Positions 1-64,000 of a stretch of 64,000 nt of DNA are shown here, piece by piece. Position 1 is the stretch's first letter, and every line of letters starts with the position of its first letter. The DNA is from Bacteroidota bacterium (lineage in GTDB: Bacteria > Bacteroidota > Bacteroidia > B-17B0 > Aurantibacillaceae): assembly GCA_025362395.1 (NCBI GenBank), contig JANYGK010000106.1, positions 1-64,000 of the forward strand, in the 5' to 3' direction. The translations under genes were made by a program, and so were the position numbers. The notes under the pieces are model-generated. The model did not search any database, was not told the DNA's origin, and saw nothing but the letters and a program-made list of their open reading frames with translations.

Positions 1-1
1 A

Positions 2-1228
2 AAATATAAAGAGTTTAACCTGTTTCTTTTTGCGCGTTTTTTTATAACGCTTGCCATACAAATGCAAATGAGCACCATTTATTTGCAGGTGTATTACGAG
101 TATTACAAAGGCGATGAGTTAGCACTTGGTTTAATAGGGCTTGCGGAAATCATTCCTTTTATAGTGGTGTCTTTTTTTTCGGGTCATGTGGCAGATACAG
201 TCAGCCGACGCAGAATATTACTGTTAGGCAGCGTCGCCCTGTTTTTCGGCTCCTTATTTTTATTCACTTTCAGCAATGATGCCATTACCTTTTTTAAATC
301 GGCAGGTGCAATAGCTTTGTTTAGTGTTGTCGTATCATTTGGAGTTATAAGGTCTTTTTTATCCGCAGCTACCCAACCGTTTATGAGCCAGCTCACGCCT
401 CGTAATTTATATGTGCAGGCTGCAACCTGGAACTCTACGGTTTGGCATACAGGCGCTATACTTGGTCCTGTGCTTGCAGGACTTATTTACGGATTTAATA
501 ATGGTAAGCATGCCGATTGGTGCTATATAATAAACTGTATTTTGTTTTTACTGACGTTTTTATTTTTTATTTTAATAAAACCCAAATCTATTCCGGTAAA
601 AGAAAAAAATGAAACCTTAATGGAAAGCCTTAGTGCAGGCTTAAAATTCGTTTACAAAAATAATATGATCCTCAGCGCACTTTCATTGGATTTATTTGCT
701 GTGTTGTTCGGCGGCGCAGTGGCAATCATTCCGGCCTTTACAGATAAAATTCTTCACCTGGGGCCTGAAGCATACGGGTTATTAAGAACCGCTCCTGCCA
801 TTGGCGCTGTTATTACTTCTTTCTTTTTAGCATTCAGGCAACCCGGTAAAAGAGCAGGATTTGATTTACTTTGGACAGTGGCTGCCTTTGGAGTATGTAC
901 TATACTCTTTGCATTATGTACTAATTATTGGATGGCATTTGCCATGCTGTTGCTAACGGGTGTATTTGACAATGTGAGTGTAGTGATACGGCAAACCGTT
1001 TTACAATTGATGACGCCCGATAACATGCGCGGACGAGTATCGGCAGTCAATAATATTTTTGTAGGCTCAAGCAACGAGATAGGTGCTTTCGAATCGGGAG
1101 CCTTAGCTAAACTCATAGGCTTGGTACCGTCTATTATTTTTGGAGGGGCCATGACGGTTGTTGTTGTTGGCGCCGTTAATAAGCTTAACCCTGATCTTAA
1201 AAAACTGGATCTTTCTAAAATTGAATAA
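2..1228 (+). CDS. MFS transporter, 5' end outside the window
   Basis: Multi-spanning inner-membrane protein of the major facilitator superfamily, probably a drug or siderophore-type exporter by overall resemblance to EntS-like permeases; the substrate is unknown. The reading frame is open from base 2 and the codons before the first ATG (base 62) encode a typical MFS first helix (FNLFLFARFFITLAIQM), so the real start lies upstream and the ATG at 62 is internal. About ten hydrophobic helices are visible. The stop TAA overlaps the ATG of the next gene (TAATG), so the two are translationally coupled. Family assignment is good; the transported compound cannot be inferred. Confidence 0.85.
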   Translation, partial: KYKEFNLFLFARFFITLAIQMQMSTIYLQVYYEYYKGDELALGLIGLAEIIPFIVVSFFSGHVADTVSRRRILLLGSVALFFGSLFLFTFSNDAITFFKSAGAIALFSVVVSFGVIRSFLSAATQPFMSQLTPRNLYVQAATWNSTVWHTGAILGPVLAGLIYGFNNGKHADWCYIINCILFLLTFLFFILIKPKSIPVKEKNETLMESLSAGLKFVYKNNMILSALSLDLFAVLFGGAVAIIPAFTDKILHLGPEAYGLLRTAPAIGAVITSFFLAFRQPGKRAGFDLLWTVAAFGVCTILFALCTNYWMAFAMLLLTGVFDNVSVVIRQTVLQLMTPDNMRGRVSAVNNIFVGSSNEIGAFESGALAKLIGLVPSIIFGGAMTVVVVGAVNKLNPDLKKLDLSKIE

Positions 1229-2007
1229 TGAACCATACAACACATGATGTGAAAGACCTGTTGGATGAAAAATATTTTCAATTCAATACTACCGCTTTTA
1301 TCGAAACAGACCCTATTTCTATCCCACATCAATTTTCTAAGAAAGAAGATATTGAAATTGCATCTTTGTTGGTTGCCACAATAGCGTGGGGACAAAGAGT
1401 TTCCATTATTAACAATGGCAACAAATTAATGCGCTTAATGAATGATGAGCCGCATGATTTTATTTTAAATTTTACAAAAAAAGATGCGGCCCGTTTCGAT
1501 TCCTTCGTACATCGCACCTTTAACGCTACCGATTGCGTATTCTTTTTAAATTCCTTAAAAAATATTTACAACAAACATAACGGCCTCGAAGCTGCCTTTT
1601 CTAAAAACTTAGATCCCAAGGAAAAAGACGTTAAACAAGCTATTTCAAATTTCAGAACCGTATTTTTAAACCATCCGCATTTATCCCGCACAGAAAAACA
1701 TGTTTCTAACCCTATGGCAAAATCGAGTGCCAAGCGCCTATGCATGTTTTTACGTTGGATGGTTCGTAAGGACAAACATGGCGTTGATTTCGGGATCTGG
1801 AAAACAATCTCCCCTTCTCAGTTATGTTTACCTTTGGATCTGCATACAGGTAACGTAAGTCGTAAGTTGGGCTTGCTTACCAGGGCACAAAACGATTGGC
1901 AGGCTGTAGAAGAAATCACCTCTGTACTAAGAAAGTTTGATAAAAAAGATCCGATAAAATATGATTTCTCTTTATTCGGCTTGGGAGCCTTTGAAGGATT
2001 CAAATAA
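1228..2007 (+). CDS. TIGR02757 (DUF2400) family protein
   Basis: A 259-residue soluble protein of the TIGR02757 family, found mainly in Bacteroidota and of unknown function. The family-typical opening (a DLLDEKY-like start, then IPHQFSKKEDIEIASLL and ATIAWGQR) and the C-terminal LCLPLDLHTGNVSRKLGLL segment are both seen. The latter resembles a DNA-glycosylase-like helix-hairpin layout, but that is only an impression. The start codon overlaps the stop of the MFS gene by one base. It converges with the permease gene that ends 5 bp further on. Confidence 0.85.
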   Translation: MNHTTHDVKDLLDEKYFQFNTTAFIETDPISIPHQFSKKEDIEIASLLVATIAWGQRVSIINNGNKLMRLMNDEPHDFILNFTKKDAARFDSFVHRTFNATDCVFFLNSLKNIYNKHNGLEAAFSKNLDPKEKDVKQAISNFRTVFLNHPHLSRTEKHVSNPMAKSSAKRLCMFLRWMVRKDKHGVDFGIWKTISPSQLCLPLDLHTGNVSRKLGLLTRAQNDWQAVEEITSVLRKFDKKDPIKYDFSLFGLGAFEGFK

Positions 2008-2011
2008 AAAG

Positions 2012-3268
2012 TTATCCTCCCATCAATGGCTTAGTATCTACCGATTTAGAATCTAAAGCATCCCGCAAACCATTACCCACCAACATAAAAGCAAGTACCA
2101 ATACCATAATGGCAATGCCGGGCACAAACGCCAGGTAGGCCGCATCTACCAATACGTAACCTCTGTGGGCATTGATCATTTCTCCCCATGATGGGGTTGG
2201 AGGCTGAGCTCCAATTCCTAGAAAACTTAAGCCCGCTTCCGTTAAAATAGCCGACGCAAAATTAGACGCAGCAATTACAATAACCGGCCCCATAACGTTA
2301 GGTAAAATATGTTTCATAATTATCCGCATACTCTTATAACCTAATGCCCTACCCGCTTCCACAAACTCTTTTTCACGGATGCTTAAAATTTGGCCGCGTA
2401 TTAAACGGGCTACATCCACCCACATCGTTAAACCAACGGCTATAAATACTTGTAAAATTCCTTTTCCTAAAACCAAAGTAATGGCAATAACCAACAGTAG
2501 TGTAGGAATTGACCATACGACGTTTATCAGCCACATAATAACATCATCTATCCAGCCCCTGAAATAGCCTGCAATAGCGCCAAGTAAAATACCGATAATA
2601 ATGGAAATGATCACTGAAATAAAGCCTACCGATAAGGAGATGCGTGTACCGATAGTTAAGCGGCTCAGCAGATCCCTCCCTGCAAGGTCAGTTCCCAATA
2701 TGTAATGTTTTTCAACAATATTATTTTTAAGAATTTCGTCCTGCAGGTCTTTCACAGACAGCTTTAGTTTTTCACCGGTACTTAACCTGTAAAACTCAAT
2801 TTTTTTTGTAACACTGTCGTTTTTAATGGGGTAGTTGCTGTTGACATCGTATACAACATCGGCTATATTAAACGGAACTTTCGTGCCATTGTTTGGTATA
2901 TTGCCGGTATATTCCTCTATAACAATATCAAAACCCTGAAAGTTGTATGTATACATGGGAATAGATGCGTAATCCTTTACTTCTCCAAAAATCATTTTGT
3001 TAAACCAATTTTTACTGTGAGGCTTTTCATTTTTTACGACCTGGAGCATTTCTATTTTAAACCCTGGTTTTTTAATATGGAGCTCGGGCTTTTGATCGTT
3101 TGCAAAGGGTGTGGAATCAGGAGTAATGGCGTAACCTAAAATAGAGATAACAGTAGCAAAAATAATTAAGCATAAACCAAACATGGCCAGCTTATCTTTT
3201 TTAAAGCGCCTCCACGTTTGCTTAGAAAGTGATTCGGAGGTATAGTCTATGTGTTTTTTTTTAAACAA
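2012..3268 (-). CDS. ABC transporter permease, DppC/OppC type
   Basis: Inner-membrane permease subunit of a peptide or nickel type ABC importer (binding-protein-dependent transport family). Residues ~31-50 form TM1. The core permease domain starts near residue 190 with a LGTDLAGRDLLSRLTIGTRI motif and carries the EAA loop (EFVEAGRALGYKSMRIIMKH) that contacts the ATPase. At 418 residues it is about 100 longer than E. coli OppC. The extra length is an insert between TM1 and the core domain (about residues 55-190), predicted to face the periplasm. No partner permease, ATPase or binding protein is adjacent. The upstream gene on the same strand ends one base before its start, so they are probably co-transcribed. 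Confidence 0.85.
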   Translation of the reverse strand: MFKKKHIDYTSESLSKQTWRRFKKDKLAMFGLCLIIFATVISILGYAITPDSTPFANDQKPELHIKKPGFKIEMLQVVKNEKPHSKNWFNKMIFGEVKDYASIPMYTYNFQGFDIVIEEYTGNIPNNGTKVPFNIADVVYDVNSNYPIKNDSVTKKIEFYRLSTGEKLKLSVKDLQDEILKNNIVEKHYILGTDLAGRDLLSRLTIGTRISLSVGFISVIISIIIGILLGAIAGYFRGWIDDVIMWLINVVWSIPTLLLVIAITLVLGKGILQVFIAVGLTMWVDVARLIRGQILSIREKEFVEAGRALGYKSMRIIMKHILPNVMGPVIVIAASNFASAILTEAGLSFLGIGAQPPTPSWGEMINAHRGYVLVDAAYLAFVPGIAIMVLVLAFMLVGNGLRDALDSKSVDTKPLMGG

Positions 3269-4399
3269 TCAATTAATTTTTTTTCCTTTCCAGGTTGGAT
3301 TAATAAAAAATGATGCCGCACCGATACTAAATGCATAGATCCAATAAATGCATTCAAAAAGGGGGAGCCACCAAATATATTTAATACGCCCTAAAAAATC
3401 TGAAGCTAAAAATAGCAACAAAAAATCAAATACAAACTTTGCAACCACAAAAATCGATAAATAGGGAATAATAAATGACTTTTTGAGGATTGCCACAAAT
3501 AAAGCAAACAAAAGAAGGTTTGAAAGCAGCACAATTAAGGCAGAAAACCGGTTTAAAGTGCTTGAATTATACTTGGTTTTAGATGCCCAACGTAATCTTT
3601 GACTAAATAAAGAAGTTATATTGGCTTGAGGGATAGTTTTAACAATAAGTTCTCTCGAAAAAAAATAATGAATGGCAGAGGGATTTATTTTTTTCATATC
3701 CTCCATTAAAAAAACATCTTCGCCCGATGACATGTGTGCATGCGAATCGTAACCGTTTACCTGCATGTAAGCGTTTTTTTTAAATGCTAAATTAGCGCCG
3801 TTACACATAAACGGTTTTTGAATACCCGTGTAACCTGCTGTAACAGCGGTTAAAGCAATATTTTCTACTATTTGAAAAGCGGAGATCAATTTTTTGTCCG
3901 ATTCAAAATCAACCGGCATAACAAGCATGTTAGGCGAATACAGGTTAAAGTAATTTGCAATAACGGTAAGCCTGGTTGAAAAACTGAAAACCACATCAGC
4001 ATCGGAAGTGATAATTACGGAGCCTTTAGCGAGGCTTATGCCCTGTGCTATATTGTATTTTTTGCCGCGGTGTTCAGGCTGCTTGATTAGTTGATAGTGA
4101 AGCTGAGACTGTTCAAGGTGATTTTTAGCGATTTCAAAAGTACGGTCTTCAGAGGCATCATCAATTAAAATAAGCTCAAACAAATTTTGCGAATAGGTTT
4201 GTTTACAGATCTGGTCCAAACACCGCTCTATGCTTTTTTCTTCATTACGGGCGGAAATAATGATGGAAATAAAAAGTGAAGATTTTTCTTTATAGATTGG
4301 TATATGTCGTTTTAACTTCCCTATACCAACCAATGCCAGTGTGGTAAAGGTTCCGTAAGCTACTATAACGAATGAAAATATGTACAGCTCAATTAACAT
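3269..4399 (-). CDS. Glycosyltransferase family 2, membrane-anchored
   Basis: A 376-residue GT-A fold glycosyltransferase. An N-terminal membrane helix (residues ~3-25) precedes the catalytic domain, which opens with SIIISARNEEKSIERCL. It has the nucleotide/metal-binding SDADVVF, the acceptor-site acid in SGEDVFLMEDM and the processive-type QRLRW motif. Two or three C-terminal helices follow. This layout fits enzymes that use a nucleotide sugar at the cytoplasmic face to build lipid-linked or exported glycans; donor and acceptor are unknown. It overlaps the upstream flippase-like gene by 11 bp and abuts the OppC-like gene, suggesting one transcript. Confidence 0.85.
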   Translation of the reverse strand: MLIELYIFSFVIVAYGTFTTLALVGIGKLKRHIPIYKEKSSLFISIIISARNEEKSIERCLDQICKQTYSQNLFELILIDDASEDRTFEIAKNHLEQSQLHYQLIKQPEHRGKKYNIAQGISLAKGSVIITSDADVVFSFSTRLTVIANYFNLYSPNMLVMPVDFESDKKLISAFQIVENIALTAVTAGYTGIQKPFMCNGANLAFKKNAYMQVNGYDSHAHMSSGEDVFLMEDMKKINPSAIHYFFSRELIVKTIPQANITSLFSQRLRWASKTKYNSSTLNRFSALIVLLSNLLLFALFVAILKKSFIIPYLSIFVVAKFVFDFLLLFLASDFLGRIKYIWWLPLFECIYWIYAFSIGAASFFINPTWKGKKIN

Positions 4400-5351
4400 G
4401 TGATGACCTGAAATATACTTTTTCTTTTAAAATAATAATGTAACCTATAAGGCTTGGGATAACGACATTAATGATCCAAACCCAGGTAGATGCCAGCACC
4501 ACATTTACGGTAACATCATTGGGGTTATTAAACACAAACAATGCGATAGCTGCTCTTATAGCAGGCTCAATAACACTTACCATAGGTATTAAACTTGTAA
4601 ACATAAAATATGCGGCAATGCTTGCAAAGCTCTGCAACATGGCGGTTTGTGGCGACATTAATCGATAAATCAAATAAAACTGTGTGGTAAAAACGGCGTA
4701 ACGAATTATGGATAAAACGATTAAACGCAGGATCATCGATCTGCTTAACTGAACAATTTGTGAATCATCAATACGCTTAAACCATTTAATAAATTTTAGT
4801 TTTTTTTGAATAAAAGCAACATTCCCTATCGCTAAGCAAAAAAACAGGATCATTACTATTCCTCCTCCTAAAACAAGGTACACAATAGTAGATGAAGACG
4901 TGTGGCGGTTCAATTTATAGGCAATGGCAATCATACCGGCAGTAACAGTGATAAGCATTTGAAACATGCCGTTAATAAAATGAAGCACCGTAATAACCGG
5001 CCTGTTTTCGATTTTAAAGAAAAAAATTTTCGCTAAAAATTCCATGGCTCTTCCGGGCGCAATGTTACCAACACATATTCCTGAAAGCACCGATTTAACA
5101 GCAGTTCCGTAAGAAATCCGTTCTATTGTTGAAGTGATTATTTTCCATTTATAGCTCTCAATGCCCCAATTAAAAGGCATTAGTATAAGGGTACCAAATA
5201 GTATAAGATACAAGCTCGGCTCATTAAGCCATCCGGAAAACTGTTCTTTTAAATGCGGGATAGAATTTAAGCGCGCGTAAATTATATAAAAGCTGATAAG
5301 GCCAATAAGCAACTTTACACCAATAGCTAATATCTTTTTAGGTTTGATCAA
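4389..5351 (-). CDS. Flippase-like (LPG synthase TM domain, UPF0104) protein
   Basis: A 320-residue protein with about eight membrane helices that resembles the lysylphosphatidylglycerol synthase transmembrane/UPF0104 family. The characteristic early segment with a conserved Gly-rich Pro turn is visible (GICVGNIAPGRAMEFLAK). Such proteins are thought to move lipids or lipid-linked sugars; no catalytic synthase domain is present here. The 11-bp overlap with the family 2 glycosyltransferase supports a joint role in making or moving a glycolipid, which is inference. It is divergent from ruvC with a 36-bp gap, so the two promoters must lie very close together. Confidence 0.75.
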   Translation of the reverse strand: MIKPKKILAIGVKLLIGLISFYIIYARLNSIPHLKEQFSGWLNEPSLYLILFGTLILMPFNWGIESYKWKIITSTIERISYGTAVKSVLSGICVGNIAPGRAMEFLAKIFFFKIENRPVITVLHFINGMFQMLITVTAGMIAIAYKLNRHTSSSTIVYLVLGGGIVMILFFCLAIGNVAFIQKKLKFIKWFKRIDDSQIVQLSRSMILRLIVLSIIRYAVFTTQFYLIYRLMSPQTAMLQSFASIAAYFMFTSLIPMVSVIEPAIRAAIALFVFNNPNDVTVNVVLASTWVWIINVVIPSLIGYIIILKEKVYFRSSHVN

Positions 5352-5387
5352 AACGGACTGAAAATAAAAAATTAAATTTACACAATA

Positions 5388-5948
5388 ATGGCAATTAACG
5401 ACAGAATAATACTTGGAATTGACCCCGGCACATTAGTAATGGGTTATGGCTTAGTGCATATTCAAAACAATAAATTGTCATTGATCTCTTTAGGAATTAT
5501 TCAGCTGAGTAAATATGATGAGCATGCCGACAGGCTGGCTAAAATATTTGAACGGGTGGTTGGATTAATTGAAGAGTACAAGCCGGATGAGCTTGCCATT
5601 GAAGCACCCTTTTTCGGGAAAAATGTACAGTCGATGCTAAAGCTTGGCAGGGCACAGGGAGTAGCGATTGCGGCGGCATTATCAAAAAAAATTCCTATGA
5701 CCGAATACTCGCCAAAGAAAATTAAAATGAGTATTACAGGTAACGGAAATGCCTCAAAAGAACAAGTAGCCGCCATGCTCGAAAACTTGCTTGATTTTAA
5801 GCGTGAATCAAACTATTTAGATGCTACAGATGCTTTGGGAGCTGCTGTTTGCCATTATTTCCAAAATAAAGGAGTAACGGGCAATGTAAAAAAAGCGTAT
5901 TCGGGTTGGGATACATTTTTAAAGGATAACCCCAAAAGAAAGGCGTAA
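5388..5948 (+). CDS. ruvC: Holliday junction resolvase RuvC
   Basis: Crossover junction endodeoxyribonuclease that cuts Holliday junctions during recombinational repair, working with RuvAB. The RNase H-like fold shows the expected metal-binding acids: the Asp of ILGIDPGT near the N terminus, the Glu of LAIEAPFFG in the middle, and the Asp pair in LDATDALGAA near residue 140. The length (186 residues) is normal. It ends 3 bp before the stop of the convergent TPR/PD40 gene. ruvA and ruvB are not in the window. Confidence 0.97.
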   Translation: MAINDRIILGIDPGTLVMGYGLVHIQNNKLSLISLGIIQLSKYDEHADRLAKIFERVVGLIEEYKPDELAIEAPFFGKNVQSMLKLGRAQGVAIAAALSKKIPMTEYSPKKIKMSITGNGNASKEQVAAMLENLLDFKRESNYLDATDALGAAVCHYFQNKGVTGNVKKAYSGWDTFLKDNPKRKA

Positions 5949-5951
5949 GAG

Positions 5952-8243
5952 TTACTGCACCTGCCCTTTCGAAGCCCAAATGCCTTGGCTCACAAGATCT
6001 TTTAAATACAGTCGCTTTCCATTATATAATACCGTTAAAAAAGCATCCTGCTGCCCCGATTGTTTAATTTTACTAAGAAGGTCATCAGCTTCTTTCCACG
6101 TGTCAAATTCAGTGGTTGCTTCAAACAAGCTGATGTCACCGCCAAGTTTCTCGTCTTTTTGTTTAATAGAAGTCACTTTACTTAAATGAGCCGATTTATA
6201 ATTTTCAGGGTGCCTGTAAGCCGCTACCTGTACAATATATTTTAAGCTTTCTATTTTTAGACTTCCGTATTTTTCCATCATCTCTAATCGGTCTGCTACG
6301 GCTTTTGCAGTAACGGGCAAACTTGTTTTTCCTACAGGTTTTACGGCATTGCTTTTTACTTCAGCAGTGGGCGGTTGTTTAACGTCAGTACTTTGCATTG
6401 TAACAGTTTCAGTAGCTGCAACCGATTTGTCTTCTTTAACCGGAGGGGCAGGTTCTTTGATCGAATCTGTTTTAGCCGGAGCAGGTGTAACTGCTAATGT
6501 AACAGAGGTGTCAGCCTTAGCCAGTGCCATAGCTTTTTGCCTCAGCTCCTGTACAGCGGCCGTATCAGGATCATAGTTCTTAAACGAGTTACTCAGTTCG
6601 GGTTCGAGCTTACTTGCAATCACTACCAGCTCATGTTCCTTAACCGGATCTTTCTTTATAAAATTAACATCTAAAGATTGTTCGGTAAATGAATTAGCAT
6701 TTTTCGTATCTACATTAAATACCTGTATTCCAAAATCGGGATGATAAAATGTTAGTTTATAGTCGTAACCCGACGGAAGGTTGATCAGGTAATTTCCGGT
6801 TTTGGAATTGGAATTAAATATACCGTAATTTTTATTTTTGCCTTTAAAATATACGGTGATCTCAGATCCGACGGGTTTCATGTTTTTAGTAACCATGCCC
6901 CGCAACATAGTTAACTGTGTTTTTTTACCGGTTACAGCCGGTTCAACTACATAAATATCTTTATCTCCAAAGCCACCGTCTTTTCCGCTGGCATAATAAC
7001 CTCTTTTTCCATCGGCTGATAGTACATAATAAATATCATCATCGGTTGTATTAACCGGAAATCCAATGTTTTCAGGTATGTTCCAAACGCTGTCAACTTC
7101 ATTAAAATCAGTTTTAAAAATATCGTACCCGCCCATACTGTTATGCCCTTTAGAGCTGAACACGAGGGTTAACCCGTCGGGATGTATATAAGGTGAATCG
7201 TCATCATCATCTGTATTGATTTTATTGCCAAGGTTAACAATATTGCCCCAAGTACCATTATCTGATTTATTGGCCCTGTATAAATCTCTCCCGCCAAAGC
7301 CACCGGGGCGTTCGCTGGCAAAATATAATACTTTTCCGTTTGCTGATAATGAAGCGCTGCCTTCCCAGCTGGCTGAATTTACAACTCCTTTCAACTTTTC
7401 CGGAGTCGACCAGTTTTGGCCGGTTAGCTTACTTACAAATATATCTCCGCCGCCAACACCTTCGTCTTTAAACGTAAACAGCTGTTGCCCGTCGGATGAC
7501 AGTGCAATAGCGGCATCATGTAATTTTGTATTAATGGATTCAACAGGCTTTCCCTTTTGCCATTTATTGTTTTCTTTACCGGCGATAAAAACGTCCTCAT
7601 AATAAAAGCCGTATTTATCCGTTTTGCCGTAGCTATCTTGTAAACCCCCACTACTCTCGTTTCCCCTGTAAGTATAAATCATAACTTGTTCGTCGGCAGA
7701 AATTACAGGCGCGTATTCCGCGTATTCTGAATTAGGCGGGCTTCCAATATTTGAGATTCTTACATCAATAGGGTTTTGAATAAGAAGTATGCCGTTATTG
7801 CAATATGTTTCGAGTTTCTCTAATAGTTTGCTTTGTTCGGGAGTTGGCTTATGGCCGGTTTTAAACTTTTTAATGTAAAGGAGTGATTTCTCAAACTCAC
7901 CTAAACGGTGATATAGTTGAGCAAAATAAAAATCGATATTGGCCGCTTTTTTATTTTTTAAATACACATCATTCAATAAATTTTTGGCCTCCGTATGCTT
8001 GTCGCTCCTGTAAATTCCACATATACCGGTAAGGTATTTTAAGGAATAATCAGCGCTATGCGCGTTCAAAAGTTTTTCAAAGCCATCATAAGCCACGGCA
8101 AAGTTCTTGTCGTCGAACAACTCCATGGAGTGTTCAAATATCTTTTGATCTTCCTTTGACCAATTAGTGTAGTTTACGGTTTCCTGTGCAAAGGAATATA
8201 TACCAAGGTGAATGAAAATAAAAAATAAATAAAGTTTGTTCAT
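5952..8243 (-). CDS. Exported TPR/PD40 beta-propeller protein with C-terminal SPOR-like region
   Basis: A 763-residue secreted or outer-membrane protein with a signal peptide (residues 1-19, ending SFA). An N-terminal TPR-like helical region (~25-150) precedes WD40-like PD40 repeats (~170-430, recurring blocks such as ALSSDGQQLFTFKD and PYIHPDGLTLVFSSKG). A Gly-rich carboxypeptidase-like domain follows (~440-525), then a Pro/Thr/Lys-rich linker (~570-660) and a last ~90 residues (KYIVQVAAYRHPEN) resembling a SPOR fold. The order matches the PorE-type periplasmic protein of the type IX system, except that PorE ends in an OmpA-type peptidoglycan-binding domain. A SPOR-like end could serve the same anchoring role. 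The family resemblance is clear; the exact role is inferred. Confidence 0.75.
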   Translation of the reverse strand: MNKLYLFFIFIHLGIYSFAQETVNYTNWSKEDQKIFEHSMELFDDKNFAVAYDGFEKLLNAHSADYSLKYLTGICGIYRSDKHTEAKNLLNDVYLKNKKAANIDFYFAQLYHRLGEFEKSLLYIKKFKTGHKPTPEQSKLLEKLETYCNNGILLIQNPIDVRISNIGSPPNSEYAEYAPVISADEQVMIYTYRGNESSGGLQDSYGKTDKYGFYYEDVFIAGKENNKWQKGKPVESINTKLHDAAIALSSDGQQLFTFKDEGVGGGDIFVSKLTGQNWSTPEKLKGVVNSASWEGSASLSANGKVLYFASERPGGFGGRDLYRANKSDNGTWGNIVNLGNKINTDDDDDSPYIHPDGLTLVFSSKGHNSMGGYDIFKTDFNEVDSVWNIPENIGFPVNTTDDDIYYVLSADGKRGYYASGKDGGFGDKDIYVVEPAVTGKKTQLTMLRGMVTKNMKPVGSEITVYFKGKNKNYGIFNSNSKTGNYLINLPSGYDYKLTFYHPDFGIQVFNVDTKNANSFTEQSLDVNFIKKDPVKEHELVVIASKLEPELSNSFKNYDPDTAAVQELRQKAMALAKADTSVTLAVTPAPAKTDSIKEPAPPVKEDKSVAATETVTMQSTDVKQPPTAEVKSNAVKPVGKTSLPVTAKAVADRLEMMEKYGSLKIESLKYIVQVAAYRHPENYKSAHLSKVTSIKQKDEKLGGDISLFEATTEFDTWKEADDLLSKIKQSGQQDAFLTVLYNGKRLYLKDLVSQGIWASKGQVQ

Positions 8244-8363
8244 AATGAATATTTATTCAAAGTTAAACTGAAAGCTCTTTTTTTTTGGGAGATTGTTTTT
8301 TTTTTTAAACAAACCGTTTTTAATATATATCTTTCGTATTCACTATTTTTAGATCGACCTTAA

Positions 8364-8861
8364 ATGAAACATAAAATCACGAAGCTTACCATATCTACCA
8401 GTTTTGATGTATACCCTTCATTCGATGCTTTGCAGGCCGAAGACAGGGAATTGCTTGCGAAGGCTAAAAAAGCTGTAAAATCAGCTTATGCACCCTATTC
8501 TAATTTTCATGTGGGCGCCGCTATATTACTTCAAAACGGTAAAATAGTTACCGGTAATAACCAAGAAAACGCTGCTTACCCTTCAGGATTATGCGCCGAA
8601 AGAGTTGCTTTATTTTATGCAAATGCCAATTACCCTAATGTTGGCGTAAAAACAATTGCGGTCAGTGTTGCATCAGCCCATCAAATCATAAACGAGCCGG
8701 TAAGCCCTTGCGGCGCTTGCAGGCAGGTTATTGCAGAATATGAAAATCTGTTCGAATCCCCTATTCGCATTATCATGTCGGGCGAAACCGGTAAAATATT
8801 TGTGTCGGAAAGCATCGAAAATTTATTGCCTTTTATGTTCAATAAAAAGCATTTAAAATAG
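8364..8861 (+). CDS. cdd: Cytidine deaminase
   Basis: Zinc-dependent hydrolase converting cytidine and deoxycytidine to uridine and deoxyuridine in pyrimidine salvage. The zinc and proton-shuttle site is visible as CAERVALFYA (Cys plus catalytic Glu) and the PCGACRQV pair of cysteines. The substrate-contacting YSNFHVGAA segment precedes them. At 165 residues it has about 30 extra N-terminal residues compared with small tetrameric enzymes. It is monocistronic by spacing and lies divergent from the PD40 protein gene. Confidence 0.95.
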   Translation: MKHKITKLTISTSFDVYPSFDALQAEDRELLAKAKKAVKSAYAPYSNFHVGAAILLQNGKIVTGNNQENAAYPSGLCAERVALFYANANYPNVGVKTIAVSVASAHQIINEPVSPCGACRQVIAEYENLFESPIRIIMSGETGKIFVSESIENLLPFMFNKKHLK

Positions 8862-8896
8862 AGTGGCTAAACACTTTTCTATTAAACAAATTCTCT

Positions 8897-8904
8897 TATT
8901 TTTG
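8897..8904 (+). promoter_or_regulatory. Bacteroidota-type -7 box upstream of pdhA
   Basis: TATTTTTG matches the Bacteroidota -7 consensus TAnnTTTG and lies 23 bp before the pdhA start. No convincing TTG -33 element sits at the usual 19-21 bp distance, so only the -7 element is claimed. Confidence 0.4.
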
Positions 8905-8927
8905 TACCTTCTTAATCACACAAACCC

Positions 8928-9938
8928 ATGGCTAAAACAGCTGAAAAAAAGAGTAAATTTTCAAAGGAGCAATACCTTAAATGGTATGAGAGCATGTTAC
9001 TGATGCGCAAGTTTGAAGAAAAAACAGGACAGGTTTACGTACAACAAAAAATAAAAGGTTTTTGCCATTTATATATAGGCCAAGAAGCAATAGTAGCAGG
9101 CACTGTAAGCGCTACTAAAAAAGAAGATAAACACATTACCGCTTACCGTTGCCATGCACATGGTATTGGTTTAGGTCTGCATCCAAAATACATTATGGCC
9201 GAAATGTATGCTAAAATTACAGGTTGCTGTAAAGGAAAAGGCGGCTCAATGCATATTTTTAGCAAGGAACATAACTTTGTTGGCGGCCATGGCATTGTAG
9301 GCGGGCAAATTCCTTTAGGCGCAGGCATAGCTTTTGCGGAAAAATATGCCGGTACCGATAATGTATGTGTCTGCTCTATGGGCGATGGCGCGGTAAGACA
9401 AGGCGCATTGCATGAAACATTTAATATGGCCATGACATGGAAATTGCCGGTTGTTTTTATTGTAGAAAATAATATGTACGCTATGGGAACTTCGGTAGAA
9501 AGAACCAGTAACGTGCACGAGCTTTGGAAATTAGGTTTGGCTTATGATATGCCAAGCAAACCGGTTGACGGCTTAAATGTTGAAGCGGTTCATGAAGCAA
9601 TGGAAGAGGCAGTAGCAAGGGCGCGCAGAGGAGACGGTCCAACGTTTTTAGAAATGAAAACATACAGGTATAAAGGGCATTCAATGAGCGATGCACAAAC
9701 TTACCGTACTAAAGATGAAGTGAAAGAATACCAGGCACAGGACCCGATCGAAAAAGTATTGCAGACATTAATGAGCAATAAATGGATCGATGAAAAAGGG
9801 ATTGAAGAAGTTGAGGCAAGAGTGAAAGCACTGGTTGATGAATCTGTTAAGTTTGCTGAAGAAAGCCCTTACCCGGAGCCTGAAGAATTATATAAAGATG
9901 TTTATGCCGAGCCGAATTATCCATACATTAACGAATAG
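8928..9938 (+). CDS. pdhA: Pyruvate dehydrogenase E1 component, alpha subunit
   Basis: Thiamine-diphosphate-dependent decarboxylase half of the pyruvate dehydrogenase complex, linking glycolysis to acetyl-CoA. The ThDP/Mg binding motif runs from GDGAVRQGALHE to the Asn of VENNMYAMGT. The RYKGHSMSDAQTYR loop, the regulated phosphorylation-loop region in eukaryotic homologues, is also visible. The length (336 residues) is usual for a heterotetrameric E1 alpha. The E2 gene pdhC follows after 85 bp, but the E1 beta gene pdhB is absent here and must be elsewhere. The enzyme could accept other 2-oxo acids; pairing with the PDH-type E2 argues for pyruvate. Confidence 0.95.
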   Translation: MAKTAEKKSKFSKEQYLKWYESMLLMRKFEEKTGQVYVQQKIKGFCHLYIGQEAIVAGTVSATKKEDKHITAYRCHAHGIGLGLHPKYIMAEMYAKITGCCKGKGGSMHIFSKEHNFVGGHGIVGGQIPLGAGIAFAEKYAGTDNVCVCSMGDGAVRQGALHETFNMAMTWKLPVVFIVENNMYAMGTSVERTSNVHELWKLGLAYDMPSKPVDGLNVEAVHEAMEEAVARARRGDGPTFLEMKTYRYKGHSMSDAQTYRTKDEVKEYQAQDPIEKVLQTLMSNKWIDEKGIEEVEARVKALVDESVKFAEESPYPEPEELYKDVYAEPNYPYINE

Positions 9939-10023
9939 ATACAGGCAACATTACAAAAAAATTTAAGAAAAGTGTGGACCGATTTTATTAAACACTTAAA
10001 ACTAAATACTTAAAACTAAACAC

Positions 10024-11730
10024 ATGGCCGAAGTAGTAAGAATGCCGAAATTAAGTGATACCATGACAGAAGGGGTTATTGCAAAATGGCACAAAAAAGT
10101 GGGCGATAAAGTAAAAAGCGGTGAGCTGCTTGCAGATATTGAAACAGATAAAGCCACTATGGAATTTGAATCGTTTCAAGACGGCGTGTTATTACATATT
10201 GGAGTAGAAGAAAAACAATCCGTACCGGTAGATTCTGTGATAGCTATATTAGGTAAAGAAGGCGAAGACATAAGCGAATTGATAGCAGGCGACGGTAAAG
10301 AAAAACCGGAAGATAAAAAAGACGTAGGTAAAAAAGAAGAAAAGAAAGAAGGATCGGATAAAGAATCTAAAGAAAGTGATTCAAAAGAAAAATCCGGCGA
10401 TACAGATAAAAACGATAAAAAAGAAGAGGGAAAAAGTTCTGTCCCTGAAGGAGTAGAGATTGTTCGTATGCCTAAATTAAGCGATACAATGACGGAAGGT
10501 GTGGTGGCGAAATGGCATAAAAAAGTAGGTGATAAAGTTAAGAGCGGGGAACTGCTTGCAGATATTGAAACGGATAAAGCAACCATGGAATTCGAATCTT
10601 TTCAGGATGGTGTTTTAATTCATATTGGGGTTGAAGAAGGGAAAAGTGTTCCTGTTGACAGTATTTTAGCTGTTTTAGGAAAAGGCGGCGAAGACGTAGA
10701 TGCAATTCTTAAATCTGTTGGAACAGGAAAAACGGAAAAGAAAGAAACCAATAGTGATAAAAAAACGGAACCCGTAAAAGAAAAGTCAGAAAGTTCGGAT
10801 AAAAAAGAAGGGCTGGGAAAAACGGAATCAACCGATCAAAAAACTTCCGATAAAAAAACAAATGATGATGCAAGAATAAAAGCATCTCCTTTAGCGAAAG
10901 TGATGGCTAAAGAAAAAGGGATTGATGTATCAAACGTAAGTGGTACAGGCGATAACGGCCGTGTGACTAAAAAAGATATTGAAAGCTTTAATCCTGCGCA
11001 GGAAAAAATAAGCACAGGCAGTTCGGCAAACGTTAGTGCATTAGGGCAAGAAAGTTACACGGACGAAAATGTTTCACAAATGCGTAAAACAATTGCCCGC
11101 CGTTTATTGGAAAGTACCACAAGCGCCCCTGTATTTTATTTAACCATTGAAGTGGATATGGATAATGCTATTGCGGCACGCACTGCTATTAACGGCTTAC
11201 CTGATACAAAAATATCTTTTAACGATTTGGTAATAAAAGCAAGTGCTGTAGCATTACGTAAACACCCTAAAGTAAACAGCAGCTGGAGAGGTGATAAGAT
11301 CCGTGTGAACCATCATATACATGTAGGAGTAGCAATAGCCGTAGAAGATGGCTTACTGGTTCCGGGCATTCGGTTTGCTGACCAATTATCATTGACACAA
11401 ATTTCGGCAACTGTAAAAGATCTAAGTAAACGCGCAAAAGATAAAAAATTGCAACCGGCCGATTGGGAAGGAAATACATTTACGGTTTCTAATTTAGGTA
11501 TGTTTGGTATCAATGAATTTACCTCTATTATTAATACACCGGAGTCGTGTATTCTTTCAGTAGGAGCTATAAACCAAGTTCCGGTTGTGAAAAATAATAT
11601 GGTAGTGCCCGGTAATATTATGAAGCTTACTATGGCTTGCGATCACAGAACAGTAGACGGAGCAACAGGCGCAGCGTTTTTACAAACTTTAAAATTATAT
11701 ATGGAAAACCCGGTTACTATTTTAGCTTAA
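10024..11730 (+). CDS. pdhC: Pyruvate dehydrogenase E2, dihydrolipoamide acetyltransferase
   Basis: Core acyltransferase of the pyruvate dehydrogenase complex. Domains in order: lipoyl domain 1 (residues ~1-80) and lipoyl domain 2 (~140-220), each with the lipoylated Lys in ETDKATMEFES. Long Lys/Glu/Ser-rich flexible linkers separate them. A peripheral subunit-binding domain (~285-325, ASPLAKVMAKEKGIDVSNV) and the catalytic chloramphenicol-acetyltransferase-like domain (~350-568) follow, the latter with the active-site DHRTVDGA. The two lipoyl domains are almost identical in protein sequence, pointing to internal duplication. It is co-oriented with pdhA, 85 bp apart; the spacer is made of short repeated words. 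Confidence 0.97.
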   Translation: MAEVVRMPKLSDTMTEGVIAKWHKKVGDKVKSGELLADIETDKATMEFESFQDGVLLHIGVEEKQSVPVDSVIAILGKEGEDISELIAGDGKEKPEDKKDVGKKEEKKEGSDKESKESDSKEKSGDTDKNDKKEEGKSSVPEGVEIVRMPKLSDTMTEGVVAKWHKKVGDKVKSGELLADIETDKATMEFESFQDGVLIHIGVEEGKSVPVDSILAVLGKGGEDVDAILKSVGTGKTEKKETNSDKKTEPVKEKSESSDKKEGLGKTESTDQKTSDKKTNDDARIKASPLAKVMAKEKGIDVSNVSGTGDNGRVTKKDIESFNPAQEKISTGSSANVSALGQESYTDENVSQMRKTIARRLLESTTSAPVFYLTIEVDMDNAIAARTAINGLPDTKISFNDLVIKASAVALRKHPKVNSSWRGDKIRVNHHIHVGVAIAVEDGLLVPGIRFADQLSLTQISATVKDLSKRAKDKKLQPADWEGNTFTVSNLGMFGINEFTSIINTPESCILSVGAINQVPVVKNNMVVPGNIMKLTMACDHRTVDGATGAAFLQTLKLYMENPVTILA

Positions 11731-11789
11731 CTCGGTTTCAATATATTTAAAGCAATTGTTATTGGGAAATATTTTTCTTAAATTTGATT

Positions 11790-11960
11790 ATGCGATCATC
11801 TAAAGTTAAACTAAAAAGAAATTTAGCAATTTTGGATGAACCAATGTCACAGGTTGAATTCGAATCTTTGATTAAGGAAGCTGAAAAGGGACCTTTTAAA
11901 TCAATGGATAATTTCACTGAAGATATCATAGCGTTGTGGAAAAAGAAATACGCGAAGTAA
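11790..11960 (+). CDS. Small antitoxin-like protein upstream of a ParE/RelE-type toxin
   Basis: A 56-residue ORF rich in charged residues with a Ser/Lys start (MRSSKVKLKRNLAIL) and a C-terminal helix ending IALWKKKYAK. Size, position and the 25-bp overlap with the following toxin reading frame match the antitoxin of a type II toxin-antitoxin pair, where the C-terminal part binds the toxin. No clear DNA-binding fold can be recognised. Because the partner toxin gene carries a frameshift, this antitoxin may be a relic. The function is inferred from context. Confidence 0.55.
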   Translation: MRSSKVKLKRNLAILDEPMSQVEFESLIKEAEKGPFKSMDNFTEDIIALWKKKYAK

Positions 11961-12270
11961 TCCGCTTTAAAGAACTTGATTTTGATTTCGTAGAAATTTT
12001 CAACCGTGGAATTGAGGCTTTTGGAGAAGATTTTGCAAGAATATTTCTGGAGAAAGTTAAACATGAAATCCTTGGACTTTCTTTTCAATATCATTTACAT
12101 GCAAATGCATGCATTTTCAAACTAAAACACAAATTTACAGGAACATTATACCGGGTAAATATTTAATTATGTATTGGGTTAAAGCTTTTAAAATAGAAGT
12201 ACTGAGAGCTTTACACAGCAGCCAAAATCCTGAACACATTAAGGAAATTAAGAAACTAAAAATCAAATAA
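11936..12270 (+). pseudogene. ParE/RelE-family toxin, frameshifted
   Basis: Reading frame 2 from a GTG at 11936 gives the N-terminal half (helix EIFNRGIEAFGEDFARIFLE) as far as about base 12117, where it drifts out of frame. Frame 1 then carries the rest: a TKTQIYRNIIPGKYLIMYWV strand followed by KIEVLRALHSSQNPEHI, the classic end of ParE/RelE toxins. Adding one T to the run of four T at 12114-12117 joins the halves into one 111-residue protein of normal toxin length. So this is either a genuinely inactivated toxin or a single-base sequence error. It overlaps the antitoxin-like gene by 25 bp. The crotonase gene follows after 8 bp. Confidence 0.75.
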
Positions 12271-12278
12271 AATTAATT

Positions 12279-13037
12279 ATGGAAGGAACCATCACATCAA
12301 CGATTTCAAACGGAATAGGGACCATCACCTTTTTTCACCCTCAAAGTAATTCGATGCCCGGTATGCAATTACGTAACCTGGCAGCGGAGATTGAAAAATT
12401 AGGAAATGATGCAAACGTTAAAGTTATTGTGTTACAAAGCGAAGGCGAAAAAACGTTTTGTGCAGGTGCGAGCTTTGATGAGTTAATTTCTATAAAAGAT
12501 ATTGATACCGGCATAAAATTCTTTTCAGGGTTTGCATTGGTTATTAACGCTATGCGTAAAGCGCCGAAGTTTGTGATTGTACGCGTACAAGGTAAAGCCG
12601 TTGGCGGTGGAGTAGGCATTGCGGCAAGCGCAGATTATACGTTTGCGACGGAAGCTGCATCCGTTAAACTAAGCGAGCTGGCAGTAGGCATAGGTCCGTT
12701 TGTGGTTGGCCCTGCTGTAGAACGTAAGGTTGGAACAGCTGCTTTTTGTGAGCTAACCATTAATGCTACAGAATGGCAAACTGCTGAGTGGGCGAGGCAA
12801 AAAGGTTTATATGCGCATGTATACCATACGGCAACCGAAATGGACATTAACATTCATATATTGGCTGAAAAGCTTGCTTCCAGTAACCCGGAAGCCATGA
12901 GTATGCTTAAAAAAGTAATGTGGGAAGGAACCGAAAATTGGGACACTTTATTAATTGAGCGCGCCGGAATGAGCGGCAAATTAGTGCTGTCAGAATTTAC
13001 AGTTAATGCCATTAATAAGTTTAAGCAAAAGGCTTAA
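12279..13037 (+). CDS. Enoyl-CoA hydratase/isomerase (crotonase) family protein
   Basis: A 252-residue crotonase-fold enzyme acting on acyl-CoA thioesters. The oxyanion-hole segments are seen: EKTFCAGASFDEL (first backbone NH region) and VQGKAVGGGVGIAASADY (second). At the usual catalytic acid positions, the region SVKLSELAVGIGPFVVGPAV lacks an obvious hydratase Glu pair, so isomerase or another crotonase activity is possible. The substrate is unknown. Gene context (toxin relic before, hydrolase relic after) gives no pathway hint. Confidence 0.85.
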   Translation: MEGTITSTISNGIGTITFFHPQSNSMPGMQLRNLAAEIEKLGNDANVKVIVLQSEGEKTFCAGASFDELISIKDIDTGIKFFSGFALVINAMRKAPKFVIVRVQGKAVGGGVGIAASADYTFATEAASVKLSELAVGIGPFVVGPAVERKVGTAAFCELTINATEWQTAEWARQKGLYAHVYHTATEMDINIHILAEKLASSNPEAMSMLKKVMWEGTENWDTLLIERAGMSGKLVLSEFTVNAINKFKQKA

Positions 13038-13050
13038 AGGTATAACGTTT

Positions 13051-13078
13051 TACGTCATGCCGAACTTGATTCAGCATT
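13051..13078 (+). repeat. Dispersed intergenic repeat, family R2 (half copy)
   Basis: The stretch GTCATGCCGAACTTGATTC followed by AGCATTTTA shares its wording with the longer copies near 37020 and 37320. It is a decayed single arm here, between the crotonase and hydrolase genes. Confidence 0.5.
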
Positions 13079-13135
13079 TTAGTTTTAAAGTAATTTACCG
13101 CTATTTAATTAGTATAGTGTATTTAATATATATAA

Positions 13136-13821
13136 ATGAAACACATTATCCTACTTCACGGTGCCATTGGTACGGCTTGTCAGCTACAGCCTTTATCAGC
13201 TGCCCTTTCTAAATACAACTTTAAAACACATACCTTAAATTTTTCCGGACACGGTAAAGCTTCCTTTCAAACTGATTTTGGAATTGAACAATTTGCAGCC
13301 GAATTAGAAGTATTTATTGAGACAAATAATTTAATTCAACCCGCTGTATTCGGGTACAGTATGGGCGGTTATGTTGCTTTACATTTAGCATATACAAAAC
13401 CCGGCTTACTAGGTACTATTATTACACTCGGAACTAAGTTTGATGGTCGCCCGAAATTGCTCAAAAGGAAATAAAAATGTTAGATGCAAAAACCATCCTT
13501 GAAAAAGTGCCAAAATTTGCTGAAGCTCTCAAAGTAAGGCATGGAGCGGAATGGGAGGCATTGCTTCAAAAAACAGTAACTATGATGTTAAGCTTGGGAA
13601 CAAATAACAGTTTAAATTTTGAAAACCTTTCTTCTATCGGAAATAAAGCATTGATCGGTTTAGCAGATAATGATACTATGGTTTCATTAAATGAAACAGT
13701 AGCTGCATTCAAAAATTTAAAGCATGGTAATATGTATATGCTGCCCGGTTCCAAACACCCTATAGAAACAGCTAATGTAGCAGTACTCTCATATATATTA
13801 AGAAACTTTGCTATTCAATAG
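13136..13821 (+). pseudogene. Alpha/beta hydrolase, split by a frameshift
   Basis: The first part (13136-13474) has the N-terminal strand HIILLHGAIGT and the nucleophile elbow GYSMGGYVALH. The second part (13477-13821) holds the cap and the C-terminal region with the acid (GLADNDTMV) and the catalytic His (GSKHPIE). The break is a one-base loss: inserting a T after base 13444 changes the local reading to FDWSPEIAQKEIKMLDAK and joins both parts into one 228-residue hydrolase. Both parts are therefore one gene that is disrupted, or the sequence has a single-base error. The substrate is unknown. Confidence 0.8.
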
Positions 13822-13831
13822 CATACGCTGA

Positions 13832-14749
13832 TTATTCTTTGATCATCTTATAAGTTTTTTGCTTACGATCATCGTAAACTTTTAAATAATATATTCCGGT
13901 TGTCAAAAAACTTACATCAATATTCTGTGTTGAAATCGGATCATTTAATTGATGTACAATTTCCCCTAAATAATTAATAATTACTATTTTATAAGATTTA
14001 AATTTAGTCTGTTTTAATGTTAAGTTCAGTTTATTTGAAACAGGGTTAGGAAAAAAACTAATTTCATCATCTCCAATTTCATTTTCCTTTACAGAAGTAG
14101 ATGATGGCAAATAATCACAGGCGAAGCTTACATTTTTATAATTACTTATTTGATTATCGCTGTAACAGCGTAAAGGGCCACCGGCCCAATTATCATGGGA
14201 GCTGCTGCAAACATCAAACGATAGATAGAAATTTTGCTTAAGGCCAAATCGTTCATAAATTGTATCCAGTATCGGAGAGCCGTTTGAAATAGTTACTTTA
14301 AGCCACTTTAAATTTACGCCTTGTATTACACGGTGTCCGGTATCGGCAACAGTAAGTTTACTTTTAACGCATGACAAACCTATTACGTTATTGTCAGGCA
14401 AAAGCCATTTATCACCGGGCACGGCGTCGAAGTTATATAATGTGTCAAATGTAGAAGTATTGTCTATTGCTAAATAAACAATATTGTTTGAAATATAAGT
14501 ATAATAACATGCAGATGTACTTGAATAAACCGGCATGTTGGAAGAATTCAAGGTTCCGTACAAACAATCGAGTTGCTGACAAGTATAACTGTTAACCGTT
14601 ACAGTGCCCGCATAAGTTATTTTTAAATATGTGGGTTGGCTTTGGGAAATTTTAGTATAATACCACTCGGCACCCTGATGGCACCAGGATTGCGCACGGA
14701 TTGCACAAATGCTTGAAAATAAAAAACTGATGAATAAGAATTTTTTCAT
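13832..14749 (-). CDS. Secreted protein with type IX (type A) C-terminal sorting domain
   Basis: A 305-residue exported protein of unknown function. The N-terminal signal peptide (~1-19) leads into a Cys-containing beta-rich region that resembles nothing specific. The last ~80 residues are a typical Por secretion C-terminal domain (ISFFPNPVSNKLNLTLKQ, then FLTTGIYYLKV), which directs export and surface attachment through the type IX system. It is the last of three consecutive cargo genes on this strand; its start lies 4 bp after the stop of the preceding one. Confidence 0.85.
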   Translation of the reverse strand: MKKFLFISFLFSSICAIRAQSWCHQGAEWYYTKISQSQPTYLKITYAGTVTVNSYTCQQLDCLYGTLNSSNMPVYSSTSACYYTYISNNIVYLAIDNTSTFDTLYNFDAVPGDKWLLPDNNVIGLSCVKSKLTVADTGHRVIQGVNLKWLKVTISNGSPILDTIYERFGLKQNFYLSFDVCSSSHDNWAGGPLRCYSDNQISNYKNVSFACDYLPSSTSVKENEIGDDEISFFPNPVSNKLNLTLKQTKFKSYKIVIINYLGEIVHQLNDPISTQNIDVSFLTTGIYYLKVYDDRKQKTYKMIKE

Positions 14750-14753
14750 GGTA

Positions 14754-16298
14754 TTATCTATAATTCATAATGAGTTTGTTATTGTAAATTTTTCTCTCAT
14801 TTCTATAAGTGCTAAATACATAAACACCTGCAGCTAAAAAAGAAAGGTCGAAATCTGTTTGAGTCTGTGATATCGTTATGCCGTAAACCTGTTTTCCCAT
14901 CATATCATTAATGACGATTTTTACATTCGCATTATCTCTTAAAATTGCATACGGTAAATGAAAATTTAGTTTTCCATTGCTTGGGTTAGGAAAAATCTCA
15001 AAATCGGAAGATGCAGCGTCTAAAGGCTCATTATTTTGAAATCTATGGCAATAATTTGTTGTGCTATCGCAGCCTGTGCTGTCTATTTTTGTGATATTAA
15101 AAGGCCTAGGGTTGGTTGCCATAAATAAATCGCTGGCAATTAAATAAGAACCATCACGTGTTACATTCAGGCTTCTTGCCCGTTTGCTGTTCTTTGGGTC
15201 TTCTCCCTTGCTGTAAAAGTTATGCCATATTGTATTTCCGTTTTTATCTAATTTTATTAACCTCAACATGCCTTTCTCAATGGCACCCTTGTTAGACATA
15301 GTATCTAACATTCCTGACAATATTAAATTTCCATTACCAAGTTCATTTATAGTATTGAAACTATTATATAATGAAAGTGTATCAAATTGCCTTTCCCAAA
15401 TTGGAATGGTCAGATCATTAATACTAAACTTTAATGCATAGCTTCTGGTTCGGTCAAAGCCTCCAAGTGTGCTGCACTGATTTATCATACCGGCAGCTAC
15501 AAAATTACCATCGTTGGTTTGTACTAAATCACTAAATATACCCCCACATAATTTTTCAACTGAATATCTTTGAAGCTCATTACCCAAGCTGTCACACACA
15601 AAAATGGTGGGATAGTAACTATAAACCCCTGTATTACCCAAAGCTTGGTATCCGGTAATAATGATTTTTTTACTAAGACTATCCTGCAATATACTTCTTC
15701 CGTCTTGAATGTTCGGGGCCAATTTGTTTAGTTTTTTGCGCCAAAGTTCATTACCGATAGCGTCTGTTTTAATAATCACAACCGATACATCTCCGGATGC
15801 CTGATTTTGTAAAAGCCCGCTCAATAAAAAACCATTATCAGTGCTTTTGGTCACATCATCTATAAACAAACTAGCCGAAGGTTCACGGAATTGGTGTTGC
15901 CATAAAGTGTCGCCGGTAAAATTAAACTTTATTAAGACTGATAGAAATATGTTGCTATCACGCACACCTGAATAAAAATAAAACGCATTGTTATATCGAA
16001 TTAAAGAACGTGTACATAAAGCATTATCTAAGTACTCGAATTGAGCGCTGCCATAGTTCTTTTGCCAAATTTGATTACCAAGACTATCTGCTCCTACTAT
16101 ACTCAATCTATTAGAGCCTGTATTAAAATCATAAGTTAAACCGCCCATAATAATATTACCGCCTTGCGCTTCAAGTACATCGGTACATTGAGATACATAG
16201 GAGTCCGTCAAAAAATAATTTTTGCTAAAACCGCCCTGCGCTCCGCAAGACAGGGCGCAGGAAAGTAAAAGAACAACTATATAATTTTTTTTTCCCAA
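14754..16298 (-). CDS. Secreted beta-propeller-like protein with type IX sorting domain
   Basis: A 514-residue exported protein. After a signal peptide (VVLLLSCALSCGAQ), repeated blocks of the kind DSLGNQIWQKNYG, DAIGNELWRKKLN and DKNGNTIWHNFYS recur about every 50-60 residues, as in T9SS proteins that fold as a beta propeller. The C terminus (FEIFPNPSNGKLNF, LSFLAAGVYVF) is a type A sorting domain. No ATG is available: the only sensible start is a TTG directly before a nine-A run, so the exact start is uncertain. It sits 4 bp from the downstream cargo gene, likely one transcript. Confidence 0.8.
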   Translation of the reverse strand: MGKKNYIVVLLLSCALSCGAQGGFSKNYFLTDSYVSQCTDVLEAQGGNIIMGGLTYDFNTGSNRLSIVGADSLGNQIWQKNYGSAQFEYLDNALCTRSLIRYNNAFYFYSGVRDSNIFLSVLIKFNFTGDTLWQHQFREPSASLFIDDVTKSTDNGFLLSGLLQNQASGDVSVVIIKTDAIGNELWRKKLNKLAPNIQDGRSILQDSLSKKIIITGYQALGNTGVYSYYPTIFVCDSLGNELQRYSVEKLCGGIFSDLVQTNDGNFVAAGMINQCSTLGGFDRTRSYALKFSINDLTIPIWERQFDTLSLYNSFNTINELGNGNLILSGMLDTMSNKGAIEKGMLRLIKLDKNGNTIWHNFYSKGEDPKNSKRARSLNVTRDGSYLIASDLFMATNPRPFNITKIDSTGCDSTTNYCHRFQNNEPLDAASSDFEIFPNPSNGKLNFHLPYAILRDNANVKIVINDMMGKQVYGITISQTQTDFDLSFLAAGVYVFSTYRNERKIYNNKLIMNYR

Positions 16299-16370
16299 GC
16301 TACATAAATATACAAAATAATAATCAGTTTCGAAATACCCTTTTAGGGATATCTTACTTACCTTCTTACC

Positions 16371-19300
16371 TTAGTTTAATTTAACCACTTTGTTACGATA
16401 AATTATTTGATCTTTTTTAGATGCACTAAGCAAATAAACACCATTTATTAAATGAGATAAGTCAAGCTCGGCTTGTTGTTTGTTTTTTATAGTTGAACTA
16501 TGGACAAGTCGACCGGTAATGTCAGTAATGTTTATATTTATTTCTTGATCATTTTCCGGTGTTTCATCGGGCATATCTATCAATATACTTAAGCCACCAA
16601 GTGTTGGATTAGGAAAAAGATTAAAATTAGCATTAGTTGCTATGCCATTGTTATTAATACCATCTTCATTTTCTTCTCCCATACGCTTACCATCTTTTAA
16701 AGGGCGGAGGTACGGTATTTCATAGTTAATATTTTTAATTTGTTTTAAAAGTGCTTTTGCTCCAGCATAGCCAAAGTTGGATGAATCGGCAGCATAATCC
16801 ATAAAAAAGTTTGCCATTACTGTATTGGTGAGTATGCTATTTGGACCATCATGAGAGGTGTAAAGCAATATCAAATTTGTAAAATAATTAGATACTTTGG
16901 GCAGACTACCTGCAATCGATGAAGCAACTGATGCAGCCTGTCCAAAAGCGCCTTTATTAAAGTAAGCATAAAATAAAAGCAGATCAGCGTTTTGCCATTT
17001 GGCCAAATTGGTCGTTAAACCTGCAATTATGCTGTCTTTGCTACTAAGTAAGGTATCATTTAAAAAATAATTCATTTTTTGTCCAGCCAAATTCTTTAGA
17101 TTAAAATCGGCTAGGTTAACTCGCGCCTCTAAAGTGGCACGCGTACTTATCCCTGGCAAAGCTTGTTGACCGTTTAAATATTGCATGGCGGTGGCCGATA
17201 GATTTTTATTTACAATTACTTGCCAAACGTCGACGCTAACGGGCTTATTTTTATCGTATATGCTTTTTAAATTTGAGTTACTAGTAGCAGATCTTTTAAA
17301 ATAGGCTTTTAAAACTGTGTCGCTTAGATAGGGACTTTTAACCGAAACCTCATTGTAAATAACATCCTCCCCTAATCTACTGTTAACCGTATTCAATAAT
17401 CCCGACGTATTGCCGCCATCTAAGGTAGCGGTATAAATTGCCTGTAAGCTAGCGTTTTCATTTACAGCAGTGTTTATAAGAGGGTTAATATACGATAGGA
17501 AACAGGGCATCGGGCAAACAGGTGGTATACCGGAAGGACATTGGCCATTATCAAATGGAAAAGATGAACTGATGATATTAACCACCACATCACTTTTTAC
17601 GGGTTGCGGTGTAGGCTTTGCATTGGCATCAGTATTAGAGCCATGAATATAGGGTTTCATACTTGTACCCTGTATATACCACTGCACTTCGCCGTAGGAA
17701 GTGGTAGCAGGCGCGGCATAACGGTTACGAACTAAAGTTTCAGGACCGGTATACACAAAGCCTTGTCTATACATTGCTGTTGGTGATGTCCCTAACAAGG
17801 TAATATCGTAAGCATTGGGCTGTAATGAAAAATCATTGCAGTTCATTTTTAACCCGTCTGTTATATTGGAAATGCCGCTGTTATCATACATTGCGCCAAT
17901 GGCAAGTGCAAAGTTGGAGAAGGAATTGCGGTAAATGGAATGTGCACCGCTTTGGCTGTTATTTATATATAGGCCAACATCGCCACCATTTATCAGCGCT
18001 GAATTTTGTTCAAATGAATTATTCTTAATATTATAATACTTGCAATTATCCAGATATAATCCAACACCGTTGCCATAGCTGGCTGTAGTTACTGTGTTTT
18101 GTTCAAAAACAGGTGTGAGCATATTATATAAATAAACAGAATTATTGATATTATCTTTTATGATTGTATTTCTAATTACCGCAATTTTTAAAGGGTTTAC
18201 AGAACCAGCGCTTATTCCATTGTCAAATCCTTCTACCCTGCTTGCGTTAGGACTAAACCCTTCAATTGTAAAATGCGAGTCGAGGCTGGATATTGCGGAT
18301 CCCCTACTTCCATTAGCTAAACTTGATGTATTTTCAAAGATGCAACTATTAAAACGGATGCCGTTAGCAACAAAAAGATGTGCTCTAGTCCATGGAGTGG
18401 CATTCATACCCAGTGGAGCATCAACTTTAAAGCTGCAATAGGAAAAATTGCTCTTATCATTGCCCATCGCACTGGTGTAAGGAAAAAACTCTGCGTCTAT
18501 TTGATTATTAAGAAAGCTGGAGCTGAATCCGAAAATTATTCCTCCTGTAGAGGCAAAATCGCAAAATCCATTGGCAGTCGTTGTGTAATTACATACCCCT
18601 ACTAAGGCGTTGCTTATGGCACTTCCATTTGTAACAGTCAAATATCCCTGATGTGCGGCGTAAATCCCTACCATATTTTGATCTTGAGTATTATCCCCTT
18701 CTACCTCAATTCCTTTCCACAACCGTCCGTAAATATTTGTTACAGTTCCTCCGGTAATATTTAAACGCGCGCCTTTTTCAACTATTATTTTGCCATTTTC
18801 CTGCATAGCAACCGTACATTTAATAGTAAGTGTATTACCCGGTTTCACAATAATATTTCCCTTCATATAGCGGTCGGATACCCATGTTTGAGTGGCAGTT
18901 ATAATTACATTATCGTTAGAGTGAGCAGTACGTACATAGTGCTGACTAGCCGGAGTCAGGGTATTAAATAAAAATGTATTCCTTATATTATAATGGCAAA
19001 GATCAAGTTGCCTGGGACTTAAGTATCTGTTGCATCCAAATTTAACTTGAGCCATCATGTTGTTGGTTGTAGTTGAATCTAACAATGGATCACAAACTCC
19101 GCCTGCCACTGCCTCTGGAATAGGATCGATATCACTCATACACGAACAGTTTTCTACGGTATGGCACAACCCTAAGCAATGGCCAAGTTCATGTGCTAAA
19201 GTCTGAGGATAATACCACCAATTATATACAGGACCACCTTCAAAATCATCAAACTTTACTGCTTTTCCTGGAATTCCATTCGCTTCGCCATATCCATGCC

Positions 19301-19793
19301 AAGCAGAACTACCTCCACTACCCTTAAAAACAACATCTATAGCAGTTGGATCAGATATATAAGAGTTTAAAGCATTAAAACTATAACCCCAAGACCAATA
19401 GGCAACGCTATCAATATGTTTAGAAAAGCTGTTAAGGACAAATCGAATACGCGACCTTTTTATATACGGCACACCTGGTACACGAATCTGCGCTCTCCAT
19501 AAGCTATCATAAATGTCATTTACCCATGATACAGTAGCTGCAGCCTCTGCGTAAGTAACGTTATCAAATGGAGCCTGCGTAACAGCCATTTTAAGGTAAT
19601 GAAAATTTAAACGGATGTAAATAATAGAATCATTCGGCAGTGGTAAATAATCATCATAATAATTGCAGTTAAATGCACAATTCGAGACTGGTAAAGCAGC
19701 AGGGCCAGCTACTGTTTTGCAAACCGGATTTTGTGATAAGCAAGTTAAGCTAAGCATTATCAGAAAAGATAAGAGCGGAAATAGTGATTTCAT
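16371..19793 (-). CDS. Secreted zinc metalloprotease with beta-helix region and type IX sorting domain
   Basis: A 1140-residue exported protein with a signal peptide (1-20). The metalloprotease part shows the extended zinc motif HELGHCLGLCH at residues 201-211, i.e. HExxHxxGxxH, preceded by a 150-residue N-terminal domain; this is metzincin/pappalysin (M43-like). Residues ~290-680 form a right-handed parallel beta-helix-like stretch with many short N/G/S-rich turns. A helical region (~780-1020) follows, and a type A sorting domain ends the protein (FNLFPNPTLGGLSILIDMP, HLINGVYLLSASK). Probably cell-surface or released. The beta-helix may bind polysaccharide, which is inference. A terminator separates it from the ribosomal operon upstream. 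Confidence 0.85.
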   Translation of the reverse strand: MKSLFPLLSFLIMLSLTCLSQNPVCKTVAGPAALPVSNCAFNCNYYDDYLPLPNDSIIYIRLNFHYLKMAVTQAPFDNVTYAEAAATVSWVNDIYDSLWRAQIRVPGVPYIKRSRIRFVLNSFSKHIDSVAYWSWGYSFNALNSYISDPTAIDVVFKGSGGSSAWHGYGEANGIPGKAVKFDDFEGGPVYNWWYYPQTLAHELGHCLGLCHTVENCSCMSDIDPIPEAVAGGVCDPLLDSTTTNNMMAQVKFGCNRYLSPRQLDLCHYNIRNTFLFNTLTPASQHYVRTAHSNDNVIITATQTWVSDRYMKGNIIVKPGNTLTIKCTVAMQENGKIIVEKGARLNITGGTVTNIYGRLWKGIEVEGDNTQDQNMVGIYAAHQGYLTVTNGSAISNALVGVCNYTTTANGFCDFASTGGIIFGFSSSFLNNQIDAEFFPYTSAMGNDKSNFSYCSFKVDAPLGMNATPWTRAHLFVANGIRFNSCIFENTSSLANGSRGSAISSLDSHFTIEGFSPNASRVEGFDNGISAGSVNPLKIAVIRNTIIKDNINNSVYLYNMLTPVFEQNTVTTASYGNGVGLYLDNCKYYNIKNNSFEQNSALINGGDVGLYINNSQSGAHSIYRNSFSNFALAIGAMYDNSGISNITDGLKMNCNDFSLQPNAYDITLLGTSPTAMYRQGFVYTGPETLVRNRYAAPATTSYGEVQWYIQGTSMKPYIHGSNTDANAKPTPQPVKSDVVVNIISSSFPFDNGQCPSGIPPVCPMPCFLSYINPLINTAVNENASLQAIYTATLDGGNTSGLLNTVNSRLGEDVIYNEVSVKSPYLSDTVLKAYFKRSATSNSNLKSIYDKNKPVSVDVWQVIVNKNLSATAMQYLNGQQALPGISTRATLEARVNLADFNLKNLAGQKMNYFLNDTLLSSKDSIIAGLTTNLAKWQNADLLLFYAYFNKGAFGQAASVASSIAGSLPKVSNYFTNLILLYTSHDGPNSILTNTVMANFFMDYAADSSNFGYAGAKALLKQIKNINYEIPYLRPLKDGKRMGEENEDGINNNGIATNANFNLFPNPTLGGLSILIDMPDETPENDQEININITDITGRLVHSSTIKNKQQAELDLSHLINGVYLLSASKKDQIIYRNKVVKLN

Positions 19794-19929
19794 AAATTTA
19801 CATTTTAATAGTAAGTAAATAATTAGCTGAAGGGGCCGTGAGATTATTTTATAATCTTTTCAAATGTAAACAATAAATTTTAACAGTTTAATCGACAAGT
19901 AGAGTAATGGTTATTGTTGTGTTAAACAA

Positions 19930-19960
19930 AAAACCCATATACATTAAGTATATGGGTTTT
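19930..19960 (-). terminator. Intrinsic terminator after rplI
   Basis: A 13-bp perfect stem (AAAACCCATATAC pairing with GTATATGGGTTTT) around a 5-base loop, 18 bp past the rplI stop, with the A/T-rich arms giving a U tract on the minus strand. It should end the rpsF-rpsR-rplI transcript before the metalloprotease gene. Confidence 0.8.
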
Positions 19961-19978
19961 AAAATGTATTGATAAATC

Positions 19979-20425
19979 TTACTCAGCTATTACTTCAAAG
20001 TTTACAGTTGCGCTGATCTCTTTGAACAAACGAACTTTAGCAGAATAAGTACCTAACGTTTTAATAGCATCTTCATTCATTTCAATGTTTTTACGTTCAA
20101 CATCGTAACCTGCTTTTTTCAAAGCTTCTGCTAATTGTATGTTAGTGACCGATCCGAAAATTTTTCCGGAATCACCTGCCTTAGCGCCAACTTTTACAGT
20201 TACATCAGCAAATTTAGCCGCGGTTGCAGTTGCTTCAGCACGTAATTTCTGTTCTTTAAATGAGCTTTGTTTAATTTCTTCGGCTTGCATTTTTTTGTTA
20301 CTGTCAGTAGCTAAAACTGCAACTCCCTGGGGAATTAAAAAGTTACGACCGTAACCGTTTTTTACTTTAACGATGTCGTTTTTATATCCTAACCCTTTAA
20401 GGTCTTTCTTTAATATAATTTCCAT
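19979..20425 (-). CDS. rplI: 50S ribosomal protein L9
   Basis: A 148-residue large-subunit protein with the L9 N-terminal domain (MEIILKKDLKGLGYKNDIVK, then NGYGRNFLIPQG) joined by a long helix to the C-terminal rRNA-binding domain (KIFGSVTNIQLAEALKKAG). Normal length. Third gene of the conserved rpsF-rpsR-rplI operon, 19 bp after rpsR, with a terminator right behind it. Confidence 0.98.
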   Translation of the reverse strand: MEIILKKDLKGLGYKNDIVKVKNGYGRNFLIPQGVAVLATDSNKKMQAEEIKQSSFKEQKLRAEATATAAKFADVTVKVGAKAGDSGKIFGSVTNIQLAEALKKAGYDVERKNIEMNEDAIKTLGTYSAKVRLFKEISATVNFEVIAE

Positions 20426-20444
20426 GTTTTGTTTCCTCCTTTAA

Positions 20445-20708
20445 TTATTTTAAACCATCGGCTAAGTAAGGCATTATAGCAATATGGCGCGCGCGCTTAA
20501 CTGCTTGAGACACCTTACGTTGAAATTTTAATGAAGTTCCGGTTAAACGACGAGGTAATAATTTACCTTGCTCATTCACGAACTTTAATAAAAAGTCTGC
20601 GTCTTTGTAATCAATATATTTAATACCTAACTTTTTAAAGCGACAGTATTTTTTCTTTTTAGCCTCAACTGTAGGAGGGTTTAAAAAGCGAACTTCATTT
20701 TTTGCCAT
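20445..20708 (-). CDS. rpsR: 30S ribosomal protein S18
   Basis: An 87-residue small-subunit protein that pairs with S6 on the platform of the 30S subunit. Signature segments [35 protein letters not shown] and [13 protein letters not shown] are all present. It lies between rpsF and rplI with short gaps, as in most bacteria. Confidence 0.98.
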
Positions 20709-20736
20709 TTTCTTAATGTCTTTTTGGAGTTAATAA

Positions 20737-21108
20737 TTAAGCTTCTGCTTTTTTAGTTGATTTTGCAGCTTTTGCTTCAGATTGTCTTCCACGTCTTTTG
20801 TCTGCCCAAGCAGCACTGTGTTTCTCTAAAGCAATGGTTAAGAAACGTAAGATACGTTCGTCACGTTTAAACTGTAATTCTAATTCAGCAATCTCTGTAC
20901 CTTTTCCTGTGTAATCAATCAGGTGATAAAAACCTGTTGTTTTCTTTTGGATAGGGTAAGCCAATTTTTTTAGGCCCCAGTTCTCTCTGTGATTAACTTT
21001 TGCTCCCAAATCCGTTAGGATTTTTTCAAACTTTTTTGCGGCCTCCTTTGCCTGATCTTCAGACAAAACGGGAGTTAAAATGAAGACCGTCTCATAGCGT
21101 TTTTCCAT
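20737..21108 (-). CDS. rpsF: 30S ribosomal protein S6
   Basis: A 123-residue small-subunit protein, the binding partner of S18. The ferredoxin-like core begins MEKRYETVFILTPVL and contains NWGLKKLAYPIQKKTTGFYH. The tail is Ala/Lys-rich (AKAAKSTKKAEA), which is common in this phylum. First gene of the operon. Confidence 0.97.
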   Translation of the reverse strand: MEKRYETVFILTPVLSEDQAKEAAKKFEKILTDLGAKVNHRENWGLKKLAYPIQKKTTGFYHLIDYTGKGTEIAELELQFKRDERILRFLTIALEKHSAAWADKRRGRQSEAKAAKSTKKAEA

Positions 21109-21133
21109 TATTATTTATTTTAAATTAGGGCTG

Positions 21134-21141
21134 CAAATATA
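21134..21141 (-). promoter_or_regulatory. Bacteroidota-type -7 box upstream of rpsF
   Basis: On the minus strand this reads TATATTTG, a match to TAnnTTTG, 26 bp before the rpsF start. The -33 region has no clear TTG at the right distance, so only the -7 box is claimed. Confidence 0.4.
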
Positions 21142-21329
21142 GGCTAATTATTTGATTCTGAAAACATTTTCCATAATTAGTTTCATATCGGAAAAAATTT
21201 AAAGATAGCTAAAGCACTAATAATCAAATATTTAAATATTTTAACGCTATTATCTAAACATTCGCTTAAGCATTTACGTATATTGTAAAAGCTTACATAC
21301 GCTAAAAATAGGGAAGGTTTGTGGCCGTA

Positions 21330-22406
21330 ATGAAATTTAAATTGTTGAAAAAATCACTTTTACTATTTGCATATTCAGGCATTATACTGTTATCTTTTGG
21401 ATGTTATAAACTCATGCAAGTATTCATTTCCATAGCATTTGCCCTTAAGGCTTTTATCGCGCCTCCCGATAGTAATTTATTGGTACCCGTTTCTTTATAC
21501 AGCTTAAGAAATGAGGTAATTATTGTTCCCAATAAAATTACAACGGCTAACTCCGATTTTATATACAACGCTCAAATGTATGAGCTGGGGTGCGATACAT
21601 TATCAAACGTTGTGTTTTGGCGAAATATTATGAGGCTCAATAAAGACACAGCCTTACTTAATTTACCGGAAAACAGGAAAGTAGTATCTAAAGTATGCAT
21701 AAGGTCATGGGATTCGCTGAGCACGGAAAAGAAAACAGCTTATAAAGACAGCTTACGGTCGGCCTATTGCTTATCTGATTCTGCCCGTATTTTACAAACC
21801 AACGGCAAAAGTTTTTTCTACGATTTTGATAAAGCCTCCGCAAATTTTCATAAAGGCATAAACGATTTTATTGATAACGGTGTTGATCCCTGGTACGCGC
21901 AATCCATATTATTAATCGAAAGCCCTAACAAATTGCAAAAGTCTAACGCCGGTGCTTACGGTTCGTTTCAATTAATGAAAGACGTAGCACGCTTGTTCGG
22001 ATTAAAAGTAAATAAATCAATTGATGAGCGTGCAGACTTTGACCGGTCAGCCTACGCGGCCTCAAGCCTTATTAAAAAAATATGCATTCCTAAAACAAAA
22101 CAAATTTTAGATTCTTTAGGAATTAAAGATTACAAGGAAACTGATTTATGGTTCAGGTTATTAGTCATGCATTCATACCACGCAGGAGCCGGTAATGTAA
22201 AAAAAGCGTTATACTCTTTTATGCCTACCGAAGGTAATATGAATTTAATCTATACACTTTGGAAAACAGAAACAAAACATTTCAGGTCTGCCTCACAAAA
22301 CTATTCGCAGTTGGTATTAGCCGCCATGCTTGAAGTTCACGAACGTTACAGCCTTGCGCCTTACCAAGCAAATGCAGATGTTTTCATCAAAAAACAACCT
22401 AATTAA
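21330..22406 (+). CDS. Lytic transglycosylase (SLT domain) protein
   Basis: A 358-residue envelope protein predicted to cleave peptidoglycan glycan strands. An N-terminal membrane helix or lipoprotein-type signal (LLLFAYSGIILLSFGC) is followed by ~170 residues without a clear domain. The lysozyme-like SLT domain (~185-330) has the catalytic Glu in ILLIESPNK and the GAYGSFQLMKDVA signature, plus HSYHAGAGNVKKAL near its end. The ATG at 21330 is preferred to an in-frame GTG nine bases earlier. The 3' end overlaps the convergent cytochrome-like gene by 4 bp. Confidence 0.85.
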   Translation: MKFKLLKKSLLLFAYSGIILLSFGCYKLMQVFISIAFALKAFIAPPDSNLLVPVSLYSLRNEVIIVPNKITTANSDFIYNAQMYELGCDTLSNVVFWRNIMRLNKDTALLNLPENRKVVSKVCIRSWDSLSTEKKTAYKDSLRSAYCLSDSARILQTNGKSFFYDFDKASANFHKGINDFIDNGVDPWYAQSILLIESPNKLQKSNAGAYGSFQLMKDVARLFGLKVNKSIDERADFDRSAYAASSLIKKICIPKTKQILDSLGIKDYKETDLWFRLLVMHSYHAGAGNVKKALYSFMPTEGNMNLIYTLWKTETKHFRSASQNYSQLVLAAMLEVHERYSLAPYQANADVFIKKQPN

Positions 22407-22771
22407 TTATTAGGAGCCCCGGCGTTCAGCCAACATTTAATTTTCTCAATTTTGTCATCTGGTAATCTTCCCGCTGCAGGCATAAATCCGGGTACACCGT
22501 CAATAACCCTTGCTTTAAGCGCACCGCTTTGTGCTTTTGCATAAAGATCAGTGAAACCGGTAAAGTCTCCTGAACCTTGTCCGCCGGGTACATGGCATGT
22601 AGGTATAGCACAGTTAGCCATAACAATAGGCTTTATAGTTGTACTATATTTTACACTGTCGCAATTTAAAACTTTTGGGAGCAAGGCCGGGTCTTTACCA
22701 ACATCCTTAGCACAGGAGTTCATAAATAAAACGGAACTTAACCCTAAAATAATAATGGAAAATATTTTCAT
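22403..22771 (-). CDS. Cytochrome c-like lipoprotein
   Basis: A 122-residue exported lipoprotein: signal peptide with lipobox ending SVLFMNSC. The mature part resembles the planctomycete-type cytochrome c domain, with start SVKYSTTIKPIVMANC, a CAIPTCH segment in place of the usual CxxCH, a PGGQGSGDF turn, MPAAGRLPDD (possible axial Met) and a final CWLNAGAPNN. The heme motif has one extra residue between the cysteines, so covalent heme binding is plausible but not certain. No partner redox gene is adjacent. Confidence 0.7.
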   Translation of the reverse strand: MKIFSIIILGLSSVLFMNSCAKDVGKDPALLPKVLNCDSVKYSTTIKPIVMANCAIPTCHVPGGQGSGDFTGFTDLYAKAQSGALKARVIDGVPGFMPAAGRLPDDKIEKIKCWLNAGAPNN

Positions 22772-23074
22772 AGTTTAGTATGTAATGCAGGCTTAATTAT
22801 AAAATAAAAATTAATTACTTTGAGCTTACAACTACAGAATCAAATTTATAAAATAATATTAAATTACATTAAAAATTATTAGTAATAATAACCTTGTTCT
22901 TTAAGCTTTTAATTTTAACAAATTCACTAATTTTATTCATAATCGGCATAAATTGCTACTATTAGGCTTTGATACACTCACTGTAAAGCAAACGAGTGAA
23001 ACATAAAACCGTAATTTTTTTGGAAATTACTCTTTATTCAATTTTCCTGTTACTTTTAACAAAACAAATTTTTT
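22772..23074. other. Intergenic region between divergent genes, no feature recognised
   Basis: About 300 bp of very AT-rich sequence between the divergent cytochrome-like and response-regulator genes. It must contain both promoters. No convincing TAnnTTTG with a matching -33 element, no hairpin and no small ORF was found. Confidence 0.4.
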
Positions 23075-23752
23075 ATGAGGATCTTAATAATAGAAGATGA
23101 AAAATCGTTGCGCGAAGATGTTGTAGATTATTTATCTGAAAACGGTTATAAATGTGATTTTGCCACCACTGTAAAAAGCAGTATGCAAAAGCTGAATGAT
23201 ACAGTATATAGCTGCGCGTTAATAGATGTTGGTTTACCCGATGGTTCAGGAATGGAAATCGTAGAATATATTAAAAAGCAATTTCCTGAAATGGGAGTTA
23301 TTATCGTTACGGCTAAAAATGCATTAGAAGATAAGTTAACAGGATTGAAAATTGGCGCGGATGATTATTTAACCAAGCCTTTTCATCTATCGGAACTGAG
23401 TGCGCGAATTTATTCCATTATAAGAAGAAGGAACTTTGGGGGTAAAAATTCGTTGATCTTTGAAGGATTAGAAATCGATACAACAGAAAAAAAAGTAACC
23501 GCTAATCAACAACAGCTTCAGCTTACTAAAAAAGAATACGATATATTGGTTTACCTTGCCAGTAACCCTACACACCTTATTACAAAAGAAGCTCTGGCAG
23601 ACGCTATTTGGGGCGATAAAGCGGAAATGGCTTCCTCTTTTGATTTTGTGTACAGCCAGATAAAAAATTTAAAAAAGAAGCTGAACGAAGCAGGGTTAAA
23701 AGATTATATTAAAGTGGTTTACGGTATGGGATATAAATTCAAAGACCAATAG
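23075..23752 (+). CDS. Response regulator, OmpR/PhoB family
   Basis: A 225-residue transcription factor with an N-terminal receiver domain (acidic pocket in IIEDEKSLRED, phospho-acceptor Asp in CALIDVGLPDGSG, Lys in DDYLTKPFH) and a C-terminal winged-helix DNA-binding domain (QLQLTKKEYDILVYLA, VVYGMGYKF). The histidine kinase gene starts 27 bp downstream, so the two form a two-component system of unknown signal. Confidence 0.95.
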   Translation: MRILIIEDEKSLREDVVDYLSENGYKCDFATTVKSSMQKLNDTVYSCALIDVGLPDGSGMEIVEYIKKQFPEMGVIIVTAKNALEDKLTGLKIGADDYLTKPFHLSELSARIYSIIRRRNFGGKNSLIFEGLEIDTTEKKVTANQQQLQLTKKEYDILVYLASNPTHLITKEALADAIWGDKAEMASSFDFVYSQIKNLKKKLNEAGLKDYIKVVYGMGYKFKDQ

Positions 23753-23779
23753 TTTTTCACTCCCTCTTTTTGAAATGCA

Positions 23780-25072
23780 ATGAAGCTTCTTACCAAAACA
23801 AATATTTATATTTCTATTACCACGGCTTTATTGTTTACGTTGGGCGTATTTGTTATTTACCAGGTTATCAGGATAAAGCTGGATAAAGAAGTGGATGAAC
23901 AATTGCTGTCCGCTAAAGTTAAAATTGTTAAGGGACTGAAGGAAGGCATTCCGCCAAAAGAATTTTTATCCAACATAGGACAGAAAATTTACATTAAAGA
24001 AGTGTACAAACAAAACGCATTTGATAACCAATTTATAGAATACGTTGAGGATAAGATAGGTGACCTGCAGGAAATTGAAGGGGGCTCTGAAAATGGCTCT
24101 AAAATTGTTACCCAAAGAGAGCTGCTGTTTCAAACCACTATAAATGATAAAGCTTATGAAGTAACCGTATGCATTTCATTGTCTGAAGGAAAAAAAATGG
24201 GAGAATACATTATCGGTGTTGTATTGATTTTCCTCGTTGTGTCTATTGTTTTTTTATTTTTATTGAACCGTTATATATCCGCGTTTATATGGTCTCCCTT
24301 TTATGATACACTGTCTAAAATAAAAACATGGAATATTAAGAAAAATGAAAATATTGTTTTTAAGCATAATGATATTGATGAGTTTCACCTCCTTAATGAT
24401 ACCGTAAAAGACCTTACGCAACAAATTCAGTTAGACTATTATAACTTAAAAGAATTTACAGAAAACGTGTCGCATGAAGCTCAAACACCTTTATCGATCA
24501 TAAGCACAAAGCTTGAATTATTGATGCAGCAAAGCAATTACAGCGAAAAACAACACGACCATTTATTACAGGCATACAGGGCAACTCAGCGTATGTATAA
24601 ATTAAATGAAGCCCTCATATTGTTAACCCGTATTGAAAACAAACAATTTATTGATAAAAATGAAATTGACCTGACAGATGCTATTGATGATAAAATAGAA
24701 GTGTTGGCAGATTTTATTGAGGCTAAAAATATTTTAATTGAAAAAGAATATAATAAATTAGTAAAAAAGGAGGTCAATTCTGTGCTCTTAACTATTCTCC
24801 TGAACAACTTATTTATTAATGCCATTAAATATAACCTCGATAATGGAGGTGTTATAAAAGTGGTGATCGATGAAAATTCGTTTTCGATTGAAAATACCAG
24901 TGCGATTGATAAAATTGATAAACAGTTTATTTTTGAGCGCTTCAATAAAACCTCTACCTCAGGCTCTTTGGGCGTGGGCTTGTCTTTAATAAAAAAAGTG
25001 GTTGACTTCTTCAATTGGCAGGTTACCTACACTCATAAAGAAGGCATGCATAAGTTTAAAATTTTTATGTAG
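23780..25072 (+). CDS. Sensor histidine kinase
   Basis: A 430-residue membrane kinase. TM1 at residues ~10-30 and TM2 at ~143-163 bracket a ~110-residue periplasmic sensor domain with no recognised fold. The dimerisation/H-box has the phosphorylated His at residue 232 in ENVSHEAQTPLS. The HATPase domain has the N box (LLNNLFINAIKYNLDNGG) and a G box near the end (TSGSLGVGLSLIKKVV). It pairs with the response regulator just upstream. The downstream thioesterase starts 22 bp later and may be co-transcribed. Confidence 0.93.
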   Translation: MKLLTKTNIYISITTALLFTLGVFVIYQVIRIKLDKEVDEQLLSAKVKIVKGLKEGIPPKEFLSNIGQKIYIKEVYKQNAFDNQFIEYVEDKIGDLQEIEGGSENGSKIVTQRELLFQTTINDKAYEVTVCISLSEGKKMGEYIIGVVLIFLVVSIVFLFLLNRYISAFIWSPFYDTLSKIKTWNIKKNENIVFKHNDIDEFHLLNDTVKDLTQQIQLDYYNLKEFTENVSHEAQTPLSIISTKLELLMQQSNYSEKQHDHLLQAYRATQRMYKLNEALILLTRIENKQFIDKNEIDLTDAIDDKIEVLADFIEAKNILIEKEYNKLVKKEVNSVLLTILLNNLFINAIKYNLDNGGVIKVVIDENSFSIENTSAIDKIDKQFIFERFNKTSTSGSLGVGLSLIKKVVDFFNWQVTYTHKEGMHKFKIFM

Positions 25073-25094
25073 TTTCGGTCTTAAAAAAATTAAA

Positions 25095-25535
25095 ATGACT
25101 ACATCTATTTGGTATACTAAGCCCGAGCTACAGGCCATTAATGCTTTGGGTAAAAACAACCTTGGTCAAAATTTAGGAATAGAATTTACAGAGGCAGGGC
25201 CTGATTTTTTAGTGGCCACAATGCCGGTTGACCATCGTACCAAACAGCCCTTTGGCCTTTTACACGGTGGCGCTAATGTAGCCTTAGCAGAAACATTAGG
25301 GAGCGTGGCTTCTTTATTTGTGGTAAATCAGGAGTTATTTATCGGCGTTGGTGTGGAGATAAACGCTAACCATATAAAAGCGGTGCTGTCAGGTAAAGTA
25401 AAAGGGATTTGTACACCGTTAAACATATCCGGCAAAAACCATGTATGGGATATAAAAATTTATAACGATGCGGATGAACTAAGCTGCGTATCAAGGTTTA
25501 CATGCACCATTGTACCCAAAAGTAAATTCTTTTAA
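25095..25535 (+). CDS. Hotdog-fold acyl-CoA thioesterase, PaaI type
   Basis: A 146-residue hotdog enzyme predicted to hydrolyse aromatic or medium-chain acyl-CoA. The catalytic-loop signature is DHRTKQPFGLLHGGANVALAE, with the family HGG and a following acid. The ATG at 25095 is preferred because a longer in-frame extension would lie inside the histidine kinase gene. Exact substrate unknown; the YbdB/menaquinone-type DHNA-CoA thioesterase is an alternative. Confidence 0.88.
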   Translation: MTTSIWYTKPELQAINALGKNNLGQNLGIEFTEAGPDFLVATMPVDHRTKQPFGLLHGGANVALAETLGSVASLFVVNQELFIGVGVEINANHIKAVLSGKVKGICTPLNISGKNHVWDIKIYNDADELSCVSRFTCTIVPKSKFF

Positions 25536-25683
25536 TACCCTAATACTTATTTAAATATACTCAACCGGGTGTTTAGTAGCAGCTATTAAGCGTGTTTATC
25601 CGGTATTAGCTCCGTTTATCTAAAAATCACATTCCAAATCAATTTTTCTGCTAGATTAGCATCCGATTTAAACCATACTACAC

Positions 25684-27849
25684 ATGAAAAAAACTGTTCT
25701 ATTTATTGTTACACTTTCATTTTTATTTAAACCCATAGTCAAAGCCGATGAGGGTATGTGGCTGCCCATGCTTTTAGGCGAGCAAGTATATGCCGACATG
25801 GTAAAAAAAGGCTTAAAAGTGAGCAAGGAACAGCTTTATAGCATGAACCAAGCTTGCATAAAAGATGCCATTATTATTTTTGGCGGCGGTTGCACCGGTG
25901 AAATTGTAAGTAAAGAAGGATTAATTTTCACTAACCACCATTGCGGTTATAGTGCTATTGCAGCGGCCAGCACGGTTGACCATAACTATTTAAAAGACGG
26001 GTTTTGGGCAAAAACAAAACAGGAAGAAATATATGCGCAAGGCATACATGCACAATTCCTAATAAAAATTGTAGACGTTACCGATAAAGTAAATGCAAAA
26101 ATTAAAGAGTTGCCAAGCTCAGAATTAACTCAAAAATTACCGGGCATATTAACCGAAATGGCAACTAAAGAAACGGAAGGCTCAGGCTACGAAGGCCGTG
26201 TTGCCTCTATGTTTAAAGCTAACCAGTTTTTATTATTTGTATATGAGCGTTATAAAGATGTGCGGTTAGTCGGTACACCTCCTGAAAGTATTGGTAAGTT
26301 TGGCGGCGATACGGATAATTGGGAATGGCCCCGCCACACAGGCGATTTTTCTATATTTCGAGTATACACAAACAAAGACGGTAAAGCGGCAGATTACGCA
26401 GCAGACAACATTCCGTTAAAACCAAAATATTCGTTACCTGTTTCTATTAAAGGAGTTAAAGACGGTGATTTTACGATGATTTGGGGTTACCCGGGTGGTA
26501 CAAACCGATACGAAACATCTTACGGTGTTAAATTAAAAACAGATATTGAAAATCCTTCATTGGTAGGTTTACGCGATGCCCGTTTAAAATACATGTTGGA
26601 AGAAATGAAAAAAAGCCCGGCAGTAAAAATTCAATTGGCCGGTTACTATGCAGGAGTTGCAAATTATTGGAAGTTTTTTGACGGGGAATCGAAACAACTC
26701 TTGAAATTTAAAACCTACGAAGAAAAGCAAATCGGTGAAGCAGCTTTTTTAGTATGGGCAAAAGGAAAACCTGAATACGAAAATTTGTTTTTTGATTATC
26801 AAAAAATGTATGAGGCGTGGCGCCCGTATGCTAAGCAAAGAGTTTATATGACAGAAGGTATCTTCGGTTCCCCTTTAATCGCCTTTGCTTCATCCTTACA
26901 AAAACTGGATGGCACACTTTCTAAAAAAGACGTTACTAAAGAAGACATTACCAAAGCAGTGGAAGTTACAAAAACAGCAAGGGCTGCTTTTATCAAATCG
27001 GAGAATGTAGTATCTGATAAAAATATTTTAGCGTATGTAACACAAGCATTCTACATGGATATCGATCCTTCGCAGCATCCGGCAGGCTTTTATAGTATGG
27101 TTAATACTAAGTTCGGTGATTTAAAGACAAAAGCAACCTACGACGCGTTTTCCAATTATGTGTTTACAAATACAGCTTTTTTAGATGATGCCAAGTGGGA
27201 CGCATTAATGGCTAATCCCGATACAGCTGCTTTATACAAAGATCCTGCATTTATGGTGGCCAATGCATTTAACACAAACTTTAATTCTAAATACGCGAAG
27301 CTCTATGCCGATTTTAACTCTCAAAACTTTGTGTTGGGCAAATCGTATTTAAAAGGGATTTTAGAAATGAATAAAAACAAAAAATTGTATCCCGATGCCA
27401 ATTTCACGATGCGTGTAAGCTATGGAGCCGTTAAATCATACTCTCCGAGAGATGCCGTAAAATACAGTCACATCTGTACTTTAAGCGGTGTGTTGGAAAA
27501 ATACAAACCGGGAGATTATGAATTTGATGCACCGGCAAAATTGATCGAATTAGCTAAAGCAAAAGATTTCGGACAATATGCAGATCCTATTGCTAAGGAT
27601 GTAGTCGTTTCTTTTATCAGCTCAAATGACATTACAGGCGGTAACTCAGGCTCACCGGTATTAAACGCTAAAGGTGAATTAATAGGCCTGGCATTTGATG
27701 GTAACTACGAAGCTTTAAGCCACAAAATAGCGTTTGATAAAGACTTGAACCGAACTATTAACTTGGATGTGCGTTATTTATTATGGATCGTTGAAAAGCT
27801 TGGCGGCGCTACTAATATCATTAATGAATTAGACCTAAGAAAAATGTAA
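25684..27849 (+). CDS. S46-family dipeptidyl-peptidase (DPP7-like)
   Basis: Exported serine peptidase of 721 residues that removes dipeptides from peptide N termini in the periplasm. It has a signal peptide (1-21). The trypsin-like catalytic triad is visible: His86 in IFTNHHCGYSAIA, Asp221 in RHTGDFSIFR and Ser655 in GGNSGSPV. Residue 673 is Gly (LAFDGNYEA). In this family Gly there is typical of DPP7 (hydrophobic P1 preference), while DPP11 has Arg. The length and residue numbers match the Porphyromonas enzymes closely. A strong terminator follows. Confidence 0.93.
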   Translation: MKKTVLFIVTLSFLFKPIVKADEGMWLPMLLGEQVYADMVKKGLKVSKEQLYSMNQACIKDAIIIFGGGCTGEIVSKEGLIFTNHHCGYSAIAAASTVDHNYLKDGFWAKTKQEEIYAQGIHAQFLIKIVDVTDKVNAKIKELPSSELTQKLPGILTEMATKETEGSGYEGRVASMFKANQFLLFVYERYKDVRLVGTPPESIGKFGGDTDNWEWPRHTGDFSIFRVYTNKDGKAADYAADNIPLKPKYSLPVSIKGVKDGDFTMIWGYPGGTNRYETSYGVKLKTDIENPSLVGLRDARLKYMLEEMKKSPAVKIQLAGYYAGVANYWKFFDGESKQLLKFKTYEEKQIGEAAFLVWAKGKPEYENLFFDYQKMYEAWRPYAKQRVYMTEGIFGSPLIAFASSLQKLDGTLSKKDVTKEDITKAVEVTKTARAAFIKSENVVSDKNILAYVTQAFYMDIDPSQHPAGFYSMVNTKFGDLKTKATYDAFSNYVFTNTAFLDDAKWDALMANPDTAALYKDPAFMVANAFNTNFNSKYAKLYADFNSQNFVLGKSYLKGILEMNKNKKLYPDANFTMRVSYGAVKSYSPRDAVKYSHICTLSGVLEKYKPGDYEFDAPAKLIELAKAKDFGQYADPIAKDVVVSFISSNDITGGNSGSPVLNAKGELIGLAFDGNYEALSHKIAFDKDLNRTINLDVRYLLWIVEKLGGATNIINELDLRKM

Positions 27850-27864
27850 TTATACTACCTATTT

Positions 27865-27898
27865 AAAAAGCACGGCCTTATAAAGTCGTGCTTTTTTT
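27865..27898 (+). terminator. Intrinsic terminator after the S46 peptidase gene
   Basis: A 10-bp stem AAAAAGCACG pairing with CGTGCTTTTT across a 12-base loop, starting 16 bp past the stop codon, ending in a run of seven T. Confidence 0.8.
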
Positions 27899-27956
27899 AT
27901 GGGTTCATTTAGCATATAACCCTTAAACACCGTATCTTTGATAGAAGAAAAACAGC

Positions 27957-28343
27957 ATGAATTTTTTAATTAAATTATTTGTATCAGCCGGCGCAGTTAT
28001 GATCACTGCTTATTTTTTATCAGGTGTAACCATTGGTAACAATCAATTTTTTATAACCGATTCCCCTCAACTAAATAAATTTTTAACGGCACTATTAGTC
28101 GCTGTTGTATTGGCGTTTTTAAACACTGTTGTTAAGCCTATCCTAACTGTTTTATCACTGCCTATTACATTTTTTACACTCGGTTTATTTTTGCTTGTTA
28201 TTAACGCGCTCATTATTTTATTTGCCGACAAATTAGTGGACGGATTTAAAGTGGACGGCTTTTGGACTGCTCTTTGGTTCAGCTTGGTGCTATCAATGGT
28301 AAGCAGCTTTTTAGACCTTATAAAAGGGAAAGAGGAAGAATAA
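27957..28343 (+). CDS. Phage holin family 4 (YvlD-like) membrane protein
   Basis: A 128-residue inner-membrane protein with four predicted helices. The family signature of a long hydrophobic block with VVKPILTVLSLPITFFTLGL, then LLVINALIILFADKLVDGF, matches the Phage_holin_4_2 group. Despite the name these are widespread chromosomal proteins of unknown role and not evidence of a prophage. No phage genes are nearby. Confidence 0.85.
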   Translation: MNFLIKLFVSAGAVMITAYFLSGVTIGNNQFFITDSPQLNKFLTALLVAVVLAFLNTVVKPILTVLSLPITFFTLGLFLLVINALIILFADKLVDGFKVDGFWTALWFSLVLSMVSSFLDLIKGKEEE

Positions 28344-28534
28344 TTTTATACATCTACCATTGCTCAAAAAAAATTTAACAATTTCATCTCTTTTCTTTCA
28401 AAGAATTAATGTGTTACGTTCATCTCAGTTTATTGAATAGCTTGGTAGTTGCAAGCAATGAGTGTGTTTAGATAGTATTAACGTAGCAGTTAAAAAAAGT
28501 TAAGTATACAAAAAGGAACTCATATACTTTATTA

Positions 28535-28552
28535 CATTTGTTATAACAAATG
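28535..28552. promoter_or_regulatory. Perfect 18-bp palindrome over the promoter and start codon of the RprX-like kinase
   Basis: CATTTGTTATAACAAATG is its own reverse complement. Its left half forms most of a TACATTTG -7 box (28533-28540), and its last three bases are the ATG of the kinase gene. This placement suggests a repressor or autoregulatory operator, and a transcript with almost no leader. Confidence 0.55.
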
Positions 28553-30118
28553 AATAAGCATAATCTTGGTATTATTTCAGTTTTAGTGGGTTTAGCTTTA
28601 GTGGCTTTAATTGCCATTCAGGTATATTGGATCAGGAGTTCTATTAAATTAAAAAAAGAAGAGTTTGACCATTCTGTTATTGAAGCATTAAAAACGACTG
28701 CTTACAAACTCGAAAAAATTGCAACCGCTAATAAAATTTCTAAAAAAATAAAACTTCGTAAACAGGGAGTACGAATTACCAAACCGGGTTTGGTAACGGT
28801 TAAAAACCCCACCGGTAAAGATGTGCAGGTAAGGCTCTTTGAAGAATTAAGTACAGATTCGTCAGGCGTTATTACAAGCAGAATGTCGCAAAAAGAATTT
28901 ATCGGGGATTCTATAAAGTCGCAGAAAAACTTTTTACCGTATGAACTGATAAAAGCATCCTCTAATAATGAAGAAAGCCTGCGTGATGAATTATTGAAAG
29001 CAGGAACAGAAGTAGTAAACGATCTCTATGATGAACTTATCAGCATTAACTACTATAAAGATTATAAGCCTAAGGTAGATTCCATGATGTTGGATACAGT
29101 GCTGCATCAGGAACTAAAAGCAGCCGGTATCACTACTAACTTCGTATATGCTATATCAAGTCGGTTGGCTAATTCAACTTCCAATGCCAATTATAAAGAT
29201 GCGCAAAAAGATTGCGATTCAACCGGGTGTTATTATAAAATAAATTTGTCACCGAGCAACGTTTACGTAACGCCGCAATATTTAAGTGTCAACTTTCCTA
29301 ACGAAACAAATTATTTGCTCAACACTATGTGGGCAATGCTTAGCGTATCAGGCATTGTTATTTGCATTCTTATTTTAGCCTTTTACTATACCATTTCTAT
29401 TATTTCAAAGCAAAAAAAATTATCTGAAATAAAGAATGATTTTATCAGTAATATGACGCATGAGTTTAAAACACCTATCAGTACTATTTCACTGGCAGCA
29501 GAAATGCTCAATGACGAGTCTGTTTCAAAAACACCTGAAAAACAGCATCGGTTCATTAAAATGATCACCGACGAAAACAAACGCTTAAGTATTTTGGTGG
29601 AGAGTATTCTTCAAACCTCTATTTTAGACAAAGGAGAATTTAAGCTTAAAATCAGCCAAGTAGATGTACACGAAATTATTAATCAGGTAATCCGGAATAC
29701 ACAACTCTTAATTGACCAGCGGCAGGGAAACTTTACAAAACAACTGGATGCTACAAATTGTTTAATTATTGCCGACAAGTTACACCTCACTAATATTATA
29801 TTTAATTTAATAGATAACGCCATAAAGTATACAAAAGATATTCCTGATATAGTTATAAGCACAAAGGACGGGCCCGGTGGCATAGAAATTACTATAAAAG
29901 ATAATGGTATTGGTATCAATAAAGATAATTTAAGAAAAATTTTTGATAAATTTTATAGGGTTCCAACCGGTAATGTTCATAATGTAAAGGGCTTCGGGTT
30001 AGGCTTAAGTTACGTGAAAGCGGTGGTTGAAAAGCATAATGGCACAATTCATGTAGAGAGTGAACCGGGGAAGGGAAGTACATTTAAAATCCTTATGCCT
30101 TACAAAATCGTACATTAG
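28550..30118 (+). CDS. Sensor histidine kinase, RprX-like
   Basis: A 522-residue membrane kinase with TM1 at residues ~8-28, a ~230-residue periplasmic domain and TM2 at ~260-285. The H-box has His304 (NMTHEFKTPISTIS). The HATPase domain shows the N box LIDNAIKYTKD, the G1 box DNGIGI and the GFGLGLSYVKAVV G2 box. With the response regulator 21 bp downstream it resembles the RprX/RprY pair of Bacteroides. The sensed signal is unknown. Confidence 0.92.
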   Translation: MNKHNLGIISVLVGLALVALIAIQVYWIRSSIKLKKEEFDHSVIEALKTTAYKLEKIATANKISKKIKLRKQGVRITKPGLVTVKNPTGKDVQVRLFEELSTDSSGVITSRMSQKEFIGDSIKSQKNFLPYELIKASSNNEESLRDELLKAGTEVVNDLYDELISINYYKDYKPKVDSMMLDTVLHQELKAAGITTNFVYAISSRLANSTSNANYKDAQKDCDSTGCYYKINLSPSNVYVTPQYLSVNFPNETNYLLNTMWAMLSVSGIVICILILAFYYTISIISKQKKLSEIKNDFISNMTHEFKTPISTISLAAEMLNDESVSKTPEKQHRFIKMITDENKRLSILVESILQTSILDKGEFKLKISQVDVHEIINQVIRNTQLLIDQRQGNFTKQLDATNCLIIADKLHLTNIIFNLIDNAIKYTKDIPDIVISTKDGPGGIEITIKDNGIGINKDNLRKIFDKFYRVPTGNVHNVKGFGLGLSYVKAVVEKHNGTIHVESEPGKGSTFKILMPYKIVH

Positions 30119-30139
30119 TTAAAACAGATAAATATAATT

Positions 30140-30841
30140 ATGGAAAATGTAAAAACACAAGTATTATTAGTAGAGGATGATCCAAATTTAGGAACGTTAT
30201 TACAGGAATATTTAGAAGCGAAAGGCTTTGATACAAAACTGGCTACTGATGGTAAAAAAGGCTTTGATGCATTTTGTAAACAAGAGTATGATTTATTACT
30301 ATTAGATGTTATGATGCCTGTTAAAGACGGCTTAACATTGGCTAAAGAAATTAGGGTAAGCGATAAAAACGTACCCATTATATTTTTAACTGCTAAAAGT
30401 ATGAAAGAAGATACCATTGAAGGCTTTAATTCGGGAGCAGACGATTATATCACAAAACCTTTTAGCATGGATGAGTTAATGGCCCGCATTACAGCTGTTT
30501 TACGCAGAAGCAATAAACAAAGGGTTTACAATAGTGATGATGTAAGCTTTTCAATAGGTGATTATACTTTTAATTCAGAAACCCAAGCTTTAGGTCATAA
30601 CGGTGCAGAACAAAAATTAACCACTAAGGAAAGTCAATTAATGCGTTTATTATGTGTGCATAAAAACGATGTATTGGACAGGAATTTTGCTTTAAAAACG
30701 ATTTGGCATGATGATAATTATTTCAACGGCCGAAGCATGGATGTTTATATCGCCAAGTTACGTAAATACCTTAAAGAAGATTCGAAAGTTGAGATTGTAA
30801 ACATACACGGTAAAGGCTTTAAATTATTGGTTAACACGTAA
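30140..30841 (+). CDS. Response regulator, RprY-like (OmpR family)
   Basis: A 233-residue receiver plus winged-helix regulator: acidic pocket VEDDPNLG, phospho-acceptor Asp in LLLLDVMMPVKDGLT, KPFSMDELMARI, and a C-terminal DNA-binding domain ending VNIHGKGFKLLV. Partner of the kinase just upstream. A hairpin terminator follows within 40 bp of the stop. Confidence 0.93.
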   Translation: MENVKTQVLLVEDDPNLGTLLQEYLEAKGFDTKLATDGKKGFDAFCKQEYDLLLLDVMMPVKDGLTLAKEIRVSDKNVPIIFLTAKSMKEDTIEGFNSGADDYITKPFSMDELMARITAVLRRSNKQRVYNSDDVSFSIGDYTFNSETQALGHNGAEQKLTTKESQLMRLLCVHKNDVLDRNFALKTIWHDDNYFNGRSMDVYIAKLRKYLKEDSKVEIVNIHGKGFKLLVNT

Positions 30842-30877
30842 TAATTATAAAGCCCTAAAAAATTAGGGAATTCAGTT

Positions 30878-30914
30878 AAAAGTGGTTTATTTTGTAAGAG
30901 ATAAACCACTTTTT
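30878..30914 (+). terminator. Intrinsic terminator after the rprY-like gene
   Basis: A 12-bp perfect stem AAAAGTGGTTTA pairing with TAAACCACTTTT around a 12-base loop, followed by T-rich sequence. It overlaps the GTG at 30882 that gives the longest murF-alr frame, which bears on the choice of start there. Confidence 0.7.
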
Positions 30915-33386
30915 AATTTGTATAAACCAAAGGAAATAGCAGACATTATTGGAGCCGTAATTACAGGCACTGCCGGTAACCATGACATAAAAATTCTTTT
31001 AACAGACAGCAGGCAACTTATAGAGCCTGCCGACACCTTATTTGTTGCTTTAGTAACTGAACGTAACGATGCCCATCACTATATTTATCCCCTGATTCAA
31101 AAAGGAGTAAAAACATTTGTGGTGAATTATATCCCCGAAAACAGCCAAGGTATTTCAGGCCTTTGTTTTATGGTCGTTGATAACACAAAAGTTGCCCTTC
31201 AGGCCTTAGCCGCTCATCACAGATCGCAGGTTACTATACCCGTAATAGGCATTACGGGGAGCAACGGCAAGACCATTGTAAAAGAATGGCTTTACCGGTT
31301 ACTTAAACCCGATTACAGTATTGCCAGAAGCCCCAAAAGTTTTAATTCGCAAATTGGAGTTCCGCTATCTGTTTGGCAGCTTAACAAACAACATACACTG
31401 GGTATTTTTGAAGCAGGGATTTCTGAACCCGGGGAAATGAGTGTGCTGAGAAATATCATTCGCCCTACTGTTGGCATTCTTACATCGCTTGGTACCGCTC
31501 ATGATGAGGGCTTTACAGATACCATGCAAAAGCTGAAAGAAAAGCTCAATCTTTTTTCGGAAAGCGATACAGTAATTGTTAATGCTTTGGCTTTAACCAA
31601 AAACTATACAGAGTTGCTGGAAGGTGATAAATGGTTTATCATTTCAAAACATGCGCATGCAACGTTGCAAATTAAGCATACAGAAATCAGCGGCGCCAAA
31701 ACAAAAATAGTTGCCTGTTATAAAGGTTTTGAGTTTGATGTTTTAGTGCCTTTTACCGATTCGGCGGGTGTTGATAATACCATTACCTGTTTGGGTACTT
31801 TGCTGTATTTAAACATTCCGATTGTAGAAATTCAAAAACGCATGTTGACTTTACAGTCGGTAGAAATGCGCCTTGAATTAAAATTAGGCAATCATAATTG
31901 CGTGCTTATAAACGATTTTTATAATTCCGACATCAATGCACTTGAAATTGCCTTGCATCATTTAAAGCAACAGCACCGGGGCGGACAAAAGATCGTGATT
32001 TTATCGGATATAGAGCAAAGCGGTAAGCTGAGTTGGGAATTATACACACACGTTGCTAAATTATTAAGTCAGTTTCATATTGATGTATTTATAGGGATAG
32101 GAAAAGAATTATCGTTGCAACGAAAATTATTTCCGGCACACGCTCATTTTTTTGATACGACGCAGGCATTTATTACCGAGAGTAAAACTAATGTTGAGCT
32201 TCAATTTCAGAACGCTATTATTTTATTGAAAGGCGCCCGCAGCTTTGGTTTTGAAGCCATCAGTAAACAGCTGCAACAAAAAAGCCATGATACGGTTTTA
32301 GAAATAAATTTAAATAACCTGATCCATAATATTAATTTCTACCGTTCGCAATTAGCTAAAGAAATTAAGTTAATGTGTATGGTAAAGGCCACAGGTTATG
32401 GCAGCGGCAGTACAGAAATAGCGTTTACCTTACAGCATCATCATGTTGATTATTTAGCGGTTGCTTATACCGATGAAGGAGTTGAATTAAGAAAAGCAGG
32501 AATTCATTTGCCAATCATGGTCATGAGCCCGGAAGAATCTTCTTATGATGATATGATCGATCATAAGCTGGAGCCTGAATTATTTTCATTTAAAGTGATT
32601 GATGAATTTTTACAGGCTTTACAAAACAAAGCTATTTCGGAACCTTACGCGGTACACATTAAATTAGATACAGGTATGCATCGCTTGGGTTTTGATGAAG
32701 CTCAAGTAAGTGAGCTGTGTGCATTATTGAAAAAAGAACCTGCTTTAAAAATTAAAAGTATTTTTTCTCATTTAGTAGCAAGCGACAGCAAACAGTTTGA
32801 TGAGTTTACGCATCAACAAATTGCATTTTTTGAAAAAATGGCTTCGCAAATTGAAACAGGGATAGGGTATACGACCATTAAACATATTTGTAATTCGGGA
32901 GCTATTACAAGGTTTAAAGAAGCACATTACAATATGGTACGCTTAGGCATTGGCATGTACGGCGTAGGGTTTAATGAACTTGAAAAACACAAGCTGCAAA
33001 ATATCAGTAGTTTAAAAACACGGATCTCACAGCTAAAGTACCTTAAAAAAGGCGATACGGTTGGTTATAACCGAAAGGGTGTTGCAGGAAAAGACATAAC
33101 GATTGCCACCATACCCATAGGGTATGCGGATGGCTTAAGCCGCAAAACAGGCAATGGAAATTTTAACGTGTTTATTAATAACACGGCATGTAAAACAATC
33201 GGTAATATTTGTATGGATATGTGTATGATAGATGTAACAGATGTTAAATGCAAAGAAGGCGATGCCGTAATTGTATTTGAAACTAATGAGCAGCTCATGC
33301 AATTATCAGTGGCTATGGAAACCATTCCGTACGAAGTATTGACTAATATTTCAACCAGAGTGAAACGCGTGTATGTACAGGAATAA
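30882..33386 (+). CDS. Bifunctional MurF ligase / alanine racemase
   Basis: A fusion typical of Bacteroidota. Residues ~15-450 are UDP-MurNAc-tripeptide:D-Ala-D-Ala ligase (MurF; ATP loop ITGSNGKTIVKEWLY). Residues ~470-834 are a PLP-dependent alanine racemase (Alr; PLP Lys in MVKATGYGSG, MVRLGIGMYGVG, and YADGLSRKTGNG). One chain thus makes D-Ala and adds D-Ala-D-Ala to the peptidoglycan precursor. No ATG start exists. The GTG at 30882 lies inside a terminator stem, so the TTG at 30918 (then YKPKEIADIIGAV, which matches the usual MurF start) is a good alternative. Its ending overlaps an ATG of the next frame. Confidence 0.93.
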   Translation: MVYFVRDKPLFNLYKPKEIADIIGAVITGTAGNHDIKILLTDSRQLIEPADTLFVALVTERNDAHHYIYPLIQKGVKTFVVNYIPENSQGISGLCFMVVDNTKVALQALAAHHRSQVTIPVIGITGSNGKTIVKEWLYRLLKPDYSIARSPKSFNSQIGVPLSVWQLNKQHTLGIFEAGISEPGEMSVLRNIIRPTVGILTSLGTAHDEGFTDTMQKLKEKLNLFSESDTVIVNALALTKNYTELLEGDKWFIISKHAHATLQIKHTEISGAKTKIVACYKGFEFDVLVPFTDSAGVDNTITCLGTLLYLNIPIVEIQKRMLTLQSVEMRLELKLGNHNCVLINDFYNSDINALEIALHHLKQQHRGGQKIVILSDIEQSGKLSWELYTHVAKLLSQFHIDVFIGIGKELSLQRKLFPAHAHFFDTTQAFITESKTNVELQFQNAIILLKGARSFGFEAISKQLQQKSHDTVLEINLNNLIHNINFYRSQLAKEIKLMCMVKATGYGSGSTEIAFTLQHHHVDYLAVAYTDEGVELRKAGIHLPIMVMSPEESSYDDMIDHKLEPELFSFKVIDEFLQALQNKAISEPYAVHIKLDTGMHRLGFDEAQVSELCALLKKEPALKIKSIFSHLVASDSKQFDEFTHQQIAFFEKMASQIETGIGYTTIKHICNSGAITRFKEAHYNMVRLGIGMYGVGFNELEKHKLQNISSLKTRISQLKYLKKGDTVGYNRKGVAGKDITIATIPIGYADGLSRKTGNGNFNVFINNTACKTIGNICMDMCMIDVTDVKCKEGDAVIVFETNEQLMQLSVAMETIPYEVLTNISTRVKRVYVQE

Positions 33387-33432
33387 GAAACAGGTTATTA
33401 GTTTTAACTTTTTAGTTTTTAGTTTTCTAAAA

Positions 33433-34815
33433 ATGTTGCCTTGTTGTTTTTTTCATTCAATCGGATTTATACTTATTGTAATTTCAATAACATCGTGTCA
33501 AAACAACTCAAACAACAAAACTCAAACAACCAATAACTCCAACCCAACCTTCGTTGATATAGCCCCCATCCTTTTCAAAAACTGTACACCTTGCCACAGA
33601 GCAGGAGAGAGCGGTCCTTTTGAATTAATGACCTATGCGGATGCAAAAAAGAATGCCAACAAAATAAAATTTGTTACGCAAACCGGGTATATGCCGCCGT
33701 GGCCTGCCGATATTAATTACACGCATTTTGTAGGGGAACGAAAATTAAGCGATGCCGAAATTGAATTAATTAAAACCTGGGTTCAAAACGGAGCACCGGA
33801 AGGCGATATATCTAAAATTGAGCAAGTGCCGGTGTATTATACAGGATCGTTTTTAGGAAAGCCCGATACCGTTATTAAATTTAAAGATGCTGTTCCTATT
33901 AAAGGAAACGGCACCGATCATTTTTATGTTATTAAAATGCCGGTGCAGTTAGCTAAAGATACCTTTGTGCGTTATTTTGAATTTGTACCGGGGCAACGTA
34001 AACTGGCCCATCACATTAACGGGCATTTAATTAATTATGAAAACGGTAAAAAGAAAAACATTCAAAACGGCTTAACCTATGCTTTAGATGAATTCAGTGA
34101 TTATAATGCTTTGTATTCGCAAATGAATATTTTGAATGATGATACTACATTCCCGGCACTAACGCCTAATACGGTCTATTATTTGCCGGGCTATACGCCT
34201 CCGGTTTACCCTATAGGCATTGGCGGATATAAGATCACTAAAACATCGGCCATCCTTTTAAAGAACATTCATTACGGCCCAAGCGATAAAGATGTATTGG
34301 ACAGTTCGTACATCAATATATTTTACGGCCCGAAACCGAAGCGACCTGTTTACGAGACACAGCTCGGAACATTCGGCATTTCTAAAATTGAACCGGAGTT
34401 GGTTTTACATCCTAATAAAATTGAAACGTTTCATACGCAGGCTACTTTACATAATGATATTTCTATTCTGTCTGTTAACCCGCACATGCATTTATTGGGG
34501 AAATCATTTTGGGCTTTTGCCGTTACACAAAAAGGCGATACCATTCCATTGATCAAAATTAAAAAATGGGATTTTAAATGGCAGTATTATTACACATATC
34601 TGCATCCTGTAAAGATTAGCACCGGTACTACCATTCATGCGTACGGAACCTTTGATAACACTGATAAAAACCCGTTGAATCCAAACCATCCGCCAAAGTT
34701 GGTAACGCAGGGAGAAGGCTTGAAAAGCATGCAAACCACAGAAGAAATGTTCCAGTTTATTTTTACATATTTACCTTATCAAACCGGTGATGAAAAAATG
34801 GATCTGAGCAAATAA
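33433..34815 (+). CDS. Lipoprotein with cytochrome c-like and copper monooxygenase-like domains
   Basis: Exported lipoprotein of about 460 residues: signal with lipobox ISITSC (ATG at 33433 preferred; an in-frame ATG at 33373 overlaps murF-alr). A single-heme cytochrome domain carries NCTPCHRAGESGPFEL and the axial-Met-type MPPWPAD. A C-terminal region follows with paired His motifs (KLAHHINGHL and PHMHLLGKSFWAF) as in copper type II ascorbate-dependent monooxygenases (PHM/DBH fold). Similar proteins are common in environmental Bacteroidota and have no settled function. Predicted periplasmic or outer membrane. Confidence 0.8.
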   Translation: MLPCCFFHSIGFILIVISITSCQNNSNNKTQTTNNSNPTFVDIAPILFKNCTPCHRAGESGPFELMTYADAKKNANKIKFVTQTGYMPPWPADINYTHFVGERKLSDAEIELIKTWVQNGAPEGDISKIEQVPVYYTGSFLGKPDTVIKFKDAVPIKGNGTDHFYVIKMPVQLAKDTFVRYFEFVPGQRKLAHHINGHLINYENGKKKNIQNGLTYALDEFSDYNALYSQMNILNDDTTFPALTPNTVYYLPGYTPPVYPIGIGGYKITKTSAILLKNIHYGPSDKDVLDSSYINIFYGPKPKRPVYETQLGTFGISKIEPELVLHPNKIETFHTQATLHNDISILSVNPHMHLLGKSFWAFAVTQKGDTIPLIKIKKWDFKWQYYYTYLHPVKISTGTTIHAYGTFDNTDKNPLNPNHPPKLVTQGEGLKSMQTTEEMFQFIFTYLPYQTGDEKMDLSK

Positions 34816-34820
34816 ATTAA

Positions 34821-34951
34821 CCACATAGAAACATAGAAGACATAGAAGACATAGGAAAAAATAGTAATTTAGAAGTCAAATAATGTCCCGCAGATTTCGC
34901 AAATATGCGCAGACAAAATAAAAAATCCGTGGAATCTGCGAGATCTGCGGG
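34821..34951 (+). repeat. Word-like intergenic repeats between the cytochrome gene and rsmI
   Basis: First a short tandem series of an ACATAGAAG word (34821-34855). Then an inverted pair, CCCGCAGAT at 34887-34895 and ATCTGCGGG at 34943-34951, with more GCAGA words inside. Noncoding; origin unknown. Confidence 0.6.
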
Positions 34952-34960
34952 AAATATACC

Positions 34961-35638
34961 ATGACACCAAAGCTTTATATAGTCCCAACCCCCATCGGTA
35001 ACCTGGAAGACATAACGTTCAGGGCACTTACTGTTTTAAAATCGGTAGACCTGATCTTAGCGGAAGACACCCGTAATACCATACATTTATTAAGGCATTT
35101 TAAAATTGAAAAGCCTTTACGCTCCTACCATGCACACAATGAGCATAGCACCGTTGAACAAATTGTAGAGATGATAGCGTCTAATAAATCGGTTGCATTA
35201 GTGTCTGATGCCGGCACACCTGCTATTTCCGATCCCGGGTTTTTATTGGTACGCGAATGCATTAAACAAAACGTTGCCGTTGAAACATTGCCCGGCGCCA
35301 CGGCCTTTGTGCCGGCTTTAGTGAACAGTGGCCTGCCTTGCGATACGTTTGTGTTTTATGGATTTCTTCCGCAAAAAAAAGGAAGACATACAAAACTCTT
35401 ATCTTTAAAAGAAGAAACACGCACTATGATTTTTTATGAATCGCCGTTTAGGTTAGTAAAACTGTTGCAGGAATTTAAAGAATATTTAAGCGGCGACAGG
35501 CAAGTGTCTGTGTCACGTGAATTATCAAAGCTTTACGAAGAAAACGCCAGAGGAACCGTGGATGAATTAATAGCGCATTTTACAGCCAAAACCGTGAAGG
35601 GTGAAATAGTAGTTGTATTAGGCGGAAAAGAAGAATAG
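34961..35638 (+). CDS. rsmI: 16S rRNA 2'-O-ribose C1402 methyltransferase RsmI
   Basis: SAM-dependent methyltransferase of the tetrapyrrole-methylase fold that modifies the ribose of C1402 in the 30S decoding site. Hallmarks: LYIVPTPIGNLEDITFRAL, LAEDTRNT, VALVSDAGTPAISDPGFLLV, and PGATAFVPALVNSGLPCDTF. The length (225 residues) is at the short, normal end. Preceded by repeats, so probably monocistronic. Confidence 0.97.
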   Translation: MTPKLYIVPTPIGNLEDITFRALTVLKSVDLILAEDTRNTIHLLRHFKIEKPLRSYHAHNEHSTVEQIVEMIASNKSVALVSDAGTPAISDPGFLLVRECIKQNVAVETLPGATAFVPALVNSGLPCDTFVFYGFLPQKKGRHTKLLSLKEETRTMIFYESPFRLVKLLQEFKEYLSGDRQVSVSRELSKLYEENARGTVDELIAHFTAKTVKGEIVVVLGGKEE

Positions 35639-35773
35639 CCTGAACTGCCTTAAAACTGCCTTAAAGATGTTAATTCTTTACCCTGTTCACTTATAATACG
35701 ATAGTATTTGCTGTTTTTTTATGGAACGTTTTATAAAATGACGTAAATTTAATTAACCAAAAAATGTATAATC

Positions 35774-36295
35774 ATGAAAATGAAAATTTCTTTAAGTGCC
35801 ATCGCATTAATAATAGGTGTTAGTTTTTCTTCCTGTAAAAAACATGAAGAATTAAAAACATCTTACCAAACGGTTGACGTGACATTGGATATGAATAAAT
35901 CATATCAATATAGTTTCGGATCCGGTAAATCACATTTAACGGTTACAAAACAATCACAGGCTTATTTAGTAAGTGAACTTGAGTATCATGCTGACGCGGC
36001 AACCTTTAATTATACGCCGAAAGAAGGTTTTATAGGGAGCGATGTTGTTGAAATTACTTTGGGCGAAGGGCATGGCGAGCGCGGTGAAATGGAGGACGAA
36101 CATACTAATTCCCATGGAAATTGTCAGAACACGCATGGAGGTCAGAAAGGTAACCATACTCATAACTGTTCAGGACACCATGATTGTTCTCGCCACGATA
36201 AAACAGTATATACTTTCAGGTTCACGGTTAAATCAACAACACCTGCTACCATTACAAAAATGTCTTCTTTGAGTACTACGGCCAACCAACAATAG
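35774..36295 (+). CDS. His/Cys-rich lipoprotein, unknown function
   Basis: A 173-residue predicted lipoprotein: lipobox SFSSC with Cys21. The N-terminal half is beta-rich and ends in a YTPKEGFIGSD strand of the kind seen in Ig/cadherin-like repeats. Residues 100-141 hold nine His and three Cys (H100, H110, H114, C117, H121, H128, H130, C132, H135, H136, C138, H141) in a hydrophilic loop before a final beta strand TVYTFRFTVKS. This looks like a metal-binding insertion (Ni, Zn or Cu), which is inference. A strong terminator follows at once. Confidence 0.7.
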   Translation: MKMKISLSAIALIIGVSFSSCKKHEELKTSYQTVDVTLDMNKSYQYSFGSGKSHLTVTKQSQAYLVSELEYHADAATFNYTPKEGFIGSDVVEITLGEGHGERGEMEDEHTNSHGNCQNTHGGQKGNHTHNCSGHHDCSRHDKTVYTFRFTVKSTTPATITKMSSLSTTANQQ

Positions 36296-36315
36296 GGTTT
36301 TAATTTAGTTTTATA

Positions 36316-36348
36316 AAAAAGGCTGCTCCGATAAGAAGCAGCCTTTTT
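36316..36348 (+). terminator. Intrinsic terminator after the His-rich lipoprotein gene
   Basis: A 12-bp perfect stem AAAAAGGCTGCT pairing with AGCAGCCTTTTT around a 9-base loop, 20 bp past the stop, ending in T5. Confidence 0.9.
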
Positions 36349-36579
36349 CATGTTAAGTATGTAGACCATGGCAATCTCACCGTATCCCATCGGTTGCTTA
36401 AGCTTGGATGTCGGCTTATGGTGATATAAAGGTAGGCCATATACTTAGCTTATATGTTACCGGTGTGTAAAGCCAATATGTATTAACACGGGTTTTCGAT
36501 TTACTTTTTAACCGTCCGGTTTTTTTGTTTGATGTTATTAACAGGATGTGTTAAATAGTTCATTATATTTTTGGTCTCC

Positions 36580-36661
36580 ATCATCGCGCGGCACGACGCA
36601 ATCTCAAACACCATATAACAAGATAAGTTTGAGATTGCTTCACTCCATTCGCAATGACGAG
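36580..36661 (+). repeat. Palindromic dispersed repeat R1, copy a
   Basis: Left arm CATCGCGCGGCACGACGC, then GCAATCTCAAAC (36598-36609), facing GTTTGAGATTGC (36627-36638) and a right arm ending TTCGCAATGACGA. The inner 12-bp arms are perfectly complementary, so the RNA would form a hairpin. Confidence 0.75.
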
Positions 36662-36926
36662 ATTTACTTGGCTGCAGTCTTGCAAATACAGCCGTTTACT
36701 CACGCTCATCATTCTTTATGTAACTTTTTTTCTTAGTCAAAAAAAGTCACCAAAAAAGACAAGCCAAAAATATGCTCAGCCCGCCTCATTGGATTCTACG
36801 GATTTTACATTCTCGCTGCGCTTCACTAAATCCTTGAATTCTCAATTCACCGCTCTATCTGCCCGCATTTTTGGCAGGCTATGCGCTTTTACTAATAATG
36901 TTTTGAGTGAAACTAGTATGTTTCTT

Positions 36927-37004
36927 CATCGCGAGGCACAACGAGATCTCATATACAGTTTATAAAGATAAGCTTGAGATTGCTTCACTTCGTTCGCAAT
37001 GAAG
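36927..37004 (+). repeat. Palindromic dispersed repeat R1, copy b
   Basis: Same layout as copy a: CATCGCGAGGCACAACGAG, ATCTCA, a short loop, then TTGAGATTGCTTCACTTCG and TTCGCAATGAAGG. Confidence 0.75.
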
Positions 37005-37021
37005 GATATTAATAAGGTTAT

Positions 37022-37110
37022 AGTCATCTTGAACTTGATTAAGGATCTCACATTATTAACATTTAGCTGTGTTAGAGATGCTGAAACAGTTCAGTGTGAC
37101 TTTTTTGTTC
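37022..37110 (+). repeat. Palindromic dispersed repeat R2, copy a
   Basis: GTCATCTTGAACTTGATTAA followed by GGATCTCA at the left, and TTAGAGATGCTGAAACAG then TTCAGTGTGAC at the right. The outer words are complementary (GTCA..TGAACT against AGTTCA..TGAC). Confidence 0.6.
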
Positions 37111-37315
37111 GTAGAATTATATGTAACGAATCGTTTTGCCAGCGCGAGTTATAAAGCGATCATTCATTATTATAATAAACGATTTGGGCGTGCGCCACAA
37201 AGAAGCAGTGCTGGCAGACTTTACGTTGCAATCTTTTGCCAAAGGCAGGCAGGAGGATTTGCACTGCAATTCTTCACGCGGAAAAACATTAAAATTAAAT
37301 CTTTTTGTATGATTG

Positions 37316-37388
37316 CCATCCTAAAGTTGATTCAGGATTTCGCTATTCTAATTGCGGTGTTAGAGATGCTGAAAAAAGTTTAGCATGA
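37316..37388 (+). repeat. Palindromic dispersed repeat R2, copy b
   Basis: AAAGTTGATTCAGGATTTC at the left and GTTAGAGATGCTGAAAAAAG then TTTAGCATGAC at the right, the same words as R2 copy a but more decayed. Confidence 0.5.
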
Positions 37389-37398
37389 CTAGTACTAT

Positions 37399-37480
37399 CG
37401 TCATCGCGAGGCACGACGCGATCTCACGTATTGTTTTTGCAAATTATGTTTAAGATGGTTTCACTTCATTACAATGACAA
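37399..37480 (+). repeat. Palindromic dispersed repeat R1, copy c
   Basis: CGTCATCGCGAGGCACGACG, then CGATCTCACG, and a decayed right arm TTTCACTTCATTACAATGAC. Confidence 0.65.
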
Positions 37481-37576
37481 TTTCAACACTGAAACCAAAA
37501 TATAAAAAATATTTATGTTGCTAAAAAGCTATTTGATTTATACTTAAATTCGAATAAACAATTAAAATTATAAAAT

Positions 37577-37930
37577 ATGAATTACCCTCTTGTGACCAAA
37601 CAATTTCAGGACGTTTGTTTAGCAGTAAATCCTGATCAATCTCAAAATCGTTTACTTTCAGCAGAAGAACTCCCAATGTGGGAAAATCATAGAAGTTCGC
37701 CTGAAGCACGTAATTGTTTACATCGCGCATACATGATTGGCAATCTTATTAAGCAATGCGATTTTGGATCATTCTATTATTTTAAATATAAGAATTTACA
37801 GAAAAAATATACTACAATTGCTAATATGTACTCTAATGTATTCGGAATAAAATATAATGAGGAGGAAATTAAAAAACATTGGAGCGAGTTAACAAATTAT
37901 GTAATGAAAAATAGTTTAAGGTTTTCGTAA
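37577..37930 (+). CDS. Hypothetical protein
   Basis: A 117-residue soluble protein with no recognised family. It has a plausible AT-rich upstream region, an ATG start and ordinary codon composition. It is mostly alpha-helical by residue pattern (SPEARNCLHRAYMIGNLIKQ; EEEIKKHWSELTNYVM). It stands alone between the repeat-filled region and a terminator. The coding call rests on frame length and composition only. Confidence 0.55.
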   Translation: MNYPLVTKQFQDVCLAVNPDQSQNRLLSAEELPMWENHRSSPEARNCLHRAYMIGNLIKQCDFGSFYYFKYKNLQKKYTTIANMYSNVFGIKYNEEEIKKHWSELTNYVMKNSLRFS

Positions 37931-38006
37931 AGCACTTTTGAACTCAAAATTGAAATAAAAAAGTACTTTTTAAATAAATAACTCTACTTGCTTGAACTAA
38001 TAAACA

Positions 38007-38038
38007 AAAAACGCCCCAAATTACTTCGGAGCGTTTTT
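38007..38038. terminator. Bidirectional intrinsic terminator between the 117-aa gene and groEL
   Basis: Stem AAAAACGC pairing with GCGTTTTT, extended inward by CC/GG with one mismatch. It is A/T-flanked on both sides, so it can serve the plus-strand hypothetical gene and the minus-strand groEL. Confidence 0.7.
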
Positions 38039-38116
38039 ATAAATTATAAGTTTAATGTTTGCCGCTTCTCGATACGCTCCTAAAAAGTCGCACTCGAAGT
38101 GACAAGCAAATAATGA

Positions 38117-39763
<1,647 letters not shown>

Positions 39764-39880
39764 TTATTTAAGTTTAATATTTTGTTTGAATAACTGAAAA
39801 GATGTAAGGAACTTAAAGGAATCAAGACTTGTTTATCTCTCTTTTGTCCCTTTAATCTCTTTGGTCTCTTCCGCCTTTAT

Positions 39881-40171
39881 TTAGATAATAGCGTATATGT
39901 CGCTTTCACGCATAATTAAAAGGTCTTTCCCGTCAACCTGTATTTCAGTACCCGCGTACTTACCGTATAATACAGTATCACCTACTTTCACTGTCATAGG
40001 CTCATCGGGTTTACCGTTACCAACTGCCAATACTTTCCCTTTCATGGGTTTTTCTTTAGCTGTGTCAGGAATAATTAATCCGCCTGCTGTTTTTGTTTCT
40101 GCAGGAGCCGCTTCTACCAATACTCTATCGGCTAAGGGCTTTACGTTAATGCTTGCGCTTGTTTTTGCCAT
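39881..40171 (-). CDS. groES: Co-chaperonin GroES (Hsp10)
   Basis: A 96-residue lid subunit of the GroEL cage. [20 protein letters not shown] starts the fold; the mobile loop and the [20 protein letters not shown] end are normal. The 126-bp spacer before groEL contains short repeated words (for example AGAGACCAAAGAGATTAAAG on the minus strand). Confidence 0.98.
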
Positions 40172-40557
40172 AATTATATTATTTTGTTAGGTTAAATTTT
40201 ACGTTTGGGTATTGTCTAAAAATGTGCCGGTAGGCTATTAAAGACAAAGAGGCACAATATTAAGAATTTTTTAGCAGGATAGAGAAAAAAATGGCAGTGT
40301 GTGGCAGAGATACAATATGCCGGAACACAGATTTACCGGGGATAAAATAAGGAGGGATAGGATGGAACGCAGATAGCACGGATAATTATGATTAAAAAAC
40401 AGGATGGATATTATTTGATGTTAAAGACTTATCTAAAAAATCTTATTTAATCTTACCAAATCAGCGTCATCTGCGTTCCATTCTACACAGCTTCATCAAC
40501 AACAAATTACACAGATCCGCTTTCCATCTTATCAAACAATAAAAATTTGGAATTAAT
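40172..40557. other. groES upstream region with a large inverted repeat
   Basis: About 390 bp between fabH and groES. It must hold the groES promoter, but no CIRCE element or clear TAnnTTTG pair was recognised. A 13-bp perfect inverted repeat, ATGGAACGCAGAT (40362-40374) and ATCTGCGTTCCAT (40469-40481), frames a 94-base loop of further ACGCAGATAGCACGG-like words. This is the same word family as near 34890. Confidence 0.55.
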
Positions 40558-41562
40558 TTACTTTCCTATCTTACTCCCGTCATAAGCCCATTTTACCCAA
40601 ATGGAACCCCAGGTAAAACCCCCGCCGAAAGCAGATAAAATAATATTATCGCCTTTTTTAAGCTGCTTTTCATAATCCCATAGCAACAATGGAATAGTGC
40701 CGGCTGTGGTGTTACCATATCGCTCAATATTCATCATCATTTTATCGGTATTTAAGCCCATACGGTTTGCCGTAGCTTCGCAAATACGCTTGTTGGCCTG
40801 GTGCGGAACGAGCCACGCAATATCGTCGGCCGTTAAATTATTTTTAGCCATAATGTCCGCGCTTACTTCTGCCATATTTACAACGGCATGTTTAAAAACG
40901 GTTTGGCCTTCCTGGTGTACGTAGTGTAATTTTTTATCAACGGTTTCATGCGTAGGCGGCATTAAAGAACCGCCGGCAGCTTGGTAAAGATAGTTACGCC
41001 CCGCACCATCGCTTTTCAAAATAAAATCCTGTATACCGTTTCCGTCTTCAGTAGGTTCCAACAAAACAGCTCCGCCGCCGTCGCCAAAAATAACGCAGGT
41101 GGTACGGTCTTCGTAATTTAAAATGGCACTCATTTTATCAACTCCTATTACTACTACTTTTTTATATTTACCGGTTTCAATAAATTGAGAACCTGTAGCC
41201 AGAGCAAAAATAAATCCTGAGCAGGCCGCGGAAAGGTCATAGCCCCAGGCATTTTTAGCGCCTATCTTATCACAAATAATATTTGCGGTGCTCGGAAAAA
41301 TAAGGTCACCCGTAATAGTACCAACAATTAAAAGGTCAATATCCAAGGCTGTAATACCGCGCTTTCTTAAAAGTTCTTCCACGGCAAACACCATCATATC
41401 CGATGTTGCTTTTCCGGGTTCTTTTAATATACGGCGTTCTTTAATGCCCGTGCGTGAAGTAATCCACTCATCGTTCGTATCTACAATTTTTGCCAACTCA
41501 TCGTTAGTCATTACAAAATCAGGAACATATCCGCCAACAGCAGTAATAGCAGCTTTTATCAT
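40558..41562 (-). CDS. fabH: 3-oxoacyl-[ACP] synthase III
   Basis: Condensing enzyme that starts fatty acid synthesis from acyl-CoA and malonyl-ACP. The catalytic triad is visible: Cys in SAACSGFIFAL, His in VPHQANKRI and Asn in IERYGNTTAGT. 334 residues, normal. It overlaps plsX by one base (TAATG), the common plsX-fabH arrangement. Confidence 0.97.
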   Translation of the reverse strand: MIKAAITAVGGYVPDFVMTNDELAKIVDTNDEWITSRTGIKERRILKEPGKATSDMMVFAVEELLRKRGITALDIDLLIVGTITGDLIFPSTANIICDKIGAKNAWGYDLSAACSGFIFALATGSQFIETGKYKKVVVIGVDKMSAILNYEDRTTCVIFGDGGGAVLLEPTEDGNGIQDFILKSDGAGRNYLYQAAGGSLMPPTHETVDKKLHYVHQEGQTVFKHAVVNMAEVSADIMAKNNLTADDIAWLVPHQANKRICEATANRMGLNTDKMMMNIERYGNTTAGTIPLLLWDYEKQLKKGDNIILSAFGGGFTWGSIWVKWAYDGSKIGK

Positions 41563-42500
41563 TATTGAAATACGGTTTTAATTTTTTCATTCAGGTTGGC
41601 TTCCACCACATCCTTACTTAATACCATCATGTTTTTAAAAGCCAGTGCGCTTGATTTGCCGTGAGCTATCAGTACATTCGAATTTACACCTAAAATTGGC
41701 GTGCCCCCGTAAAGCTCATAATTAAATTTATCAAAATAGGCATCGCTGATGTTGCGCTTTTTACTTAAGGAATAAAATGCCTCGGCAGTTTTAAGCAATA
41801 CATTTCCGGTAAAGCCGTCGCATACAATTACGTCTGCCTTATCTTCAAACACCTCAAGGCCCTCTACATTGCCTACAAAGTTAAAGTCTTTTGAGTCCTT
41901 CATTAAAGCGTGCGCAGCCTGTGCTACAAGATTTCCTTTTTCGGGCTCTTCACCAATGTTAAGCAAGCCTATTTTAGGGTTGGCTATTTTATAAACCTCT
42001 TTGGCAAATACTGAACCCAATATGGCAAACTGGTACAATACATCGGGCTTACAGTCGGCATTAGTGCCCACATCTAAAATAATACCGAAGCCTCCGTTTA
42101 TTTTTGGCAGTATGGATGTAATGCATGGCCGAATAACGCCGGAAATCGCTTTTACGCTGAACATAGCGCCTACAAGCATGGCGCCGGTATTGCCTGCACT
42201 TGCAAACGATTGAATTCCGTTTTCCTTTAGTAATTTATACCCTACCGCTATGCTGCTGTTTGGTTTTTGAGCCAATGCCTTTGTAGGGTGTTCGCCCATT
42301 TCAATTACATCGGCGGCGTGTATAAAATCAAATGCATCTTCTGCAACGTTTTTGGTTTTTAAATATGCTTTCGCTTTTTCACTATCACCTATCAGCACTA
42401 TTCTAACGTCGGCCGGTAAGGATGCCAAGGCGTCAATAGCCCCTTCTAAACAATTGCTTGGGGCAAAATCGCCGCCCATTATATCTAATCCAATCTTCAT
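41562..42500 (-). CDS. plsX: Phosphate acyltransferase PlsX
   Basis: Makes acyl-phosphate from acyl-ACP for phospholipid synthesis. Signature segments: MKIGLDIMGGDFAPSNCLEG, ALAQKPNSSIAVGYKLL, FASAGNTGAMLVGAMF, and DGFTGNVLLKTAEAF. It is translationally coupled to fabH. rpmF, often found upstream of plsX, is not here. A -7-like TATTTTTG on the minus strand (42544-42551) may be its promoter. Confidence 0.96.
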   Translation of the reverse strand: MKIGLDIMGGDFAPSNCLEGAIDALASLPADVRIVLIGDSEKAKAYLKTKNVAEDAFDFIHAADVIEMGEHPTKALAQKPNSSIAVGYKLLKENGIQSFASAGNTGAMLVGAMFSVKAISGVIRPCITSILPKINGGFGIILDVGTNADCKPDVLYQFAILGSVFAKEVYKIANPKIGLLNIGEEPEKGNLVAQAAHALMKDSKDFNFVGNVEGLEVFEDKADVIVCDGFTGNVLLKTAEAFYSLSKKRNISDAYFDKFNYELYGGTPILGVNSNVLIAHGKSSALAFKNMMVLSKDVVEANLNEKIKTVFQ

Positions 42501-42645
42501 AAACTGTTTGTCGAAATCAATCTCTCATTAAATACATATCGCGCAAAAATACAATAAATATAGTTCAAAGTTATTAACCCGGGTTTTACTTTATAGTTAA
42601 GTATAATAATTTGGATAATTTTCGGCTTTATACAGATAAACACTC

Positions 42646-42653
42646 TAAATTTG
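42646..42653 (+). promoter_or_regulatory. -7 box just before sufE
   Basis: TAAATTTG matches TAnnTTTG only 4 bp before the ATG, so a transcript from it would be leaderless or nearly so. The matching -33 element is not clear. Confidence 0.3.
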
Positions 42654-42657
42654 CAGC

Positions 42658-43071
42658 ATGGGCATAGCAGATATTGAAAACGAAATTATTGATGAGTTTG
42701 AGCTTTTCGGCGACGACTGGGAAGGAAAGTACGAACACTTGATCGATCTCGGCAAAAGCCTGCCAAAAATTAAGGAAGACCTTAAAACCGACGACAGGCT
42801 TATAAAAGGCTGCCAGAGCAAGGTGTGGCTGCATACCGAAAAACAGGGCGATGAATTGGTGTATACCGCAGACAGTGACGCTATTATTACAAAAGGCATG
42901 GTGGCTTTAATTATAAGGGTATTATCGCATCAAAAACCGGAAGATATTTTGAAGGCAGACCTTAGCTTTATAAATAAGGTGGGTTTAACCGAACACTTAT
43001 CGCCCACACGCGCCAATGGTTTGCTAAGCATGATAAAACAAATGAAGCTGGATGCCATGGCGTTGAGCTAA
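42658..43071 (+). CDS. sufE: SufE family sulfur acceptor protein
   Basis: A 137-residue protein that accepts persulfide sulfur from the cysteine desulfurase SufS and stimulates iron-sulfur cluster assembly. The active-site Cys lies in LIKGCQSKVWL, with the family C-terminal GLTEHLSPTRANGL. sufS is not nearby; the gene stands between divergent plsX and a downstream transporter. Confidence 0.93.
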   Translation: MGIADIENEIIDEFELFGDDWEGKYEHLIDLGKSLPKIKEDLKTDDRLIKGCQSKVWLHTEKQGDELVYTADSDAIITKGMVALIIRVLSHQKPEDILKADLSFINKVGLTEHLSPTRANGLLSMIKQMKLDAMALS

Positions 43072-43099
43072 TGATACCTAATACAATTTCCCCTGATTA

Positions 43100-43996
43100 A
43101 TGAATAATAAGGCCTTATCCCGGACTATTTTAATTGTGCTTTCCCTTATTTGGGGCAGCTCTTTTATTTTAATGAAGCAAGGTCTTGAAGCCTTTCCAAG
43201 CGATGAGGTAGCGGGGTTGCGCATAACCATTGCTTCGGTATTTATGCTGCCGTTTTTAATTAAGTATTATAAAATAGACCTGCGTAAAAACCTGAAAGGC
43301 TTATTATTAATGGGTGTGTTCGGTAACCTGATTCCCGCTTTTTTATTTACCAAGGCCGAAACGCAGATCAGCAGCAGCTTAACCGGCATGCTTAACGCTT
43401 TAACGCCTTTATTTACCATACTTATAGGCATGATCGTGTTTAAATTAAGGGTCAGCAAAAATCAGATCATTGGCGTATCGGTAGGTTTTTTAGGCGCGGT
43501 AGCTTTGGTGGTTTACGGTAATAACGAACACGACCAAACTAAAAGCATGATCTACTGCTTGTTGGTTGTGGCGGCCACTATCTGCTACGCCATTAGCATT
43601 AACGGCATTAAAGCGTATTTGGGACAATTAAATTCGCTGCAGGCAACCGTATGGTCTTTTACCTTAATAGGCCCTGTAGCGGCAATTTATGTATTCGGCT
43701 TTACGGATGTGGTAACGCATGTGCAGCAAAACCCTAGTGCCGGGCATGCTTTGTTTTACATATCTATACTGGCAATAGTAGGGTCTGCCATTTCGGTGGT
43801 CATGTATAATACTTTAATTAAATTGTCGGGTACCGTATTTGCCTCAAGCTGTACCTATTTAATACCTATAGTAGCTATTGTGTGGGGGCTGTTAGACGGC
43901 GAAACTGTGAACGGCATGCAAATAATGGCGGCTGTTATTATTATTACCGGCATCAGGCTTATTAATTTTAAGGGGAAAGTGCGGAACGAGAGTTAA
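43100..43996 (+). CDS. EamA/DMT family transporter
   Basis: A 298-residue inner-membrane exporter of the drug/metabolite transporter superfamily with ten predicted helices in two EamA repeats. It opens with LIWGSSFILMKQGLEAFPSD and has the paired second repeat near LIKLSGTVFASSCTYLIPIV. The substrate is unknown (amino acids, nucleosides or others are typical). The start is 28 bp after sufE, so co-transcription is possible. Confidence 0.88.
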   Translation: MNNKALSRTILIVLSLIWGSSFILMKQGLEAFPSDEVAGLRITIASVFMLPFLIKYYKIDLRKNLKGLLLMGVFGNLIPAFLFTKAETQISSSLTGMLNALTPLFTILIGMIVFKLRVSKNQIIGVSVGFLGAVALVVYGNNEHDQTKSMIYCLLVVAATICYAISINGIKAYLGQLNSLQATVWSFTLIGPVAAIYVFGFTDVVTHVQQNPSAGHALFYISILAIVGSAISVVMYNTLIKLSGTVFASSCTYLIPIVAIVWGLLDGETVNGMQIMAAVIIITGIRLINFKGKVRNES

Positions 43997-44435
43997 AACA
44001 TTACCACATCCTCCGCCTGCGGACACTTCTTTGAAGGAGGAATTAGTTTAACGCCCGAAGCATTTATACGTCTCTCATACCTTGGTAATAGTGCGGTTGT
44101 TTTTCCAATTCGGCGCGAACTGCAAGCCTGCGCAGGATGAGCGGGGCAGCTTGGAGTTGGCGAATTGGATTGAATTTTTGTTTCTTTTTGTTCAAGCAAA
44201 AAGATAGAGAAGATTAAAAGAATAGGTCTTCGGCCTTGAGTGCTCTTGCATTGTCAACAGTGCGAAGGATGCAAACAAAAATCCTTTTTTGTTTCACAAA
44301 AAAGATTGCAGTGACAACCCGGTTTGGCCCCCGCCAAACGCACCCTCATCATCACAATAAAATCCGAAACAACAGATGGATTTAACGAAATTATATCAAA
44401 AATGTTAAAAACTTTTGCATTCCTGGGGCAAATCT
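43997..44435. other. Intergenic region with repeat copy R3-A
   Basis: About 440 bp upstream of the rplU promoter. It holds the CTCCGCCTGCGGA-type palindromic word near 44013, the R3 repeat on the minus strand, and GC-richer decayed sequence. A ~68-codon frame on the minus strand through the R3 repeat is not believable as a gene because it merely follows the repeat. Confidence 0.5.
44073..44225 (-). repeat. Dispersed repeat R3, copy A
   Basis: Reverse-complement copy of the ~150-bp element seen at 48.7 and 52.5 kb. Shared words are TATCTTTTTGCTTGAAC, CAATCCAATTCGCCAACTCC, CCCCGCTC, TTCGCGCCGAATTGG and CCGCACTATTACC. The inner CCAATTCG and CGAATTGG are complementary and could close a stem. Confidence 0.8.
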
Positions 44436-44465
44436 TTGGCAGATATAAAAAAAGGCCTATCTTTG
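44436..44465 (+). promoter_or_regulatory. Promoter of rplU-rpmA
   Basis: A -33 element TTG (44436-44438, in context CTTTGGC) is followed by a 19-bp spacer and a perfect -7 box TATCTTTG (44458-44465), as expected for the Bacteroidota housekeeping sigma factor. Transcription would start about 30 bp before the rplU ATG. Confidence 0.65.
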
Positions 44466-44501
44466 CCGTCCTTAAAATTATTAACAATAAAAATTAACAC
44501 C

Positions 44502-44996
44502 ATGTATGCAATTGTAGAAATAGCAGGGCAACAATTTAAAGTGGAACGAGGCAATAAAGTTTACGTTCACCGCCTAGATGCTAACGAAGGCACTAACATA
44601 GAGTTTGACAAAGTTTTCTTAATTGATAACGGTGGAAAAATTTCTATCGGAAGCCCGACAGTAGATGGCGCAAAAGTTGCCGCCACAATAATAGAGCACA
44701 TTAAAGGCGATAAAGTTATCGTGTTTAAGAAAAAACGCCGTAAAGGTTACCAGAAATGGAATAACCACCGTCAGCACTTAACTCAGATCTTAATACAAGG
44801 TGTGTTAGGAAAAGGCGAAAGCGTTAAAGAAGAATTAAAAGCTGAAAAATCGGTACGTACTTTTTTACCTCCAAGCAAATACGGTATCACAGCACCTGTA
44901 GCTGAAACTCCTGCAGTTGATAAAAAAGCCCCTGCTAAAAAAGCAGCCGCTAAAAAAGCGCCTGCAAAAAAGGCAGCTAAAAAAACAGAGGAATAA
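44502..44996 (+). CDS. rplU: 50S ribosomal protein L21 with Lys/Ala-rich tail
   Basis: Large-subunit protein. Residues 1-103 are the standard L21 (YAIVEIAGQQFKVERGNKVY, FKKKRRKGYQKWNNHRQHLT). A further ~60 residues follow, ending in alternating KKAPAKKAAAKKAPAKKA, a histone-H1-like basic tail. The ATG at 44502 is chosen because it gives the standard N terminus and follows the promoter at 44436-44465. It precedes rpmA as in nearly all bacteria. Confidence 0.96.
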   Translation: MYAIVEIAGQQFKVERGNKVYVHRLDANEGTNIEFDKVFLIDNGGKISIGSPTVDGAKVAATIIEHIKGDKVIVFKKKRRKGYQKWNNHRQHLTQILIQGVLGKGESVKEELKAEKSVRTFLPPSKYGITAPVAETPAVDKKAPAKKAAAKKAPAKKAAKKTEE

Positions 44997-45084
44997 TAAT
45001 AAAAGGTTTAAGTAATAAGTGTTTAGTTTTAAATTAAAGCACATCTCTTAAAACTTACAACTCATAATATAAAAACTAAGTAAA

Positions 45085-45351
45085 ATGGCACATAAAAAAG
45101 GAGCCGGTTCCACAAACAACGGCAGGGAATCACACAGTAAACGTTTAGGCGTTAAAATTTTCGGTGGTCAGGCTTGTATCTCAGGAAACATTATTGTTCG
45201 CCAACGCGGTACAAAACATAACCCGGGTGTTAATGTAGGAATGGGAAAAGACCATACTTTATTTGCATTGGTTGACGGTAAAGTAGTGTTCAAAAAGAAA
45301 AAAGACGACAGGTCTTACGTTTCAGTTGAACCTTTAGAAATAGAGGCATAA
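45085..45351 (+). CDS. rpmA: 50S ribosomal protein L27
   Basis: An 88-residue large-subunit protein near the peptidyl transferase centre. It opens [20 protein letters not shown], followed by [20 protein letters not shown] and [20 protein letters not shown]. No cleavable N-terminal extension (known in Firmicutes) is present. A hairpin terminator follows. Confidence 0.98.
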
Positions 45352-45372
45352 CAAGCAACTTATTATAACTTG

Positions 45373-45402
45373 AAGCCCTCCGGATATAACGGTGGGCTTT
45401 TT
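45373..45402 (+). terminator. Intrinsic terminator after rpmA
   Basis: Stem AAGCCCTCC pairing with GGTGGGCTT (one mismatch) around a 9-base loop, followed by T-rich sequence, 21 bp past the stop. Confidence 0.75.
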
Positions 45403-45425
45403 GTGTTTTTAATAAATGTAATACC

Positions 45426-45911
45426 ATGAAACCCAGACTAAGTTTAAAACGTGTTTATTTTAAAGCCTTCCCGGTTATGATGGTGCTGTTTTGCTGCACC
45501 GCAAAAAAAATAAAAGAAGAAAAACCTGTTCCCGAAAAAACAGCTTTTTATACATTTGCTGCACTAAGAGATACCATAAAAAACACAACCGTTTTCAGGG
45601 TGCTGAAAGTAACAGTAGTGAATACAAAAATAAATTACCGGGTAGAATTTGACAAAGCAAAAAACCCTAACTCATTAAAAATAGAAATTACAGACCCGCA
45701 TAAAACCATAACCGCTTACACAGACCATCCCTTATTTAAGAAATTTGATTTGTACGGAGATAGTGGCGAAATAAAATCTAAATTAATATCTTTACCAAAA
45801 GCGGAGGTAACTCTTAGAGTTCCTTACTTTGAAGAATACAAGACCATAAAAATTACGGAAACCATCAATTTTAAAACGTCGAACCCTATAATCCTTAAAC
45901 ATGAAAAATAA
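45426..45911 (+). CDS. Hypothetical exported lipoprotein upstream of an M64 peptidase
   Basis: A 161-residue protein of unknown family with an N-terminal hydrophobic stretch and lipobox-like end (VMMVLFCC). The rest is beta-rich and moderately basic (VLKVTVVNTKINYRVEFD). Its last codons overlap the start of the M64 peptidase gene by 11 bp, so the two are translationally coupled. A role as accessory or anchor of that peptidase is inference. Confidence 0.65.
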   Translation: MKPRLSLKRVYFKAFPVMMVLFCCTAKKIKEEKPVPEKTAFYTFAALRDTIKNTTVFRVLKVTVVNTKINYRVEFDKAKNPNSLKIEITDPHKTITAYTDHPLFKKFDLYGDSGEIKSKLISLPKAEVTLRVPYFEEYKTIKITETINFKTSNPIILKHEK

Positions 45912-47286
45912 AATTTTACTCTTTGTTAGTTTTATCTGTACCGGTTTGTTAGGCCAGTCGGTTATAGGTGTTGATACGTTACGCAGAAGCGGCCCCATCG
46001 CTAAACGCATTAACTTAGTACTTATGGGCGACGGCTATATAACAAGCCAGATCCCCCAGTACGTAACGGATGCTACTACGATTTCTTCTTATCTTTTAAA
46101 TACAGCGCCTTTTAATCGTTATCAAAATTATTTTAATGTGTATGCTATTAAATGTGTGTCGCCGCAAAGCGGGGTTACACATACGGGTACGGCTACCGAT
46201 GTTACCGAACCGGCGAGCCCCATACTAAACGTTACTAATTATTTTGACACACAATTTGATAATTACAACATACACCGTTTAATATACAGTAACAACCAAA
46301 CCAATGTATACTCCGCACTGGCTGCTAACTTCCCTAATTACGACCAGGTAGTTATTTTAGGTAACTCAACAGAGTATGGCGGCGCGGGTGGCGCTTACGC
46401 AGTATCTTCCGTTAACTCAAACTCAAAAGAAATTGTAGCACACGAAATCGGTCATTCATTTGCCGGGCTGGCCGATGAGTATTGGGCGGGCGCAAGCTAT
46501 GCTGTCGAAAAACCAAACATGACAGCCGATAATTCAAGCTCTATAAAATGGGCGCCATGGTTAGGCATTAATTCGATAGGCGCTTACGCTTACGGAGCCG
46601 CAGCCCCTGATAACGGCTGGTACAGGCCGCACCAAAATTGTAAAATGCGTTATTTAGGCAGTCCGTTCTGTTCCGTGTGCGCGCAAACTATTATTGAAAG
46701 GATACACAGCCTTACTAACCCTATTGATGTGTACACACCCGATAACACAGGAGCTGTTGGCGCACAATGGTTTAAAGCTAAATTAATACAGCCAAACCCT
46801 AACACCTTAAAACGCAGCTGGACTTTAAACTCAACGATCATTGCCAATAACATTGATTCTGTTTTAATAAACGCGGGCTCATTACCAACCGGTAATAATA
46901 TTGTAACGCTTACGGTTATTGATACTACCGTGTTAACTAAGGATGTAAGCCATGCCGCGCTGCATACATTTGCAACATCGTGGTCGGTTAATAAAAATAT
47001 ACTTACCGGTTTGGAGGAAGTAAAAGCGCAATTGGAATTTTCGGTGTATCCTAACCCGGCCTCTACTGTTATTAATTTAAAATACAGTGTGCTCGAAGCC
47101 GCTCAACTTAATATTGCCATTACTGACCTATCGGGTAAAGCCGTTATAAAAGTAGATAATGCCAAAACGCCGGCGGGCCAATACGTAAAAGAAATTGATG
47201 TGAAAGAACTTACTGAAGGTATTTACTTTTTAAGCATCAGCATTAACGGACAAACCACCAACACTAAATTTGTAATTTTTAAATAG
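45901..47286 (+). CDS. Secreted M64-family (IgA peptidase-like) metallopeptidase with type IX sorting domain
   Basis: Exported zinc peptidase of 461 residues: signal peptide (1-19), then the M64 domain with the start KRINLVLMGDGYITSQ, the zinc motif HEIGHSFAGLADEY (H181, E182, H185) and a Cys-rich patch QNCKMRYLGSPFCSVC. The last ~80 residues are a type A sorting domain (FSVYPNPASTVINLKYS, ELTEGIYFLSISING). It probably digests extracellular protein at the cell surface. It overlaps the lipoprotein gene by 11 bp, and serS begins 5 bp after its stop. Confidence 0.9.
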   Translation: MKNKILLFVSFICTGLLGQSVIGVDTLRRSGPIAKRINLVLMGDGYITSQIPQYVTDATTISSYLLNTAPFNRYQNYFNVYAIKCVSPQSGVTHTGTATDVTEPASPILNVTNYFDTQFDNYNIHRLIYSNNQTNVYSALAANFPNYDQVVILGNSTEYGGAGGAYAVSSVNSNSKEIVAHEIGHSFAGLADEYWAGASYAVEKPNMTADNSSSIKWAPWLGINSIGAYAYGAAAPDNGWYRPHQNCKMRYLGSPFCSVCAQTIIERIHSLTNPIDVYTPDNTGAVGAQWFKAKLIQPNPNTLKRSWTLNSTIIANNIDSVLINAGSLPTGNNIVTLTVIDTTVLTKDVSHAALHTFATSWSVNKNILTGLEEVKAQLEFSVYPNPASTVINLKYSVLEAAQLNIAITDLSGKAVIKVDNAKTPAGQYVKEIDVKELTEGIYFLSISINGQTTNTKFVIFK

Positions 47287-47291
47287 CATAT

Positions 47292-48566
47292 ATGCTGCAA
47301 CTATCTTATATCCGCGATAACAAAGAGGACGTTTTAAAACGATTAGCCATCAAAAATTTTAAAGATGCCGAAACCATTATTAACTCTGTAATTGAATTAG
47401 ACAATAACCGTAAAATGGCGCAACGCCAGGCTGACGATGTAAAAGCGGAAGCCAACGGCATTGCCAAACAAATTGGTGAATTGATGAAAACCGGCAAAAA
47501 AGAAGAAGCCGAAACCCTGAAAGCCAAAACAGCCGAGCTGAAGCTGAGCGAAAAAAAGTTTGACGAATCGCTTAAGCATATTGAAGAGGACATACACAAA
47601 CTGTTAGTAACGGTTCCTAACTTGCCTAACTTAAACGTACCTGCCGGCAAAACCCCCGAAGATAACGTAGTAGTGAACGAGCATGGTACTATACCGGTGT
47701 TACACGCTAAAGCACAACCGCACTGGGAGCTGACAACCAAATATGATTTAATTGATTTTGAACTGGGCGTTAAATTAACAGGTGCCGGCTTCCCGGTTTA
47801 CAAAGGCCGCGGGGCACGCTTACAACGTGCCTTAATTAATTATTTTTTAGATAAGGCAACAGCGGCAGGGTATAACGAAGTGCAGCCGCCTATTTTGGTA
47901 AATGCAGAAAGCGGCTACGGCACCGGTCAGCTGCCTGATAAGGAAGGACAAATGTACCATTGCCAGGTAGACGATTTATATTTAATACCAACTGCTGAGG
48001 TGCCTATTACCAATATGTACCGCGATGTAATGGTAAAAGAAAGCGACCTCCCTATTAAAAATTGCGGCTACACACCTTGCTTCCGCCGCGAAGCAGGAAG
48101 CTACGGCAAAGATGTAAGGGGTTTAAACCGCTTGCACCAGTTTGATAAAGTAGAGATTGTACAAATAGTGCACCCCGAAAAATCGTACGATACGTTAGAA
48201 GACATGCGCGAATTCGTCAGCAACTTATTAAAAGAATTGGAATTACCGTACCGCACCCTAAAATTATGCGGCGGCGATATGAGCTTTGGCTCCGCCCTTA
48301 CTTACGACCTTGAAGTGTGGAGCGCCGCACAGGGCCGTTGGTTAGAGGTAAGCTCGGTATCGAACTTCGAAACCTTTCAGACCAACCGTTTAAAATGCCG
48401 CTTTAAAGGCGCCGACGGCAAGCCACAGTTCGCTCACAGCTTAAACGGAAGCGCATTAGCATTGCCGCGTATTGTTGCTTCTTTATTAGAGAACAACCAA
48501 ACAGAAGCAGGTATTAAGATTCCAAAAGTGTTAGTGCCTTATATAGGTTTTGATATGATTAGCTAA
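47292..48566 (+). CDS. serS: Seryl-tRNA synthetase
   Basis: Class II aminoacyl-tRNA synthetase charging tRNA-Ser. The N-terminal long coiled-coil arm (residues ~30-100) is seen. Motif 2 (TPCFRREAGSYGKDVRGLNR) and the motif 3 region (AHSLNGSALALPRIVASLLE) are intact. 424 residues, normal. It sits 5 bp after the M64 peptidase gene, an unusual neighbour for a core gene. A hairpin terminator follows. Confidence 0.98.
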   Translation: MLQLSYIRDNKEDVLKRLAIKNFKDAETIINSVIELDNNRKMAQRQADDVKAEANGIAKQIGELMKTGKKEEAETLKAKTAELKLSEKKFDESLKHIEEDIHKLLVTVPNLPNLNVPAGKTPEDNVVVNEHGTIPVLHAKAQPHWELTTKYDLIDFELGVKLTGAGFPVYKGRGARLQRALINYFLDKATAAGYNEVQPPILVNAESGYGTGQLPDKEGQMYHCQVDDLYLIPTAEVPITNMYRDVMVKESDLPIKNCGYTPCFRREAGSYGKDVRGLNRLHQFDKVEIVQIVHPEKSYDTLEDMREFVSNLLKELELPYRTLKLCGGDMSFGSALTYDLEVWSAAQGRWLEVSSVSNFETFQTNRLKCRFKGADGKPQFAHSLNGSALALPRIVASLLENNQTEAGIKIPKVLVPYIGFDMIS

Positions 48567-48589
48567 GGCTTAACCGCAAAGACACAAAG

Positions 48590-48635
48590 AAAATGCAAAG
48601 GGACCCAGAGTGAGTGATCGCTTTGCATTTTTTTG
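48590..48635 (+). terminator. Intrinsic terminator after serS
   Basis: An 11-bp perfect stem AAAATGCAAAG pairing with CTTTGCATTTT around a 20-base loop, ending in a run of T, 24 bp past the stop. Confidence 0.75.
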
Positions 48636-48644
48636 CACCTCGTG

Positions 48645-48837
48645 ATTGCGAACGGAGTGAAGCAATCTCACTCATAGTTATTCTTTTTTATCTTCTTTCT
48701 ATCTTTTTGCTTGAACAAAAAGAAACAAAAATTCAATCCAATTCGCCAACTCCAAGCGACCCCGCTCCTGCTTATGAGGCTTGTAGTTCGCGCCGAATTG
48801 GCAAAACAACCGCACTATTACTAACATATGAGAAACG
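48645..48837 (+). repeat. Dispersed repeat R1/R3 composite, copy B (left border of islet)
   Basis: It opens with half of an R1 palindrome (GAACGGAGTGAAGCAATCTC) followed at once by the R3 element. The first 120 bp counted from AACGGAGTGA at 48651 differ from copy C at only five positions. Same orientation as copy C, 3.6 kb away. No coding value is assigned: the ~78-codon frame through it just follows the repeat. Confidence 0.85.
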
Positions 48838-49059
48838 TAAATGGATTTAATTTACTATGCGTTGTTAAAGTTCACTCTGTTGTGTTATTCTGAGCAGAGT
48901 CGAAAAGCAAAAAGAAATAGAGAACGCAGAGTAAGTTATTGCTTTGCGTTTTTTTGTGAAGCGTCAACTGTACTGAGATAATCTTTAGTCTAATATTAGT
49001 ATATTTAATTATCGGTTTTATTAAAATGTTTCAATAATTATTTAACTGTATCAAACAAT
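48838..49059. other. Left spacer of the islet
   Basis: About 220 bp. It contains a decayed TTCTGAGCAGAGTCGAAAAG word and a terminator-like hairpin (AACGCAGAG against CTTTGCGTT with one mismatch, about 48933-48953). No gene. Confidence 0.45.
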
Positions 49060-49716
49060 ATGGGTAATCAACAATATATTAAACAACTTGAAGAGTTAAT
49101 TAATTTGTATAATACAATGAGAAACTTGTCACAGTATGCAGACCTTAGTGATCAGCCAAAACAAGATAGGCAAAGTTTGATTACGCGAACAATCGCTGCT
49201 ATATATAGAATTTCGGGGAAAGAATCAATATATAGTAAAGAGGTTCATAGAAACTTAGAAAAGGATCCTGAATTAAATGCACATACAACTGTTATAATAG
49301 GAATAGCAAAAGCTTTAAAAGATGATGTAAGTGCAGACTATTTAAAAACATTAATTGAATTAACTCATGCAGATATATTTTCAGATTTTTTAGAAATGGC
49401 TAGTCATTTAAATGATAATGGCTATAAAGACGCAGCAGCAGTGCTTGCGGGTTCAACGTTAGAAAGCCATCTCAAAAAATTATCAATTAAAAATGCCCTT
49501 CCAATTAAGGAGAGTGACAAATCAATTAAAGCAGATAGACTAAATGCAAATTTAACAAAAGCAACTGTGTATAGTTCATTGGATCAAAAAAATGTTACAG
49601 CATGGCTTGGACTTAGGAATGATGAGGCTCATGGTAATTACGGAGCATATAATAAAGAGCAAGTGAAATTATTCATTTCGTCTATTCAAGATTTCATAAC
49701 TCGAAATCCTGCATAG
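49060..49716 (+). CDS. HEPN-motif protein, putative RNase/defence
   Basis: A 218-residue soluble, mainly helical protein. Near the C terminus (residues ~186-191) it carries LRNDEAHG, which fits the R-x4-H catalytic signature of HEPN domains, a fold that includes many toxin and anti-phage RNases. The helix before it (AAAVLAGSTLESHLKKL) fits the HEPN four-helix bundle. The N-terminal half is helical and unrecognised. The sequence is AT-rich and codon use (AAA, AAT, ATA, TTA) looks unlike neighbouring core genes. It ends one base from the convergent membrane/zinc-ribbon gene. Toxin or defence use is inferred. Confidence 0.7.
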   Translation: MGNQQYIKQLEELINLYNTMRNLSQYADLSDQPKQDRQSLITRTIAAIYRISGKESIYSKEVHRNLEKDPELNAHTTVIIGIAKALKDDVSADYLKTLIELTHADIFSDFLEMASHLNDNGYKDAAAVLAGSTLESHLKKLSIKNALPIKESDKSIKADRLNANLTKATVYSSLDQKNVTAWLGLRNDEAHGNYGAYNKEQVKLFISSIQDFITRNPA

Positions 49717-50535
49717 TTATTCATAATTATTTGTCTTCCATCTATCTAAAGATAATAATCTTTTTTGTGCTTTTTTAATAGCTTTATCATCATCTCCATG
49801 CATTGATAAATTTTGAGATATGATTCCCCTCATTTCTGAAATTGTTATTTCGGGCTGTTCGAATAATCCATTTTTATAGCAGTGAATACAATAGTGATAG
49901 TTTTTATTCCCATTTGATTCTGTTCCATAGATTATAAAGGAATTAAAAAGTTTACTACAACTTTGACATCTAATGGAATAAGTTGGTTTATCAAGATTTT
50001 GACGGATAGCTATTATTCGTTCATTCAATTCTTTTTGTTCCCACATAAATAAACCGAGAATGGTAATTAAAAATCCAATACTGAATAAACATGCACAGCT
50101 GTAAACTTTATCAGAGTATAACGCATCTTTTTCGTTTTTAATTGCTTTATTCAAAGTTTCAATGAGTTTAAGGCTATCCATCTCAGAAGATATTAAAGCA
50201 TTATCCCTTATGTATGTTTTATCTAAAGATTTCAACTGTTTATCTATTTCATTAAATTTATCTAGAAGGGTTCTGTTCATTCCTTCCTTTTTAATTGCTG
50301 CATACAAAATTGAATCTTGTTTCCATATTTCTCCATAACTGATTTCGCTTATTTTTAAAGATGTTGCAATTTGTCTAGTTTTATGACTCAAATTTATTTC
50401 TTGTTCTCGAAATCCATGATCTGCTTGTTTGTTAATATTATATTCGTTATAAATATATAGGCCACAAAGTGTCATTATTGTTAACCCTATAAACGTTATT
50501 AATTTTCCGAAAAAGTCAATATTTGGTAATACCAT
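49717..50535 (-). CDS. Membrane protein with C-terminal zinc ribbon (PF12674-like)
   Basis: A 272-residue protein. TM1 (~10-28) and TM2 (~145-165) bracket a ~110-residue extracytoplasmic helical, coiled-coil-like region. The cytoplasmic C-terminal part has two CxxC pairs (RCQSCSKLF and YCIHCYKNGLFEQPE) in the arrangement of the putative zinc-ribbon family PF12674. That family is usually found as small soluble proteins, so fusion to a two-helix membrane module is unusual. The gene converges with the HEPN-motif gene with no gap; a functional pairing is suggested but unproven. Confidence 0.7.
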   Translation of the reverse strand: MVLPNIDFFGKLITFIGLTIMTLCGLYIYNEYNINKQADHGFREQEINLSHKTRQIATSLKISEISYGEIWKQDSILYAAIKKEGMNRTLLDKFNEIDKQLKSLDKTYIRDNALISSEMDSLKLIETLNKAIKNEKDALYSDKVYSCACLFSIGFLITILGLFMWEQKELNERIIAIRQNLDKPTYSIRCQSCSKLFNSFIIYGTESNGNKNYHYCIHCYKNGLFEQPEITISEMRGIISQNLSMHGDDDKAIKKAQKRLLSLDRWKTNNYE

Positions 50536-50584
50536 ATTTCAAATATTTAATGAGTATTAAATTTCTTTACTAATTGACTTGAAA

Positions 50585-50803
50585 CTATCCCAAATCCACC
50601 AATTTCGAAAGTGTAACCTCCAAGGCATTGGCAATCTCAAGTAAAGTATAAAGAGTAGGATTTACTTTACCGTTCTCTAATTTTTCAATGGCTTGTCGGT
50701 CTTTGTTGCAGGCTCTTGCAAGGTCGGATTGGCTCCAGCCTTTTTTCTCACGAAACTCAACAATGCGTTGACCTATTTTCTTTTTTAGCTTATCGCGTGT
50801 CAC
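50585..50803 (-). CDS. XRE-family transcriptional regulator
   Basis: A 72-residue single helix-turn-helix protein (HTH_3: RIVEFREKKGWSQSDLARAC, then KLENGKVNPTLYTLLEIANA). No ATG is available, so the start is a GTG. Divergent from the SymE-like gene across an 88-bp region that has two palindromic sites, so it is very likely a repressor of both genes. Functions as the antitoxin-type regulator in the proposed module, by analogy. Confidence 0.88.
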   Translation of the reverse strand: MTRDKLKKKIGQRIVEFREKKGWSQSDLARACNKDRQAIEKLENGKVNPTLYTLLEIANALEVTLSKLVDLG

Positions 50804-50824
50804 AAAACAAATGTCAATTAATTC

Positions 50825-50842
50825 TATGACAAGTTTGTCATA
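50825..50842. promoter_or_regulatory. Operator 1 for the XRE regulator
   Basis: Perfect inverted repeat TATGACAA-GT-TTGTCATA, 8-bp arms, 22 bp upstream of the XRE start. The same half-site recurs in operator 2. Confidence 0.7.
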
Positions 50843-50849
50843 TTAAAAG

Positions 50850-50879
50850 TTGACAAACCAACTTATGTTATTATATTTG
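50850..50879 (+). promoter_or_regulatory. Promoter of the SymE-like gene
   Basis: -33 TTGACA (50850-50855 region, TTG at 50850-50852) and -7 TATATTTG (50872-50879) with a 19-bp spacer. The start would lie within a few bases of the ATG, and operator 2 covers it. Confidence 0.6.
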
Positions 50880-50898
50880 TCATATAATAGTATGACAA
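50877..50898. promoter_or_regulatory. Operator 2, covering the SymE-like start codon
   Basis: Inverted repeat TTGTCATA, six-base spacer, TATGACAA, built from the same half-sites as operator 1. It overlaps the -7 box and the ATG at 50892, so binding should block expression. Confidence 0.7.
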
Positions 50899-51083
50899 CC
50901 TCTAAGTTCAGAAAATTAAAAATCCATACGAAACACCGGGCAAGGCGTTTCGATGAAACAACAATTCCTGAAATACGGCTTGAAGGAAAATGGTTGGATA
51001 AACTAGGATTTAAACAAGGGCAGACTATTAAAATAGAGCAGGAGCTCAATAGACTCATCATTACAATTGATGATGGTTTGTAG
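50892..51083 (+). CDS. SymE-like toxin
   Basis: A 63-residue basic protein resembling the SymE family: N-terminal basic stretch (KLKIHTKHRARRF), then the AbrB/SpoVT-like swapped-hairpin core ETTIPEIRLEGKWLDKLGF and KQGQTIKIEQELNRLIITID. In E. coli SymE is an SOS-induced toxin controlled by an antisense RNA and reported to bind nucleic acid. Here control by a divergent XRE protein seems more likely. The ATG at 50892 follows the promoter; the 21-bp tandem repeat lies downstream. Confidence 0.78.
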   Translation: MTTSKFRKLKIHTKHRARRFDETTIPEIRLEGKWLDKLGFKQGQTIKIEQELNRLIITIDDGL

Positions 51084-51144
51084 CAAGATTTATTTCTTTT
51101 TGTATTTAAAGTCAAACCGATAGCCAACTATTAAGAATTTTAAC

Positions 51145-51438
51145 TCCAGTAACCAAAAACATGCCCGCAATAATATAAAACATCACCGTAGTAGCTCAAA
51201 ACATTCTCGCAGTAAGGCAAAGTATACCCGCAGGAGCTCAAAACATTACCGCAGTAAGCTGAAGTGTTAACGCAGTAGGCTCAAATGTTAACGCAATAAA
51301 CTAAAATATATCCGCAGGAACTCAAAATATACCCGCAGTAAGCTGAAGTGTTAATGCAGGGGCTCAGAGTGTTAAAGCAGTAAGCTAAAACATACCCGCA
51401 GTAAGCCGAAGTATTAAATATGTAGCTCTAAACATTAA
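51145..51438 (+). repeat. Tandem repeat, 14 units of 21 bp
   Basis: Fourteen contiguous degenerate 21-bp units (51145-51438), best form CGCAGTAAGCT plus AAAACATTAC. Even and odd units differ in a consistent way (AGCTCAAAACATT against AAGCTGAAGTGTT), hinting at an older 42-bp period. A period of 21 equals seven codons, but stops in the units (TAA at the end of many) rule out translation through it. No spacers, so not CRISPR. Confidence 0.85.
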
Positions 51439-51455
51439 AATTATTGTGTAATAAC

Positions 51456-51495
51456 AAAAAACCGACGTAAACACATAGATTCACGTCGGTTTTTT
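51456..51495 (-). terminator. Intrinsic terminator after the 253-aa hypothetical gene
   Basis: A 13-bp perfect stem AAAAAACCGACGT pairing with ACGTCGGTTTTTT around a 14-base loop, 20 bp past the minus-strand stop. The symmetric A/T runs also let it work on the plus strand. Confidence 0.85.
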
Positions 51496-51514
51496 AATGA
51501 TACCTGTTGGCCGG

Positions 51515-52276
51515 TTAACCTTTTACGGTCTTAAATTCAACGCCGCTTATTTGTTTATACTTAGCGCCTGTTGCTCCGTAAATAGATTTTACATACATTT
51601 TAACGTCTTTAGCAGTTTGCACTAAACCGTTGGTGAGGTTGTAAAGCGATTGATCGCGCGATATGCGGGAGTTGCTTATGGTAGTGTAAGCGTTTATAAC
51701 ACCGGTGTTTGTATTTTTTAAAGCCGTTAATCGGGTGTTTAAACTAACGATCTGTAAATCGGTTTCGTTTGGTAAGTAGGTAGGTTCGGCAGATAATGTT
51801 TCGATAAGCCTGGAAAAATGTTCTACCATATTGGAATGCGATTGCTGTGATGATGAAATGGATTTTGGGGTGTCTAACACCGGCGCGGCAGGGTCTACCG
51901 CAGCAGGAGCAGCAACAGAAACAGCAGAAGTTTTTGTTTTTTTAGAACCGCGCAGCTTGTCTACAAACGAGCGGGCATTTTTTACGGTAAGTACTGAAGC
52001 ATCGGTAGCATCCAAGGCATTAACCAAACGGGTAGAGAGTTTAGTGAGGCCGTCGAACGAAGTGTTTCGTGAATTTACCGCATTGTTGTAAGCTACTATT
52101 GAGCTTGTTACGGCAGCTACATTAGCCGTGCAGCCGGCTAATTGTGTTTGCAGTGCCGGAATAGTTAAGCCTGTCTTGCTTGGGTTGTAATCGGTGCCGT
52201 AGCCGATGCAAAAGGAAATAGGGTTTTCGAAATTTGCCGTGTTTTTTGCATGTCCTGTTTCTGATGTTGATGCCAT
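51515..52276 (-). CDS. Uncharacterised protein, conserved in Bacteroidota
   Basis: A 253-residue soluble, largely helical protein (starts MASTSETGHAKNTANFENPI). Similar proteins occur in many flavobacterial-type genomes and have no known function. An Ala/Pro linker lies near the middle (SAVSVAAPAAVDPAAPV). Repeated amphipathic helices suggest coiled-coil or bundle structure. It has no signal peptide or membrane segment. It has its own terminator and an upstream region within the islet's right border. Confidence 0.75.
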   Translation of the reverse strand: MASTSETGHAKNTANFENPISFCIGYGTDYNPSKTGLTIPALQTQLAGCTANVAAVTSSIVAYNNAVNSRNTSFDGLTKLSTRLVNALDATDASVLTVKNARSFVDKLRGSKKTKTSAVSVAAPAAVDPAAPVLDTPKSISSSQQSHSNMVEHFSRLIETLSAEPTYLPNETDLQIVSLNTRLTALKNTNTGVINAYTTISNSRISRDQSLYNLTNGLVQTAKDVKMYVKSIYGATGAKYKQISGVEFKTVKG

Positions 52277-52424
52277 AGTTTTTTGTTTTAAGGAGTTAGC
52301 CTGTAATGTAGACTATAATAAAAAAGCAAAGCTGTAGTTTAACAAGAAATGGCTATTGGGGTAAGAGGTAGGTTTAAATGATACTTACTACATTCCTGTT
52401 TTTTATGATTCACTTAAATATCTA

Positions 52425-52617
52425 ATTGCTAACGGAGTGAAGCAATCTCACCCACAGTTATTCCTTTTTATCTTCTTTCTATCTTTTTGCTTGAACACAA
52501 AGAAACAAAAATTCAATCCAATTCGCCAACTTCAAGCGACCCCGCTCCTGCCTAAATGGGCTTGTAGTTCGCACCTAATTGGCAAAATAACCGCACTATT
52601 ACCGAGGTATGAGAAAT
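52425..52617 (+). repeat. Dispersed repeat R1/R3 composite, copy C (right border of islet)
   Basis: Same sequence and orientation as copy B: AACGGAGTGAAGCAATCTCA, then TATCTTTTTGCTTGAAC, AATCCAATTCGCCAACTTC, GGCAAAATAACCGCACTATT. The CCAATT...AATTGG stem is partly decayed. The frame that runs through it is a repeat artefact. Confidence 0.85.
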
Positions 52618-52894
52618 ATCTTATCCCTTTTATGAAGGGTTAGTTTAAGGTGTGTTAGCGTTTTATGTATTTGTAAGGGAAATTAGTAAATAGGGAAATC
52701 GTATGCATCATCATTATTTACGGAAATGGTTTAGTGTCATTCTTAAATGGTCTTTAAATAACCCTCTTGAAAAACAGGAACTTAACCTCGAATACAACAA
52801 TAGCGGAATATGTGGTGCAAGTTATTTCTAATTTTGTGGCAGATACAAAAAGATTAGTATAACGCATTAAGGCAACTTTACAAACACATTTAAA
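52618..52894. other. Upstream region of the agmatinase-family gene
   Basis: About 280 bp of AT-rich sequence with no recognised gene or hairpin. It presumably holds the promoter of the gene at 52895. Confidence 0.35.
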
Positions 52895-53941
52895 ATGATG
52901 ACCAAACAAGATAAAATAAAAAACTTTGATCCTAACAGCGTAGGCGATGTAAACGCGAACTTATTTGGTTTACCTTTTACGTTAGCCGAATCGGAAACGG
53001 TATTAATTCCCGTACCATGGGAGGTAACCGTTAGTTACGGCGGAGGAACCATTAACGGGCCCGAACAAATTTTTGACGCTTCTTTCCAGGTAGACTTATA
53101 CGACCCTATTGTAAAAGATGCCTGGAAATTAGGGATAGCAATGGACGATATTGATGAAGGGCTAAGAGAAAAAAGTGAGATCTATCGCCCGGTTGCCGAG
53201 ATTATTATTGACAGGCAATCTAACGGCGAGTCTTCATCAGAGATCGCTGAAATAAATGATATTAATAAAGTGTGCACTGAAATGAATGCCCGGGTAAAGG
53301 AGCGTTCGTTACATTTTTTAAAACAAAACAAAACCGTGGGCTTAATCGGAGGAGACCACTCTACCCCACTTGGCATGATGCAGGCCTTAAGCGAACACGT
53401 TGGTGAATTTGCGATTTTACAGATTGACGCGCATGCCGACCTACGCGTTGCTTACGAGGGCTTTGAGTTTTCGCATGCTTCTATTATGTATAATGCCTTG
53501 AAAATTAATAATGTCAAAAAACTAGTTCAGGTAGGGATTCGTGACTACTGCCAAGCTGAGCTCGACATGATTACTAATTCGAAGGGGCGTATAAAAACAT
53601 TTTTTGACAGGGATATTAAACAGCAAGGATACCAAGGCAAAACGTGGGACACTATTTGTAAAGAAATAATTGCTGAGCTTCCTCAAAACATTTATTTGAG
53701 TTTTGATATTGACGGCCTGGACCCTAAATTATGCCCCGGTACGGGAACGCCTGTTGCCGGTGGATTTGAAACAGACCAGGTATTATATTTACTGGAACAA
53801 GTTGTTGCGTCAGGCAAAACATTTATTGCATTTGATTTAAATGAAGTAGGCGGTGAAGATGAATGGAATGCTAATGTGGCATCGCGTTTATTATACCGTA
53901 TTGCTAATTTAGCAGCTTACAGCCAGGGAAAAGGAAAGTAA
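52895..53941 (+). CDS. Ureohydrolase (agmatinase/arginase family)
   Basis: A 348-residue Mn-dependent hydrolase releasing urea from a guanidino substrate. The metal ligands are visible: GLIGGDHSTPLG, LQIDAHADLRVAYEG and YLSFDIDGLDP, with a following GTPVAGGFETDQVL. Agmatinase is the usual annotation in this phylum; formimidoylglutamase or arginase activity cannot be excluded. Monocistronic, convergent with the hypothetical exported gene one base away. Confidence 0.92.
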   Translation: MMTKQDKIKNFDPNSVGDVNANLFGLPFTLAESETVLIPVPWEVTVSYGGGTINGPEQIFDASFQVDLYDPIVKDAWKLGIAMDDIDEGLREKSEIYRPVAEIIIDRQSNGESSSEIAEINDINKVCTEMNARVKERSLHFLKQNKTVGLIGGDHSTPLGMMQALSEHVGEFAILQIDAHADLRVAYEGFEFSHASIMYNALKINNVKKLVQVGIRDYCQAELDMITNSKGRIKTFFDRDIKQQGYQGKTWDTICKEIIAELPQNIYLSFDIDGLDPKLCPGTGTPVAGGFETDQVLYLLEQVVASGKTFIAFDLNEVGGEDEWNANVASRLLYRIANLAAYSQGKGK

Positions 53942-54547
53942 TTATTTTACTTCCAACTTTTCAAACTGTTTTAATATGGCGGCAAAATCAGCATACTCGT
54001 GTTGCCCTTTATAAAACGCCGCGTATGCTTTAGGGTCGCAGTATTTATATTCTCTGCCATCATTTTGCACTTTAAATTGAACGTAATAACAGGCAGCATC
54101 ACTTACAATCATAGCCGAAGGTTTAATTTCATTTGTTACAGGATCTAATTTATAATTTGCGGGGTTTATCCTGCTTTGGGTGGGCAACGAAAATACGTTT
54201 GACTCCATGATTGCCCGAACTATTTTATCAATTCCCCCAATAGGTTTAAGCATCGTTTTAATGCAAGAATCTTTTAGCCCGATTTTAAATTTTGTTGCTT
54301 TCCATCCTTTGTCGTATTGCAATACTATACATTGCGTTTGCGGAAAACCTATGTTAGAATACAGGCGTATTTCAATCACACTTTTTGAATTCATAATAGG
54401 TTGTAAACCCGGTTTAAAACCTAACTGCTCATTTATACCGGTTGTTTCAAAAACAATATTCCCAAGATCCTGCGTTTTTGGTTTTGTTTGAGAATTTAAG
54501 GTAATACTGAATAAAACTAAACTTAATAGTAAATAGACAAACTTCAT
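53942..54547 (-). CDS. Hypothetical exported protein
   Basis: A 201-residue protein with a signal peptide (1-19: VYLLLSLVLFSITLNS). The mature part is a mixed alpha/beta domain without recognised family. Single Cys residues (CIVLQYD, SCIKTML, CYYVQFK, YCDPKAY) are scattered. Convergent with the ureohydrolase gene; no operon partner. Confidence 0.65.
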   Translation of the reverse strand: MKFVYLLLSLVLFSITLNSQTKPKTQDLGNIVFETTGINEQLGFKPGLQPIMNSKSVIEIRLYSNIGFPQTQCIVLQYDKGWKATKFKIGLKDSCIKTMLKPIGGIDKIVRAIMESNVFSLPTQSRINPANYKLDPVTNEIKPSAMIVSDAACYYVQFKVQNDGREYKYCDPKAYAAFYKGQHEYADFAAILKQFEKLEVK

Positions 54548-54676
54548 AGTGTGTTTTAACGGGGCTTGCAGCGTTCCAAGTAAAATTACAGAATCCCGTG
54601 AATGCTTCCAAATTTAAATTCTTTTATGAGCTTGGCATGGCTTTTTGTTATACATTCAATATAAATATTAAAGGTT

Positions 54677-56032
54677 ATGTCATTATTCTCTAACATTAAA
54701 AATGCCTACCGTTTGTTTAAGCAAGTGGATATGGAGCAGCTCGGTAAGCTCTCACAAAAAATAGACCTTGCAGAGGTGATGAAAAATGTAAGCAAGCTGG
54801 ATGATAAGCAACTGGCAGGGCTTACAAAAATGTTGAGCGGCAATCACAAAAAGAAAGAGCTTCCTCCCATTGAAGGCGATTTTTATAATATAGGCCATAC
54901 CTTATTACCCGAAGAACGCGCCCTACAATTAAAAGTAAGGGCTTTTATGGAAAAGGAAATTAAGCCTATTGTAAATGATTATTGGAGAAGGGCAGAATTC
55001 CCTTTTCATATAATTCCTAAAGTAGCCGAGCTTGATATTTGCGGCATTACTTATGAAGGCTATAACAACCCGGTACGCTCTTATTTAATGGAAGGTGTAT
55101 TGGCTATGGAAATGGCAAGGGTTGATGTGTCTTTTGCTACTTTTTTTGGCGTACAAAGCGGCTTGGTAATGGGCTCCATTTATTTACTGGGATCTGAAGA
55201 ACAGAAAAAAGAATGGCTTCCCGATTTAAAAAGCCTGAAAAAAATTGGCGCCTTTGGTTTAACGGAGCCTGAAGTTGGCTCTGCTGTTGCCGGCGGCTTA
55301 ACCATGAAAGCAAAACGTAACGGAAATACATGGACCCTAAACGGACAAAAAAAATGGATCGGTAATGCCACGTTTGCAGATGTGATTATTATTTGGGCAG
55401 AAGACGAAGATGATAAACAGGTAAAAGGATTTTTAGTAAGAAAAAATACGCCGGGTTTAGCCGTAGAAAAAATGGAAGATAAAATGGCCTTGCGCATTGT
55501 GCAAAACGGGTTGGTGACGTTAAGCGATTGTAAGGTTGAGGAGCCTGATCGTTTACAAAAAGCAAATACGTTTAAAGATACTGCCACTGTGTTGCGCATG
55601 ACGCGCGCGGGCGTTGCCTGGCTGGCTGTTGGCTGTGCGCGCGGCGCTTATGAAGCCGCTTTAAAATACACCCGTGAAAGAAAACAATTCGGGAAACCAA
55701 TTGCCTCTTTTCAATTAATACAAAATCATTTAGTGGAAATGCTGACTAACTTAACCGCTATGCAAACTATGGTAGCGCGTTTATCTGAATTACAGGATCA
55801 GAAACTGTTAACTGACGAGCATGCATCGCTTGCTAAAGTATTTTGCAGCTTACGCACCCGTGATATTGTAAGCAGGGCCCGTGAAGTAATGGGCGGCAAC
55901 GGAATTCTTTTAGAATATGATGTGGCAAGGTTTGTAGCCGATGCCGAAGCTATTTATTCGTACGAAGGCACAAAAGAAATTAATACTTTGATAGTTGGAA
56001 GAGCTATTACGGGCTTTAGCGCATTTGTGTAG
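54677..56032 (+). CDS. Acyl-CoA dehydrogenase, glutaryl-CoA dehydrogenase-like
   Basis: FAD flavoenzyme of 451 residues. After a ~60-residue N-terminal extension, the domains follow the usual order. Family signatures are FGLTEPEVGSAVAGGLTMKA and the C-terminal EVMGGNGILLEYDVARFVAD with YEGTKEINTLIVGRAITG, as in GcdH-type enzymes. The catalytic base Glu is probably that in AIYSYEGT, as in this family. Substrate (glutaryl-CoA in Lys/Trp breakdown) is inferred. A terminator follows, shared with the convergent nuoN end. Confidence 0.88.
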   Translation: MSLFSNIKNAYRLFKQVDMEQLGKLSQKIDLAEVMKNVSKLDDKQLAGLTKMLSGNHKKKELPPIEGDFYNIGHTLLPEERALQLKVRAFMEKEIKPIVNDYWRRAEFPFHIIPKVAELDICGITYEGYNNPVRSYLMEGVLAMEMARVDVSFATFFGVQSGLVMGSIYLLGSEEQKKEWLPDLKSLKKIGAFGLTEPEVGSAVAGGLTMKAKRNGNTWTLNGQKKWIGNATFADVIIIWAEDEDDKQVKGFLVRKNTPGLAVEKMEDKMALRIVQNGLVTLSDCKVEEPDRLQKANTFKDTATVLRMTRAGVAWLAVGCARGAYEAALKYTRERKQFGKPIASFQLIQNHLVEMLTNLTAMQTMVARLSELQDQKLLTDEHASLAKVFCSLRTRDIVSRAREVMGGNGILLEYDVARFVADAEAIYSYEGTKEINTLIVGRAITGFSAFV

Positions 56033-56048
56033 ATTATTAAACATAAAA

Positions 56049-56081
56049 AAAAGTCCGTTCAAATAAATGGGACGGACTTTT
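56049..56081. terminator. Bidirectional terminator between the acyl-CoA dehydrogenase and nuoN
   Basis: A 10-bp stem AAAAGTCCGT pairing with ACGGACTTTT around a 13-base loop, with A/T-rich flanks on both sides, between two convergent genes. Confidence 0.85.
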
Positions 56082-56099
56082 AATTTTATAAAACAATTA

Positions 56100-57488
56100 C
56101 TATCCGAAAATTTCAATAATGTATTTAGGCACTATGCCTAAAGCAATGGTAAATAAGGTTGTAAGCGCTAATAATAAAACATGTGATGTTTCCAATACTA
56201 CTTTTTGATCTTCTTTAGCCGGTTTAAAATACATGGCTATAATTACTTTGAAATAGTAATATACACCTACCGCCGATGTTAGAATTGCTACTATTAATAA
56301 CCATTTAAAAGAAGTGCCTATCATTAATGTAAATACAAAATACTTGGCAAAGAAGCCTGCTGTAACCGGGATACCTGCTAAGGATAACATGGCTACTACC
56401 ATACAGCCTGCCACAAAGGGATTGCGTTTACCCAAGCCGTTAAAAGCTTCAATATTAACATTACCGTCTTGCTTAGATACATTATATAATACCGTAAAGG
56501 CTGTAATAGAACCGATTGAATAAGCCAGTGAATAATATAAAATAGCGTTAATGCTTGCAAAACCGCGGTTATTAGCAAGTATAGCCATTAACATAAACGC
56601 GGCATGACTAATGCTCGAATAAGCCAGCATTCGTTTTACGCTTTGTTGTGATGCTGCCGTAATGTTGGATACCAATAATGATAAGGCAATAATTACTGCT
56701 AATACAGGCGTCCAGCTGCCGCTTACTTTACCAAACACTACTAAGAACAAATGCATAAATGCCGCGAAGGCCGCTGTTTTTACAATGGTGCTCATTAAGG
56801 CTGTAATAACGGTTGGTGAGCCTTCGTAAACATCGGGTGCCCAAAAATGGAACGGGGCTGCGCTTACTTTAAAACACATGGCTACCAACACCATTAACAC
56901 ACCGGCATAAAAGAATGTAGGTAAGTTACCGTCTGCCTGTGAAATAAAGGAACGAATAGTCATTAGATCGAAACTGCCGGTTGCACCATAAATTAAAGCG
57001 ATCCCGAATAATAAAAAGCCTGAGGCGAAGGAACCCATGATCAGGTATTTAAAGCCTGCCTCATTGGAAGCTAAGTCACGCTTGCGGGATGCTGCCAATA
57101 CATACATGGGGATAGAAAGAATTTCAATGCCTAAGAATAAGGTGGTCATGTTACTGAAAGACGTTAGCATTAATGCTCCAACCAAAGCAAATAACACTAA
57201 TGCAAAATGATCTGTTACATGATCTTCCTCAAAATAATCGTTTGCTAAAATAAACCAGAAAAAAGCTGTTGCCAATATTACTCCACTAAACGCTAATGCT
57301 ACGTTATCAAAACGGATCATATTACCGAACATAGGAATGTTCAGGTTATTATTCCATTCCATAAAGTTACAGGCGTAAGCAGCAAGTATACCAACCAACA
57401 CCAAGGGGTACAATAATTTTTTGAATTTAAAAATCTCTGCCAACATGGCTAAAATTCCTAATCCGCTTATTATAAAAAGACCTTTCAT
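56100..57488 (-). CDS. nuoN: NADH-quinone oxidoreductase subunit N
   Basis: A 462-residue antiporter-like membrane subunit of complex I, one of three proton-pumping modules. Fourteen helices expected; visible conserved segments include LFLGIEILSIPMYVLAA, the functional Lys-containing FKVSAAPFHFWAPDVYEG, and RMLAYSSISHAAFML. Last gene of the operon. The spacer to nuoM is 74 bp and made of repeated GACTTAAG-like words. Confidence 0.96.
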   Translation of the reverse strand: MKGLFIISGLGILAMLAEIFKFKKLLYPLVLVGILAAYACNFMEWNNNLNIPMFGNMIRFDNVALAFSGVILATAFFWFILANDYFEEDHVTDHFALVLFALVGALMLTSFSNMTTLFLGIEILSIPMYVLAASRKRDLASNEAGFKYLIMGSFASGFLLFGIALIYGATGSFDLMTIRSFISQADGNLPTFFYAGVLMVLVAMCFKVSAAPFHFWAPDVYEGSPTVITALMSTIVKTAAFAAFMHLFLVVFGKVSGSWTPVLAVIIALSLLVSNITAASQQSVKRMLAYSSISHAAFMLMAILANNRGFASINAILYYSLAYSIGSITAFTVLYNVSKQDGNVNIEAFNGLGKRNPFVAGCMVVAMLSLAGIPVTAGFFAKYFVFTLMIGTSFKWLLIVAILTSAVGVYYYFKVIIAMYFKPAKEDQKVVLETSHVLLLALTTLFTIALGIVPKYIIEIFG

Positions 57489-57562
57489 ATTCTGTTTAAG
57501 ATTTAAGACTTAAGACCTAAGATTTATGTAGTGTAAATCTGTAAGCATAAATCATTAATTAT

Positions 57563-59026
57563 TTATTTAATGTACGTTAAAATTGCTTTTGTTCCTTCTT
57601 CGGCTAAATCATTTAATGGTTTAGGATATACTCCAAATACCACAATGACTAAGCAAATAATATATAATACTAATTTATCTGACGAAACCAACGAACCAAA
57701 AGCAATGGCGGAGTCTCTGCGCTCGCCTAACATAATGGCTTGGTAACTGCGCAGCATATACACTGCTCCCAAAATAACCGTTAAGCCGGCAAAGGCCGCA
57801 ACCCATGCACTGTATTGGTACACACCGTTTATTAATAAAAATTCTCCCACAAAACCATTGGTTAAAGGCAAGGCTACTGAACCCAACAAAACTATTAAAA
57901 ACAATACGGCAAAATTTCCGTTCATACTCCTGATGCCGCCAAGCTTATCAATGTTACGGGTTCCTGTATGGCGCATTAAAATATCCGCAATTAAAAATAA
58001 GCCAACTACGTTAACACCGTGAGCCAGCATTTGCATCACAGCCCCTTGGATCCCTTGTTGAGTAGCCGATAAAATGCCCGCTGCAATTAAGCCAACGTGA
58101 GCAATGGATGAATAAGCAACTAATCGCTTGTAATCTTTTTGAACAATAGCAATACAGGATGCATATACAATTCCAAATACAGATAGCCCAATCGCTAAAC
58201 CGCCCCATTCCTGTAATGCTAAAGGTGTAACCGGCATTAACCATTTTATTAAACCAAAGGTTCCCATCTTTAGCATAATGCCTGAAAGCAACATGGTGCC
58301 TTGTGTGGGCGCTGTTACGTATGTATCGGGTTGCCATGTGTGTAAAGGAAATACCGGCATTTTAATCCCGAATGCTAAAAAGATAGACCAAAACACAAAC
58401 GATTGCTGACTCAAGTTCATTGCTTTACCTGCAGTGTATAAATCGGCAATGGCCCATGATTTTATGCCGGTTTCGTAACCTGTATGGTTATATAAATAAA
58501 TTAAGCCAACCAGCATAAATAAAGAGCCTAGTAAGGTATACACGAAAAATTTGAAAGTGATACGGCCCCTGTCTTCACCACCCCACACCAAACAAATAAA
58601 GTAAATAGGGATAAGGGCCAACTCCCAAAAGATATAAAATAAAAATCCGTCGTTAGCTGTAAATACGCCTATTAACGCCATCTGCATCATAAGGATCAAT
58701 CCATAAAACGAATGTGGCTTATCGTAGTTTGTATTATAAGACGATAAAATAATTAATGGCACCAAAAAGGTTGTTAACAGAACTAACAGTAATGATAGTG
58801 CATCAATACCAACTGCGAAATGAATTCCGAGTGATTCGATCCATGCACAATTTAAGATCAGGTCTTTACTATCGGGATTATGCTTGTATTGTAAAAATAC
58901 AACCAGTGATAAGATAAATTCTACAACAGATAAGCCTAATGCTAAATTACGGGCTGCCTTACCTTTTGTAAAGAACACCAGTAAACTTGCAATAAGAGGT
59001 ACAATGATTAATAATCCTACTAACAT
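57563..59026 (-). CDS. nuoM: NADH-quinone oxidoreductase subunit M
   Basis: A 487-residue antiporter-like complex I membrane subunit. Conserved regions include FFTKGKAARNLALGLS at the start, the functional FGIKMPVFPLHTWQPDTYV and RLVAYSSIAHVGLIAAGI. It follows the ORF6N gene rather than nuoL directly, 17 bp after that gene's stop. Confidence 0.96.
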   Translation of the reverse strand: MLVGLLIIVPLIASLLVFFTKGKAARNLALGLSVVEFILSLVVFLQYKHNPDSKDLILNCAWIESLGIHFAVGIDALSLLLVLLTTFLVPLIILSSYNTNYDKPHSFYGLILMMQMALIGVFTANDGFLFYIFWELALIPIYFICLVWGGEDRGRITFKFFVYTLLGSLFMLVGLIYLYNHTGYETGIKSWAIADLYTAGKAMNLSQQSFVFWSIFLAFGIKMPVFPLHTWQPDTYVTAPTQGTMLLSGIMLKMGTFGLIKWLMPVTPLALQEWGGLAIGLSVFGIVYASCIAIVQKDYKRLVAYSSIAHVGLIAAGILSATQQGIQGAVMQMLAHGVNVVGLFLIADILMRHTGTRNIDKLGGIRSMNGNFAVLFLIVLLGSVALPLTNGFVGEFLLINGVYQYSAWVAAFAGLTVILGAVYMLRSYQAIMLGERRDSAIAFGSLVSSDKLVLYIICLVIVVFGVYPKPLNDLAEEGTKAILTYIK

Positions 59027-59043
59027 ATTTTGTTTCTAATTTT

Positions 59044-59559
59044 TTATTTTGTTTTATATCCTATTTGTTTACGAACGCCCTGTTTCTCTATTTGCCTATC
59101 TTTAGTAATCAAATAATTAATTGCTTCGTAAACATCTTTAAATTGTTTATTGTGTTTTTTCTCTAATTCATTTAATTTTTCCGTCAAGTCTTTATGCGTT
59201 AAAGCATATTGTCTTAAGAAAACAAACGCACGCATAATTGATATATTCACATCAATTGCTTTCTTGGATTTTAAAATGCCGCTAAGCATTGCTAAACCTT
59301 GCTCTGTAAAAGCATAAGGTAATTTTTGAGTGCCGCCTCTCGTTTCAGTTTTTGATATCACAATTTGTGATATCAAAGTTTCCCACTCCGATTTTGATAG
59401 CTGAAACATAAAATCTTCGGGAAACCTTTCCATATTACGTTTTACAGCTTGGTTCAAAACCCGTGTTTCCACTTCATAAAGTTCAGCCAAATCAAAATCT
59501 AACATAACTTTTTGGTTACGTATTTCCTGGATCTTATGTTGAACTTTTTGCAATTGCAC
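59044..59559 (-). CDS. ORF6N-domain protein inserted between nuoL and nuoM
   Basis: A 171-residue protein of the ORF6N family, small DNA-binding proteins named after phage ORFs and common in mobile and accessory DNA. Motifs: [40 protein letters not shown] and [22 protein letters not shown]-terminal coiled coil ([19 protein letters not shown]) and basic tail follow. A GTG start at 59559 is preferred (8 bp after the nuoL stop); no ATG is available. Location inside the nuo operon, between two core subunits, is unexpected and points to gene insertion. Role unknown. Confidence 0.85.
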
Positions 59560-59569
59560 TTTTATAAAA

Positions 59570-61456
59570 CTATTTAATGAATGAGTAAAACAAAATAAGA
59601 ATAATTCCAATTACCATACTAAAAATATATAAGCCGATGTGCCCTGTTTGTGCTTTACGCACTACAGAGCTTATTCCTTTTACAGTACTGCCTACTCCAT
59701 TCACAATGCCATCTACTATTTGCAGATCCATAAATTTATAGAAGAAGACAGATATGATATCTAACGGTTTGCGAATGACTGCATCATATAATTCATCCAC
59801 ATAATATTTATTGTAAATTAACTTTTTGATACCGGTTAGTTTTTCATCGTTTGCTTCAGGCAATACTTTATTCTTAATATAAACCATATAAGCGAAAAAG
59901 ATAGTTGCTCCTGCCGCAAATACAGCAATTGCCATTAACATCCATTCTTTATCATGATTTAAAATACTCGGGCTCTTGTGTATAATAATAGGATCTAAAT
60001 GATGGTGCATCCAATTTGGTAAGTTCCAAAACTCAGGCAAGCCTAATAAACCACCAACTACTGAAAGTATTGCCAATACTATTAAAGGAATAGTCATGCT
60101 TTTTGGAGATTCGTGTAAATGATGTTCTTGCTCATGAGTTCCTCTGAATTTACGATAGAATGTCAGATATAATAAACGGAACATGTAAAAGGCCGTTAAC
60201 ATAGATGCTATTTGCCCGAAAAACCATAGTACAGGGCTGTGTTCGTAGGTGTGCGCTAAGATCTCATCTTTAGAAAAGAAACCCGAAAAAGGAGGAATAC
60301 CGCTAATGGCAATGGTCCCAATTAACATAGTAACAAAAGTTATCGGCAATGCTTTTTTAAGTCCGCCCATTTTACGCATATCCTGTTCGCCGCCCATAGC
60401 GTGAATTACAGACCCTGCCCCTAAAAATAATAAGGCTTTAAAAAACGCATGAGTGGTTACATGAAATACAGACGAGCTGTAGGCATGAACTCCCAAACCT
60501 AAAAACATTAATCCTAATTGTGATACAGTTGAATACGCCAATACTTTTTTAATGTCGTTTTGAAATAAGCCAATAGTTGCTGCAAATAAAGCCGTTGCAA
60601 CCCCTATTACCGCTACAACATGAGAAGCCTCTTCCGAAATAGAATAGAATACATTTGAACGAACGATCATGTAAATACCGGCAGTTACCATAGTTGCCGC
60701 GTGGATCAATGCTGACACAGGTGTTGGGCCCGCCATGGCATCAGGCAACCACGTATATAAAGGGAGCTGTGCCGATTTACCCATTGCACCAATAAATAAT
60801 AATAAAGCAATGGCTGTAATAGTATGTTCATTTCCGCCTGACGCGATAGAAAATACCTCTCCGTAGGTAATACTGCCAAAGGTTACAAATATTAAAATAA
60901 TCCCTAATAAAAAACCAAGGTCACCGATACGGTTCATAATAAAGGCTTTTTTAGCCGCATTATTATACGCTGTATTCTTAAACCAGAAACCAATAAGTAA
61001 ATAAGAGCAAAGGCCAACGCCTTCCCAACCCACAAACATAATAAGGTAGTTGTTACCTAATACTAATAACAACATAAAGAACACGAACAGGTTCAGGTAA
61101 GTGAAGAAGCGTGCAAAGCCTTCGTCATTGTGCATGTAACCGATAGAATAAATATGAATTAGGAACCCGATACCGGTAATGATTAATAAAAACCAGGATG
61201 ATAATGGATCTACTAAAAACTCGAAAGGAATTTTTAATGTATCAGAATTAATCCATGAAAATAAATTAACGGTATGAGATTTTAATTCAGAATGTTCTAA
61301 TTCAAAAAATATGATTAAGGCTATTACAAATGAAGCCAATACAGCAATGCTTGCTATAGCTCCCGATAGGCCTTTATTTATTTTTTTACCAAAAAACCCG
61401 TTTATTAAAAACCCTAATAATGGAAACAGGGGAATGAGTGCAACTAATTTGATCAT
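59570..61456 (-). CDS. nuoL: NADH-quinone oxidoreductase subunit L
   Basis: A 628-residue complex I membrane subunit with the antiporter-like core and the C-terminal extension that forms the lateral helix. Conserved parts: [58 protein letters not shown]. It lies between nuoK (3 bp away) and the ORF6N gene, within the operon. Confidence 0.97.
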
Positions 61457-61459
61457 ATA

Positions 61460-61771
61460 CTAATTCTTTAATCTGCTTAATAAATCAATGTCAATACTTT
61501 TAAAATTACGGTATACCATTGCAAGAATTGCCAGGCCTACTGCTACTTCAGCGGCTGCAACAGCCATAATAAAAAACACGAATACTTGTCCGCTTGCATC
61601 GTTATGCAATGTTGAAAACGCCACCAACAATAAATTAACGGCATTAAGCATTAACTCAATACACATAAAAACAATAATGGCATTTCTGCGTGCCATAACC
61701 CCTACAGCGCCGATAATGAATAATACGGCGCTAAGCATGATATAATAATTAATTGGAATTCCGTTCAGCAT
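61460..61771 (-). CDS. nuoK: NADH-quinone oxidoreductase subunit K
   Basis: A 103-residue complex I membrane subunit with three helices. The conserved glutamates involved in proton transfer lie in [18 protein letters not shown] and [14 protein letters not shown]. Gap to nuoL is 3 bp; gap to nuoJ is 11 bp. Confidence 0.97.
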
Positions 61772-61782
61772 ACTAACTTTTT

Positions 61783-62322
61783 TTATTGATTTATAATGTC
61801 TTTATCGTTTGTATTCGTGTCCCTCTTTCCTATCATAATAGCGCCAACTAGGGCTGCCAGTAACAATATGGAAGCAATTTCGAAAGGGAACAAAAATTCA
61901 CTGAATAATACTTTACCTAAATTTTTAACCAGGCCAATTTGAGAAGGCCCGCCTTGCACTATTTGTAACTGTTCAGCTCCTTTTAAAGCGCCTACCATTA
62001 CAAATAATAATACACCGCCAATTACGCCGGCAATGATGCGTGTTACAATGTGTTTTCGCGGTTCAGCATCCGGGTTTAAATTCATTAACATGATAATGAA
62101 TAGAAACAACACCATGATGGCACCGGCATAAACCACGATATGCACTACTGCCAGAAATTGCGCGTTTAATAATATGTAATGCCCGGCAATACAAAAGAAG
62201 GTTAATACTAAATATAAAACAGAGTTAACCGGGTTACGCGTAAACACTACCATTAATGCAAACATAATTGCAAGGAACGATAGTATTCCGAAAAGCCATT
62301 GTGTAATTGTAAGTCCTAACAT
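61783..62322 (-). CDS. nuoJ: NADH-quinone oxidoreductase subunit J
   Basis: A 179-residue complex I membrane subunit with five helices. [20 protein letters not shown] is the typical third-helix segment with the pi-bulge region. The 107-bp upstream spacer to nuoI is AT-rich and made of repeated AATTTGNCAATT-like words. Confidence 0.95.
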
Positions 62323-62429
62323 ATTTATTCAATTTGACAATTAGTCGATTTGTTAATGTGACAATTGTTTTGTTTATTTTATTATTTCAATATTTCATTA
62401 TCTAATTGGCTCATTGCCAAATTATCTAA

Positions 62430-63032
62430 TTAATGATGTCCTTTGTTTAATTTTTTAGGGTCAAATAATTCGTTGTGCTTTAACCCCGGTATTTTTTTAA
62501 ACTCTAATACTTCAGGGGTTTGGCGTGGGGTAACATCTATACGCTCATTTACTTTTTCCACCAGCTTATCTTTTCCGTAAATAAAATCATTGCGTTCAAA
62601 TTCTACATCTACTAAACGATCCGTTAAAAAGATAGCCTCTTTCGGACATGCTTCTTCGCATAAGCCGCAAAAAATGCATCGCAGCATATTGATCTCGTAA
62701 GTTGCAGCATATTTTTCTTCACGGTATAAATTCTCTTCTCCTTTTTTGCGCTCTCCGCTTGTCATGGTAATGGCTTCCGCAGGACAGGCTACAGCGCACA
62801 TTCCGCAAGACGTACAGCGCTCTGCCCCGTTTTCGTCAAGTTTTAAAACATGCAGTCCGCGGTACACAGGCGCAATCGGTCTTTTTTCTTCCGGGTAATT
62901 AATAGTGGGAGATTTTTTAAATAAGTGACTCGCGGTAATGATCATACCTTTGGCAATAGCGGGAAGGTATAATCTTTCTGCAAAACTCTGCACTTTATTA
63001 GATACGACTACTTTTCTATTGGTTAACTGCAT
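62430..63032 (-). CDS. nuoI: NADH-quinone oxidoreductase subunit I
   Basis: A 200-residue peripheral-arm subunit carrying two [4Fe-4S] clusters near the quinone site. Both ferredoxin motifs are intact: CTSCGMCAVACP and CIFCGLCEEACP. Between nuoJ and the small ORF/nuoH. Confidence 0.97.
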   Translation of the reverse strand: MQLTNRKVVVSNKVQSFAERLYLPAIAKGMIITASHLFKKSPTINYPEEKRPIAPVYRGLHVLKLDENGAERCTSCGMCAVACPAEAITMTSGERKKGEENLYREEKYAATYEINMLRCIFCGLCEEACPKEAIFLTDRLVDVEFERNDFIYGKDKLVEKVNERIDVTPRQTPEVLEFKKIPGLKHNELFDPKKLNKGHH

Positions 63033-63058
63033 TGTTCAGTTTTTTAAATGTTCAGTTT

Positions 63059-63151
63059 TTAATGAATGAATAAAGCAATAAGTGCAGTTAGTATTAAGCC
63101 CAAGAAATGAACAGATTCTATTATTTCAACAAAATTGACTAGTTTTTTCAT
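63059..63151 (-). CDS. Possible 30-residue membrane peptide between nuoH and nuoI
   Basis: An ORF of 30 codons starting ATG, 2 bp after the nuoH stop. It has a basic N terminus (MKKLVNFVEIIE) and a single hydrophobic helix (HFLGLILTALIALFIH). Size and position resemble small accessory membrane peptides of respiratory complexes, but the ORF is too short for sequence to prove it. It could be chance; conservation in relatives would decide. Confidence 0.4.
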   Translation of the reverse strand: MKKLVNFVEIIESVHFLGLILTALIALFIH

Positions 63152-63153
63152 GT

Positions 63154-64000
63154 TTAAAAATGGATAGTTCCTCTAAAATACTCGACAACTACGGTTAATG
63201 CTAAATTGAATAATGATAATGGTAATAAAGTTTTCCAACCTAAGTTCATGAGTTGATCGTAACGAAAACGCGGTAACGTCCAACGGATCCACATAAATAA
63301 ACAAATGAATAAAAATATTTTTATAAAATAAACGCCAAAGCCAAATAAGGATATAGCAAATGATCCTTCTGCCCAGCCAAACGCTTCATACAATTCATGG
63401 GCGAAAGGAAAATTATATCCGCCAAAATAAAAGCCGGCCATAATGGCTGATGAAATAAACATATTGATGTACTCCGCAAATAAGAACAAACCTAATTTCA
63501 TGGAAGAATATTCGGTATGATAGCCGCCTACCAGTTCTGTTTCACACTCGGGTAAATCAAACGGTGCACGGTTGGTTTCCGCTAAAGCGCAGATAAAGAA
63601 AATTAAAAACCCTAACGGTTGCCATACAAAATTACAAACCCCTTTATCCTGACCTTCAATAATATCTTTTAAGCTTAAGGATCCGCCTGAAGAAATAATT
63701 AAAGCGATTAATGCAATACCCATCGCGATTTCATAACTGATCATTTGTGAAGAGGCACGCACAGCACCTAGCAAAGCAAATTTATTATTAGAAGCCCAAC
63801 CACCGATCATGATACCGTAAACGCCAATAGAAACAACACCCAATAAATAAATAACACCAATATTGATGTCTGTTATTTGCAGGTCATATAACTTACCGTG
63901 AAACATGAGAGGCTTACCCCATGGAATGACCGCACTGGTCATAACGGCTGTAACCATAAATAATGACGGGCCTAAAATAAATAATGAACGGTTAGATACG
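63154..64000 (-). CDS. nuoH: NADH-quinone oxidoreductase subunit H, N-terminal part outside the window
   Basis: Complex I membrane subunit that forms the quinone-binding chamber with NuoB and NuoD. The frame is open to the window edge; an internal ATG at 63957 is not the start because the preceding codons (VSNRSLFILGPSLF) match the conserved NuoH helix. Visible signatures: ASSQMISYEIAMGIALIAL, ETNRAPFDLPECETELVGG, and the final LMNLGWKTLLPLSLFNLA. The N-terminal ~65-75 residues lie beyond base 64000. Confidence 0.95.
   Translation of the reverse strand, partial: VSNRSLFILGPSLFMVTAVMTSAVIPWGKPLMFHGKLYDLQITDINIGVIYLLGVVSIGVYGIMIGGWASNNKFALLGAVRASSQMISYEIAMGIALIALIISSGGSLSLKDIIEGQDKGVCNFVWQPLGFLIFFICALAETNRAPFDLPECETELVGGYHTEYSSMKLGLFLFAEYINMFISSAIMAGFYFGGYNFPFAHELYEAFGWAEGSFAISLFGFGVYFIKIFLFICLFMWIRWTLPRFRYDQLMNLGWKTLLPLSLFNLALTVVVEYFRGTIHF

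What the first reader, a model, noticed from the sequence alone, without database searches (positions are those of the whole stretch)
51145..51438. Fourteen-unit 21-bp tandem repeat with alternating unit types
The units run without a gap for 294 bp, with even and odd units differing in a regular way, suggesting an ancestral 42-bp period that then duplicated. It lies just after the SymE-like gene and before a strong terminator. It has no spacers, does not encode a continuous peptide, and does not match a feature I can name. It could be a protein-binding array, an RNA with repeated motifs, or a mutational relic.
Basis: seen in the sequence. Interest (0 to 1): 0.6.

Follow-up and report, generated by a model that had tools for sequence, protein, structure and literature searches.

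The report
Helical-protein gene with conserved 21-bp array
The repeat is not a loose oddity beside a toxin-like gene: it is the non-coding half of a travelling two-part module (a gene for an unknown helical protein plus about twelve 21-base repeats) that recurs across the bacterial phylum Bacteroidota and has no match in the libraries searched here; what it does is still unknown.

Summary
The array is real (51145-51438; 13-14 units of exactly 21 bp, no indels). It belongs to the convergent gene 51515-52276(-), which encodes a basic, all-helical, internally duplicated 253-aa protein with no Pfam, NCBIfam, PHROG or PADLOC family. Homologues of that gene occur across Bacteroidota. 75 of 80 loci from one scan carry a period-21 array 3' of the gene, usually 10-15 units (mode 12), plus 28 of 30 from a second survey and 2 of 2 viral contigs. 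The arrays share one degenerate consensus with fixed orientation to the gene; a consensus learned on Flavobacteriia predicts the other arrays, the window's included. They are non-coding and have no strong RNA structure. In close pairs they are usually more conserved than four-fold sites, and half are separated from the gene by a terminator. Gene plus array moves as a ~1.2-kb unit whose 3' end looks like an integron attC. Most likely the array is a phased set of sites bound by the neighbouring protein (inferred; 50%). A second, sequence-unrelated class of 21-bp arrays sits 5' of HTH_26 regulators. No description was found in the open-access papers searched.

The parts
51145..51438 (-). Array of 13-14 x 21-bp units; strand given is the sense of the partner gene. 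It fits the phylum-wide gene-sense consensus ATATnGC(A/T)(A/T)C(C/T)GCA(A/T)(T/A)(T/A)AGAA (own consensus TTtgg.tTACTGCGgtaATat)
   Evidence: held-out match to a consensus learned on Flavobacteriia, z 3.5
51515..52276 (-). Partner gene: 253-aa basic (pI 9.4) all-helical, internally duplicated protein of unknown function ('GHAKN' family, after its N-terminal motif E-x-GHAKNxANF)
   Evidence: no family in Pfam, NCBIfam, PHROGs or PADLOC
51456..51495 (.). Terminator-like hairpin with T/A runs (works on either strand) between the partner gene's stop and the array
   Evidence: sequence; 37 of 75 related loci have a terminator in the same place against 0.7 in shuffles

Best explanation
Shown: the array and gene 51515-52276 form one conserved, jointly inherited and mobile module, gene - terminator - array of about twelve 21-bp units, in fixed relative orientation. 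Inferred: the array acts mainly as DNA, as a row of binding sites for the protein encoded next to it. Units spaced by exactly two turns of B-DNA put every site on the same face of the helix, so about twelve copies of the basic, two-lobed protein could assemble side by side into a nucleoprotein complex. What the complex achieves (stabilising or silencing the mobile module, partition-like anchoring, or a conflict function) is not determined.
For: Linkage: 75 of 80 homologue loci have the array 3' of the gene; 71 period-21 segments within 1 kb of the gene in 206 kb against 8 in 771 kb farther away, several of which belong to a further gene copy; 28 of 30 loci of an independent survey (two with period 22); 2 of 2 viral contigs. 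Sequence specificity: one shared consensus, 4.33 bits against 1.46 with columns permuted; cross-validated between Flavobacteriia and the rest, correct orientation in 36/39 and 35/35 held-out arrays. Selection: in most close pairs the array is more conserved than four-fold sites while flanks are unrelated (L117/L136 0.92 against 0.78; L066/L087 0.84 against 0.62; L106/L115 0.81 against 0.52). Copy number mode 12. Array type follows protein type (Mantel rho 0.45, null maximum 0.21). DNA rather than mRNA: a terminator precedes the array in 37 of 75 loci, folding is near that of shuffles, and there is no common open frame. Protein: median pI 9.4, confident helical model in two similar halves. Parallel: arrays with the same 21/42-bp plan but another consensus sit 5' of 16 of 16 HTH_26 genes, a DNA-binding family.
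Against: No direct evidence of binding. The protein has no recognisable DNA-binding domain, and the best fold matches are generic helical bundles (McpS ligand-binding domain, Z 9.1). The correlation of array and protein type is weak among distant pairs (rho 0.13) and could be co-inheritance. In some loci the array is 5' of the gene or separated by another gene (L025, L028, L063, L061 second copy). Several homologues of the window's own genus lack a detectable array (L026, L027, L030, L032, L035). Two distant relatives have 22-bp units, which breaks exact helical phasing.
Confidence: 0.5

Rival explanations
1. The array is transcribed (from its own or the opposite strand) into an RNA of repeated motifs that the protein binds or processes, working like a type III toxin-antitoxin pair or an RNA sponge.
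For: Gene, terminator and repeat array side by side resemble the parts list of type III systems; the strand-specific consensus suits RNA as well as DNA; integron cassettes often carry toxin-antitoxin genes (general knowledge).
Against: Order is reversed (array 3' of the gene, beyond a terminator); units are highly diverged within an array; folding near shuffles in either strand; no Rfam match; the all-helical protein is unlike ToxN.
Confidence: 0.2
2. The array acts through DNA shape or as an insulator: phased A/T-rich and G/C-rich blocks every two helical turns bend DNA or block read-through behind the gene, independent of the neighbouring protein.
For: Spacing is 21 bp in nearly all cases; both array classes have an A/T-rich block per unit; arrays lie next to terminators.
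Against: A shared, orientation-fixed consensus that follows the gene family is more than shape needs; two relatives use 22 bp.
Confidence: 0.12
3. The array is a minisatellite or MITE-like relic that hitch-hikes on a mobile module and has no function.
For: The module is mobile; BrickBuilt of Porphyromonas shows that spacer-free 23-bp repeats can ride in MITEs (PMC4596501).
Against: The array is usually more conserved than four-fold sites, keeps about 12 units and is almost always present with the gene.
Confidence: 0.08
4. The array is a decayed or hidden coding region of heptad repeats.
For: 21 bp is seven codons; some arrays have open frames (17-19 of 76 in the two best frames).
Against: 37 of 76 arrays, the window's included, have no fully open frame, and no frame is shared; the window array has no start codon in its most open frame.
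Confidence: 0.02

Closest known systems
Iteron arrays of plasmid origins and parC/centromere-type partition arrays
   Same: Many direct repeats spaced by about two helical turns next to the gene of a protein presumed to bind them
   Different: Chromosomal; protein is not a Rep, ParR or ParB family member (no family hit); no homologue found in 72,556 plasmid records; array 3' of the gene, often behind a terminator
Type III toxin-antitoxin (ToxIN, CptIN, TenpIN)
   Same: Two-part locus of protein gene, terminator and tandem-repeat array
   Different: Array is 3' not 5'; 21-bp diverged units without strong fold; helical protein not related to ToxN by any model searched
BrickBuilt MITE of Porphyromonas gingivalis (PMC4596501)
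   Same: Spacer-free tandem repeats of similar length in intergenic DNA of a Bacteroidota species
   Different: 23-bp repeats inside a transposase-less element with terminal inverted repeats; no linked gene family described
Integron gene cassettes
   Same: In part of the loci gene plus array ends in an attC-like hairpin, and copies in different genomes diverge right after GTTA
   Different: The array is an extra element besides attC; no integron integrase over the NCBIfam cut-off was found; the window copy has no attC

Membership tests
Integron gene cassette (for gene plus array in other genomes) | attC site 3' of the gene (R''...GTTRRRY, hairpin when single-stranded) | tested here: met
   20 loci have an attC-like R'L' motif within 400 bp 3' of the array against 5% of background windows; L078 site folds as a long hairpin, z -3.66. 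A stricter first scan had no power. Window copy: none near the array
Integron gene cassette (for gene plus array in other genomes) | Exchange at the attC crossover between unrelated flanks | tested here: met
   L105/L117, L068/L073, L106/L111 and L078/L082 are alike up to the GTTA core and then diverge
Integron gene cassette (for gene plus array in other genomes) | Integron integrase in the genome | tested here: inconclusive
   TIGR02249: only sub-cut-off tyrosine-recombinase matches in 9 of 9 genomes, as in 13 of 14 controls
Type III toxin-antitoxin | ToxN-like endoribonuclease | tested here: not met
   No Pfam, NCBIfam or PADLOC match; all-helical model
Type III toxin-antitoxin | Repeat RNA encoded 5' of the toxin with a terminator between | tested here: not met
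   Array is 3' of the gene in 75 of 80 loci
Type I toxin-antitoxin SymE/SymR | Array linked to the SymE gene | tested here: not met
   None of four other SymE-like loci from the genus has the array
CRISPR | Unique spacers between repeats | tested here: not met
   Units are contiguous
MITE (BrickBuilt-like) | Terminal inverted repeats around the array | not tested
   The mobile unit was seen to comprise gene plus array; terminal repeats of the array alone were not searched systematically
Iteron/partition array | Sequence-specific binding of the neighbouring protein to the units | not testable with these tools
   Needs EMSA, footprint or ChIP

The most novel reading that the evidence does not exclude
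A previously undescribed class of Bacteroidota genetic modules in which a dedicated protein (an orphan helical family, or separately an HTH_26 regulator) is paired with its own non-coding array of about twelve 21-bp sites. One version moves between genera, apparently as integron cassettes, as a self-contained protein-plus-array system.
Probability: 0.7. Interest if true: 0.85.

Novelty: categorically new. Interest (0 to 1): 0.75.

Why it matters
A phylum-wide gene family with no family model turns out to be almost always paired with a non-coding array of conserved motif, orientation and copy number, and the pair is under selection and mobile. That is the signature of a system, and it makes an orphan family testable at once: bind, footprint, delete. 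The second class, with a recognised DNA-binding regulator, suggests that phased 21-bp arrays are a general device in these bacteria.

Tried and rejected
SymE link: rejected. Rfam: nothing over the gathering score in the window. Coding: rejected. RNA structure: window folds worse than shuffles; across arrays median z about -0.4 (an earlier larger run, timed out). BLAST of the array DNA against relatives: only chance matches, because the sequence is too degenerate. Covariance model R1 of the units over genomes gave many weak hits at poor E-values; only those confirmed by periodicity were used. Common 42-bp consensus for odd and even units: none (7.33 against 7.19 bits). Same consensus for HTH_26 arrays: not supported (correlation 0.26, null mean 0.27). 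Phages and plasmids: no homologue. Fold search: no Foldseek match at E 0.001 or better; middling Z to helical bundles says nothing on function. My first, stricter attC scan had no power (6 hits against 5.6 expected) and was replaced by a motif scan written after inspecting the ends. Literature: searches found no description, but only open-access text is held.

Full report
What is there. Positions 51145-51438 hold 13 clear and one degenerate unit of exactly 21 bp with no indel. Self-identity peaks at lags 21, 42, 63, 84, 105 and 126 (0.58-0.67; the best of 1000 shuffles is 0.41). All six frames are closed within the array. Neither strand folds better than its shuffles and Rfam has no match. The sequence occurs once in the genome.

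Finding the partner. The plus-strand neighbour is a SymE-like gene (PF08845), but none of four other SymE-like loci from the genus has a period-21 array. The neighbour on the other side, 51515-52276 on the minus strand, encodes a 253-aa protein with no family in Pfam, NCBIfam, PHROGs or PADLOC. Homologues in 11 of 20 genomes of the genus often have period-21 arrays beside them, with other unit sequences. A scan of 84,980 species genomes with the family alignment gave 80 loci in Flavobacteriia, Chitinophagales, Cyclobacteriaceae, Bacteroidales and others. 75 of the 80 have the array on the 3' side of the gene (for L063 and L121 the stretch picked there is weak, and the L063 array proper lies one gene farther on). 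Of the other five, L079, L125 and L058 end at most 172 bp after the gene, and L123 and L127 have none. Within 1 kb of the gene there are 71 period-21 segments in 206 kb; farther away 8 in 771 kb, and other periods (apart from 42) are rare in both. Two of the loci with far arrays hold further copies of the gene beside them (L061, L090). A second survey of Bacteroidia genomes found the family in 35 of 295 genomes and 20 of 156 genera, 1-6 copies each; 28 of 30 fetched loci have an array, two of them with period 22. Both homologues in viral contigs have one too.

One consensus. Aligning arrays by circular register gives a single motif in gene sense, ATAT-n-GC(A/T)(A/T)C(C/T)GCA(A/T)(T/A)(T/A)AGAA: 4.33 bits against 1.46 (maximum 1.51) after permuting columns, and 3.19 if half the arrays are reverse-complemented. 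Learned on 35 Flavobacteriia arrays only, it fits 39 others in the right orientation in 36 cases, the window array at z 3.5; the reverse experiment gives 35 of 35. Copy number is mostly 10-15 with mode 12. Odd and even units share no common type, so the 42-bp alternation is array-specific history. Differences between units show no transition excess overall (0.33), as expected for saturated positions around a constrained motif.

Selection and mobility. In close pairs the array is usually more conserved than four-fold sites of the gene, although flanks are unrelated. Pairs such as L105/L117 and L068/L073 share a block from about 70-90 bp before the start codon to about 105-150 bp after the array, then diverge. 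L078 (Flavobacterium) and L082 (Epilithonimonas) share a 1.47-kb block at 98%. In many loci the 3' end carries an attC-like motif (20 loci within 400 bp against 5% of background windows), pairs diverge right after its GTTA core, and one such site folds as a long hairpin (z -3.66). The module therefore travels, in part of its range, as what looks like an integron cassette; an integrase over the NCBIfam cut-off was not found. The window copy has no attC-like end. Its place is particular to this genome: none of 16 orthologous arginase loci of the genus has the gene within 1.5 kb.

Anatomy bearing on mechanism. A terminator lies between gene and array in 37 of 75 loci against 0.7 in shuffles, in the window at 51456-51495; in some Flavobacterium copies the hairpin is itself built from array units. 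Folding of a third of the arrays is near shuffles in both strands (median z -0.37). The protein is basic (median pI 9.4) and AlphaFold2 gives a confident helical model (pLDDT 88.7) of two similar halves joined by a disordered linker. Many invariant residues are polar or basic (N12, K107, N190, R207, K226, K230). The 21-bp spacing equals two helical turns. These facts favour a DNA array read by the neighbouring protein, but no binding has been shown; the RNA reading keeps 20%.

A second class. A 117-122-aa HTH_26 regulator (PF13443) has a period-21/42 array directly 5' of it in 16 of 16 loci, including one in this genome (contig C100, about 77.6-77.8 kb). Its consensus is AT-rich and unrelated to the first. 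The same architecture with a recognised DNA-binding protein supports, without proving, the site-array reading.

Limits. Array edges were set by threshold; the second-survey and genus loci were not all curated; the attC motif was written after inspecting examples, so its enrichment is supporting, not blind, evidence. Several homologues of the window's own genus lack a detectable array.

Noticed in passing
L167-L182, L139, L141, L149; own genome contig C100 ~77.05-77.85 kb (L174): HTH_26 (Cro/C1-type) regulator genes with a period-21/42 array immediately 5' of the gene; consensus AATTAACA..., unrelated to the array of the window
   Followed up: partly
L046 1-166 and L048 19858-20000 (own contigs C2 start and C36 end); L050 11659-11847 (C45): Degenerate 20-bp tandem arrays in intergenic DNA; the C36-end and C2-start arrays share a unit (ACTACCGCTGCATTCA), so the two contigs probably join through one array that broke the assembly
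   Followed up: no
L046 13761-13938 (own contig C2): A second, diverged 21-bp array between two convergent genes without the partner gene (solo array, consensus match z 3.1)
   Followed up: partly
L209 and L210: Distant relatives of the partner gene carry 22-bp (44-bp) instead of 21-bp arrays
   Followed up: no
L063 9848-10951; L139 1783-3048: An unrelated ORF lies between the partner gene and its array, or directly before an array, as if cargo had been inserted
   Followed up: no
window 49060-50803: Small island between seryl-tRNA synthetase and arginase: weak HEPN-like protein, zinc-ribbon protein, XRE regulator and SymE-like gene, possibly an accessory or defence-like cluster
   Followed up: no
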